From positions 1 to 44,570 of the forward strand of contig JAJZMD010000157.1 of NCBI GenBank assembly GCA_021803085.1: a DNA stretch of 44,570 nt, given 5' to 3'. The notes beneath the pieces are model-generated. The model saw only the letters and a list, made by a program, of their open reading frames with translations. It ran no database searches and had not been told where the DNA came from. This stretch comes from Actinomycetes bacterium (lineage in GTDB: Bacteria; Actinomycetota; Acidimicrobiia; Acidimicrobiales; RAAP-2). A program made the position numbers and the translations under genes. Positions 1 through 44,570 of this stretch are shown in pieces (positions within the stretch are counted from its first letter, which is position 1; each line of letters begins with the position of its first letter).

Positions 1-60
1 TACACGAGCGAGGCCTACGCCTACTCGGTGCAGTCGGCGCTCGACAAGCTGAAGCGGTGA
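1..60 (+). CDS. C-terminal end of an unidentified protein (partial)
   Basis: The window opens inside a reading frame that ends with TGA at 58-60. Only 19 residues are visible, with a Tyr/Ser/Ala-rich stretch followed by a Leu-Lys-rich end (ALDKLKR). That is too little to name a family. The frame is inferred from the uninterrupted codons and the GC-rich third positions. The next gene lies on the opposite strand and is convergent, with about 64 bp between the two stops. Confidence 0.45.
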   Translation, partial: YTSEAYAYSVQSALDKLKR

Positions 61-124
61 CCCCCGTGGCGCCGCCGGCCCCCGGGGTCGTGCACGTCGA
101 GCACGTCATGGGCACCGCGGTCTC

Positions 125-1393
125 TCAGGAGCCCGCAGGTCCCAACATCGCATTCCGGTGGAGGATCGTGAGCGAGTACGGGGGCACGAGGTCGACCCCG
201 TCGGGCTTGTAGAGGTAGCCGGGAGCCGCGCCCGGCACGCCCGTGTGGCCGTACTGCCAGACGATCTGGTTCGTCTTCGGGTCGACGACGATCACGCGGT
301 GGTTCCAGTCGTCGTTCACCATGACGTCACCGTTGGGGAGCGACATGGCGAGTGAGGGCTGGGCGAGCGCCTGCGCGCCGGTCGGCGCGTAGCGCCATAC
401 GACCTGCCCGGTCGAGGTGAACTCGACGACCTGGCCGGGGATCGAGTAGTCCGCGGTGATGAAGACGTTGCCGCGAACTTGGTTGGTGTCCGACGGGTAC
501 AAGACGCCCGGCGGGTTGGTGGACCACAGCACCTGGTTGGTCCTGAGGTTGAAGCCGTCCACCCAATCGCCGTCGATCTCGGTCACGACCCAGTTGCCGT
601 CCGACAGGGGAAAGACCCCGTTGGGGCTGCCCCAGCGTGTCGGCGGTGTGTGCAGGCAGGACTGCGTGGTCTGACCGATCACCTCGACCGGTGAGTGGCT
701 CGGCGGCCGCAGGAGGAGGATCCGGCAGTTCCTGATGTCCGCGAGCACGACGTCGCCGTTCGGCAGCATCATCGCGTCGTCGGGGTTGTTCAGGTAGTTC
801 GGCGACGACCCGAAGACACCCGGATGGCCGTATCGCCAGATGATGTGGCCGGTCGCGACCGAGATCTCCGAGACGACGAAGTTGTCCTCCTGGGTGACGA
901 TGATGTCCTGACCGTTCGGAGTGAAGAACGCGTCGTCGGGTGTGCGGAACGTCTGGCCGGGCAAGAGGTCGCCGGGCTTCGGGAATTGCCACACGATGTT
1001 GCCTTGCGGGTCGACGATGATGAGACGGTTGTTGTTCCGATCTGCGATCAGCACGTCGGTCGGCAGGGCCGACGGCTGTGATCCGGGTGCGAGGTTCGGG
1101 CCCGGCTCCAGGTGGGCGGTTGTGGAGTAGCCGTGAGGTGCGTAGAAGGGGAGTGCGTGCCGGCCGGAGCGGCGCGCGCGCCGTTGTGGGTGCGAGGCAG
1201 GACGACCCAGATGCGCGCCAGAGGTCCCGACGTAGAGCGCGATGACCGCGACGAACGACAGCGCGATGAGCGTACGGGCCAGCCGTGCACGTCGTCGGGA
1301 GGAAGAGGAGCGGGTTCGTCGCGAGGGAGGAGCTCGGTGCGTGGTAGCACGATATGTCCCGCCAGCCCGGAAAGCTGAACATGTGCCGGACAT
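125..1393 (-). CDS. Membrane-anchored PQQ/NHL-like beta-propeller protein
   Basis: The protein is 422 residues long from an ATG at 1393. An open frame continues further upstream, but that part is antisense to the Kelch gene and I treat it as a shadow. Residues 1-40 are Arg/Ser-rich and residues 41-59 are one hydrophobic segment, giving an N-terminal anchor or uncleaved signal. From about residue 110 there are repeated propeller blades in which a phrase such as DRNNNRLIIVDP is followed by a Trp-containing strand (IVWQF, IIWRYGHPG, VVWRYAPTG, IVWQYGHTG). These resemble PQQ-enzyme and NHL-type repeats, and Asp-Asn-rich loops recur. No catalytic residues are recognised, so an extracytoplasmic binding or scaffold role is an inference; a distant arylsulfotransferase-like fold is an alternative. 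It is transcribed divergently from a second propeller gene. No clear Shine-Dalgarno sequence precedes the ATG. Confidence 0.75.
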   Translation of the reverse strand: MSGTCSAFRAGGTYRATTHRAPPSRRTRSSSSRRRARLARTLIALSFVAVIALYVGTSGAHLGRPASHPQRRARRSGRHALPFYAPHGYSTTAHLEPGPNLAPGSQPSALPTDVLIADRNNNRLIIVDPQGNIVWQFPKPGDLLPGQTFRTPDDAFFTPNGQDIIVTQEDNFVVSEISVATGHIIWRYGHPGVFGSSPNYLNNPDDAMMLPNGDVVLADIRNCRILLLRPPSHSPVEVIGQTTQSCLHTPPTRWGSPNGVFPLSDGNWVVTEIDGDWVDGFNLRTNQVLWSTNPPGVLYPSDTNQVRGNVFITADYSIPGQVVEFTSTGQVVWRYAPTGAQALAQPSLAMSLPNGDVMVNDDWNHRVIVVDPKTNQIVWQYGHTGVPGAAPGYLYKPDGVDLVPPYSLTILHRNAMLGPAGS

Positions 1394-1421
1394 TCGCAGA
1401 GAATGTGCCGCGCATGTGCAG
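1379..1421. promoter_or_regulatory. Operator-like element between the divergent propeller genes
   Basis: A perfect inverted repeat, ACATTC-N5-GAATGT, lies at 1390-1406. The hexamer ATGTGC occurs three times on the + strand, at 1381, 1403 and 1414, with spacings of 22 and 11 bp, about two and one helical turns. The palindrome covers the start codon of the minus-strand propeller gene and lies about 40 bp upstream of the Kelch -10 box. This is seen directly; binding by a regulator is an inference. Confidence 0.4.
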
Positions 1422-1444
1422 CACGACCAGTGACGAGGATCTCT

Positions 1445-1450
1445 TAATCT
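1445..1450 (+). promoter_or_regulatory. -10 box (TAATCT), leaderless layout, for the Kelch gene
   Basis: TAATCT fits the actinobacterial -10 consensus TANNNT and is separated from the ATG at 1458 by exactly 7 nt, so transcription would start at or near the A of the start codon. There is no Shine-Dalgarno sequence before this ATG, which agrees with a leaderless mRNA. No good -35 box is visible. Confidence 0.5.
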
Positions 1451-1457
1451 TCCCTTT

Positions 1458-2633
1458 ATGCGAGACGCACAGACTGCGCAGATGGGACTCTCGAGGCGAG
1501 CACGCTCCATGGCAGCTGCACGCTCCATGGCAGCTGCACGCTCGGCGACCGCCGGTCTCGCACTCCTGCTCTGTGCGCTGGGACTGCTGAGCCCGATGGC
1601 GACGAGCCCTGCGGCGGCGGCGCAGCGCGCGCACGCACCGCACCGGGAGCGACGGAGGGTGCACGCGCAACGCGCGCCGTCGGTGGTGGTGTCGATGGCG
1701 TCGTGGCGCCTGCCGAACGGGCTCTCGCGTGCGGGTGCCGCGCCGCTTCCAAACGGCCGCGTCCTGCTGCTCGCCGGCCTGCTCGGCTCGGGGGCGAGCT
1801 CTGCAGACGTCGGCGTGCTCGACACCGCGACCGGCAGGTTGACGTCCATCGCCACCTTGCCCTCCCCCACGCACGACGCGGGGAGCGCCGAGCTGGACGG
1901 TCGCGCCTTTCTCTTCGGCGGCGGCCAGAGCGTGCCGTTCGCGCTGGTCCAAGGGGTCACCATCCCGAGATCGCTCGGTCCAGGCACTGCCGTGTCCGCG
2001 ACCGTCACCGGGCAGCTGCCGCAGCTGCGGGCGGACGACGAAGCGGTGACCGTGGGGCGGGCTGCGTACGTCGTGGGAGGGTACGACGGCTCGATCGGGG
2101 ACGCTGCGGTGCTCGAGACGGCCAACGGGTCCACGTTCTCGACCTTCGTCACATTGCCGGTCGCCGTCCGCTATCCGGCGGTGACGGCGGCGCACGGCGT
2201 CATCTACGTCTTCGGCGGGGAAGCGGAGCAAGGTGGGACGACAAGCGAGTTCTCGACACCTGCGGGCTCGACAACACCTCCCCCGGGCCAGCAGGTCGCC
2301 GTCGTCCAGGAGATCGACACGCGCACGCACACCGCGAGGGTCGTCGGGTCCCTCCCGCACGCCCTGCAGGGAGCTGCGGCCTTCGATATCGGTGGGCACA
2401 TCTATCTCGCCGGCGGCGACAGCTACCCGCCTGGATCGGCTCCGGTGTCCGGTTCGACGGTCTGGTCCTTCGACCCGTCGACCGTGTCGTTCCGGGTCGC
2501 CGGCCACCTCGCCGCTCCGGTCTCCTACGCCGCGGTGGCAGTCGAGCATCGCGTGGCCTGGCTCATCGGCGGCGAGCGCGACGGTGTCCCCGTCGCGAGT
2601 GTCCAGCGGGTCAGGCTGCGGGCGATCCGGTGA
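1458..2633 (+). CDS. Secreted Kelch-repeat beta-propeller protein
   Basis: The protein is 391 residues long. A basic N-terminus is followed by a hydrophobic core (about residues 30-45) and an AAAAQ-type stretch near residue 55, consistent with a Sec signal peptide. The rest is built of Kelch-like blades: short hydrophobic strands, Gly-Gly pairs and conserved phrases such as AYVVGGYDG, IYVFGGE, IYLAGGDS and AWLIGGE at regular spacing of roughly 45-50 residues. Such propellers usually bind ligands or partners, and no enzyme motif is visible. The ATG at 1458 is supported by the -10 box 7 nt upstream; an ATG at 1482 is an alternative. An 18-bp tandem duplication inside the signal region adds a second SMAAAR unit. 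Its neighbour on the other strand is also a propeller, so the pair may work together at the cell surface (inference). Confidence 0.78.
   Translation: MRDAQTAQMGLSRRARSMAAARSMAAARSATAGLALLLCALGLLSPMATSPAAAAQRAHAPHRERRRVHAQRAPSVVVSMASWRLPNGLSRAGAAPLPNGRVLLLAGLLGSGASSADVGVLDTATGRLTSIATLPSPTHDAGSAELDGRAFLFGGGQSVPFALVQGVTIPRSLGPGTAVSATVTGQLPQLRADDEAVTVGRAAYVVGGYDGSIGDAAVLETANGSTFSTFVTLPVAVRYPAVTAAHGVIYVFGGEAEQGGTTSEFSTPAGSTTPPPGQQVAVVQEIDTRTHTARVVGSLPHALQGAAAFDIGGHIYLAGGDSYPPGSAPVSGSTVWSFDPSTVSFRVAGHLAAPVSYAAVAVEHRVAWLIGGERDGVPVASVQRVRLRAIR
1500..1542 (+). repeat. 18-bp tandem repeat in the Kelch signal region
   Basis: The unit cacgctccatggcagctg is present twice in perfect copy (1501-1518 and 1519-1536) with a 6-bp remnant after it. 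It is in frame and duplicates SMAAAR at the N-terminus of the Kelch protein. Confidence 0.9.
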
Positions 2634-2683
2634 GCGGGCGCGGTCGGGCGTTCCCGTGATGTCGCGCGCAGCTGCCCGAGGTG

Positions 2684-2699
2684 CCAGGGCGCGCCCTGG
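2684..2699. terminator. Perfect 16-bp palindrome between convergent genes
   Basis: CCAGGGCGCGCCCTGG lies between the stop of the Kelch gene (2633) and the stop of the minus-strand ligase-glycosyltransferase gene (2701). It could form a GC-rich hairpin serving both convergent transcripts. There is no T-tract, so intrinsic termination is only a suggestion. Confidence 0.35.
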
Positions 2700-2700
2700 G

Positions 2701-5142
2701 TCACGCCTCCTGCGTCGGGCGTGCGCCGTTCGACGGGAGGTGCCGGCGGATCCGGCCGGCGAGGAACGGCACCAAGAGGTTGGCGGTCGCGGGCACGGCG
2801 GCTGCGAGGAGCCGCTCCCTGCGCAGCGCCGACAGGCACTCGCGCGCGCGGGCCCGGTCGCCGAGTCGGGCGAACGCGAGGGCGAATCGGAGGTGGTGCC
2901 AGGCTCGCAATTCCCGGCCACGCGGTCCTGGGAACGGGAGCAGCTCGCGGCGGACGATCTGGAGCACGGCGTCGTGATGGCGTCGCAGGTTCTTCGAGTA
3001 ACCCGTCGCCACGTCCCGGTAGGAGACGAGAGGGGCGTCGAGCTTGATGACCGGGCCGAACCGGGAGAGCCGCAACCACAGGTCCCAGTCCTCCGCACCG
3101 TCGAGCTGGGGTGAGAACCCGCGGGCCAGCGCGAAGGCGTCCCGCCGCATCAGCACGGTCGAGGTCTGGAAGCGATTGAGCACGAGCAGGTCGTCCGTCG
3201 AGATCGACGTCACCGCGAGCTCGGCCGGCAGAGGTGGCGGCCGGCCGCGAACCCAGTCGGACGCGCACAGCACCGCCCGGTGCTCCGCCAGTGCCGCGAC
3301 CTGGCGCTCCAGCTTGCCCTCCTGCCACAGGTCGTCGGCGTCGAGGAAGGCGACGAGCGGCGACGCGGCTGCCGCGACGCCGGCGTTGCGGGCAGCGGAC
3401 GGGCCGAGGCAGGGCTGCTCGACCAGCCGCACCGCCGTGCCGAACGATCGCGCGACGGCGGACGTGCCGTCGGTCGAGCCGTCGTCCACCACGATCACCT
3501 CGTCGGGACGGCGCGTCTGGCCGAGCGCCGAGGAGATGGCTGCGGGCAAGGTGTCCTCCGCGTCGTGCGCAGGGATCACCACGCTGACGCGCAGGTCGTC
3601 GGGCGACGCTCGCCGCTCCTGCCGTGCCGCCAGCGCCAGGCGCGCCGCCACCCGGTCGTCGAAGGGGACCAGGCAGTCGCCGAAGCGCTGGTGCGTCTCG
3701 TGCCCGCGGCCGCTGACGAGGAGCACGTCCCCGGGGCCGAGCGCCTCGACGCCGCGTCGGATGGCCCTCTCCCGGTTCAGCTCGACGCCGACCCGCTCGC
3801 GGCGGGCAGGGGGCACTCCGGCCAGCATCTCGCCGACGATGGTGCTGGGATCCTCCGCACCGGGGCTGTCCGTCGTGAGCACCACGTCGTCCGCCTGGCT
3901 CGCCACCCGGGCCATCTGCGGCCGCTTCGCCGCGTACCGCTCGCCGCGCGCCCCGAGGACGAGACGGACCTTCGCCGTCGACAGTTGCCGGGCCGTGTCC
4001 ACGAGGGCCTCGAGGGCGTCCGGCGTGTGCGCGTAGTCGACCACGACGAGGTACGGCTCGTCGGTGGTCACGATCTCGAAACGCCCCGGCGGCGGCGGGC
4101 AGCGCTCGAGGGCGGCCCTCGCCTGGTCCGCCTCGATCCCGAGCGCCAGGGAGACCAGGTACGCGGCGGCGACGTTCGGGGCGTTGACCGGCCCGATGAG
4201 CGGCGCGGCCAGCTCCACGCGACCGCTGCCGTCGTCGATCACCACGGTGATCCCGGCGAGACCCCTGGAGGTGCACGAGATCCGGAAGTCGGCCGGGCGG
4301 CGCGAGGAGAACGTCGTCACGGGCACTCGGCACGACGCCGCCAAACGCGCCCCCCACTCGCTGTCCACGCAGATCACCGCCTGCTCGCAGCGGGACGGGT
4401 CGAACAGTCGGCTCTTGGCGGCGAAGTACCGCTCCATCGAGCCGTGGTAGTCGAGATGCTCGGGCGAGAGGTTCAAGAAGACCCCGACGCGGAAGCGGGT
4501 GCCGTCGATCCGGTGTCGATCGAGGGCGTGCGAGGTGACTTCCACGGCCGTGCCGACCGCTCCGCCGGCGAGCATCGATGCCAGGTGGCGCTGGAGCTCA
4601 GGGGCCTCGGGAGTGGACAGCGCCGACGTGGCGAGCCGTTTGCCGCCGAGGAAGGTGCCCGTGGTGCCGATCTGCCCCGCCACCCCCGTCGAGCCGGCCA
4701 GGCACGCCTGCAGCAGCTGGCACGTCGTCGTCTTGCCGTTCGTGCCGGTCACCCCGACGACGGTCAGCTGCTCGGACGGCCAGGCGTACACGTGGGCCGC
4801 GATGGGTCCGGCGGCGGCGGCCACCGAGGGGACCCGCAGCTGGGGGACGGCGAGCTCGTCGAGGAACCGCTCGACGACGATCGCCGCGGCACCGCGGCCG
4901 ACGGCGTCGGCGGCGTAGCGGTGCCCGTCGGCATGTGCCCCGGGCACCGCGAGGAACAGGTCGCCCGGCGCGATCCGGCGGCTGTCCGCGCACACCCCCG
5001 TCACGACCGCCTCACCCCGTCGCTCGCACGTGCCCAGCTGCTCGGCAAGAGCCGACAGGGACGTCTCTGGCAGCGATGTGCGCGCCCTCGGGCGAGCGGG
5101 TCGGCCAGCGAGTCCCGTGGCCGCGGGAGTCGACCTCACCAC
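2701..5142 (-). CDS. MurE-like Mur ligase fused to a GT2 family glycosyltransferase
   Basis: One uninterrupted 813-residue frame starts with GTG at 5142 (a second GTG follows at 5139). Residues about 28-505 are a complete MurE-type ligase. They contain the ATP loop GTNGKTTT (133-140), EVTSHAL (201-207), the probable carbamylated lysine in YFAAKSRLF (K243), VVVDYAHTPDALE (367-378), the KRPQM region (406-410) and SGRGHET (477-483). Residues about 518-720 are a GT-A/GT2 domain with SVVIPAHDAEDT (520-531), DDGSTDG (553-559) and the DxD-type DADD (601-604), followed by a helical, Arg-rich C-terminus. MurE normally adds the third amino acid to UDP-MurNAc-dipeptide in the cytoplasm. Here the motif that recognises meso-diaminopimelate (DNPR) reads DSPG (425-428), so the added residue is probably different. 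The gene is not in a dcw cell-wall cluster. Nearby FkbM and GT-C-like genes suggest a surface-glycan role (inference). Confidence 0.88.
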   Translation of the reverse strand: MVRSTPAATGLAGRPARPRARTSLPETSLSALAEQLGTCERRGEAVVTGVCADSRRIAPGDLFLAVPGAHADGHRYAADAVGRGAAAIVVERFLDELAVPQLRVPSVAAAAGPIAAHVYAWPSEQLTVVGVTGTNGKTTTCQLLQACLAGSTGVAGQIGTTGTFLGGKRLATSALSTPEAPELQRHLASMLAGGAVGTAVEVTSHALDRHRIDGTRFRVGVFLNLSPEHLDYHGSMERYFAAKSRLFDPSRCEQAVICVDSEWGARLAASCRVPVTTFSSRRPADFRISCTSRGLAGITVVIDDGSGRVELAAPLIGPVNAPNVAAAYLVSLALGIEADQARAALERCPPPPGRFEIVTTDEPYLVVVDYAHTPDALEALVDTARQLSTAKVRLVLGARGERYAAKRPQMARVASQADDVVLTTDSPGAEDPSTIVGEMLAGVPPARRERVGVELNRERAIRRGVEALGPGDVLLVSGRGHETHQRFGDCLVPFDDRVAARLALAARQERRASPDDLRVSVVIPAHDAEDTLPAAISSALGQTRRPDEVIVVDDGSTDGTSAVARSFGTAVRLVEQPCLGPSAARNAGVAAAASPLVAFLDADDLWQEGKLERQVAALAEHRAVLCASDWVRGRPPPLPAELAVTSISTDDLLVLNRFQTSTVLMRRDAFALARGFSPQLDGAEDWDLWLRLSRFGPVIKLDAPLVSYRDVATGYSKNLRRHHDAVLQIVRRELLPFPGPRGRELRAWHHLRFALAFARLGDRARARECLSALRRERLLAAAVPATANLLVPFLAGRIRRHLPSNGARPTQEA

Positions 5143-5339
5143 GACGGCCCGGCGTCGCCGAGGGTGCGTCCCGCGGGTCCCAGGTGCTCGCAGACGGCCG
5201 GAAGCGGAGTGCTGGTCGTCCCGGTGCCGCGGGGGTGCTTCCCGGCGGCGCAGCAGGCGGTCGGGAGGGAATCGGTGACGGTCAGCAGGCCGAGCAGGTG
5301 CACGCCGTGAAGGTTCCTCGTGGCTGGCGGATGGGTCAT
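5136..5339 (-). CDS. Possible 67-residue leader ORF overlapping the ligase-GT start
   Basis: This frame starts with ATG at 5339, next to the tandem repeat, and stops at 5136. It overlaps the GTG start of the ligase-glycosyltransferase by seven bases (GTGGTGA). It has a short hydrophobic patch (HGVHLLGLL) and a Cys-Cys pair but resembles no family I know. Its only support is the overlap with the downstream start; chance is a fair explanation in GC-rich DNA. Confidence 0.18.
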   Translation of the reverse strand: MTHPPATRNLHGVHLLGLLTVTDSLPTACCAAGKHPRGTGTTSTPLPAVCEHLGPAGRTLGDAGPSW

Positions 5340-5880
5340 GCTACGCAGCGGTCGTTCTACGCAGCGGTCGTTCTACGCAGCGGTCGTTCTACGCAGCGGT
5401 CGTTCTACGCAGCGGTCGTTCTACGCAGCGGGAGGTGGCCACCAGCCGTCCATCTAAGGTTGGTGGCCGAGAATGACGTTCGCATGAACGCGCAGCGATT
5501 TCCGCCCCCGACAGGCCCGCTCGATCGCGGACCCATGTCAGACGAGGTCACCGGCTGGGAAAGGGCGGCTTCTATTGCTCCCGCGCACGCCCGCACCGTA
5601 TCCTCGTCGGGCGTGAGCGTCCCCATGACCTCTTCGTGAGGGTCTCCCTGTCACTCGTGCCCTGCCGGCGGGCAGCGCAGCACTCGCGCGGCGGTCGCAC
5701 AGCTCACCGGGCTCCAGCAGCTCCCCGGGCTCACCCGGTTCCAGAGCTCGCTGAGCGTCGGGGCCCCTCGACGGCGATGCCCACCTCCGCGCGGAGGCCC
5801 AACGGCGGCGGATCGAGCGCATGAGCCCGCGAGCACGAGCGCACGAGCAGTCGTGAGCTGCCGCGCCGACGGAGGCACGC
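5143..5880. other. Gene-poor region with tandem repeat
   Basis: I find no convincing gene in these 738 bp apart from the weak leader ORF at the left edge. The region holds the 16-bp tandem repeat at 5341-5430 and a short palindrome, CGTTC-GCAT-GAACG, at 5477-5490. At about 5695-5755 there is a low-complexity stretch in which variants of gctccagcagctccccgg recur. It separates a minus-strand gene from a plus-strand gene, so promoters for both should lie here. Confidence 0.6.
5341..5430. repeat. 16-bp tandem repeat, 5.6 copies
   Basis: The unit ctacgcagcggtcgtt is repeated five times without any mismatch (5341-5420), followed by a 10-bp partial copy. The period is not a multiple of three and the array lies upstream of two divergent genes, so it is not a protein repeat. 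A copy-number-variable locus or a cluster of protein-binding sites are both possible. Confidence 0.95.
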
Positions 5881-6699
5881 ATGGACCGGATAGCTGAGCT
5901 CGACAGAGGACTCGCGGCGATGCGGGCGCGCCTCACTGCTGCGGCGATCTCCGGCCTTGCCCGGTGGACGCCGTACGTGGAAAGCGAGATCCAGGGCCTG
6001 CGACGGGTGGTGAGCCCGGGGAGTGTGTGCATCGACGTCGGGGCGGCCGCCGGCCTGTACACGATGGCCCTCTCGCGCCTGTGCGGGCGCAGCGGGCGCG
6101 TGCACAGCGTCGAGCCGTTGCCGTTCGCCAACTTCCAGCTCGCCCGGCTGCTGAGCGCGTGGCAGGCCGTCAACGTCTGCCGGCACGCGGTGGCTCTCGG
6201 CGCTGAACCCGGCCGTGACATCATGCACGTCCCGTTGGGGCGGTACGGGCTGGTCACGGGACGGTCGTTCCTGGACGGGTCGGCGGCGGGACCGGACCCG
6301 AACGTGGAGTTCGCCAATCAGATCTCCGTCGCCGTCACCGTCGACACGTTGGACGCGTTGTGCGCGCGCGAAGGGATCGACCAGCTCCAGTTCGTCAAGA
6401 TCGACGTCGAAGGCGCGGAGCTGCAGGTGCTCGAGGGCGGCAAGGAGGTCGTCGAGACGCTCCGGCCGGCGATGCTCGTCGAGATCGAGGCTCGCCATAC
6501 GGCCCGGTACCAGCGCACCCCCGAAGAGGTCGTCGCGTGGATGCTCGAGCGCGGGTACACGATGCACACCTGGCAGCGTGGCTGGCAACCGGCCCGTTCG
6601 ATCGATCCGGGCACGCGCAACTACCTCTTCCAGCCTTCGCGCCCCGGGCAGCGAGCGCTGGACAGGTCGCCTCGGCAGCCGGCCTCGGTCCACGCATGA
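5881..6699 (+). CDS. FkbM family SAM-dependent methyltransferase
   Basis: This is a 272-residue protein with ATG at 5881, preceded by GGAGG at suitable spacing. The SAM-binding motif I is IDVGAAAGLY (51-60), the acidic loop is HSVEPLPF (75-82), and the FkbM hallmark FVKIDVEGAE (171-180) is followed by LQVLEGG. Members of this family O-methylate sugars or secondary metabolites in the cytoplasm. The last 25 residues are Arg/Pro/Ser-rich and lie outside the domain. It is followed about 150 bp later by a membrane glycosyltransferase-like gene and preceded by a ligase-glycosyltransferase on the other strand. A role in modifying a surface glycan or glycolipid is therefore the simplest guess; the substrate cannot be read from the sequence. 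Confidence 0.85.
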   Translation: MDRIAELDRGLAAMRARLTAAAISGLARWTPYVESEIQGLRRVVSPGSVCIDVGAAAGLYTMALSRLCGRSGRVHSVEPLPFANFQLARLLSAWQAVNVCRHAVALGAEPGRDIMHVPLGRYGLVTGRSFLDGSAAGPDPNVEFANQISVAVTVDTLDALCAREGIDQLQFVKIDVEGAELQVLEGGKEVVETLRPAMLVEIEARHTARYQRTPEEVVAWMLERGYTMHTWQRGWQPARSIDPGTRNYLFQPSRPGQRALDRSPRQPASVHA

Positions 6700-6853
6700 T
6701 CGCTGCCGGCGCGGCCTCACCCTGCTCCCCGGGCACGCACGCGGAGGAGGGCGGGGACGCAGCTGGCGCCGGCGGCGCGCGCCGGAGCGTCCATCGGCGA
6801 TGGACGACCACGCGCCGGGCATCGGATGGGATACCCTCGGCCGCAGGTCGACC

Positions 6854-8347
6854 ATGATTGATTCCGGCATGACGACGCGGCCGGTCCCCGGCGCCGACTC
6901 GGACCACCGGGTGGGTGTCGGGACGCCGCTGGCCGTCGTGCTGTTCGCGCTCTTCGCCGCCTACGCCGCGGTGTTCGCGCTCGTCGCGCACGGGGCCGAG
7001 TCCGTCTGGGGAGCATGGGCTGCGGGCGCCTACGGCGTCGCCGCAGCCGCAGCCGCGTGGTGCTGGCGACGGTACCCGGGCGTGCCGTTGCTCGTGGCGA
7101 TCGTCGGAGCGATGGCCGTGCCCGCGGCCGTCCTGCCGGTCAACTGGGGGGCGACCTCCGAGGTGCGAGTGGTCGCCCGCGCGGCAGCCCAATGGCTCGC
7201 GCACGGCACGCCGTACCTCGCGTCGGGGCAGCTCGCGTCGTGGCGGTCCTACGATCCCTACCTGCCGGGCATGTCCCTCTTCGGCCTGCCCCACGCGCTC
7301 GGCCTTCCGGGTCCGCTCGGCGACCCCGTGTCGTGGCTCGCGCTCACGACCGCCGGCCTGCTCGTCGCGGCGTGCCGCATCGCCGTACCCGACGCGGCGC
7401 GTCGATGCGAGGGCTGCCGGCGCCAGGCCGTGCTTCGCACCATGCTCCTGCTCTCGGTTCCCGTCTTCGCGCTGCCGATGTCGCTCGGGGTCACGGACCC
7501 GCCGGTGATCGCGCTGTTGTGCCTCGCCCTCGCCTTGACGGCGCGCGGGGCCCACGGGCATGCCGAAGGAGCGTTCCGCACGTCCTCAGCAGCACCGAGC
7601 AGGCGCTTCGAAGAGCACGTCGTCGCGCAGCGCGGGAACCGCCCAGTGCTGGCAGGCCTCGCGATCGGGGCCGCCTGTGCGCTGAAGGCGACCGCGTGGC
7701 CGGCGCTCCCCGTCGTGCTCGCGCTGCTCGCCGTACGCGACGGAAGGCATGCAGCGGCGCGCTTCATCTGGAGCTCACTCGGCACGTTCCTGGCGCTCCT
7801 CGCCGTAACCGCCCCCGAGCTGCTCGCACACCCCCGCGCCCTGTGGCTGAACCTCGTCGAGTACCCCCTCGGGCTCTCGCACAGCCCGACGAAGGCGGCG
7901 AGCCCGCTGCCCGGTCACCTGATCGCCAGCACCGGGAGCCTCGGTCATCTCGTGGCGATCGTCCTGCTCGCCGGTGCAGCCCTCGCGCTCGGCGCCTCCC
8001 TCGTCCTCCGGCCGCCGCGCGACATCCGGCAGGCGTCGGTGCGCCTGGCGATCGGCTTCGTGCTCATGTTCCTGCTCGCTCCCGACGCTCGGTTCGGCTA
8101 CTTCGCGTACCCCCTCGGGATCCTGCTGTGGCTGCTCTTGACCGGGTCGTGGTCTCGGTCTGGTCGCGAAGGTTCGTCGCCTCTCGTGGTCGACGGGCGC
8201 CGATCGGCCTGCGAGGAGCGCGAAGGCAGCGTTGCGACCGTCCGGGCAGGCGATGCCGACCGCGTGCTGCGTGGCCGCGCCGCGAGGGCGGGTGCGCGCG
8301 AGGTCCGCTCCTGGGGAAAGGCGGCGCTCCCGGATCTGGCGCGGTAG
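6854..8347 (+). CDS. Polytopic membrane protein, GT-C/GT87-like
   Basis: The protein is 497 residues from ATG at 6854; a second ATG at 6869 is equally possible. Upstream in-frame sequence overlaps the FkbM gene in another frame and is not counted. There are about ten hydrophobic segments. The first extracytoplasmic loop (after VLPVNWGATSEVRVVARAA) contains SWRSYDPYLPGMSLFGLP. This loop resembles the polyprenyl-sugar-dependent membrane glycosyltransferases of the GT-C superfamily (GT87/DUF2029 type). A second conserved-looking part is LKATAWPALPVVLALL. The Arg-rich tail of about 70 residues is probably cytoplasmic. Family membership is from overall pattern only, and no catalytic Asp is assigned. 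A TACCCT box at 6832-6837 may be its -10. The dioxygenase gene begins 3 bp after its stop. Confidence 0.6.
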   Translation: MIDSGMTTRPVPGADSDHRVGVGTPLAVVLFALFAAYAAVFALVAHGAESVWGAWAAGAYGVAAAAAAWCWRRYPGVPLLVAIVGAMAVPAAVLPVNWGATSEVRVVARAAAQWLAHGTPYLASGQLASWRSYDPYLPGMSLFGLPHALGLPGPLGDPVSWLALTTAGLLVAACRIAVPDAARRCEGCRRQAVLRTMLLLSVPVFALPMSLGVTDPPVIALLCLALALTARGAHGHAEGAFRTSSAAPSRRFEEHVVAQRGNRPVLAGLAIGAACALKATAWPALPVVLALLAVRDGRHAAARFIWSSLGTFLALLAVTAPELLAHPRALWLNLVEYPLGLSHSPTKAASPLPGHLIASTGSLGHLVAIVLLAGAALALGASLVLRPPRDIRQASVRLAIGFVLMFLLAPDARFGYFAYPLGILLWLLLTGSWSRSGREGSSPLVVDGRRSACEEREGSVATVRAGDADRVLRGRAARAGAREVRSWGKAALPDLAR

Positions 8348-8350
8348 CAG

Positions 8351-9232
8351 ATGAGGGAGGAGCCTCACCCCGTCACCCCCGACGAGATCACCGCGGCCGC
8401 CCGCAAGAGCTTCGACGGAGCCCCCGACCGCCGGCTGAGGTTCCTCCTCCAGCAGCTCGTCGACCACCTGCACGCGTACGTGCGCGAGGTGGGGCTCACC
8501 AGAGACGAGTGGGAGGCGGCCGTCGGCTTTCTCACCGACACCGGCCGGACGTGCACCGGCAGTCGTCAGGAGTTCATCCTCTTGTCCGACACCCTCGGCC
8601 TGTCGATGCTGGTCGACGCCCTGCAGCACCCCGTGCCGCCGGGCGCGACCGAGTCGACCGTGCTCGGCCCGTTCCACGTCGAGGGCTCACCGCTGCGACC
8701 AATGTGGTCCTCGACCGTGGAGAAGGAAGGGAGCGGGGAGCCTGCGCTGGTCACCGGCACCGTGCGGGGGACCGAGGGGCGGCCGGTGGAGGGCGCCCTG
8801 GTCGACGTGTGGCAGAACGCAGCCAACCAGCTGTACGCGGTGCAGGACCCCGGTCAGCCGCCGGAGAACCTGCGCGGCGTGTTCAAGACGGGTGCCGACG
8901 GTGCGTTCGCCTTCTGGTCGGTGCGGCCGGTCGACTACCGAATCCCCGACGACGGCCCGGTCGGGAAGATGCTGGCGGCGACCGGTCGCCACCCCTGGCG
9001 GCCTGCCCACCTGCACGTCATGGTCTCGGCACCCGGGTACCGCACCGTGGCGACGCACCTCTTCGACGCGACGAGCGCACACCTCGACGACGACGCCGTC
9101 TTCGGCGTGAAGCCGTCGCTCGTCGTCGACTTCGTGCCGCACGGGCCCGAGGAGCCGGGCGCCCCTGAGGGGTGGAACGGCACGTGGTACTCGGTGGAGC
9201 GCGACGTGGTGCTGGTGCCGGCCGACGACTGA
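8351..9232 (+). CDS. Intradiol ring-cleavage dioxygenase (catechol/hydroxyquinol 1,2-dioxygenase type)
   Basis: The protein is 293 residues, the normal length for the family. The N-terminal helical dimerisation domain (about 1-100) ends in ATESTVLGPF (99-108), typical of hydroxyquinol 1,2-dioxygenases. The catalytic domain carries the four Fe(III) ligands: Tyr162 (LYAVQ), Tyr196 (DYRIPDDGPVG), His220 and His222 (RPAHLHV). The reaction opens a catechol or hydroxyquinol ring between the hydroxyls with O2 to give a muconate or maleylacetate. The GATESTVLGPF and SDTLGLSMLVDAL phrases make hydroxyquinol the better guess, but catechol is not excluded. It begins 3 bp after the membrane protein's stop and so may be translationally coupled. 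No other ring-cleavage genes are nearby, so the pathway is unknown. Confidence 0.87.
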   Translation: MREEPHPVTPDEITAAARKSFDGAPDRRLRFLLQQLVDHLHAYVREVGLTRDEWEAAVGFLTDTGRTCTGSRQEFILLSDTLGLSMLVDALQHPVPPGATESTVLGPFHVEGSPLRPMWSSTVEKEGSGEPALVTGTVRGTEGRPVEGALVDVWQNAANQLYAVQDPGQPPENLRGVFKTGADGAFAFWSVRPVDYRIPDDGPVGKMLAATGRHPWRPAHLHVMVSAPGYRTVATHLFDATSAHLDDDAVFGVKPSLVVDFVPHGPEEPGAPEGWNGTWYSVERDVVLVPADD

Positions 9233-9245
9233 ACGGCACAGGCGC

Positions 9246-10508
9246 CTACCGGGAGCTTCCCGACCACCTCGTCTCCTCCACCGGCCGGACGTCGAATCCC
9301 GCATCGTGCACGGCATCGAGCACCCGTCGTGCGTGCTCCCGGCCGCGCGTCTCGAAGACCAGCTGCACACCCGTCTCCCTCACGTGGAGGTCGTAGCCCT
9401 CTCGCAGATGGCCGACCTCGATCAGGTTGCCGCCCGCTTCGCCGATCACCGAGAGCAGCCGTGCCAGGCGACCGGGCTGGTCGGAGATCCGGGCGAAGAC
9501 CACCAGGCGGCGACCTGCGTTGGTCTCGTGGCGCCGGATCGCGATCGCGAGCAGGTTCGTGTCGACGTTTCCTCCCGAGAGCACGACCGCGGTGGTGCCC
9601 GTCGCGGGCGCCTCGACGGCACCGGACAAGAGCGCTGCGACGCCGACCGCGCCCGCCCCCTCGACGACGAGCTTGGCGCGCTCCAAGAGCAGGACCATCG
9701 CGTCGGCGATGTCGTCTTCCTCCACGGTCACCACTTCGTCGACGAGCGCCTCGACGATCGGGAGGGTGATCGACCCGGGACGCTTCACTGCGATGCCGTC
9801 CGCGAGCGAGCTCGGAGCTCCCGCCGCGACGGGTCGACCGGCACCGAGGGCGGCGGCGAACGGCGCGCACACCGCAGCCTGGACGGCCACGATCCTCGCG
9901 CTCGGCTGGCAGGCGTCGAGCGCGACGGCGATCCCCGAGGCGAGGCCGCCGCCGCCGAGCGGCACGACCACGAGCGAGAGGTCGGGGACCTGCTCGGCGA
10001 GCTCCAGACCGAGGGTCCCCTGCCCCGCGATCACCGCGAGGTCGTCGAACGGATGGACCAGGATCTCGCCGGTGGTGGCCGCACGCTCCGCGGCCATCGC
10101 GAGGCAGTCGTCCACGGAGTCGCCGCCGAGCGCGATCGTCGCCCCGTAGGACTCGGTCGCGTTCACCTTGGCGACCGGAGCGTCGCTCGGCATGAACACG
10201 TGGCACGGGACACCGGCTCGGCTGGCGCCGAAGGCGACCGCCTGGGCGTGGTTGCCCGCCGAAGCTGCGACGATCCCCGCCTGCGCGGCGTCTCCCAGCG
10301 ACGCGAGCTTCGAGGCGACGCCGCGCACCTTGAACGAACCGGTCCGTTGGAGGTTCTCCGCTTTCAAGGACACGGTCGCGCCGGTCCGCTCGGAGAGCAC
10401 GCGCGAGCTGAACGTCGGCGTTCTGGTCGCGACGGACTCGACGGCACGGCGAGCCTGCTCGACCTCGCCGAGCCCGATCGGCACTGTCAGGCGAGGGGGC
10501 ATCGCCAT
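9246..10508 (-). CDS. ilvA: Threonine ammonia-lyase (threonine dehydratase) with ACT-like domain
   Basis: The protein is 420 residues with ATG at 10508 (a second in-frame ATG lies two codons later). This fold-type II PLP enzyme has the Schiff-base lysine K60 in TGSFKVRG, ASAGNHAQ (82-89) for substrate carboxylate binding and the phosphate loop GGGGLASG (185-192). Residues from about 330 form a single ACT-like regulatory domain (RLVVFARISDQPGRLARLLSVIGEAGGNLIEV). It converts threonine to 2-oxobutyrate and ammonia in the cytoplasm, feeding isoleucine synthesis or threonine breakdown. The one-ACT short form is called tdcB or ilvA in different genomes; the symbol is provisional. The gene is convergent with the dioxygenase (stops 13 bp apart) and divergent from the alpha/beta hydrolase unit. 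Confidence 0.9.
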   Translation of the reverse strand: MAMPPRLTVPIGLGEVEQARRAVESVATRTPTFSSRVLSERTGATVSLKAENLQRTGSFKVRGVASKLASLGDAAQAGIVAASAGNHAQAVAFGASRAGVPCHVFMPSDAPVAKVNATESYGATIALGGDSVDDCLAMAAERAATTGEILVHPFDDLAVIAGQGTLGLELAEQVPDLSLVVVPLGGGGLASGIAVALDACQPSARIVAVQAAVCAPFAAALGAGRPVAAGAPSSLADGIAVKRPGSITLPIVEALVDEVVTVEEDDIADAMVLLLERAKLVVEGAGAVGVAALLSGAVEAPATGTTAVVLSGGNVDTNLLAIAIRRHETNAGRRLVVFARISDQPGRLARLLSVIGEAGGNLIEVGHLREGYDLHVRETGVQLVFETRGREHARRVLDAVHDAGFDVRPVEETRWSGSSR

Positions 10509-10600
10509 GCCGATGGGGGGTCTCCGGTCGGGTTGGGCCGAGCTCCGTCCGTCCTGCAGCCGCCACCGGTGCGGTCGGACGATCGTGCGGCGCGTTCGTT

Positions 10601-10606
10601 TACAGT
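10601..10606 (+). promoter_or_regulatory. -10 box (TACAGT) for the hydrolase unit
   Basis: TACAGT fits TANNNT and lies exactly 7 nt before the ATG of a 19-codon ORF at 10614. This is the leaderless layout seen at several genes in this window. No clear -35 element is present. Confidence 0.45.
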
Positions 10607-10613
10607 TCCCTCG

Positions 10614-10673
10614 ATGTCCTCGTCGCGCAAGGGGCCGAGGGAACCGGGCCTTCTTCGGCTCGGGCTCGCGTGA
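10614..10673 (+). CDS. Leaderless 19-residue leader peptide ORF
   Basis: ATG at 10614 opens a 19-codon frame (MSSSRKGPREPGLLRLGLA) that ends with TGA at 10671-10673. The stop shares its A with the ATG of the alpha/beta hydrolase (TGATG). A -10 box 7 nt upstream would make this ORF the 5' end of the transcript. Ribosomes finishing here could restart on the hydrolase, which lacks a Shine-Dalgarno sequence of its own. The peptide resembles nothing known, and translation is an inference from the arrangement. Confidence 0.4.
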   Translation: MSSSRKGPREPGLLRLGLA

Positions 10674-11602
10674 TGGTGGCCGTGCATCGGCAAGCAGAGC
10701 CGGGTTCGTCCGTCGCCCTGCCCGACGGGCGCAGGCTGTCGTACGCCGAGTTCGGTGACCCTGCCGGCTACCCGGTGCTCAACTGTCACGGCGGCTTCAC
10801 CGGGGGCCTCGACATCGCGGTGGCCGGACCCGTGGCGCGGCGTCTCGGCATCAGGATCGTCTCGCCTGATCGACCGGGCACCGGGGGCTCGACCCGGGCT
10901 CGAGGAAGGGTCATCGCCGAGTGGGCCCGGGACGTCGAGACGCTGCTCGATGCCCTCGAGGTCGAGCGGTGCTGCGTGCTCGGATGGTCGCAAGGGGGCC
11001 CCTACGCCGCGGCGCTCGGGGCGCTCTTGCCCCTGAGGGTCGAAGCGGTCGCGATCGTGGCCGGCGTCGTTCCCCTCGACTGGCCCTGGGAACCGCCGGA
11101 CCCGGACGCTCCGGGCTCGCTCTTGTCGCCCAACCTCCACCTCTCTGACAAATGGCCGGGCTACGCGAGCCTGCGCTTCCGCGCAGAGGCCGAGATGGCT
11201 CGGCGCTTGCCACGGCGCTGGTGGGCGAGGAAGAGCCGCTCGATGCCGCCGGCCGACATCGCTGCCGTGGAGGCGTCGGATCCGGCCTCCCTGGCGAGGG
11301 CGGTGTCTGAGGGTCTGCGAACCCCGGGCGGGACGGTCGACGACTACCTCGCCGTCGACCAGCCCTGGGGCTTCGCCTATGAGTCCATCGGGGTCCCGGT
11401 GCGTCTGTGGCACGGAGCCGACGACGCTCTCGTTCCCGCCGACTGGAGCCGAGAGGCGGCGGCGCGGATCCCCGACTCGGTCCTGTTCTCGATCGAGGCC
11501 TGCGGTCACTTCGTCGCCTGGTCGCGCTTCGAGGACATCTTCCGCGATCTCCTCGCTTCGCGTGTCGAACGGCGTTCCGGCGCCGCGCCGGAGCTGCGGT
11601 GA
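10673..11602 (+). CDS. Alpha/beta hydrolase
   Basis: This is a 309-residue alpha/beta-hydrolase fold protein. The nucleophile elbow is GWSQGG (Ser106). The oxyanion HG dipeptide lies in LNCHGGFTGG (about 39-40), the probable acid is Asp251 in WHGADDALVP, and the catalytic His279 is in CGHFV. Between core strands it has a cap region of about 100 residues (PLDWPWEPPDP onward). I chose ATG at 10673 because it overlaps the stop of the short leader ORF; a GTG at 10670 is an alternative. The substrate is unknown; esters, lactones or similar small molecules are typical. It shares a divergent promoter region with the threonine dehydratase gene. The next 300 bp downstream contain no gene but hold the promoter of the anti-sigma kinase. 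Confidence 0.85.
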   Translation: MVAVHRQAEPGSSVALPDGRRLSYAEFGDPAGYPVLNCHGGFTGGLDIAVAGPVARRLGIRIVSPDRPGTGGSTRARGRVIAEWARDVETLLDALEVERCCVLGWSQGGPYAAALGALLPLRVEAVAIVAGVVPLDWPWEPPDPDAPGSLLSPNLHLSDKWPGYASLRFRAEAEMARRLPRRWWARKSRSMPPADIAAVEASDPASLARAVSEGLRTPGGTVDDYLAVDQPWGFAYESIGVPVRLWHGADDALVPADWSREAAARIPDSVLFSIEACGHFVAWSRFEDIFRDLLASRVERRSGAAPELR

Positions 11603-11902
11603 AGAGGCCGGAGAGGCACGGGAGGCGGGAGGAGACCCCGTCCTTCGTCGGCCCGTGGCACGAGCGGCATGCCGCTGGCCGCTCGACTCGACACGCTCGC
11701 TTGCGACCGAGTGCCCGAGACGTCGCACCGGGCCCACCATACGAGGTCGAGTCGGCGCTTGCCGCTGCGGCTCACGTGCAGCAGGCATCTCGCAGCGACT
11801 GCGACCGGGGGGCCTGGAGCTCGCAACGATCGATGTTTTGTCGCACTGCCGACGGGTAGTCGAGTGTCGGAGAGGCAAGAGGCTCGAAGAGGGAGGAAGA
11901 AC
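11603..11902. other. Gene-free leader region of the anti-sigma gene
   Basis: These 300 bp hold no convincing gene. The only clear signals are the SigB/SigF-type promoter elements at 11835-11858 and a strong Shine-Dalgarno sequence, GGGAGGAAG, at 11891-11899 in front of the next gene. Confidence 0.6.
11835..11858 (+). promoter_or_regulatory. SigB/SigF-type promoter (GTTT-N15-GGGTA)
   Basis: GTTT at 11835-11838 and GGGTA at 11854-11858 are separated by 15 nt. This fits the published general-stress consensus of Bacillus SigB and mycobacterial SigF (GTTT, 14-17 nt, GGGTA). It lies about 45 bp before the GTG of an RsbW-like gene. In known systems the anti-sigma gene is often transcribed by the sigma factor it inhibits, which supports the match. 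No competing housekeeping promoter is obvious here. Confidence 0.55.
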
Positions 11903-12313
11903 GTGTCGGGCGCCGAGCAGCAGTTCGACGACCCGGCGCGTTCTGCCAACAAGTCGTTCGAGCCGACGTCCGAAGCGGCGTCGGAGGCTCGTCGGTACGC
12001 CGACGACGTCCTTCGCGAGTGGGACGTCGCCATCCCCGACGACGTGCTGCTGCTCGTGGCGGAGCTGGCGGCGAACGCCGTCCGCCACGCGAGGACGCAC
12101 TTCGAGCTCAGCCTTCGCCTGCAGTCGGGTTCGCTGCTGGTCGCAGTCAGTGACGCCGACTGCGCTCCGCCGGAGCTGGTCGACCCGTTGCCGACCGCGT
12201 CAGGAGGGCGCGGGCTGCTGATCGTGAACGCGCTCGCGACTTCGTGGGGTTGGGAGCCGCTGCCCGGTGGCAAGACGGTCTGGGCAGCGGTGCATGCGGC
12301 GAGGGGGCACTGA
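11903..12313 (+). CDS. RsbW-like anti-sigma factor / serine kinase (HATPase_c)
   Basis: The protein is 136 residues from a GTG preceded by GGGAGGAAG at good spacing; the longer upstream frame has no support. The GHKL ATPase motifs are present: N-box VAELAANAVRHA (E54, N58), G1 VSDAD (D84) and G2 GGRGLLIV (101-108). The length is typical of RsbW/SpoIIAB-type switch kinases, which bind a stress sigma factor or phosphorylate an anti-anti-sigma protein. No sigma factor or STAS-domain gene is next to it, so the partner is encoded elsewhere or is a different target. A 7-bp hairpin directly follows the stop, so the gene may be monocistronic. The SigB/SigF-like promoter upstream suggests membership of the general stress regulon (inference). 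Confidence 0.83.
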   Translation: MSGAEQQFDDPARSANKSFEPTSEAASEARRYADDVLREWDVAIPDDVLLLVAELAANAVRHARTHFELSLRLQSGSLLVAVSDADCAPPELVDPLPTASGGRGLLIVNALATSWGWEPLPGGKTVWAAVHAARGH

Positions 12314-12315
12314 GG

Positions 12316-12331
12316 CGGCCAGCTCTGGCCG
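12316..12331 (+). terminator. Hairpin after the anti-sigma gene
   Basis: CGGCCAG-CT-CTGGCCG is a perfect 7-bp inverted repeat starting 3 nt after the stop codon. It lacks a T-tract. With a 2-nt loop it would need to open one or two pairs to fold. Confidence 0.35.
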
Positions 12332-12458
12332 TGGCACGGCTCCGCGGCGCTCCGGCCCCCGTGCAGCGCCGTCTCGATGAAGCTCGCCGCGCCCATGATG
12401 GAGCCGTCCGTGCCGGCCCCGCACGGTCGCCCGGGACCCGCCAGTCGAGGGAGGAGCC

Positions 12459-13304
12459 ATGGAGGAATTCGCCGGGAAGGTTGCGGTCGTGACCGGCGCG
12501 GCCAGCGGCATGGGACGTGCCTTCGCCCAGCGCTTCGCCGAGGCAGGGATGAAGCTCGTCATTGCCGACGTCGACGAGATCGGGCTCGAGAGGGCTGCCT
12601 CCGAGATGCGGGCAGCAGGCCACCAGGTGCTCCCGGTGCCGACCGACGTCTCCAAGCTCTCTGCGATCGAGCGCCTCGCCCGAGCGACCCTCTCCCAGTA
12701 CGGTTCTGTGCACCTCATCTGCAATAATGCCGGCGTCGAAGGCTACCTCGACGGCGCCATCTGGGAGGCGACGGACAAGGACTGGACCTGGACGATCGGC
12801 GTGAACTTCTGGAGCGTCGTCTTCGGCGTTCGCACCTTCATCCCGCTGCTTCTCGCCAACGAGGACGGCGGTCACATGGTGAACACCTGCTCGATGACCT
12901 CGGTCGTGAAAGCGCGCAACATGTACGGCGTCGCCAAGCACGCCGTGCTCGGCCTCACCGAGGCCCTCGACGCCGACCTGCGCGAGCGCGGCGCCAAGGT
13001 CGGGGTCACGGCGTTGTGCCCCGGCATCGTCGCGACCCGGCTCTTCCAGGGGAGCCGCAACCGTCCGCCGGAGCTGCAGAACGAGGTGCCGGCGCCTGGC
13101 GCCGCCGCCGGCCGGGAGCTCCGGGCGCGCATGCACGAACGGCTCTCGGAGGGAATGCCCCCGCTCGAGGTCGCCGAGACCCTGTTCGAGGCGATCAAGG
13201 AGGGCCGGCTCTACGTCCTCACGGACCACGACTGGGACGACCAGATCATTGCCCGCAACGAAGAGATCCTTAGCCCCCGGGCGCGCGATGCTGAGCCGGG
13301 CTGA
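12459..13304 (+). CDS. Short-chain dehydrogenase/reductase (SDR)
   Basis: This is a 281-residue classical SDR with GGGAGGAG just before the ATG. The cofactor motif is TGAASGMG (12-19). D37 in the ADVDE stretch suggests NAD rather than NADP. NNAG is at 89-92 and the catalytic residues are S145, Y156 and K160 (YGVAK). The C-terminus is about 30 residues longer than the minimal fold (ERLSEGMPPLEVAETLFEAIKEG, a common helical end in this subgroup). It oxidises an alcohol or reduces a ketone, and the substrate is not predictable. It is the first of four oxidoreductase genes on the same strand (SDR, CmcJ/NvfI-type, Zn-alcohol dehydrogenase, SDR), which probably act in one catabolic or tailoring pathway. 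Confidence 0.88.
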   Translation: MEEFAGKVAVVTGAASGMGRAFAQRFAEAGMKLVIADVDEIGLERAASEMRAAGHQVLPVPTDVSKLSAIERLARATLSQYGSVHLICNNAGVEGYLDGAIWEATDKDWTWTIGVNFWSVVFGVRTFIPLLLANEDGGHMVNTCSMTSVVKARNMYGVAKHAVLGLTEALDADLRERGAKVGVTALCPGIVATRLFQGSRNRPPELQNEVPAPGAAAGRELRARMHERLSEGMPPLEVAETLFEAIKEGRLYVLTDHDWDDQIIARNEEILSPRARDAEPG

Positions 13305-13339
13305 GGTGCCCGAGCGCGTCGCGTCGGCAAGGGGGGACG

Positions 13340-14176
13340 GTGAGCAGGGCTTCAGTGAAAGGAGTTCGATCGGTCCGGGCCGCCGTCAACTACGCTGCGG
13401 ACTCCCCCGAGCGAGGTCTCTACGAGATCTTCGACGACGACCGGTCCCGCCTGCCGCTTCGCACCGAGACGATCGAGATCCGAGACGCACGGACGGCGCC
13501 CGAAGCGCCGACGCTCGAGAGGGAGGGCTTCGTGCTGCTCGACGCCCCCTCGTCGCTCTCGGGCTTCGCCGACCCAGACACCGTCGAGTCCGTCCACCTC
13601 CCCGAGCTCGCCGAGACGATCAAGGCTGCCTACGGCGCCGACCACGTGTGGATGCAGCCGGGCCACGTGATCCGGGTCACCGACCCCTCCGAACGGACCG
13701 AGCGCCGGACGCCTGACGCCGCGCGCTTCTTGCACCTCGACTACTCGGCGGACTCGGCCCGGCGGTTTCTCGAGCACGCGATCGGCTACGACCCCGAGAT
13801 CGCCGCGCGTCACCCGCGCATCTTCGCCGTGAACACGTGGCGGTGCCTCACGCCGCCGCCCCAGGACGTCCCGCTCGCCGTATGCGACAAGCGGACGTCG
13901 TCGCTCGACGATCTCGTCGTCGCCGACGCCCATCACGAGGTGGACGGCGCCCACGTGAGCTTCGAGATCAGCTTGGTGCGGCCCAACCCCGCGCACGAGT
14001 GGTGGTACTACTCCGACATGCGTCCGCACGAGCTGCTCGTGTTCAAGGGATGGGACCTCTGCCCGTCGCCTACCTCGTGCACGTTGCACGGTGCCTTCTC
14101 GGACCCTTCCTGCCCGACGAGCGCTCCCCTGCGCGCGAGCATCGAGGCGCGGGGCTTCGCCGTGTTCGAGGAATGA
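13340..14176 (+). CDS. CmcJ/NvfI family non-heme oxidoreductase
   Basis: The protein is 278 residues from a GTG preceded by AAGGGGGGA. The family hallmarks are in order: a FLHLDYS segment with a candidate metal triad H132-x-D134 and H250 (TLHGAF), NTWRCLTPPPQDVPLAVCD (165-183), and WWYYSDMRPHELLVFKGWD (221-239). Family members include CmcJ of cephamycin biosynthesis and the fungal enzymes AsaB and NvfI; they act as iron-dependent oxygenases or desaturases on small molecules. The distal part CPSPTSCTLHGAFSDP replaces the more usual phrase around HSAF or HTAF. The assignment is by motif memory, not by search. The gene lies between an SDR and a Zn-alcohol dehydrogenase, which suggests hydroxylation followed by alcohol oxidation. 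Confidence 0.78.
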   Translation: MSRASVKGVRSVRAAVNYAADSPERGLYEIFDDDRSRLPLRTETIEIRDARTAPEAPTLEREGFVLLDAPSSLSGFADPDTVESVHLPELAETIKAAYGADHVWMQPGHVIRVTDPSERTERRTPDAARFLHLDYSADSARRFLEHAIGYDPEIAARHPRIFAVNTWRCLTPPPQDVPLAVCDKRTSSLDDLVVADAHHEVDGAHVSFEISLVRPNPAHEWWYYSDMRPHELLVFKGWDLCPSPTSCTLHGAFSDPSCPTSAPLRASIEARGFAVFEE

Positions 14177-14321
14177 CGCCGGGTCGCCTCGGCGGAGACG
14201 TGCACGGACGAGTGGTGAGCGGGGAGATGGTCATGAGAGGCTCGAGAGCCGCCGTCCTCGAGCGGGGAAGCGTCGCCGAGCGCCACTGTCGCCTCGGCGG
14301 CGCGTGAGATCCGCGGGCTCC

Positions 14322-15344
14322 GTGCGCGCCCTCGCAGTCGCTGACGCTGCGGTCGAGGTGACTACCCTGCCCGATCCGTCGCCGGGCGAGGGCGAGGTGG
14401 TCGTCGCCGTCCACTCGTGCGGGATCTGCGGCTCGGACGTCCATGGCGTCGAGCAGGGCCGCCCGGCGCGCGGCCAGGTGCTCGGGCACGAGCTGTCCGG
14501 GACCGTCGTCGCCGTCGGCCGTGGCGTCGGCGCGGCGCGCATCGGGGACGCCGTGGCGGTCAACCCGCTCGGTGCCTGCGGCCGCTGCGAGGAGTGCGCC
14601 CGAGGGCTCAGCTTCCGGTGCCGCGCGGTGCCGAACGTCGGGCTCGGGGCACCCGGCGGCCTTGCCGAGTACGTCCGGGTGCCGGCCGACCAGCTCCACG
14701 AGCTCGGGAGCGTCGCGCTGGAGGACGGCGCGCACGTGGAGCCGCTGGCGGTGGCGCTCCACGCCGTGCGCCTCGCGGGCGCCCGAGCCGGGACCCGCGC
14801 CGTGGTCTTCGGCGCCGGCCCGATCGGCCTCAGCGTCGTGCTCGCGCTGCGGGCCTTCGGAGCCGAGGAGGTCGTCACGGTCGGACGTTCGCCGGGCCGG
14901 CGCAGGGCGGCAGCCGCAGTCGGCGCGGACGTGGTCGTGGACTCCTCCAGCGCCGACGTCGGCGCCTTCTTCACCGAGCACGCCGACCATTTCGACGCCG
15001 CCTTCGAGTGCTCGGGCGCCGAGGCGGCGTTCGGCCTGCTCGTGCGCGCGCTCTCCTCGGATGGCACGCTCGTGGAGGTCGCGCTGACGGGGCAGGTGGC
15101 GTCGATCTCGCTTTCCGAGCTCCTGGCAAAGAACCTGCACGTCGTCGGCTCGTGCGCGTACGGACCGCACGAGTTCGCCGAATCGCTCGCGCTCATCGCG
15201 TCCGGCGCCGTCGACCCGACGCCGCTGGTGAGTGCCCGGCTCAGCCTGGACGAGGCGCCGCAGGCGTTCGTCGACCTCCGGCGCCCGAAGGACCTCGTCG
15301 CCGCGTTGGTGCAGCCCTGGCGCCCGGGGCCGCCCGCCCGCTGA
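14322..15344 (+). CDS. Zinc-dependent alcohol dehydrogenase (MDR family)
   Basis: This is a 340-residue medium-chain dehydrogenase. The catalytic zinc site is GICGSDVH with GHELSG. The structural zinc lobe has four Cys in the form CGRCEECARGLSFRC. The Rossmann motif is GAGPIGLS. It oxidises alcohols or polyols with NAD(P). I chose GTG at 14322 because the protein then begins VRALAV, as relatives do. An alternative GTG at 14304 overlaps (GTGA) the stop of a 24-26-codon frame starting at ATG 14227/14233, which has GGGGAG 6 nt before the second ATG. That overlap could mean translational coupling and would make the protein 346 residues. It lies downstream of the CmcJ/NvfI-type gene and 38 bp upstream of a second SDR. 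Confidence 0.86.
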   Translation: MRALAVADAAVEVTTLPDPSPGEGEVVVAVHSCGICGSDVHGVEQGRPARGQVLGHELSGTVVAVGRGVGAARIGDAVAVNPLGACGRCEECARGLSFRCRAVPNVGLGAPGGLAEYVRVPADQLHELGSVALEDGAHVEPLAVALHAVRLAGARAGTRAVVFGAGPIGLSVVLALRAFGAEEVVTVGRSPGRRRAAAAVGADVVVDSSSADVGAFFTEHADHFDAAFECSGAEAAFGLLVRALSSDGTLVEVALTGQVASISLSELLAKNLHVVGSCAYGPHEFAESLALIASGAVDPTPLVSARLSLDEAPQAFVDLRRPKDLVAALVQPWRPGPPAR

Positions 15345-15382
15345 GCGTCGCCCCGCCGGAGGAGAACGAAGGAGGACCAGAG

Positions 15383-16144
15383 ATGCCGAGCAGGTTCGAA
15401 GGCAAAGTCGCCGTCGTCACGGGCGCCGCTTCCGGGATCGGCCGGGCCGCGGCTGCCCGCCTCGGCGCCGAAGGAGCCCGCCTCGTCCTCGTCGACCGGG
15501 ATGGCGAGCGGCTCGCCTCGACCGCGACGGACCTCGGCGCCGCCGCGCGGCTCGAGGCCGACGTCACCGACGAGGCCACCGTCGACGGCTATGTCGCCGC
15601 GGCCGAAGCGCTCGGGGGGATCGACCTGTTCGTCAACAACGCAGGCATCGAAGGGCGCGTGGCGCCGATCGTCGAGCTTTCCCCAGACGACTGGGACCGG
15701 GTCCAGAAGGTGAACGCACGTGGTGTCTTTCTCGGTTTGCGCGCCGTGCTGCGGTCGATGACCGAAGCCGGGCGCGGCGGCGCTGTCGTGAACACGGCCT
15801 CGCAGGCCGGCATCAAGGGGGGTCCGAGCTTCAGCCCCTACGTCGCCTCGAAGCACGCGGTCGTCGGCCTCACCCGCACTGCGGCGCTGGAGGTCGCCTC
15901 GAAGGGCATCCGGGTGAACGCCGTGGCGCCCGGGTACATCGACACCCGGATGATGGAGGACCTCGAGAAGGCCTTCGGCGCAGACGACGTGCAAGCGGCG
16001 CGGCGCCGGCGCGAGGCCGCCGTCCCGATCCGCCGCTACGGCAGCCCCGAGGAGGTGGCGAGCGTGATCGCCTTCTTGCTCAGCGACGACGCGAGCTACG
16101 TGACCGGCAACATCGTGCTCGTCGACGGCGGTCTCAACGCCTGA
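15383..16144 (+). CDS. Short-chain dehydrogenase/reductase (SDR)
   Basis: This is a 253-residue classical SDR with AAGGAGGA before the ATG at 15383. The motifs are complete: TGAASGIG (13-20), D38 in LVLVDRD pointing to NAD, NNAG (85-88), S140, Y153 and K157 (YVASKHAV), and the usual C-terminus YVTGNIVLVDGG. It resembles 3-oxoacyl reductase or cyclohexanol/glucose dehydrogenase-type enzymes; the substrate is open. It is the last gene of the four-gene oxidoreductase run and is convergent with the PadR gene, with 25 bp between the stops. Confidence 0.9.
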   Translation: MPSRFEGKVAVVTGAASGIGRAAAARLGAEGARLVLVDRDGERLASTATDLGAAARLEADVTDEATVDGYVAAAEALGGIDLFVNNAGIEGRVAPIVELSPDDWDRVQKVNARGVFLGLRAVLRSMTEAGRGGAVVNTASQAGIKGGPSFSPYVASKHAVVGLTRTAALEVASKGIRVNAVAPGYIDTRMMEDLEKAFGADDVQAARRRREAAVPIRRYGSPEEVASVIAFLLSDDASYVTGNIVLVDGGLNA

Positions 16145-16169
16145 GCGGGTCGGCGTCTCTGCGGCTCAG

Positions 16170-16862
16170 TCAGCCGTCCTCTCCGCCGTTCTCCTCCTCC
16201 GGCTCCTCGTCGTCCTCGGCGAGCAGCCGGTAGAGCGCCTTCCGGGCGTCCTTCAACAGGCGCTCCGCACGCGCGACCTGGCGATCGTCACCGGCGGCGG
16301 CCACCTGCACGACGGCGCCCATCACCTGGAAGGCCGTCTGCCGCAGGGTGCGCGTGCCTGCGCCGTCCTCGTCGGTGAGCTCCTCCCACGGTGCGCGGCG
16401 CCCGACCGACGCCCGAGCCACCTCGGCACGGCCGGCATCGGTGAGCGCGAAGGTCCGGCGGCCTTCTTGCTCGGTGACGGTGACGAGCCCTTCGTCTTCC
16501 AGCTGCTGCAAGGTGGGGTAGATGGAGCCGGGGCTCGGGCGCCACGCGCCGCCGCTCCGGTCTGCGAGCACGGTGATCATCTGGTACCCGTGCATCGGCT
16601 CCTCGGCGAGCAGGCTCAGCACCGCGAACCGGACGTCGCCGCGCCGTGAGCGCGGCCGGCCGGGGCCACCCCATGGACCGCGCCCAGGGCCTCCCATCCC
16701 TGCCATCGCCCAAGGGCCGGGAAACCCGTGGAGACGCCGCCCGCGCCGCGGCCCGGCTGTCTCTTGACCCTCTCCACCGCGTGCCCAGCGGGCTCGGCCG
16801 CCCTTCCACGCCTGCTTCCGACCCCACATGTCGTCGTGGAACCTGCTCGTCGTTGTGGTCAT
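16170..16862 (-). CDS. PadR family transcriptional regulator
   Basis: The protein is 230 residues from the ATG at 16862, with AAGGAGGAAG upstream. Longer in-frame starts run through the divergent promoter and hom gene and are shadows. Residues about 40-75 are a Gly/Pro/Arg/Trp-rich extension common in this PadR subgroup. The winged helix follows: RFAVLSLLAEEPMHGYQMI (78-96), then GGAWRPSPGSIYPTLQQLEDEGLV (104-127) with the conserved SPGSIYP recognition element, then the wing and LTDAG (140-144). A helical C-terminal dimerisation part ends in an acidic tail. PadR proteins are repressors that release DNA on binding small molecules or stress signals. The palindrome ACGATATATCGT about 105 bp upstream is a likely autoregulatory site. 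The target besides itself could be the divergent hom-thrC operon (inference). Confidence 0.88.
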   Translation of the reverse strand: MTTTTSRFHDDMWGRKQAWKGGRARWARGGEGQETAGPRRGRRLHGFPGPWAMAGMGGPGRGPWGGPGRPRSRRGDVRFAVLSLLAEEPMHGYQMITVLADRSGGAWRPSPGSIYPTLQQLEDEGLVTVTEQEGRRTFALTDAGRAEVARASVGRRAPWEELTDEDGAGTRTLRQTAFQVMGAVVQVAAAGDDRQVARAERLLKDARKALYRLLAEDDEEPEEENGGEDG

Positions 16863-16893
16863 GTCTTCCTCCTTGCCTTCCTTGCCGTTCCAG

Positions 16894-16949
16894 CCGCCCA
16901 CCGACCGCCCACCGATTGACCGCCCACCGATTGACCGCCCACCGGCCGA
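16894..16949. repeat. 15-bp tandem repeat upstream of padR
   Basis: The unit ccgcccaccgattga occurs twice perfectly (16905-16919 and 16920-16934). It is flanked by an 11-bp partial copy on the left and a variant copy (ccgcccaccggccga) on the right. It lies in the probable 5' leader of the padR mRNA. Confidence 0.85.
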
Positions 16950-16965
16950 CAGTCGCCGACGGATC

Positions 16966-16977
16966 ACGATATATCGT
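16966..16977. promoter_or_regulatory. Perfect palindrome ACGATATATCGT, likely PadR operator
   Basis: This 12-bp palindrome is the only AT-rich stretch in the divergent region between padR and hom. It contains -10-like hexamers on both strands: TACGAT read leftwards toward padR and TATCGT read rightwards. PadR repressors usually bind short AT-rich palindromes over their own promoters, so autoregulation is the likely function (inference). Confidence 0.5.
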
Positions 16978-17029
16978 AGCGGTCTCTCCTCGTCACCGCG
17001 CGATCTCCGGCCGGCGACCGCACGGGCGG

Positions 17030-17035
17030 TAGCCT
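17030..17035 (+). promoter_or_regulatory. -10 box (TAGCCT) for hom, leaderless layout
   Basis: TAGCCT fits TANNNT and is separated from the hom ATG at 17043 by exactly 7 nt. There is no Shine-Dalgarno sequence, consistent with a leaderless transcript. Confidence 0.5.
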
Positions 17036-17042
17036 CCAGTGG

Positions 17043-18416
17043 ATGCCGGCAAGTTCCACTTCCGCGCGAGCGGAGCGCCCGGAGGCGGTTCGCGTCGCGC
17101 TCCTCGGCCACGGCAACGTCGGCGCGGCGGTCGCGGAGCTGCTCACCACGCGCACGGAGGAGATCGCCGCGCGTGCAGGCGTCCAATTCGAGCTCGCGGG
17201 GATCGCGGTGCGCGACCTCCGCCGGCGGCGGGAGGCCCCCGGCGCGGCAGACCCCGCGCTCTACACGGACGACGCCAAGGGCCTCGTCGAGCGCACGGAC
17301 GTCGACGTGGTCGTCGAGCTGATCGGGGGCCTCGATCCGGCTCGCACGCTGGTCGAGGCGGCGCTCCGGGCGGGCAAGCCGGTGGTCACCGCCAACAAGA
17401 TGCTCCTGGCGCAGGCGGGGGTGGAGCTCTCGGAGGTCGCGTCGGCCAACGGCGTCGATCTCCTGTACGAGGCCGCGGTGGGCGGCGCCATCCCGGTCAT
17501 CCGGCCGCTGCGCGAGTCGCTCGCGGGCGAGCGTGTGCTGCGCGTGATGGGGATCGTGAACGGGACGACCAACTACATCCTCACCCGGATGACCGACGAC
17601 GGCATGGACTACGCGGAGGCGCTCGCCGAGGCGCAGGAGCTCGGCCTGGCCGAGCGGGACCCGTCGTCGGACGTGTCGGGCGCCGACGCCGCCGCGAAGG
17701 CGGCGATCCTCGCAGGTCTCGCCTTCGGCAGCGACGTGCTCGGGACGACGGTGGCGCGCGAGGGGATCACCGGCATCCGGTCGCTGGACGTGGAGCACGC
17801 GGCCCGGCTCGGCTACGTCATCAAGCTGCTGGCGATCGCGGAGCTGGTCGACGACGGCCCCGACGTGTCGGTGCGCGTCCATCCTGCGATGGTGCCGGCC
17901 GACCACCCGCTCGCCTCGGTGCGGGGCGCGTTCAACGCCGTTTTCGTGGAGGGCGAGTCTGCGGGCGAGCTCATGCTCTACGGCAGGGGAGCGGGCGGCG
18001 CACCCACCGCGAGCGCCGTGCTCGGAGACCTGATCGACGCCGCGCGGAACCTGCGGGCCGGGGCGCACGCTCCCGCCCCGCGCCGCCACCAGGCCGCCGT
18101 ACGTCCGGTCGACGACCTGCGATCGGCCTTCTACATCAGCCTCGACGTGGTGGACCGTCCCGGGGTGCTCGCGTCGGTCGCGACCGCGTTCGGCACCCAC
18201 GGGGTGTCGATCAGGGCGATGGAGCAGGACGGGCTCGGCACCGCGGCGCGGCTCGTCTTCCTCACGCACTCCGCACGCGAGGGGGACGTGCGGGCGACGC
18301 TGGACGCGCTGGCAGCGATCGACACGGTGGTGCGCGTCGGCTCCGTGCTGCGCGTGATCGGGGCCGACGACGGCGCCCCGATGCGCGTCGCCGGCGGGCA
18401 CGCACGGAGGCGCTGA
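17043..18416 (+). CDS. hom: Homoserine dehydrogenase
   Basis: The protein is 457 residues, typical of the long ACT-containing form. The Rossmann motif is GHGNVG (22-27). The catalytic domain shows [23 protein letters not shown] and [12 protein letters not shown], which bind aspartate semialdehyde and NAD(P). The C-terminal ACT domain (about 360-435, [28 protein letters not shown]) mediates feedback inhibition by threonine in relatives. It reduces aspartate 4-semialdehyde to homoserine, the branch point to threonine and methionine, in the cytoplasm. A -10 box 7 nt before the ATG suggests a leaderless start. thrC follows after 1 bp, so the two form an operon. The gene is divergent from padR. 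Confidence 0.96.
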
Positions 18417-18417
18417 C

Positions 18418-19467
18418 GTGCCGGTCGGCGCCGCCTGGCGCGGCGTCATCGAGGAGTACCGCGAGCTGCTGCCGGTGGACGACGGCACGTCCGTCGTGAC
18501 CCTGCTCGAGGGCGGCACCCCCCTCGTCCCGGCCCCGCGGCTCTCGGCTCGCGTCGGGGCATCGGTGTGGTTGAAGGTCGAGGGGGCCAACCCGACCGGG
18601 TCGTTCAAGGACCGCGGGATGACGCTCGCGATCTCGAAGGCCCTCGCCGAGGGCGCGAAGGCCGTCGTGTGCGCGTCGACGGGCAACACCTCGGCGTCGG
18701 CCGCCGCCTACGCGGCCCGCTCCGGGCTCGACTGCGTCGTCCTCATCCCCGAGGGCTACATCGCCCTGGGCAAGCTCGCGCAGGCCCTCGTCCACGGCGC
18801 CCGCGTCCTGCAGGTGCGCGGCAACTTCGACGACGCGCTCGCGGTCGTGCGCGAGCTCCCGAACAAGGTTCCGGTCACCGTCGTCAACTCGGTCAACCCG
18901 TACCGCCTCGAAGGCCAGAAGACGGCGGCCTTCGAGATCGTCGACGTGCTGGGCCGCGCCCCCGACGTGCAGTGCATGCCGGTCGGGAACGCCGGCAACA
19001 TCACGGCGTACTGGCGCGGGTACCTCGAGTACCGGGCGGCCGGACGGTCGCCCAACGTGCCGAGGCTCCTCGGCTTCCAGGCGGAGGGCGCCGCGCCGAT
19101 CGTCCTCGGCCATCCGGTGGAGCACCCCGAGACGATCGCGACCGCCATCAGGATCGGGAACCCCGCGAGCTGGTACGCCGCGACCGCGGCGGCAGCCGAG
19201 TCCGGGGGAGCGGTGCGCGCGGTGAGCGACGCAGAGATCCTCGATGCCTACCGCATGCTCGCCAGCGAGGAGGCGGTGTTCTGCGAGGCGGCCTCCGCGG
19301 CGGCGGTGGCGGGCATGCTGAAGAGCGAGATCCCACCCGGCTCCACGGTGGTGTGCGTGCTCACCGGCCACGGGTTGAAGGACCCGGACCTTGCGATCAG
19401 CCAGATCTCCGTGCCCTCGGTGGTCGACGCGGACCTCGACGCGGTCCTCGAAGCGCTCGGGCTCTGA
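18418..19467 (+). CDS. thrC: Threonine synthase
   Basis: This 349-residue PLP enzyme of the short actinobacterial type starts with GTG 1 bp after the hom stop. The Schiff-base lysine is K64 in [31 protein letters not shown] follows the family pattern, and the phosphate loop is [15 protein letters not shown]. It converts O-phosphohomoserine to threonine. The usual next gene, thrB, which makes that substrate, is missing. The 434 bp downstream hold no gene, and rho follows. Confidence 0.96.
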
Positions 19468-19901
19468 CGGCCCCGCACACAGCCCCGACGCGGACCGTAG
19501 GGGAGCGAGCGGCCGAGCGGGCGGCCGGGTGGGGGAATGGGCACCGAGCGAACTGGGAATGAACGGGGCGCACGGGATGTTGTCTCGATTCGCACGAGGG
19601 AGCGGGCGACGCCGCAGCCCTGACAGCCCCAGCCCTGACAGCCGCCACGCCTGCGCCCGCCGCCCGCTTCGTCCAAAGCGTGCCGGGGTGTTTGCCGAGA
19701 CCGCGGACAGCCGCTACGATGGGTGCATCCCACCGGGCAACGGCGCTCAGGGCGGCGGCCCGAAGACCGGTCCTTACCTGTGACGCCACCGGTGGTACGC
19801 GGGAGCAGGAGGCGCGGGGCGCTCGTCCTTCACCCGTGTTCCGTCCTCGCGCGGCGTGGCCTCGCCACGACTCGCGCGACCCGTCATGAGATAGGAGACC
19901 G
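19468..19901. other. Gene-free region between thrC and rho
   Basis: No gene is convincing here, and homoserine kinase (thrB), expected at this place in actinobacteria, is not present. The region holds an imperfect tandem repeat with a 15-bp period (cagccctgacagcc at 19615 and 19630), the rho promoter, and a palindrome CCACCGGTGG at 19786-19795 in the probable rho leader. Confidence 0.65.
19692..19720 (+). promoter_or_regulatory. Probable rho promoter (TTGCCG-N17-TACGAT)
   Basis: TTGCCG at 19692-19697 and TACGAT at 19715-19720 are separated by the ideal 17 nt. This is the best housekeeping-type promoter in the window. It would give the rho mRNA an untranslated leader of about 175 nt. Long leaders are common for rho, where they serve autoregulation. 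Confidence 0.55.
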
Positions 19902-21680
19902 ATGACTGCGGAAGAGCAGCTCGAACGGTCGGTGCTCGAGGGCAAGGAGCGTGACGAGCTCCATGCGATCGCGCAGGCGATGTCGCTCAAGACGACGTCG
20001 CGTACGAAGAAGTCCGACATCATCGACCGCATCCTGGAGGCGGCCGGCGTGACCTCGTCGAACGGGACGAACGGGCACGCCGCCGGCGCCTCGGAGGCGG
20101 CCACGTCGACCAACGGGGCGACCCACGGGCCCCAGCGTGCCGCGGCGGCGTCGAGGGCGAAGACGGAGCCCGAGCCGGCGTCCGCCGCCGGTGACGCGGC
20201 GGCCGACGACCGTGCAGCCGGCGGGTCCGGCGCCGCGGCGGCCGCGAGCGGCGCGCACGCCGGCGCCGAGGTCGCCGCCTTCGAGACCCTGCCCGTGACC
20301 GTGCCCGTCGAGACCGTGCCCGTCGAGACCGTGCCCGTCGAAGTCCCTCAGACTCACGAGGGGGGCACGACCAACGGCGCCGGGCGTCAGAGCCAGCGCC
20401 AGCAGGGCCGCTACTCCCAGGCGGCCAACGTCGAGCCAGGCAACCGCCGGAACCGGCGCCGTCGCGGCCGCGAGCGCGGCCAGGTTGGCGGCGAGCGCGA
20501 CCTGCAGGGCGTGGCGAGCCAGGACGCGCCCTACCAGGGCGAGCTCGTCGAGGTGCGCGGGCTCCTCGACCTGCGCGACGAGGGCTACGGCTTCCTGCGC
20601 TGCGACGGGTACCTGCCGTCGCCGAAGGACGTGTACGTGTCGATCAGCCAGGCGCGCCGGTTCGCGTTGAGAAAGGGCGACTACGTCGAGGGTGCCTGCA
20701 GGCCCGCGTCGACCAGCGAGAAGTACCCGGCGCTCCTGCGCATCGACACGGTGTCGGGCCTGGACTCCGAGGCGGCCCGCCAGCGGCCGCGGTTCGAGGA
20801 CCTCACCCCGCTGTTCCCCGACGACAAGCTGTCGCTCGAGCTGCCCGGGGCGAAGGACAACGTGACGGCGAGGATCGTCGACCTCCTCTCTCCGATCGGG
20901 AAGGGCCAGCGCGGGCTCATCGTGTCGCCCCCGAAGGCCGGCAAGACGACCGTCATGAAGCAGATTGCGCACTCCATCGAGGCGAACAACCCCGAGGTGC
21001 ACCTCATGGTGCTGCTCGTGGACGAGCGTCCCGAAGAGGTGACCGACATGCGGCGGTCGGTGAAGGGCGAGGTCGTGGCGTCCACGTTCGACCGACCCTC
21101 CGACGAGCACACCGCCGTTGCGGAGCTCGCGATCGAGCGAGCGAAGCGGCTCGTCGAGCTGGGCCGCGACGTCGTCATCATCCTCGACGGCATCACCCGT
21201 CTCGCCCGTGCGTACAACCTCGCGCAGCCGGCGACCGGCCGGATCATGTCGGGCGGCGTGGACTCCGGGGCGCTCTACCCGCCGAAGAAGTTCTTCGGCG
21301 CCGCGCGCAACATCGAAGAGGGCGGATCGCTCACGATCCTCGCCACCGCGCTCGTCGAGACCGGGTCGAAGATGGACGAGGTCATCTTCGAGGAGTTCAA
21401 GGGGACCGGCAACATGGAGCTGCGCCTGGACCGCCGGCTCGCCGAACGGCGGCTCTACCCTTCGATCGACGTGAACGCGAGCTCGACCCGCCACGAGGAG
21501 CTCCTCTTCGACCGCGGCCAGTTGCAGCAGGTGTGGAAGCTCCGGCGGGTGCTGAACGCGCTGGCGAGCGAAGGGAACGCCGCCGCCGGGCTCGAGCTGC
21601 TGATGGACAAGCTGCGCACGACCAAGAGCAACGACGAGTTCCTCGCAGAGATCGCCAAGGGCCCGACCCCAGGCGGCTGA
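19902..21680 (+). CDS. rho: Transcription termination factor Rho
   Basis: The protein is 592 residues with TAGGAGA before the ATG. Domains in order are: Rho_N helical part (about 1-50); a low-complexity Ala/Gly/Thr linker (51-180) with a VPVET tandem repeat (15-bp period at DNA level from 20301); an Arg-rich patch [13 protein letters not shown] (181-193); the cold-shock-like RNA-binding domain (about 213-285, [20 protein letters not shown]); and the hexameric ATPase with Walker A PPKAGKTT (343-350), [10 protein letters not shown] and the conserved [14 protein letters not shown]. The Arg-rich insert is typical of actinobacterial Rho and raises RNA affinity in relatives. It ends transcription by translocating along RNA. 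rpmE follows after 52 bp. Confidence 0.97.
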
Positions 21681-21732
21681 CCCGGTCGCCGAGACCAGCA
21701 GACAGATTCGCAGACAGAGAAGGCGAGCCACC

Positions 21733-21960
21733 ATGAAGGCAGACATCCACCCCACCTACGTGCAGGCCACGGTCCACTGCTCGTGCGGGAACGCGTTCAC
21801 CACCCGCGCGACCAAGCCAGACCTGCACGTCGAGCTTTGCAACGAGTGCCACCCGTTCTTCACCGGCAAGCAGAAGCTCGTGGACTCCGGAGGTCGCGTC
21901 GAGCGGTTCCAGCGCCGCTACGGCCGCCGCGGCGTCAAGCGCGCGCCGGCGAAGAGCTGA
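21733..21960 (+). CDS. rpmE: 50S ribosomal protein L31
   Basis: This 75-residue protein starts MKADIHPTY, the family signature, and has four zinc-binding cysteines (C16, C18, C36, C39). It is therefore the zinc-containing form of L31, which sits at the subunit bridge of the 70S ribosome. Paralogues without cysteines replace it under zinc limitation in other bacteria; none is visible here. The position between rho and prfA is conserved in actinobacteria. Confidence 0.97.
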
Positions 21961-21993
21961 GCCAGCCTCGGCACCGGGCCGAGCCGCGGTCCC

Positions 21994-23088
21994 GTGCCTG
22001 CTGAGCCGCACGCCCCGGCCCTCGACTCGCGGCTCGACGCGCTCACCGAGGAGCTGAGCGAGGTCGAGGCGCGGCTCGCCGATCCGTCCGCCGCGGGAGA
22101 CCCGGCGCGGCTTCGTGACCTGTCACGGCGCCACAAGGGGCTCGTGGAGGTGGTGGCAGCGTGGCGCGCGCTCCGCGGCGCGCGGGCGGACCTCGCCGCC
22201 GCGCGCCAGCTGTTCGAGGAGTCCACGGGCGACGACCGGGAGGCCGCGCTCGAAGAGGTGGAGGCCGCAGAGGCTCAGATCGCGTCCCTCGGCGCGCAGC
22301 TGAGCGTCCTCCTCCTGCCGAAGGACCCCAATGACGGCCGGAACGTCATCGTCGAGATCCGCGGTGCCGAGGGCGGCGAGGAGGCCAACCTGTTCGCCCG
22401 TGACCTCTACGAGATGTACACGCGCTACGCGGCGCGCCGCGGCTGGCAGGTCGAGGTGCTCTCGGAGAGCCCGTCGGAGCGGGACGGGCTGAACGAGGTG
22501 GTGTTCGTGGTCAAAGGCGCTGACGCGTGGGCGCGCCTCGAGCACGAAGCGGGACCGCATCGCGTCCAGCGGGTGCCGGTCACCGAGTCCAAAGGCCGCG
22601 TCCACACCTCGTCCGCGACCGTCACCGTCCTCCCGGAGGCCGACGAGGTGGACGTGCAGATCGACCCGGGCGACCTCAAGATCGACGTCTACCGCTCGAC
22701 GGGCCCCGGCGGCCAGTCGGTGAACACCACCGACTCGGCCGTGCGGGTCACCCATCTGCCGACCGGGATCGTCGTGTCGATGCAGGACGAGAAGAGCCAG
22801 ATCCAGAACCGCGCGAAGGCGATGACCGTGCTGCGGGCCCGCCTCTTGAAGGCCGAGCAGGACCGGCGCTCGCACGAGCTCGCCGCGCAGCGCAGGAGCC
22901 AGGTGGGCGGCGGCGGTCGCGCCGAGAAGATCCGCACCTACAACTTCCGTGAGAACCGCGTCACCGACCATCGCCTGAACCTGACCATCTACAAGCTCGA
23001 CCAGGTCCTCCAGGGGGACCTGGACGATCTGGTCGACGCGCTCACGGCCGACAAGCGAGCGCGCCAGCTCGCGGGCGATGCCGCGTGA
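21994..23088 (+). CDS. prfA: Peptide chain release factor 1
   Basis: The protein is 364 residues from GTG at 21994. The codon-recognition tripeptide is PVT (195-197), which marks RF1 (UAA/UAG reading) rather than RF2 (SPF). The catalytic GGQ is at 239-241 in RSTGPGGQSVNTTDSAVR. It hydrolyses peptidyl-tRNA on the ribosome. Its stop overlaps the GTG of prmC (GTGA), whose product methylates the GGQ glutamine, so the enzyme and its substrate are translationally coupled. Confidence 0.97.
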   Translation: MPAEPHAPALDSRLDALTEELSEVEARLADPSAAGDPARLRDLSRRHKGLVEVVAAWRALRGARADLAAARQLFEESTGDDREAALEEVEAAEAQIASLGAQLSVLLLPKDPNDGRNVIVEIRGAEGGEEANLFARDLYEMYTRYAARRGWQVEVLSESPSERDGLNEVVFVVKGADAWARLEHEAGPHRVQRVPVTESKGRVHTSSATVTVLPEADEVDVQIDPGDLKIDVYRSTGPGGQSVNTTDSAVRVTHLPTGIVVSMQDEKSQIQNRAKAMTVLRARLLKAEQDRRSHELAAQRRSQVGGGGRAEKIRTYNFRENRVTDHRLNLTIYKLDQVLQGDLDDLVDALTADKRARQLAGDAA

Positions 23089-23957
23089 CGTCGCGGGCGT
23101 CGCTCCAGGCGGACCTCGCGGCCCGGCTCGGGTCGGCGAACGAGGCGCGATGGATGGTCGAGGAGGTCCTCGGCGCCGGTGCCGGCGTCGACGAGGCGGT
23201 GGCCCGCGGGCTGCACGAGATGGCGACGAGGCGCCTGGACGGCGAGCCGCTCCAGTACGTGCTGGGTGCCTGGGCGTTCCGGAGCCTGGACCTCTCCGTC
23301 GACGCCCGGGCCCTCATCCCACGTCCGGAGACCGAGCAGGTCGTCGAAGTAGCCCTGGCCGAGGTGCGCCGCCAGGAGGATGCCGCGGGGTCGGCGGTGG
23401 CCGCGCTCCGCGTCGCCGACCTCGGCACGGGCAGCGGCGCCGTCGCGCTGGCGGTCGCCGTGGAGCTGGGTGCCGCCCGCCCGGCGCTCCGGGTGGTCGC
23501 GACCGACGTCGACCCCGCCGCGCTGTCGCTCGCGCAGGAGAACCTCCGGCGCGTGGCGCGCCGCCACCCCCACGTCGCCGCCCAGGTGGAGCTCGCCGCC
23601 GGGAGCTGGTTCGACGCGTTGGCACCCCGGTGGCGTGGGCAATTGCACCTCGTCGTCTCGAACCCGCCCTACGTGAGCGAGGACGAGTGGGGCTCGCTCG
23701 ATCCGGAGGTCCGGCGCGAGCCCTACGGCGCGCTCGTCGCAACGGCCGGCTCGGACGGCACGCCGGGGTTCGGCGCGATCGAGGCGGTGCTCGCCGGGGC
23801 CCGCGCGTGGTTGGCGCCGGGCGGCGCGGTCGTGGCCGAGCTGGCGCCGCACCAGGCAGGGCCCGCGACCGACCTGGCCGCCCGGGCCGGCTACCGCGAC
23901 GTTCGCGTCGAGCGCGACCTCGCCGGCAGGGAGCGGGCGGTCGTCGCACGAAGGTGA
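23085..23957 (+). CDS. prmC: Release factor glutamine methyltransferase
   Basis: The protein is 290 residues from the GTG that overlaps the prfA stop. The N-terminal helical domain (about 1-70) binds the release factor. The SAM site is LGTGSGAVAL (113-122) and the substrate Gln loop is SNPPYV (192-197). It N5-methylates the GGQ glutamine of RF1 and RF2. The sequence IPRPETE (78-84) is the standard family motif. Confidence 0.96.
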   Translation: MTSRASLQADLAARLGSANEARWMVEEVLGAGAGVDEAVARGLHEMATRRLDGEPLQYVLGAWAFRSLDLSVDARALIPRPETEQVVEVALAEVRRQEDAAGSAVAALRVADLGTGSGAVALAVAVELGAARPALRVVATDVDPAALSLAQENLRRVARRHPHVAAQVELAAGSWFDALAPRWRGQLHLVVSNPPYVSEDEWGSLDPEVRREPYGALVATAGSDGTPGFGAIEAVLAGARAWLAPGGAVVAELAPHQAGPATDLAARAGYRDVRVERDLAGRERAVVARR

Positions 23958-23980
23958 CAAGTCGTGGCGCGCCGCCGGTG

Positions 23981-24583
23981 ATGGACGCCGCCGATCCGGC
24001 GGCGCTCGAGGCCGCGGCCCGGGAGCTGGACGGCGGGCGGATCGTGGCCATCCCGACCGACACCGTCTACGGGCTCGCCGCGCGCATCGATCGCCCTGCG
24101 GCACTCGACGCCGTGTTCGCCGCCAAGGACCGGCCGCCGGGGCTCGCGCTGCCGGTGCTCGTCGGCCGCTGGCGCCAGGCGCGCGAGGTCGCGAGCGGCT
24201 GGCCGCACGCCGCCTCCCTGCTCGCGGCGCGGTTCTGGCCCGGGGCGCTCACGGTCGTGGTGCCCTGCGACTCCGGGCTCGGGGCGCACCTCGGCGGCGG
24301 CGGGACCAGCGTCGGCCTGCGGCGCCCCCGCCAGCGGTTCGTCCAGGCGCTGTGCCGCAAGGCTGGGCCGCTCGCGACGACGAGCGCCAACACGCACGGC
24401 GCCCCGCCGTGCACGACCGCAGAGGAGGTGTGCGAGGCCTTCGGCGCGGCAGTTGCGCTGGTGGTCGACGGCGGCACCTGCGACGCGCTCCCGTCCACGG
24501 TCGTCGACTGCACCGTGTCGCCGCCCGCTTGCCTGCGCGAAGGGGCGATCGCCTGGTCGTGGATCGAGGCGTCGCTGCGCTAG
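23981..24583 (+). CDS. tsaC: L-threonylcarbamoyladenylate synthase (TsaC/Sua5/YrdC)
   Basis: This is a 200-residue YrdC-domain protein with PTDTVYGL (25-32), KDRP (49-52) and TTSANTHG, all typical. It makes threonylcarbamoyl-AMP from threonine, bicarbonate and ATP, the first step of the t6A modification of ANN-decoding tRNAs. The length fits the short TsaC form without the Sua5 C-terminal domain. I chose ATG at 23981. A GTG at 23954 overlaps the prmC stop as GTGA, exactly like the prfA/prmC junction, and is a real alternative (209 residues). Confidence 0.93.
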
Positions 24584-24627
24584 CACGTCCCCACCCGAGC
24601 CCACCAGGGACTCGGGAGCCGCGACAC

Positions 24628-24633
24628 TAGAGT
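24628..24633 (+). promoter_or_regulatory. -10 box (TAGAGT) upstream of the glyA leader ORF
   Basis: TAGAGT fits TANNNT and lies 6 nt before the ATG of a 36-codon ORF at 24640. It suggests a separate promoter for glyA-wecA within the larger cluster, again with leaderless geometry. Confidence 0.45.
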
Positions 24634-24639
24634 GTCCGC

Positions 24640-24750
24640 ATGCCGTCCTCCGCGCGCCCCGCTTCGCCATGCCCGCTCCACGGCCACCAGGGCCGTCACG
24701 GCCACCACGGCCACCGGGGCCAACACCGTCACCACGGCCGCGGCCGATGA
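24640..24750 (+). CDS. Possible His/Gly-rich leader peptide before glyA
   Basis: A 36-codon ORF starts at ATG 24640, 6 nt behind a -10 box, and stops with TGA at 24748-24750. The glyA ATG at 24747 overlaps it as ATGA. The second half is [20 protein letters not shown], giving 9 His and 7 Gly in 36 residues. The DNA behind it is an imperfect 9-bp repeat (variants of cacggccac), so composition bias could explain the His run. If translated it could couple glyA expression to ribosome movement over His/Gly codons, or bind metal. Confidence 0.35.
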
Positions 24751-26072
24751 CGCAGGCCCCCACGAGAGGCTCCGCGGAAGCGTCGCCGTTCGCCGGCTGG
24801 CTCGGCGGCGATCCCGAGGTGGCCCGCCTCCTGGCGGAGGAGGCGGAGCGCCAGTCCACGACGCTGCAGCTGATCGCGTCGGAGAACTTCACCTCCCCCG
24901 CGGTGCTCGCCGCGGGGGGCTCGGTGCTCACGAACAAGTACGCCGAGGGGTACCCGCACCGCCGGTACTACGGCGGGAACTCGGTGATCGACGAGGTGGA
25001 GGACCTCGCCCGCGCTCGTGCGAGGTCGCTCTTCGGCGCGGAGCACGCGAACGTGCAGCCCCACGCGGGCGCCAACGCCAACCTCGCCGCCTACACGGCG
25101 CTCCTCCGGCCGGGGGACACCGTCCTGGCGATGCGCCTCGACCACGGCGGCCACCTGACGCACGGGTCGCCTGCGTCCATCACCTCCAAGATCTGGCGGT
25201 TCGTCTCCTACGGCGTGACCCCGGCGTCCGAGGACCCTTCCGCCCCCGGGGAGGTCATCGACTTCGACCAGGTGGCGGACCTCGCCAAGCGCGAGTCCCC
25301 GAAGCTCATCGTCGCGGGGTCGACCGCCTACGCCCGGATCATCGACCCGGCCCCCTTCCGCGAGATCGCCGACGCCGTCGGCGCGCTGCTTATGTACGAC
25401 ATGGCGCACCCCGCGGGCCTCGTCGCCGGCGGGGCCCACCCGAGCCCGGTCGGGGTGGCCGACGTCGTGACCCTCACCACCCACAAGACCCTGCGCGGGC
25501 CGCGCGGCGGCGCCATCCTGTGCGGCGCAGACCTCGCCAAGGCGGTCGACGCCGCGGTCTTCCCCGGCCTGCAGGGCGGCCCCCTCGAGCACGCGATCGC
25601 GGCGAAGGCGGTCGCCTTCGCAGAGGCGCAGACCCCGGAGTTCCGCGCCTACGCGGCCCAGGTGGTCGGGAACTGCCGCGCCCTGGGCGCCGCGCTCGCC
25701 GAGAAGGGCTTCCGGCTCGTCTCGGGCGGCACCGACAACCACATGCTCCTCGTCGACCTGCGGTCGTTCGACGCCGAGCTGACGGGCAAGGAGGCGCAGG
25801 ACGTGCTCGACCGCGCGGGCATCACCTGCAACCGCAACACCGTCCCGGACGACCCGCGCTCGCCGTTCGTGACCTCGGGGCTGCGGCTGGGCACGGCGGC
25901 CGAGACGACCGCCGGCATGGGCCCGGCGGAGATGGCGCGCGTCGCGGGGCTCATCCTGCGGGCGCTGCGCGGCCGGCACGACGAGGCCGAGGTCGCGTCG
26001 GTCCGGGCGGAGGTACGCGAGCTGTGCGCCGCGTTCCCGCCGTACGCAGCGCTTGCCGCCGGCCCCGGATAG
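24747..26072 (+). CDS. glyA: Serine hydroxymethyltransferase
   Basis: The protein is 441 residues. LQLIASENF (40-48), [14 protein letters not shown] (64-77) and DHGGHLTHG (132-140) are family signatures. The PLP lysine is K247 in [15 protein letters not shown]. It interconverts serine plus tetrahydrofolate with glycine plus methylene-tetrahydrofolate, the main source of one-carbon units. I chose ATG at 24747 because it overlaps the stop of the short His-rich ORF; an in-frame ATG at 24672 would add a Pro-rich extension unlike the family. wecA follows after about 30 bp. Confidence 0.95.
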
Positions 26073-26101
26073 CGGCCCCGACGAAGGGTGCGTCGGGCGG
26101 G

Positions 26102-27403
26102 ATGCCTTGGTACGGGTGGTACGCCGTAGTCCTGGCGGTGGCCGCTGCGGCGACCGCTGCGAGCGCGACGCCGGCTCTGTGGCTCGCGCGGAGGGCCGGC
26201 TACGTGGCGCTCCCCGGCGACCGTACGATCCACACGGAGACCACGCCGTACGGAGGCGGGCCGGCGATGTTCATCGGCTTCCTGGTCGCGACGATGGTCG
26301 CGGCCGGCATCCACCGGCTCCACGGGCTGTTCGTCGGGTCCTCCGAGCCGCTCGGGGTCGTGCTCGCCGCGGCGGCGATCTTCGGCGTGGGGCTCGTCGA
26401 CGACGCTCGTGAGATGTCCGCGCCCGCCAAGATCGCGGGCGAGGTGCTCGCCGCCTCGATCCTCTACTTCCTCGGCGTCACGCTCTACTGGTTCAAGGTG
26501 CCCCTCGCGCACGTCGTCACGCTCTCTCCGGGGATCACGCCGCTCATCATGGCGATCTGGGTCATCGCCCTCACCAACGCCGTCAACCTGATCGACGGTC
26601 TCGACGGGCTCGCGGCAGGCGTCGTCGCCATCGGCGGCGCGGCCCTCGCCGTCTACGGGCTTCGGCTGATGGAGACCGGTGTCCTCTCGAGCACAAACAT
26701 CGGCCCTCTCCTCGCCGTCATCGCGTGCGGGGTGTGCCTCGGGTTCCTGCCCTTCAACTTCCATCCCGCCAGGATGTTCATGGGCGACTCGGGGGCGCTC
26801 CTCCTCGGTCTCCTCATGTCCGCGTCGACCATGGTGATCGGGGGACGCATCGGGACAACCGCGCCGAGCCACACGTACTTCTTCTTCGCCCCCCTCCTGA
26901 TCCCGTTCTTCATCCTGGGCGTGCCCATCGTGGACATGGGGTTCGCGTTCGTCCGGCGCACCGCACGGGGGACCGGGTTCCACACGCCGGACAAGGACCA
27001 CATCCACCACCGGCTGCTGCGGCTGGGGCACGGGCACCGGCGCAGCGTTCTGATCCTTTGGGCCTGGACCGCCCTCCTCTCCGGCTTCCTCCTCTTCCCC
27101 CTCTTCGTCCGGGCGGTGAACCCGTTCATCCCGCTCGGCGTGGGAGTCCTCGCCGTCGCGCTCCTCACCTGGTTCCACCCCGGTCTGCGTCATCGCGGCG
27201 AGCCGGCGCAGGCCGTCGAGGCTCCCGAGCGGCAGCCACCGGCGCCGCTGAACGGGAACGGCCGGGCGCTTGCGCTCGGGCGTGACGATGCGGGCGCGGG
27301 GTCCAACGGCGCCGCTCCTCCGCCCGGTGGCCTCTCGAGTGCCGGCGCGGCACCGGTCCGTCCGGTCGATCGCTTTGCCGACGGACGAGAGAGAATGGAA
27401 TGA
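26102..27403 (+). CDS. wecA: WecA/TagO-type undecaprenyl-phosphate phosphoglycosyl transferase
   Basis: This 433-residue polytopic membrane protein of the MraY/WecA family has about 11 membrane segments. The conserved cytoplasmic loops are present: GLVDD (97-101), NLIDGLDG (162-169), FMGDSG (226-231) and the substrate-specificity motif HIHHR (299-303), which separates WecA/TagO from MraY. It transfers a HexNAc-1-phosphate from UDP-sugar to undecaprenyl (or decaprenyl) phosphate, starting a surface polymer. The C-terminal 65 residues are a Pro/Gly/Ala-rich cytoplasmic tail not typical of the family. The position just before the ATP synthase operon is conserved in actinobacteria (rfe in Mycobacterium). 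Confidence 0.93.
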   Translation: MPWYGWYAVVLAVAAAATAASATPALWLARRAGYVALPGDRTIHTETTPYGGGPAMFIGFLVATMVAAGIHRLHGLFVGSSEPLGVVLAAAAIFGVGLVDDAREMSAPAKIAGEVLAASILYFLGVTLYWFKVPLAHVVTLSPGITPLIMAIWVIALTNAVNLIDGLDGLAAGVVAIGGAALAVYGLRLMETGVLSSTNIGPLLAVIACGVCLGFLPFNFHPARMFMGDSGALLLGLLMSASTMVIGGRIGTTAPSHTYFFFAPLLIPFFILGVPIVDMGFAFVRRTARGTGFHTPDKDHIHHRLLRLGHGHRRSVLILWAWTALLSGFLLFPLFVRAVNPFIPLGVGVLAVALLTWFHPGLRHRGEPAQAVEAPERQPPAPLNGNGRALALGRDDAGAGSNGAAPPPGGLSSAGAAPVRPVDRFADGRERME

Positions 27404-27486
27404 TGACGCGCGTGGGAGCTCCCAACCGGGCCGAAAGCCCAGTGCCGGGGTGGCGTCGGACGTCGGACGCGCGCACGGGCGCGTGA
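27400..27486 (+). CDS. Possible 28-residue ORF overlapping the wecA stop
   Basis: ATG at 27400 overlaps the wecA stop (ATGA) and opens 28 codons ending at 27486. The peptide is Arg/Thr/Gly-rich and unlike anything I know. The palindrome TGGGAGCTCCCA lies inside it at 27413-27424. It may simply be a chance frame in the leader of the atp operon. Confidence 0.15.
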   Translation: MMTRVGAPNRAESPVPGWRRTSDARTGA

Positions 27487-27547
27487 TCGCAGGGAGTCCA
27501 TTCGGTGCACCGCACCTCGACCTGGCCTGACGCGGCCGGGGCTGGCG

Positions 27548-27847
27548 ATGGCGGACGAGCCACCCTCACCCGGGACGACCGGCGATGCGGGGCCCGAGGG
27601 CTCGGGGCCCGGGCGTTCCGGCCCGTCCGGGCGTTCCGGCCCGTCCGGCCCGAAGCCGGCTCCCACGCTGGGCGACCTCTTCTGGGTGGGGACGGCTTGC
27701 GCGATCTCGGTGATCGCCGGCGGGGGGATCGGCTACGCGATCGACGACGCGCTGGGGACGTCGCCGTGGTTCGCCGTCGCGGGGCTCGCGTTCGGTGTAC
27801 TCTCTGCCGTCCTGCTCGCCGTGAACCAGCTCCGCAAGTACGTCTGA
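27548..27847 (+). CDS. atpZ: AtpZ-like small membrane protein of the ATP synthase operon
   Basis: This 99-residue protein has a Gly/Pro/Ser-rich first 40 residues containing an 18-bp DNA duplication (GRSGPS repeated). Two hydrophobic hairpin segments follow (about 45-66 and 74-94) around a GYAIDDALGTSPWF loop. This is the pattern of the AtpZ/Ca-Mg-transporter family, where a Gly-rich first helix, an Asp in the loop and a Gly-rich second helix are usual. AtpZ with AtpI is thought to supply Mg2+ or help assemble the c-ring. Placement just upstream of atpI and atpB supports the call. Confidence 0.75.
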   Translation: MADEPPSPGTTGDAGPEGSGPGRSGPSGRSGPSGPKPAPTLGDLFWVGTACAISVIAGGGIGYAIDDALGTSPWFAVAGLAFGVLSAVLLAVNQLRKYV

Positions 27848-27941
27848 CCTGCGGGAAGGCTCAGTCGGCAGGCCGACCTCCCTCGAGGGCACCCGCCGCG
27901 GACGCTGCCGCGCGGGTCGGGGACTGAGAAGAAGAGAAGGC

Positions 27942-28487
27942 ATGTTCGAACGGCTCCAACTGCCCGACGTGGCTGCGGTCGCGCGCCGCACGATGCTGGG
28001 TGCGCTCGCTGTGGGGGTGCTCGGCCTCGTCGTGCTGCTCCTGTTCAGCCAGACCTGGGCGGCGCTCGGGCTGTGCGTCGGCATCGCGCTCGGGATCGGC
28101 AACTTCCGCCTGATCGTGCGCTCGGTGCTGAAGGTCGGGCGCAGGGCCGACGCCAACAAGCGCCGGCCGCTCGCCATGAACACGCTCGGCCGCCTGATGA
28201 CGATGACCGTGGTGGCGCTCGTGCTCGCGTGGGTGAAGCCGCCGCTGGGCCTCGGGATCATCGGCGGGCTCGCGCTCTTCCAGTTCCTGCTGCTCGCCAA
28301 CGTGACGCGTTCCATGCTGAAGGCGGGGCTCTCGGGCCCCGCCGGCGGGGGCTTCGCCTTCCTCCTCGGCGCAGGGGCGGCCGACCCGCTCGGCGCGGGC
28401 GACGTCCCGGGTGCAGGGGACGGCCCGGGTGCCGTCGCGGGCGGCACACGCGACTCGGGTGGCGCCGCCGGCGAGGGAGCTGCCTGA
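27942..28487 (+). CDS. atpI: ATP synthase subunit I-like protein
   Basis: The protein is 181 residues with AGAAGAGAAGG before the ATG. Four hydrophobic segments (about 17-37, 40-58, 82-99 and 102-122) match the ATP synthase I family. A C-terminal tail of about 50 residues rich in Gly/Ala/Asp follows ([13 protein letters not shown]), which is not part of the family core. AtpI acts in assembly of the c-ring. atpB starts 2 bp after its stop. Confidence 0.75.
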
Positions 28488-28489
28488 CG

Positions 28490-29377
28490 ATGGCGGTCGG
28501 CGGGACCCTCATGCTGTTGCGGCCGCTCGTCGGCGTGGACATCACCGTCGGCACACACATCGGCGTCAAGGTGCTCGGCCTCTCGATGAACCTCGACACG
28601 CTGTGGGCCACCGGCGCCGCCGTCGTGGTCGTGATCGCGCTCGGGCTCGTCCTGCGCCGGCAGGCGACGAGCGGCGTGCCGGGGAAGTTCCAGCTCGTCT
28701 GGGAGTCGGGCGTCGGCGCCGTCCGCCGCCAGCTCGCCGGCTCGATCGGGCCCCGCGGCATGGCGATCGTGCCGCTCGCGTCCGCGCTGTTCGTCTTCAT
28801 CCTCGTGGCCAACTTCTTCGAGATCTTCACAATCGGCAGCAAGTACGCGATCCTCGGGCCACCGACCGCCGACGTGAACCTGCCGGCGGCGCTGGCCGTC
28901 GTCGTGATCGTGCTCGTGCACGCGGCGTCGCTGCGCACCCGCGGCGTCGGTGGCTACCTTCGCCACTACCTGCTGCAGCCGTTCCCGAAGTTCCTCTTCC
29001 CGGTCAACCTGTTCATGAACCTGGTCGAGGAGATCGCCAAGCCCATCACCCTCGCGCTCCGGCTCTTCGGCAACCTGTTCTCCGGCGCGCTGATGCTCAG
29101 CCTCATCGCCGCGCTGGGCGCGTGGAAGCTCGGCGCCGTTCCGATCGGCGACGTCCTCACGCTCGTCTTCGACGTCGTCTGGAAGATGTTCGACGTGTTC
29201 TTGATCGGGCCAATCCAGGCGTTCATCTTCAGCCTTCTCACCATCTTGTACTTCGACACGGCGATGTCCACAGCCGACCAGCATGGATCGGCGATGTCCA
29301 CGGCCGACCAGCACGGATCGGCGATGTCCACGGCCGACCAGCACGGATCGGCGATGTCCACGGCCGACCAGCACTGA
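28490..29377 (+). CDS. atpB: ATP synthase F0 subunit a with C-terminal 10-residue repeats
   Basis: The protein is 295 residues from ATG at 28490. The proton-channel core is intact: ANFFEIF (107-113), [22 protein letters not shown] (178-199) with the essential Arg191, and the last helix ending [14 protein letters not shown] (242-255). In ordinary subunit a the chain ends a few residues later. Here the motif [10 protein letters not shown] is repeated three and a half times (258-295) from a 30-bp tandem repeat. The stop codon is a single-base change (GGA to TGA) inside the fourth DNA copy. In the E. coli enzyme this end faces the cytoplasm, so the tail would sit near the b-subunit dimer. Its function is unknown. 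Without the TGA the frame would run into atpE. Confidence 0.95.
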
Positions 29378-29380
29378 TCG
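29261..29380 (+). repeat. 30-bp tandem repeat, four copies, at the 3' end of atpB
   Basis: Four contiguous 30-bp units start at 29261, 29291, 29321 and 29351. Units 2 and 3 are identical. Unit 1 differs at two positions (a/g and t/c, both silent). Unit 4 differs from 2 and 3 at one position, which makes the stop codon TGA (29375-29377). Each unit has short GCCGA and TCGGC arms that could pair. Confidence 0.97.
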
Positions 29381-29415
29381 GCGCAGTTCTCGTCCGACAG
29401 GGAGAAAGGAACCAC

Positions 29416-29679
29416 ATGTCAGTCACCCCGACCCAAGAGGGCCTGCAGCTCGGCGGGGCCATGATCGGCGGCGGGCTCGCGCTCGGCGGAGGCGCCATCG
29501 GCGCCGCCATCGGTGACGGCCTGGCCGGGAGCCAGACGATCGCGGGCGTCGCGCGCCAGCCGGAGGCCCAGGGACGGCTCTTCACGATCATGTTCCTGAC
29601 GGTCGGCCTGGTGGAGGCGATGTACTTCATCAACCTCGCCTTCACGGTCCTCTTCGTCTTCGTGCTCTACAAGAAGTAG
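29416..29679 (+). CDS. atpE: ATP synthase F0 subunit c
   Basis: The protein is 87 residues, preceded by AGGGAGAAAGGA. Two transmembrane helices flank the polar loop ARQPE (46-50). The first helix has the Gly-rich [24 protein letters not shown] pattern. The proton-carrying carboxylate is Glu67 in VGLVEAMYF. No sodium-site pattern is evident. It forms the rotor ring. Confidence 0.97.
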
Positions 29680-29698
29680 CGAGAGCCGGCCACCTCGC

Positions 29699-30250
29699 AT
29701 GCTCTCGAGCGTCTTCATCGTCCCGAACGGGACGTTCATCGCGGAGCTCGTCGCCTTCCTCGTCGTGCTCTTCTTCGTCGGCAAGTACATCCTCCCGCCG
29801 CTCAATCGCATGCTCTCCGAGCGTCAGGACGCGATCCGTGCGGAGTTGGCTGCCGCGGAGCAGGCCAGAAGCGAGGCGCAACGCGTCGACGCCGACCGCC
29901 GCAGCGCGCTCGAGCACGCCCGCGCCCAGGCGCGAGAGATCGTCGAGCAGGCGCAGCGGACGGCCGAGCGGCTGGCCGAGGAGGCACGCGACCGCGGGCA
30001 ACGCGAGTACGACCGCCTCGTCACGAGCGCGGACGCCGAGGTCCGTCTGGCTCGCCAGCGAGCGCTGGAGGAGGCCGCGCAGCACCTGGGCGAGCTCGTG
30101 GTGGAGGTCGTCGAGCGGATCATCGGGCGCGAGATGGACCGTGCCGCGCACCAGGACCTGATCCAGGAGGCGGTCGACGCGTTGTCGCGGGAGACCGGAG
30201 AGCCCGGTGCGGCGGCGGCGACGGCGGCGTCCGCAGCCAGCGAGCCGTGA
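29699..30250 (+). CDS. atpF: ATP synthase F0 subunit b
   Basis: This 183-residue protein has one N-terminal membrane helix (about 12-32, [20 protein letters not shown]) and a long Ala/Glu/Arg coiled coil (about 38-150). It ends with an Ala-rich tail. It forms the peripheral stalk. Its stop overlaps the GTG of atpH (GTGA). In mycobacteria atpF-like and atpH sequences are fused in one extra subunit; here they are separate genes. Confidence 0.96.
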
Positions 30251-31308
30251 ACCCCGCGATCCAGGGCTACACCGCCGCCGTTCTCGACGCGACGCCCGAC
30301 CCTGCACACGAGACCCTCGTGTCCGACGTCGCCGCGGTCGACCGGTTGCTGCGGCGGGACGCGGGCCTGCACGCCGCGATGACCGACGTCGCGGTCCCCC
30401 CGCGTGCCCGCCACGACGTCCTCGCCGAGCTCCTGACGGGAAAGGTGGGGGCGTCCGCCCTGCGGCTGTGCGCCTACGTCGCGGGCGCCGTCCACGCGCA
30501 GGAGGTGCCCGCGGCGATCGCCTGGGTGGCGAGCCGCCTGCGCCAGGTGGCGGAGCACGGGACCGGGACAGAGGAGCTGCTCGGCCACCGCGAGGCCCGC
30601 GAACGCGTCGGCGGGTACGCCGCTTGCGTCTTCGAGGACCTCTCGGTCGCCGAGCTCGAGACGGTGGAGGACGAGCTGTTCCGCTTCGCCCGGATCGTGG
30701 GCTCCACTCCCGATCTGCGTGGCCCGCTCTCCGACCGCGACCTGCCGGTGTCGCTCCGCCGAGCGGTCGTCGACGACCTGCTGGCAGGAAAGGCCCACCC
30801 CGCGACGCGGCGGCTCGCCGACTACGTCGTCACGGGCGGCAGGCCGCGCGACGTGGCGGGCACGCTCGACTGGCTCGTCGAGCAGGCGGCCGCCGCACGC
30901 GGCTGGCGCGTCGCGCGGGTACGTGCCGGCCAGGAAGTCGACGCCGGGGAGCGCCGGCAGCTCTCCGAGACGCTCTCGCGCCTTGCCGGGTCGCCCGTGG
31001 AGCTGCAGGTCACCGTCGACCCGGCCCTGCTCGCCGGGGTCAACGTCGAGATCGGGGACCTCGAGCTCGACGCGACGGCCCGCGGGCGCCTGGAACGGCT
31101 GCGCGAGCACGTCATGACCGGAGGGTGGACCGACCTCGGCTTCGGGCGGCTCGAGCGGAGCGCCCACCGGGGAGCGGCGGAGGAAGGGTTGCCGGGGCCG
31201 GCGGGCGAGCAGGACAGCGACCGGGGGCCGGCGGGCGAGCAGGACAGCGACCGGGGCACGGGCCCGGGAGCGGACCGGGGCAGTGGCCCGGCGGGTCCGG
31301 GGAACTGA
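30247..31308 (+). CDS. atpH: ATP synthase F1 subunit delta with duplicated N-terminal domain
   Basis: The protein is 353 residues, about twice the usual 180. Residues about 5-115 and 118-225 are two related copies of the delta N-terminal helical domain. Both begin GY-x-A-x-V, and the parallel phrases are [22 protein letters not shown] and [22 protein letters not shown]. The normal delta C-terminal part follows (about 228-310, [33 protein letters not shown]). The last 45 residues are a low-complexity tail with [10 protein letters not shown] twice, from a 30-bp DNA repeat. From memory, mycobacterial b-delta also carries an extra delta N-domain, but fused to b; here the doubled delta is free-standing. 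It joins the peripheral stalk to the top of F1. Confidence 0.93.
31201..31260 (+). repeat. 30-bp tandem repeat in the atpH tail
   Basis: Two adjacent 30-bp units (31201-31230 and 31231-31260) differ only at two positions near the end. They encode [10 protein letters not shown] and [10 protein letters not shown]. The period equals that of the atpB repeat, but the sequences are unrelated. Confidence 0.93.
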
Positions 31309-31340
31309 CCGAGGAACGGAACGGAGCGGAAAGAGCCGAC

Positions 31341-32864
31341 ATGGCCGAGCTGACCATCAATGCCGAGGAGATCACCGAGGCGCTGCGGCGCCACGTCGCC
31401 GAGTACGTCCCGCTCGCAGAGGCGGAGCAGATCGGCCGCATCGTGGAGGTGGGCGACGGGATCGCGCGGGTCTCGGGCCTCCCGCGCGCCGCGGTGAACG
31501 AGCTGCTCGAGTTCGAGGACGGGACGCTCGGCCTCGCCCTGAACCTCGACGAGGACACGATCGGCGCGGTCGTCCTCGGCGAGGTCGACAGCCTCGAAGA
31601 GGAGCAGGTCGTGAAGGCCACCGGCCGGATCCTGTCGGTCCCGGTGGGCGACGGGCTCCTCGGCCGCGTGGTGAACGCCCTCGGTGAGCCGCTCGACGGC
31701 AAGGGTCCTGTCACGACCGACGCCGAGCGCCGCATGGAGGTCCAGGCGCCCGGGATCGTCGGCCGCCAGCCCGTCGCCCAGCCCCTCCAGACGGGCATCA
31801 AGGCGATCGACTCCATGACCCCCATCGGGCGCGGCCAGCGCGAGCTCGTCATCGGCGACCGCAAGACCGGCAAGACCACGATCGCGATCGACACGATCCT
31901 GAACCAGCGCGACGCCGGCGTGAAGTGCATCTACGTCGCGGTGGGCCAGAAGAACTCCTCGGTCGCCCAGACCGTGAGCACGCTCGAGAGCTTCGGCGCG
32001 CTCGCCTACACGGTGGTCGTGGTCGCCTCCGCGGGCGACCCCGCGCCGTTCAAGTACCTCGCGCCGTACGCGGGGTGCGCGATGGGCCAGCACTGGATGG
32101 AGCACGGCGAGGACGCGCTGATCGTCTACGACGACCTGTCCAAGCAGGCCGAGGCGTACCGCCAGATCTCGCTCCTGCTCCGGCGCCCCCCGGGCCGCGA
32201 GGCCTACCCCGGGGACGTCTTCTACCTCCACAGCCGCCTGCTCGAGCGCGCCGCGAAGCTCTCCGACGAGCTCGGAGGCGGATCGCTCACCGCGCTGCCG
32301 ATCATCGAGACGAAGGCCGGCGACATCTCGGCGTACATCCCGACCAACGTGATCTCGATCACCGACGGCCAGATCTACCTGCAGTCCGACCTCTTCTACT
32401 CGGGCATCCGGCCGGCGATCGACGTGGGCAACTCGGTGTCGCGGGTCGGCGGCGCGGCACAGGTGCGCGCGATGCGCTCGGTCTCTGGGACCTTGAAGCT
32501 CGACCTCGCGCAGTTCCGCGAGCTCGAGGCGTTCGCGACGTTCGGCTCCGAGCTCGACCGCGTCTCCCAGGCGCAGCTCGACCGCGGCTACCGGCTGACC
32601 GAGCTCCTGAAGCAGCCGCAGAACGAGCCCCTTCCCGTCGCAGAGCAGGTCGTCGTCATCTACGCGGGCACCCACGGGTGGGCGGACTCGGTGCCGGTCG
32701 AGCACGTCCGGCGCTTCGAGACCGAGCTGCGGGAGTACGTCCGCGCCCAGCACCCCGAGCTCCTCGAGGCCGTGAACGCCACCGGGAAGCTTCCCGACGC
32801 CCAGGAGCTCGACGCGGCCCTCCGCGCGTTCCTCGACGGCTTCGACGCCGGGAAGGTCGACTGA
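31341..32864 (+). CDS. atpA: ATP synthase F1 subunit alpha
   Basis: The protein is 507 residues with GGAAAGAG before the ATG. The Walker A loop is GDRKTGKTT (172-180), and the conserved [22 protein letters not shown] and the alpha/beta signature [10 protein letters not shown] are intact. It is the non-catalytic nucleotide-binding subunit. There is no long C-terminal extension of the mycobacterial kind. atpG follows after 3 bp. Confidence 0.98.
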
Positions 32865-32867
32865 GCC

Positions 32868-33998
32868 GTGCCCGGAGGCCAGGAGCGGGCGCTGCGGCGG
32901 CGCGTCCGCAGCATCCAGTCGACGAAGAAGATCACGAGGGCGATGGAGCTCATCGCGGCGTCCCAGATCGTCCGGTCCCTCACCCGGATGACGGCCAACC
33001 GCCCCTACCGCGCGGGCATGGCGCGCATCGTCGTCGAGGCGGCCAAGGGCGATCCGGCCGCCGCCGAGAAGCTCCTCGGCGCGCCGGCGGAGCGCCAGGC
33101 GGTGGTGGTCCTTGCGATCGTGGCGGACCGGGGGCTGGCCGGGCCGTACAACGCCTCGACGTTGCGCGCGACGGAGCGGCTGGTGGCCGACCTCTCGGCG
33201 CAGGGCATCTCGGTGCGGCTCTTCACGGTGGGGAAGAAGGCCCCCTCGTACTTCCGGTTCCGGCGCCAGGCGGTCGAGCGGTCGTTCCAGCAGATGAGCG
33301 AGCGGCCGTCGTGGGGCGACGCGCGCGCCGTCGCCGCAGCGGTGACGGCGCCCTTCCTCGCCGGCGACGTCCAGCAGGTCCTGTGCGTCTCGATGCGCTA
33401 CAAGTCGGCCGGCTCCCAGGCGGTCGAGGTCCACCAGCTCCTGCCGCTGCCCGAGCCCGGGCGCGCCGCCCTCCCGAGCACCCCTGCCACGGCCGGCACC
33501 CCTGCCACCGGCACCGGCGGGGTCGCCTCCGCGCCCCCCACCGGCGCGCCGACCGGCGGGCCGGCCGTCGCGTTGACCGGTGCGCCCACCGGTCCCCACG
33601 CCGGGCCCACCCCGGGCACCGGCACCGCGGCCCACGCCGGCACCGCGGCCCACGCCGGCACCGCGGCCCCGCATGCCGCCGCCGGGGGGCCGGTCTCCGG
33701 GGACGCGGGCGAGCCCGCGTCCGCCGGCTACACCGAGTTCGAGCCGGACGTGGAGACGCTCCTCTCACGGCTCGCCCCCCGCGCCGTCGAGTCGGAGATC
33801 TTCACGGCGATGCTCGAGGGCGCGGCCTCGTTCTTCACCGCGCAGCAGCGCGCGATGGCGGCGGCGAGCGACAACGCGGACGAGCTCATCCGGACCCTCA
33901 CCCGGGTCATGAACCGCGCCCGCCAGGACGCCATCACGACCGAGATCATGGAGATCGTCGGCGGGGCGGAGGCGCTCCGCCACGCGAAGGGAGCCTGA
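32868..33998 (+). CDS. atpG: ATP synthase F1 subunit gamma with a large low-complexity insert
   Basis: The protein is 376 residues from GTG, against about 290-310 in most bacteria. The N-terminal coiled-coil helix (RRRVRSIQSTKKITRAMELIAASQ) and the C-terminal helix (about 310-373) that form the rotor shaft are normal. The excess is a Pro/Gly/Ala/Thr segment at residues about 196-288, between HQLLPLPE and YTEFEPDVETLL, on the globular side of the subunit. It contains short repeats (HAGTA, from an 18-bp DNA repeat). Mycobacterial gamma has a short extra loop in the globular domain implicated in limiting ATP hydrolysis; whether this insert has a similar role is open. Confidence 0.95.
   Translation: MPGGQERALRRRVRSIQSTKKITRAMELIAASQIVRSLTRMTANRPYRAGMARIVVEAAKGDPAAAEKLLGAPAERQAVVVLAIVADRGLAGPYNASTLRATERLVADLSAQGISVRLFTVGKKAPSYFRFRRQAVERSFQQMSERPSWGDARAVAAAVTAPFLAGDVQQVLCVSMRYKSAGSQAVEVHQLLPLPEPGRAALPSTPATAGTPATGTGGVASAPPTGAPTGGPAVALTGAPTGPHAGPTPGTGTAAHAGTAAHAGTAAPHAAAGGPVSGDAGEPASAGYTEFEPDVETLLSRLAPRAVESEIFTAMLEGAASFFTAQQRAMAAASDNADELIRTLTRVMNRARQDAITTEIMEIVGGAEALRHAKGA
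33621..33656 (+). repeat. 18-bp tandem repeat inside atpG
   Basis: Two perfect copies of ggcaccgcggcccacgcc, followed by a partial third copy, lie inside the low-complexity insert of gamma. They are in frame. Confidence 0.9.
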
Positions 33999-35458
<1,460 letters not shown>

Positions 35459-35459
<1 letters not shown>

Positions 35460-35992
35460 TGCCCGACGGCGCCTTCGACGTCTCGGTGCTCACGCCCGAG
35501 TCCGAGCTGCTCTCCACCTCGGCGCGCGCGATCGTGCTGCGGAGCTCCGACGGCGACCTCACCGTGCTCGACGGCCACACGCCGATCATCACCGACGTCG
35601 TGCCCGGGGACGTGCGGGTGGACCGCACGGAGGGGGACCCCGTGCACATGGCGGTGCACGGCGGCTACCTCCAGGTGGAGACGGGCCAGGGGATCGACGG
35701 CGCCGAGGCCCGCTCCACGCGGGTGACGCTGCTGGCGGCCACGGCCGAGCTCGCCGAACGGATCGACGTCGCGCGCGCCGAGCAGGCTCGTGCAGCGGCG
35801 CAGGCCCGCATCGAAGAGCTCCGTGCGGCTGCGGGCCGCGCCGGCGCGGCGGGGATCGGCGCGGCGGCCGGCGCCGGCGGCGAGCAGGGGGAAGGCGAGG
35901 GCGCGCCGCCCGAGGACCTGGAGCTCGCCGAGGCCGAGGCGGCGCTCGCCCGGGCGGAGGTCCGCCTCCAGGTGGCGGGCGCGAGGGGCTGA
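35459..35992 (+). CDS. atpC: ATP synthase F1 subunit epsilon
   Basis: The protein is 177 residues, against about 120-140 usually. Residues 1-90 are the normal beta-sandwich (FDVSVLTPESELLSTSARAIVLRSSDGDLTVLDGHTPII). The C-terminal helical part is extended and very Ala/Glu/Gly-rich, with a Gly-Ala spacer around 125-145 between two helices. Epsilon links gamma to the c-ring and its helices can block rotation. It ends the operon; the toxin gene beyond is on the opposite strand. Confidence 0.94.
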
Positions 35993-36069
35993 GGCGGTCG
36001 GGGTCGAGGCGGCCGGGGTCGTCCGTGCGTGCGGTCGCGGCTCCGCGCCGCGTCCGCCCGGCGTGCTGA

Positions 36070-36483
36070 TCAGCTCGGGAGGAGCTCGAACGCCCGTACC
36101 TCCGCCGTGCGGACGGCCGAGAGGTGCCGGCGGTGCAGCGTGAGGAGTCGGTTCGTGCCGTACCGCCTGGCGAGCACCACGAGCGAGGCGTCCGTCGCCC
36201 CGATCTGGAGGTCGCGGTAGCGGTCGACGACGTCCCGCGCTTCCGCGAGGTCGCTCGGACCGAGAGCCGGCAGCTCCCACGCGCCGCTCGCCAGCTCCGA
36301 CAGGACCAAGAGCTCCTCTGCGACACCCCTGCGCGTCGCGATGAGGTAGTCGAGCTCCGCCACGACGTACGGCGAGACGACCAACGGTCCGTCGTCGGCG
36401 GTGACCGCTGCGTCGACGCTCCGGTGGTACGCGTCGCTCGAGTCGAAGAACGCCACCAACCCGCTGGTGTCGATGACGAGCAC
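36070..36483 (-). CDS. PIN-domain toxin (VapC-like ribonuclease)
   Basis: The protein is 137 residues from GTG at 36483. The frame upstream overlaps the antitoxin and is not used. The acidic PIN residues are visible: D5 in LVIDTSG, E43 in VVAELDYL and D98 in GATDASLVVLA, with D91 nearby. VapC toxins cleave tRNA or rRNA in a Mg2+-dependent way. It lies 19 bp downstream of a ribbon-helix-helix antitoxin gene, the usual VapBC order. Confidence 0.87.
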   Translation of the reverse strand: MLVIDTSGLVAFFDSSDAYHRSVDAAVTADDGPLVVSPYVVAELDYLIATRRGVAEELLVLSELASGAWELPALGPSDLAEARDVVDRYRDLQIGATDASLVVLARRYGTNRLLTLHRRHLSAVRTAEVRAFELLPS

Positions 36484-36502
36484 GTTCAGCGCCGCGAACC
36501 GA

Positions 36503-36721
36503 TCATCGCTGCCCGAAACCGTCCAGCGCGGCGTCCACGTGCTTCGACAGCGACGGGTCGCCACTGGAGTAGAGCCCACCCCGCGGACGAGGGCGTCGAC
36601 GCCGGACGCGCTCGGCGATTGCCTCTCGGACGAGCTCCGCTTCCGAGGTGCCACCTTCCGCGGCCACCCGGCGAAGCGACTCCTTGAGCTCCCGCGGAAG
36701 GTAAATGGTCGTCTTCTCCAT
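36503..36721 (-). CDS. Ribbon-helix-helix antitoxin (VapB/CopG-like)
   Basis: The protein is 72 residues. MEKTTIYLPRELKESLRRVA is a typical ribbon-helix-helix start, with the DNA-contacting strand at residues 3-8. GGTSEAELVREAIAE follows as the second helix. The C-terminal 30 residues (RRRRPRPRGGLYSSGDPSLS) would wrap the toxin. A palindrome overlapping its start codon is the likely operator for self-repression with the toxin as co-repressor. Confidence 0.87.
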   Translation of the reverse strand: MEKTTIYLPRELKESLRRVAAEGGTSEAELVREAIAERVRRRRPRPRGGLYSSGDPSLSKHVDAALDGFGQR

Positions 36722-36746
36722 GCCATATATGGCACCACAGATGGCA
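36721..36746. promoter_or_regulatory. Palindromic operator of the toxin-antitoxin pair
   Basis: TGCCATATATGGCA (36721-36734) is a perfect 14-bp palindrome touching the antitoxin start codon, and a further ATGGCA half-site lies at 36741-36746. Ribbon-helix-helix antitoxins bind such repeated short sites. Binding is an inference from position and symmetry. Confidence 0.6.
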
Positions 36747-36831
36747 TACCTGAGCCGCAAGTGTGCGATGAACCGTGCCCGAGGGCGCGCGGGTCCGCCT
36801 CGAGCTCCGGCTCGACAGGCCGAGAAGCGCC

Positions 36832-37986
36832 TCAGGCGCCCCGGTCGCGCTGGAAGTGGCGGCTGAGCGTCTCGGCCTGGCGCTGGTAGGAGGAGCCGAT
36901 CGTCGGACCGTAGAGGACGTCGGGCGGCTCGAGCATCCGCTCGAAGGTGAGCTTGCAGACCGTCTGGCCGTGCTCGATCATGAACGGCACGTCGTGCGCG
37001 CGGACCTCGAGGGCCGCGCGTGACCCCCTGAACCCGCCGGCCGGGTCGAACCCGAAGCCAGGGTCGAAGAACCCCGCGTAGTGGGTGCGCAGCTCGCCGC
37101 TCGTCGGGTCGTAGGCGGTCATCTCCGCGGCGAGGTCCGGCGGTACCGAGACGGCGTCGTCGGACATGAGCAGGTAGAACTTGTTCGGGGAGAGGACGAG
37201 CCGGTTCCCTCGCTCGCGCACCACCGGGTCCCAGAACGGCTCGGGATCGATCTCCCCCGAGCGCACGAGGTCGAGCAGCGGCGCGTGCTCGCGCGCGGAG
37301 TACCCGACGCGCCCGTGCCCATCCCCGCGCAGGTCGAGCCCCAGGAACAGGCCGTCGGAGAGGACGAGCTCGTCGGTGGGGACCGGACGATCCGCGCGGT
37401 ACAGGAGCGGCTGGCGCTCGTGGGCCTCCCGGATCTCTGTGTCGGTGAGCGTGGGCTTTCCGATCGCGAGGCGCAGCTGGTTGAGCGTGAGGTCCTCGCG
37501 TACGCGGATCGCGAAGGAGAGGGGCACCACTTCGAGGTAGAGCGCGCCGTCGTAGCCGTTGGCGATCTCGTCGAACCGCGCGCTGCGGTCGGTGACGACG
37601 CGGGTGAACACGTCGACGCGGCCGGTCGAGCTCTTCGGGTTCGCCTTGCCCCGGAGCCCCTCGGGAAGGTGGAGCCGCTCCTTCAGCTCGACGAGGTAGG
37701 GGTGGCCGACCTCGAGCATCGCGCCGCGGCGGAGGTCGATCTCGTCGAGCGTGTACTCCTCGAGTTTCGCCTCGACCGGGTCGCGCCCGGGGAGGAAGCT
37801 GCAGCGGATGCGGTACGCGGTCTCGCCCAGCCGGAGGTCCAAGCTCGCCGGCTGGACGTTCTCGGGCGGGACCTTGAAGCGTCCCGCGTCGACGTAGCCG
37901 GCGGTGATCGCGCGCTCGATCAGCTGTCCGGGGAGCACGCCGCGGCCGTTGCGGGGGAACCCGGACGCGCCGTGGAGCCCAGCCAT
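36832..37986 (-). CDS. 2'-Deoxycytidine 5'-triphosphate deaminase, two-domain form
   Basis: The protein is 384 residues, about twice a standard Dcd. The first half has VQPASLDLRLG (44-54) and GKANPKSSTGRVDVFTRV (113-130), the trimer-core motif with its Ser/Arg. The second half has a related dUTPase-like pattern (HYAGFFDPGFGFDPAG, then LEVRAHDVPFMIEHGQTVCKLTFERM). The long form is a separate dCTP-deaminase family best known from Proteobacteria. It makes dUTP from dCTP in dTMP synthesis. TAACAT lies 6 nt before the ATG, again a leaderless layout. It is transcribed toward the toxin-antitoxin pair. Confidence 0.85.
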   Translation of the reverse strand: MAGLHGASGFPRNGRGVLPGQLIERAITAGYVDAGRFKVPPENVQPASLDLRLGETAYRIRCSFLPGRDPVEAKLEEYTLDEIDLRRGAMLEVGHPYLVELKERLHLPEGLRGKANPKSSTGRVDVFTRVVTDRSARFDEIANGYDGALYLEVVPLSFAIRVREDLTLNQLRLAIGKPTLTDTEIREAHERQPLLYRADRPVPTDELVLSDGLFLGLDLRGDGHGRVGYSAREHAPLLDLVRSGEIDPEPFWDPVVRERGNRLVLSPNKFYLLMSDDAVSVPPDLAAEMTAYDPTSGELRTHYAGFFDPGFGFDPAGGFRGSRAALEVRAHDVPFMIEHGQTVCKLTFERMLEPPDVLYGPTIGSSYQRQAETLSRHFQRDRGA

Positions 37987-37992
37987 CCACCG

Positions 37993-37998
37993 ATGTTA
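37993..37998 (-). promoter_or_regulatory. -10 box (TAACAT) of the dCTP deaminase gene
   Basis: On the minus strand TAACAT is followed by 6 nt and the ATG at 37986. It fits TANNNT with leaderless spacing; no Shine-Dalgarno sequence is present. Confidence 0.5.
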
Positions 37999-38086
37999 GG
38001 TCGCATCCCGGGCGCGGGCCCGGCCGCGGCGCGGTCATCGGGCGGGCCGCATTGCACGCGCGCCCGCCGCGGGGTAGGCCATGTGC

Positions 38087-38578
38087 ATGGAAGGCACACA
38101 GCTCACCGTCCGGAGCACTACGTTCGAGCATGGCGGGCCGATCCCGCCCTCGGCCGCCCACGAGCTCGCGGGCGGAGACAACAAGAGCCCGCAGCTCTCG
38201 TGGAGCGCCGTTCCCGCGGGCACCAAGAGCCTCGCGCTCACCTGCTTCGATCCGGACGCCCCGACGACCGTGGGCTTCTCGCACTGGGTACGCGTCAACA
38301 TGCCGCCGACCCTCGCAGAGCTCCCGGAAGGCGCAGGCACGGACCGGGGCCAGTGGCAGGACGGGATCACCGACTGGGGCGGGCACGGCTACGGCGGGAT
38401 GGCGCCGCCCCCCGGCGACCCCCCGCACCACTACGTCTTCACGGTGTACGCGCTGGACGCCGAGGCGAGGGAGCTGGGCCTCGACGATCACGCGACCTAC
38501 GCGAAGCTCCGGTTCCTCGTGAGGGGCCACGTCCTCGCGTCCGGCGAGATCACCGGCACCTTCGCCGTCGAGGACTGA
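38087..38578 (+). CDS. YbhB/YbcL family PEBP-like protein
   Basis: This 163-residue protein has the phosphatidylethanolamine-binding-protein fold: NKSPQLSWSAVP, the DPDAP anion-site loop, the HWVRVNMP strand and PHHYVFTVYALD. Bacterial members are cytoplasmic or secreted small proteins of unclear role, sometimes called Raf kinase inhibitor-like. No signal peptide is seen. I chose ATG at 38087 over 38081 because TAGGCC lies 6 nt upstream of it, although that box lacks the final T. Confidence 0.88.
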   Translation: MEGTQLTVRSTTFEHGGPIPPSAAHELAGGDNKSPQLSWSAVPAGTKSLALTCFDPDAPTTVGFSHWVRVNMPPTLAELPEGAGTDRGQWQDGITDWGGHGYGGMAPPPGDPPHHYVFTVYALDAEARELGLDDHATYAKLRFLVRGHVLASGEITGTFAVED

Positions 38579-38627
38579 TCGGGCGCCGCGCCGCTGGCGG
38601 GCCTCCGGGGGCCGCGTGCCCGCGCGG

Positions 38628-38633
38628 TAGCTT
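38628..38633 (+). promoter_or_regulatory. -10 box (TAGCTT) for the ABC exporter operon
   Basis: TAGCTT fits TANNNT and lies exactly 7 nt before the GTG at 38641, the layout of a leaderless transcript. It also supports that GTG as the start of the ATPase. Confidence 0.5.
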
Positions 38634-38640
38634 CTCGTGG

Positions 38641-39738
<1,098 letters not shown>

Positions 39739-39739
39739 G

Positions 39740-40543
39740 GTGCTCGCGGTGACGCGGGCGGCGAGGGACGGGGCGCGTCCGCTGTGGCTGCGCTCCCTCG
39801 GCTACTGGGCCTTCCGGTACAAGCGCACGTGGCGCAGCTCGATGACGGAGACCTTCGTCGAGCCGGTCCTCTACCTGGCGGCGATGGGGATCGGCCTGGG
39901 CACGCTCGTGGACCACCACGTCCACCAGGTGCAGGGGGTCAGCTACCTCGCGTTCGTCGGCCCTGGGCTCCTCGCGTCGGCGGCGATGCAGGTGGGTGTG
40001 AGCGAGTCCACGTACCCGGTGATGGGCGCCCTCAAGTGGCTGAAGACGTACGAGGCGATGCTCGCGACCCCGCTGCGCGTCGTCGACGTCCTGCGGGGCC
40101 ACCTGGCATGGATCGTGCTGCGCCTCGCGACGGTGTCGTGCGCCTTCCTCGGCACGCTGGCGGCGTTCGGTCTCACCCGCTCCTGGGAGGCGGCCGTCGC
40201 CCTCCCCGCCGGCGTGCTCACCGGGGTCGCGTTCGCCGCGCCGATCGCCGCGTTCTCGGCCACCCAGGAGAAGGACGCTGCCTTCTCGGTGATCTACCGC
40301 TTCGGGGTGGTGCCCCTGTTCCTCTTCTCCGGCGTCTTCTTCCCGATCACGCGGCTGCCGGGTTGGCTGCAGCCTCTCGCCCAGGTGACCCCCCTCTACC
40401 ACGGGGTCGCGCTGTGCCGGTCGCTCGTGCTCGGCGACGCGTCCCTGGCCGACTCGATCGGGCACGCCGCGTACCTGGTCGCGCTGGCCGCCGCCGGCTA
40501 CGCCGCCGCGTCGGCCACCTACCGAAGGCGTCTGGTCGTGTGA
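39740..40543 (+). CDS. ABC-2 type permease, first of two
   Basis: The protein is 267 residues from a GTG 1 bp after the ATPase stop. Six hydrophobic segments are present with the ABC-2 signature region FLFSGVFFPITRLPGWLQPLAQVTPLYHGVALCR near the C-terminus. YWAFRYKRTWRSSMTETFVEPVLYL is the usual N-terminal amphipathic element. Its stop overlaps the GTG of the second permease (GTGA), so the two are coupled and likely form a heterodimer. Confidence 0.9.
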   Translation: MLAVTRAARDGARPLWLRSLGYWAFRYKRTWRSSMTETFVEPVLYLAAMGIGLGTLVDHHVHQVQGVSYLAFVGPGLLASAAMQVGVSESTYPVMGALKWLKTYEAMLATPLRVVDVLRGHLAWIVLRLATVSCAFLGTLAAFGLTRSWEAAVALPAGVLTGVAFAAPIAAFSATQEKDAAFSVIYRFGVVPLFLFSGVFFPITRLPGWLQPLAQVTPLYHGVALCRSLVLGDASLADSIGHAAYLVALAAAGYAAASATYRRRLVV

Positions 40544-41385
40544 GCGCGACCCTGACGGGCCCCCCGGCGACCCCGCCGCCGTCGCGCGGCGCGCTCCTGC
40601 GCGTCACGCCGGCCGCCCTCTTCGGGACGAGGCGTGCGGTGCGCATGGTCGAGCGGAACGTCTACGTCTACCGGCGCGGCTGGATCTTCCTCGTGTCGGG
40701 GTTCTTCGAGCCGTTCTTCTACCTGCTGTCCATCGGGATCGGGATGAGCGTCCTCGTCGGCCCGCTCCACGTCGCGGGCCGGCTCGTCGCCTACCCGGTC
40801 TTCGTCGCGCCGGGGCTCCTCGCCTCCTCCGCCATGAACGGCGCGATCTTCGACTCCGTGTTCAACCTGTTCCATAAGCTCAGGTACGCGCACACCTACG
40901 AGTCGGTCCTTGCGACCCCGCTCTCCGTGCCCGACGTCGCCACCGGAGAGCTGGTGTGGTGCCTCATGCGCGCCGGGCTGTACGCGGCCTCGTTCCTGTG
41001 CGTGATGGCTGCGCTCGGCGACGTCGCCTCCGGCTGGGCACTGCTCTGCTACCCAGAGGCGCTCGTCGTCGCCTTCGCCTTCGCAGCCTGCGGGATGGCG
41101 GCGACGACGTACATGCGGAGCTTCCAGGACTTCGACGTCGTGCTGCTCGTCGTCCTGCCGATGTTCCTCTTCTCGGCGACCTTCTACCCGCTGTCGGTCT
41201 ATCCCGGCTGGCTCCAGGCGGTCGTGCGCGCCACCCCCCTCTACCAGGGCGTGGCCCTCCTGCGCGCCACCGACCTCGGCGACTTCGGCTGGTCGACGGC
41301 GGGCCACACCGCGTACCTGGCGGCGCTCGGCGTGTCGGGCCTCGTGGTCACCGGGAGGCGGCTGAGCAGCATCCTCGTGCCCTGA
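40540..41385 (+). CDS. ABC-2 type permease, second of two
   Basis: The protein is 281 residues from the GTG that overlaps the previous stop. It is a paralogue of the first permease with the same plan: [24 protein letters not shown] at the N-terminus, six hydrophobic segments and [34 protein letters not shown] near the end. The pair with the ATPase forms an exporter, possibly of NodJ-like type for a lipid-linked glycan or a drug. The substrate is not inferable. Confidence 0.9.
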
Positions 41386-41458
41386 GGCGCGGTGTCCTCT
41401 TCTGCGGCGGGTTCTGCGTACCCTCAGGCGCGGCGTCGGGGCCCTGAGTCGCGGCGTC
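41380..41458 (+). repeat. Three imperfect 17-bp direct repeats before the MFS gene
   Basis: ccctgaggcgcggtgtc (41380-41396), ccctcaggcgcggcgtc (41421-41437) and ccctgagtcgcggcgtc (41442-41458) differ by two or three bases. The starts are 41 and 21 bp apart, close to four and two helical turns. The first covers the stop of the permease gene. They lie just upstream of the MFS promoter and could be regulator sites. Confidence 0.6.
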
Positions 41459-41494
41459 CGGGCTCGGAGGACCGGCTGGTACCGTCGGTGCATC

Positions 41495-43315
41495 ATGGTC
41501 TCGCAGATCGACGAGGCGCGTCCGAAGGCCGTCGCCCACGATCGCTACAAGTGGATCGCGCTGTCGAACACCACGCTCGGCATGCTGATGGCCACCATCA
41601 ACTCGTCGATCATCCTCATCGCGCTGCCCGACATCTTCCGGGGGATCAAGCTCACACCGCTCACCCCGGGCAACACGAGCTACCTCCTTTGGATGCTCAT
41701 GGGCTTCATGGTCTGTACCGCCGTCCTGCTGGTGAGCTTCGGGCGGATCGGCGACATGTACGGGCGGGTCAAGATGTACACGCTCGGCTTCGCGGTCTTC
41801 TCGGCGTTCTCCGTCCTGCTGTCGGTGAGCTGGCTCCACGGCTCGTCGGGAGCGCTGTGGCTGATCTTCATGCGCGTCGGCCAGGGCGTGGGGGGCGCGA
41901 TGGTGTTCGCCAACGCGGCGCCGATCCTCACCGACGCCTTCCCTCCCGAGCAGCGCGGCCTCGCCCTCGGGATCAACAGCGTGGCGGCGATCGCCGGCTC
42001 GTTCATCGGCCTGGTGCTCGGCGGGCTGCTCGCGCCGGTCGAATGGCACCTCGTCTTCTTGGTCTCGGTCCCGGTCGGCGTGCTCGGCACGATCTGGGCT
42101 CGGCTGAAGCTCCGCGAGGTCGGGACCCGTCACGCGGCGAAGATCGACTGGTGGGGAAACCTCACGTTCGCGGCGGGGCTGGTGCTCGTGCTCGTCGGCA
42201 TCACCTACGGGATCATCCCCTACGGCCACAGCACGATGGGCTGGGCGAACCCGAGAGTGGACGCGGCGCTCGCCGGCGGCGTGGCGCTGCTCGCCGCGTT
42301 CGTGCTCATCGAGCGCAGGGTCGCGAGCCCCATGTTCAACCTCTCGCTGTTCCGCATCCGGGCCTTCGCGTACGGGAACCTGGCGACCCTGCTCGCCGCG
42401 ATCGGCCGCGGCGGCCTCATGTTCATCCTCATCATCTGGCTGCAAGGGGTGTGGCTGCCCCAGCACGGCTTCAGCTTCGCCAACACGCCGCTGTGGGCAG
42501 GGATCTACATGCTCCCCCTGACGGCGGGGTTCCTCATCGCAGGGCCCGCGGCAGGCTTCCTCTCGGACCGCTTCGGCGCGCGTCCGTTCGCGTCGGGCGG
42601 GATGGTGGTGTGCGCGCTGAGCTTCGGCCTGCTCGAGCTGCTGCCCGTCGACTTCTCGTACCTGGCGTTCGGCCTGCTGCTCCTCCTCATGGGGCTGGGC
42701 ATGGGCGTCTTCTCCTCGCCGAACCTCGCCGGCGTCATGAACAGCCTCCCGCCGGACCGCCGGGGGGTGGGTGCGGGGATGCTCACGACCTTCCAGAACT
42801 CCTCGATGGTGCTCTCCATCGGGGTGTTCTTCACGCTCATCATCCTCGGCCTTGCGAGCACGCTGCCCCACAGCCTCCAGTCGGGGCTCGCCGCCCAAGG
42901 CGTGCCCAGGGTGGACGCGGCCAGAGCGGCTGCCCTGCCCCCGGTCGCGAGCCTGTTCGCGGCGTTCCTGGGGTACAACCCGATCCGCACGCTCCTCGGG
43001 CCCGCGATCGCACGCGTACCGGCGGCGAAGGTCCGCTACCTGACGGGGCGGAGCTTCTTCCCGAAGCTCATCTCCGGCCCGTTCCACCACGGGCTCGCCG
43101 AGGCGTTCACGTTCGCGCTCGTCGCGTGCCTTGTCGCGGCCGGGGCGTCGTGGCTGCGCGGCGGGAAGTACCACCACGGCGACGAGGCCGCGCCCTCCCG
43201 TGCCGCGCGCGCGGGGATGCCGCGCGGCGCCCTCGACGCGAGGGTCGCTGCCGGCGACGGCGCGGTGCGCACCGCAGACGTGGACGCGCACGCGGCGGCA
43301 GCGAGCGACGCCTGA
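41495..43315 (+). CDS. MFS transporter, DHA2 family (EmrB/QacA-like, 14 TM)
   Basis: The protein is 606 residues with about 14 hydrophobic segments. The loop motif after TM2 is [13 protein letters not shown], the MFS motif A. Motif C-like [14 protein letters not shown] lies in TM5, typical of drug/proton antiporters, and a second motif A copy is [11 protein letters not shown] long hydrophilic loop with Ala/Pro precedes the last helix, and an Ala/Asp-rich cytoplasmic tail follows. It probably exports drugs or metabolites using the proton gradient. TACCGT lies 9 nt before the ATG. Direct repeats upstream suggest specific regulation. It is separate from the ABC operon, by 109 bp. Confidence 0.9.
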
Positions 43316-43320
43316 CGCGA

Positions 43321-43356
43321 CCCGCCGGTACGCCCCTGGCACCCCCATCCGGCGGG
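43321..43356 (+). terminator. Inverted repeat after the MFS gene
   Basis: CCCGCCGG (43321-43328) and CCGGCGGG (43349-43356) are perfect 8-bp arms with a 20-nt loop, starting 5 nt after the MFS stop. The loop is long and there is no T-tract, so termination is tentative. Confidence 0.35.
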
Positions 43357-43518
43357 GCCGCTCAGAGAGCTGCGGCCGGCGGCTGCAGGGCTCGTTGCAC
43401 GGCGAGGTCTTCGTCGATCTCCTTGCGGCAGCCCGCGACGGCGTCTACGGTCCTGCTCGGGGCGCACGCTCCCGTGGGACCGGCCTCCGACGGACCTGCT
43501 GGATCGTCTTCGGGGGCG

Positions 43519-43564
43519 CAGCGTGGCGGGAGACCGAGAGAGCACAGCGTGGCGGGAGGCCGAG
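43519..43564 (+). repeat. 20-bp direct repeat upstream of the secreted protein gene
   Basis: cagcgtggcgggagaccgag at 43519-43538 is repeated at 43545-43564 with one mismatch (a to g). The starts are 26 bp apart. Function is unknown. Confidence 0.85.
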
Positions 43565-43617
43565 GAACGGCACCCGGTCACTGGCAGAGACAACCCGGTA
43601 GCAGAGAAAGGGCAGGG

Positions 43618-44570
43618 ATGAGACTCACCTTTGGCCGGCTCGTCGTCGGCATGAGCGCCGTTTCCGTGGGACTCCTGGGGTTCCCGATGGCGACGGCCAC
43701 CGCGGGAGCGACAGCGTCGCCTTCCGTGCATACCTTCACCTTGACACCGTCGGGGGTATCCACCACGTTCGTCGCGAAGACGACGTGGGCGAACACAGCC
43801 CCCGCCGGCTCGGCGGCGACGTTCACCACAAGTGGCCCGCACACACTCACAGCGGCCGGTGCGTTCGCGAGCAGGGCGCGCACGCCGGACGCCGGGACGG
43901 ACAGCCGGGCGACGACAACCCTCGCGCAGGCTCCCGGCAACGACCCTCGGGGCGTGCTCGGCGAGCGCCATGGGCCCACGGGTCACCTCGTCACGGTCCC
44001 CGGCACAACGGTGGGCGGGCCGACCGCGGGCTTGGCGTCGGCGGGCGGCATCAACGCCTACGACCAGGGCGCGCTGCACCCGACGTACACCGGCACGACG
44101 CCCAATCCCCTTCCGGGGGTCGACGTGGAGCCGCCCGACCAGGGCCTGTGCGCGGGCAACGGGATGGTCATGGAGGTCAACAACGAGGTCGCCCAGGTGT
44201 TCACGTCGTCGAGCCTCACGCCGCTCGGCGGGACGAAGGGCATGGCGCTCGAGAAGCTCTTCGGCACCCCCGAGATCTTCGGCGGGACAGGGGGCGGGAC
44301 GCTGAACGTCCAGGGCGACCCCCGCTGCTACTACACAAAGACATCCGGGCGGTGGTTCGCGAGCCAGCTCTGGCTGACAGAGATCGACGGCTCAGCCACC
44401 TTCGGGTGGGGGGGTGCGTTCGTCGCGGTCAGCACGAGCACAACGCCGCTTGGCACATGGAACGTCTGGTTCATCCCGGACCAGTTCAACGCCCAGGGCG
44501 TGGACCACTGCAACAACGGGACATTTACAACACTGCTCCAGGGCGGCTCGGCAGACCCCTGCTTCGGTGA
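43618..44570 (+). CDS. Large secreted protein, N-terminal part (runs off the window)
   Basis: The frame is open from ATG 43618 to the window end (317 codons). A Shine-Dalgarno-like AAAGGGCAGGG precedes it. The first 33 residues are a Sec signal peptide: basic MRLTFGR, a hydrophobic core, then ATATAGATA. A Thr/Ser/Ala-rich segment of about 100 residues follows, then a globular part with VDVEPPDQGLCAGNGMVMEVNNEVAQVF and NVQGDPRCYYTKTSGRWFASQLW. That pattern is seen in secreted actinobacterial proteins with propeller-like folds, whose function I do not know. Cysteines are paired in spacing. ACA threonine codons are much more frequent than in neighbouring genes, which may reflect recent transfer or simply a Thr-rich protein. 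Confidence 0.75.
   Translation, partial: MRLTFGRLVVGMSAVSVGLLGFPMATATAGATASPSVHTFTLTPSGVSTTFVAKTTWANTAPAGSAATFTTSGPHTLTAAGAFASRARTPDAGTDSRATTTLAQAPGNDPRGVLGERHGPTGHLVTVPGTTVGGPTAGLASAGGINAYDQGALHPTYTGTTPNPLPGVDVEPPDQGLCAGNGMVMEVNNEVAQVFTSSSLTPLGGTKGMALEKLFGTPEIFGGTGGGTLNVQGDPRCYYTKTSGRWFASQLWLTEIDGSATFGWGGAFVAVSTSTTPLGTWNVWFIPDQFNAQGVDHCNNGTFTTLLQGGSADPCFG

Follow-up and report, generated by a model that had tools for sequence, protein, structure and literature searches.

A second MurE-type ligase (MurE2) and a GT2 glycosyltransferase form a conserved pair, the genes of which are fused, overlapping, divergent, convergent or part of a cassette. Their association across distant bacteria suggests that the synthesis of cell-wall precursors has a side branch that has not been described. 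The fused form is encoded in the window, i.e., the whole stretch of 44,570 nucleotides that was analyzed, which is contig C40 of an actinomycete draft genome of 4.25 Mb in 296 contigs. The fusion gene is a single frame of 813 codons on the minus strand (2704-5142), with a GTG start codon at 5142 and a stop codon at 2701-2703. Its features are as follows.

2701..5142, minus strand: MurE2-GT2 fusion gene, 813 codons plus stop, GTG start
3613..5028, minus strand: MurE-type ligase half, residues 39-510 (TIGR01085, NF001126)
4726..4746, minus strand: ATP loop GTNGKTT, residues 133-139
4600..4620, minus strand: LSTPEAP, signature 1, with Leu for the Arg of most comparison MurEs (RTTPE)
4444..4467, minus strand: SPEHLDYH, signature 2, with Glu for the Asp of comparison MurEs (DHLD)
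4402..4422, minus strand: AAKSRLF with K243, the carbamoylated-lysine position as assigned by motif
3946..3948, minus strand: Arg399, signature 3 and MurE2 hallmark, Gly to Arg in GCGGDRD (here GARGERY)
3859..3870, minus strand: DSPG instead of DNPR, residues 425-428
3697..3711, minus strand: GRGHE (residues 478-482) instead of GKGHE, signature 4
3592..3630, minus strand: short inter-enzyme junction, about residues 505-518
2743..3594, minus strand: GT2 half, residues 517-800 (PF00535; 58 invariant columns in 23 chosen homologues)
3331..3342, minus strand: DADD of the GT2, residues 601-604
3154..3180, minus strand: LNRFQTSTV, motif of this GT2 group
3076..3093, minus strand: EDWDLW of the GT2, residues 684-689

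The preliminary description of this DNA, which named no strand, had proposed one frame of 813 residues with a complete MurE-type ligase followed by a complete GT2 domain, which Pfam and TIGR01085 confirm. The fusion protein scores above the gathering thresholds for Mur_ligase (34.4 bits), Mur_ligase_M (138.5 bits) and Mur_ligase_C (91.0 bits), and it matches Glycos_transf_2 (PF00535) with 109 bits against a gathering score of 23.3. Its ligase half reaches 419.3 bits with the murE model TIGR01085 (cut-off 257.3) and 411.2 bits with NF001126, the equivalog model of the DAP ligase (cut-off 373), so that annotation by NF001126 would call the protein a DAP ligase. Unlike the MurEs that add L-Lys, it remains below the cut-off of NF010628 (267.7 bits, cut-off 536). 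It also falls short of the MurE-MurF fusion model NF008896 (415.6 bits, cut-off 1023), of which it matches only profile positions 14-525 of 965. MurE-MurF fusions (NF008896/PRK11929; PDB 8f5d) are similar in that a Mur ligase is joined to another precursor enzyme, but there the partner is a second Mur ligase, whereas in the window it is a glycosyltransferase.

In an alignment with 17 comparison rows, the window MurE2 displays the ATP loop, the carbamoylated-lysine site, HLD and most UDP-MurNAc motifs, the exceptions within these being the replacement of Asp by Glu in DHLD and the Leu before TTP. The role of the carbamoylated lysine has been described for MurE (available part of PMC9434261). 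The window MurE2 shares the three Mur domains, the ATP loop, the lysine site and most UDP-MurNAc motifs with canonical MurE (TIGR01085/NF001126). In contrast with the latter, it lies outside the dcw cluster, is fused to a GT2, and has an Arg in GCGG as well as DSPG, GRGHE, EHLD and LSTP.

The GT2 half carries DADD, which we take to be the metal/nucleotide-sugar motif of GT2 enzymes, and EDWDLW, presumably the catalytic-base motif of inverting ones. Both DADD and EDWD are invariant in the 23 chosen homologues, while three more distant GT2s found beside MurE2s with the hallmark Arg (L151, L153, L154) have DGDD or DDDD together with EDW, and the family motif of one of them (L153) reads MNQFQTSTV. 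The catalytic core is common to TuaG, EpsD and MftF and to the solved GalT1 (5hea) and chondroitin synthase (2z87), all of which differ from the window GT2 with respect to the LNRFQTSTV motif and the C-terminal WHHLRF...PFL tail. Its scores with the TuaG, EpsD and MftF equivalog models (68.0, 75.9 and 74.7 bits) are far from their cut-offs (400, 370 and 280), and its being the partner of MurE2 also distinguishes it from these three. Some relatives harboring the LNRFQTST motif have no MurE2 next door; L199, a GT2 relative that also lacks an adjacent MurE2, adjoins a polysaccharide deacetylase gene.

The same domain order, for which a search had been suggested, is present in eight genomes including that of the window, seven of them with an intact GT2 half. 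The homologues are 96% (G008), 93% (G009), 75-76% (L051), 66% (L053) and 53-54% (G032, G044, L054) identical to the window protein; L049, L050 and L052 are contigs of G008, G009 and G044. The junction between the halves, near 3590-3620 in the window, is open there and in the seven other genomes. In comparisons with G009, G008 and L051, dN/dS (NG86) was 0.17-0.28 in the ligase half and 0.24-0.30 in the GT2 half, and purifying selection thus acts on both. The claim of an in-frame fusion is therefore upheld, and a frameshift, chance or an assembly artifact is rejected by the eight fused genomes and dN/dS values that do not exceed 0.30. In L054, the GT2 half is shortened and lacks DADD, EDWD and LNRFQTSTV; the motifs of the MurE half are kept. 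The fused rows make up one group of the MurE tree (SH-aLRT 95) with no unfused row inside. The row that follows outside this group (L155, G335) has MurE and GT2 in different frames according to the coordinates. The fusion is likely to be of single origin.

The genome of the window encodes a second MurE. A family search detected two proteins over the cut-off, the window copy and one at C285:49477-50832, which scores 445.3 bits with TIGR01085, reads GCGGDRD, TSDNPRHEDP and GKGHE, and sits between ftsI and mraY, as named by eye from their sequences, i.e., in the dcw cluster. A canonical murE with DNPR in that cluster, the existence of which had been left to be checked, is thus found on C285. This makes the window copy the second MurE, and the possibility that it is the sole, essential one is rejected. 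The two proteins are 43% identical, and the window MurE2 has a Kelch and an FkbM gene as its neighbors, outside of the dcw cluster. Similarly, at least one further full-length MurE match accompanies MurE2 in all 10 linked-locus genomes, the motifs having been read in part of them.

Outside the fused group, MurE2 and GT2 genes adjoin, with overlaps of 4-22 bases in L137, L138 and L139, and they are also found in convergent (L141, G092) or divergent (L145, G091; L211, G343) pairs. Among 100 relatives, two of which gave no match and some of which are very incomplete, MurE2s with the hallmark Arg were found in 17, the signature having been read in the 30 best loci. Of these 17, 16 also have a GT2 match of 180 bits or more, and none above 112 bits was found in the other 83, with at most 10 candidates scored per genome. 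In the class that holds Sulfobacillus (154 genomes), MurE2 was detected at 436 bits or more in 25 genomes and GT2 at 285 bits or more in 26, thresholds that were chosen after a gap in the scores had become visible; both occur in 24, and in all 24 they are adjacent. G720 has MurE2 and no GT2 among the matches listed, G714 and G715 have the GT2 with a contig end on its upstream side, and a MurE2-like fragment of G717 (254 codons, 59%) was left out of the count. Weaker GT2 matches, below 260 bits, occur in 17 further genomes of the class. The functional link between ligase and GT2 that the preliminary description had put forward is thus borne out by conserved pairing in Actinomycetota and Bacillota.

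The same cannot be said of the other neighbors. The FkbM and GT-C-like (GT87) genes had been regarded as parts of a small surface-glycan locus; by tblastn, FkbM, GT87 and Kelch genes are present in only two of 48 MurE2/GT2 loci, both from the genus of the window, and such a locus is rejected as part of the system. A short-chain dehydrogenase family, which is a broad one, recurs in five loci.

To characterize MurE2, 220 stop-free MurE-like proteins longer than 400 residues were reduced to 162 without identical cores and to 138 clusters at 97%. As many of the loci came through GT2 or MurE2 searches, the counts are not those of random samples. In 57 of the 138 clusters, the third residue of GCGG is Arg (GxRG), and 49 of these 57 have the GT2 within 5 kb. 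The exceptions include L024, L025, L035 and L209, which are near contig ends in genomes with a GT2 on another contig, L207, where the gap is about 5 kb, L054, with its decayed fused GT2, and G095 and G720, in which the GT2 was not found. In none of the 81 clusters without the Arg does the GT2 lie 5 kb or less away in the sequence examined, many such loci being short.

Four columns are common to the actinobacterial and Sulfobacillus-class groups of MurE2 and infrequent among the 22 rows used for comparison: Leu before TTP (12/12 and 15/18, versus 2/22), Glu in EHLD (12/12 and 18/18, versus 1/22), Arg in GxRG (12/12 and 18/18, versus 0/22) and Arg in GRGxE (12/12 and 18/18, versus 2/22). In the Arg-type rows, D(S/N)PX stands in the position of DNPR, where X is G, Y, N, H, K or C. 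Four of the 17 Sulfobacillus-class genomes with a weaker GT2, in these four cases on another contig, were examined (G666, G668, G669, G671): the second MurE reads GGRGERD in all four; three keep DNPR and GKGGE, and G666 alone has DSPG and GRGQE. The second MurEs of G748 and G749, which have no GT2 among the matches listed, are devoid of the Arg. Since the Arg is constant while three Arg-type copies keep DNPR, it is the Arg and not the loss of DNPR that is the hallmark of MurE2. The replacement of DNPR by DSPG on which the preliminary description had focused is present in the window and common in the family; it does not define the family, and loss of DNPR is a frequent addition to Arg-type MurE2.

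These observations bear on the idea that MurE2 serves as a back-up MurE or as one that tolerates inhibitors, which would catalyze the ordinary DAP or Lys reaction and be linked to the GT2 by co-regulation only. High scores with the MurE models and the DNPR of the three Arg-type copies are in keeping with it. Nevertheless, the fusion in one group, the linkage in several arrangements and in two phyla, and the four active-site or near-site columns common to both MurE2 groups argue against it, and we hold it to be quite unlikely.

The third-residue pocket suggests another specificity. In E. coli MurE, R389 contacts the L-center carboxylate of DAP, D413, N414, G464 and E468 contact its D-center, and R416 interacts with both carboxylates (available part of PMC9434261). 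MurE of S. aureus has a DNPA motif without the Arg, and Asp-406 and Glu-460 hold the side-chain amine of Lys (available part of PMC3829189). Alignment with the MurEs of M. tuberculosis and T. maritima shows that the window MurE2 keeps the equivalents of R389, D413, G464 and E468 and lacks that of R416, the E. coli numbers being our own count from DNPR at 413-416. The absence of the R416 equivalent is a feature in common with the L-Lys MurE of S. aureus, and GRGHE is also present in the L/D-Lys MurE of T. maritima (4bub), the sequence of which, in contrast, does not have the extra Arg of MurE2. With R416 lost and the other four positions kept, a first guess for the third residue would be Lys, Orn or a similar one that carries an amine in its side chain but lacks a distal carboxylate. 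The new Arg, however, is located three positions ahead of that of R389 and might contact something else. Genes for homoserine dehydrogenase, threonine synthase and rho are located some 12-17 kb from the fusion gene, and their relatives are also near the MurE2/GT2 pair in G091. This proximity may be ordinary gene order, and homoserine as the third residue is not relied on.

In Streptomycetaceae, the pair belongs to a cassette. The GT2 was found in 11 of 249 sampled genomes, 10 of which are covered by the cassette loci (G515 was left out). The gene order is MurE2, MurJ, GT2, MurF in all nine single-contig loci (L200-L208); MurE2 and MurJ share one strand, and the GT2 is on the other. In the tenth genome (G369) the cassette is split, with MurE2 and MurJ on L209 and GT2 and MurF on L114. 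MurE2 is in two frames in L203, MurF is reversed in L206, and about 5 kb separate GT2 from MurJ in L207. The MurF and MurJ proteins of L117 exceed the cut-offs of TIGR01143 (392 bits, cut-off 288.6) and TIGR01695 (258.7 bits, cut-off 235.55), respectively. A further MurF above the cut-off is encoded elsewhere in all five cassette genomes searched; MurC, MurD, MraY and MurG are absent from the four-gene cassette. In the genome of the window there are one MurJ above the cut-off and no such MurF, only a divergent MurF-like protein (193.6 bits). It thus has neither a dedicated MurF nor a dedicated MurJ, and the complete cassette is not a general feature.

The trait is patchy in its distribution. 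With the genome of the window included, GT2 matches were found in seven of 296 genomes of its class (E 1e-35) and in three of 396 sampled over its phylum (E 1e-40), and four of 398 were found over the phylum of Sulfobacillus (E 1e-50). A phage or plasmid origin is rejected, as there was no match to the window GT2 in 50,697 phage records at E 1e-15, nor to the Kitasatospora GT2 in 72,556 plasmid records at E 1e-40. In a quick tree of 84 rows, the actinobacterial and Sulfobacillus-class MurE2s fall in two groups. In a tree of 52 rows, holding these groups together was not rejected when all columns were used (p-AU 0.52), and it was weakly rejected when the signature columns were dropped (p 0.035), a step that was decided on post hoc and is biased against a single MurE2 clade. 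It may even be that the MurE2s of Bacillota and Actinomycetota go back to two separate recruitments of resident MurEs and converged on the same active-site changes.

Such patchiness, including the 11 of 249 Streptomycetaceae, would fit a pair whose product is a secondary metabolite or a surface glycan, formed via a muramyl- or other sugar-peptide and, in Streptomycetaceae, exported by MurJ, with peptidoglycan left unaltered. Three of the five cassettes on contigs of more than 7 Mb lie less than 0.5 Mb from a contig end, and the deacetylase gene beside L199, which has no adjacent MurE2, points in the same direction. On the other hand, no other gene family is present in more than three of the 11 Streptomycetaceae loci, elsewhere the few recurring neighbors mostly represent broad families such as the short-chain dehydrogenases, and MurE2 keeps most motifs of the UDP-MurNAc site. 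We regard a product of this kind as unlikely.

The reading that we prefer, at a little less than an even chance, is that MurE2-GT2 works as a two-step enzyme in a side branch that parallels the normal route to peptidoglycan precursors. Its ligase half would act on UDP-MurNAc-L-Ala-D-Glu or a close relative and join to it a third residue other than diaminopimelate, and the inverting GT2 half would then modify with a sugar the muramyl peptide delivered by the ligase, be it UDP-linked or lipid-linked. In Streptomycetaceae, the altered precursor would be served by its own MurF and MurJ, which must handle the changed stem. A muramyl-peptide precursor is suggested as the class of substrate by the MurE substrate motifs that are kept and by the MurF and MurJ partners in Streptomycetaceae, and the involvement of the stem by the fact that MurF acts on the tripeptide and MurJ flips the finished precursor. 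The components of this proposal differ in strength: both halves are very probably active, the substrate of MurE2 is probably a muramyl-dipeptide, a third residue other than DAP is favored on balance, and the chances that the GT2 acts on the product of MurE2 are about even.

Several observations do not favor the two-step side branch. The DAP-ligase model NF001126 accepts MurE2 and the Lys-ligase model NF010628 does not, there are LNRFQTST-type GT2s without an adjacent MurE2, and the genome of the window has no MurF or MurJ of its own for the altered precursor. The three Arg-type second MurEs with DNPR and GKGGE make a non-DAP residue less than certain for the family as a whole. Given G095 and G720 without a detected GT2, and L054 with a GT2 half devoid of DADD and EDWD, the GT2 does not appear to be always needed. 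The steps might also occur in the reverse order, with a glycosylated amino acid or an altered UDP-muramyl compound made first by the GT2 and serving as the substrate of MurE2. Their order is not set by the fusion, and the shared Leu directly precedes TTP, in the region that corresponds to NTT158 of E. coli, which binds UDP-MurNAc (available part of PMC9434261). Against this order, MurE precedes the GT2 in the fusion as well as in those gene pairs that were observed to be collinear, which is weak evidence of order, and we deem it improbable.

The specialized ligase of the preliminary description, proposed to add another amino acid to a sugar-nucleotide or lipid-linked glycan that the GT2 would extend, is thus retained in part: the fusion, the second MurE and the link between ligase and GT2 are supported, the FkbM and GT87 neighbors (2 of 48 loci) drop out, and by inference the substrates are narrowed to muramyl-peptide precursors. 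Searches of open PMC papers listed no title or abstract with a MurE-GT2 pair as its topic, subscription papers being outside their scope. A more far-reaching version of the preferred reading, which we consider rather doubtful, is that bacteria of both phyla possess another lipid II pathway parallel to the first. There, MurE2 would add a different third residue, a dedicated GT2 would glycosylate the muramyl peptide, and, in Streptomycetaceae, a MurF and a MurJ reserved for it would complete and export it, to give a second kind of precursor with a glycosylated stem or some other sugar modification.

In terms of annotation, the DAP-ligase model of NCBIfam accepts the window MurE2 despite its lost specificity motif. 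Named Kitasatospora strains bear the cassette (L114, L117), which makes the question directly testable. Peptidoglycan precursor synthesis is generally taken to follow one linear route per cell, in which MurE fixes the third residue. If the side-branch reading is true, some cells would produce a sugar-modified precursor in addition to another kind.

The divergent MurE2/GT2 pair of G091 lies near relatives of three genes of the window, as follows.

Window, 17043-21680: homoserine dehydrogenase, threonine synthase and rho
L145 (G091), 706-4899: relatives of homoserine dehydrogenase, threonine synthase and rho, near MurE2/GT2

In two genomes of the Sulfobacillus class, the MurE2-GT2 pair is located between two rRNA operons (L192 of G728 and L195 of G731), and such flanking operons may be the reason why draft contigs of this class stop approximately 180 bases past GT2. 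In one draft of the class, a gene for a NamZ exo-muramidase adjoins the pair (L085:165-1304).

In the fused copy at L054:5721-7847, the GT2 half is truncated and devoid of both DADD and EDWD, and the MurE half has kept its motifs. The MurE2 of one Streptomycetaceae cassette (L203:12200-13758, G573) is split over two overlapping frames, which reflects either a frameshift or a sequence error.

Further unusual MurE proteins were encountered. One in Rhodococcus sp. CH91 (L102:8001-9353) harbors the motifs SATGERD, DSPY and GRGCE, and no GT2 was found near it. A second MurE of yet another type, with GSAGQRD or GSAGHRD, YTTPE and EHLD, is present at L280 (G749) and L282 (G748); no GT2 of these two genomes was among the matches listed in the Sulfobacillus-class genome search.

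Two other Mur-ligase matches of the genome that carries the window are the following.

L010:4884-7001, contig C20: MurF-like protein, the only one of the genome, encoded outside dcw
C129:9008-9349, minus strand: Mur-ligase match, presumably MurT-like as judged from its sequence

The MurF-like protein, which has a long hydrophobic N-terminal part, scored 192 bits against a MurF cut-off of 288.6, and the scores in G009, G032 and G091 are close to this value; the neighboring gene reads as a D-Ala-D-Ala ligase. On contig C295 of this genome (L011:4816-7627), murD (253.6 bits, above the cut-off) adjoins the gene of a MurL-like epimerase, whose score of 328.9 bits with NF041275 is below the cut-off of 700. 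Together, they possibly constitute a route by which L-Glu is added and then epimerized.
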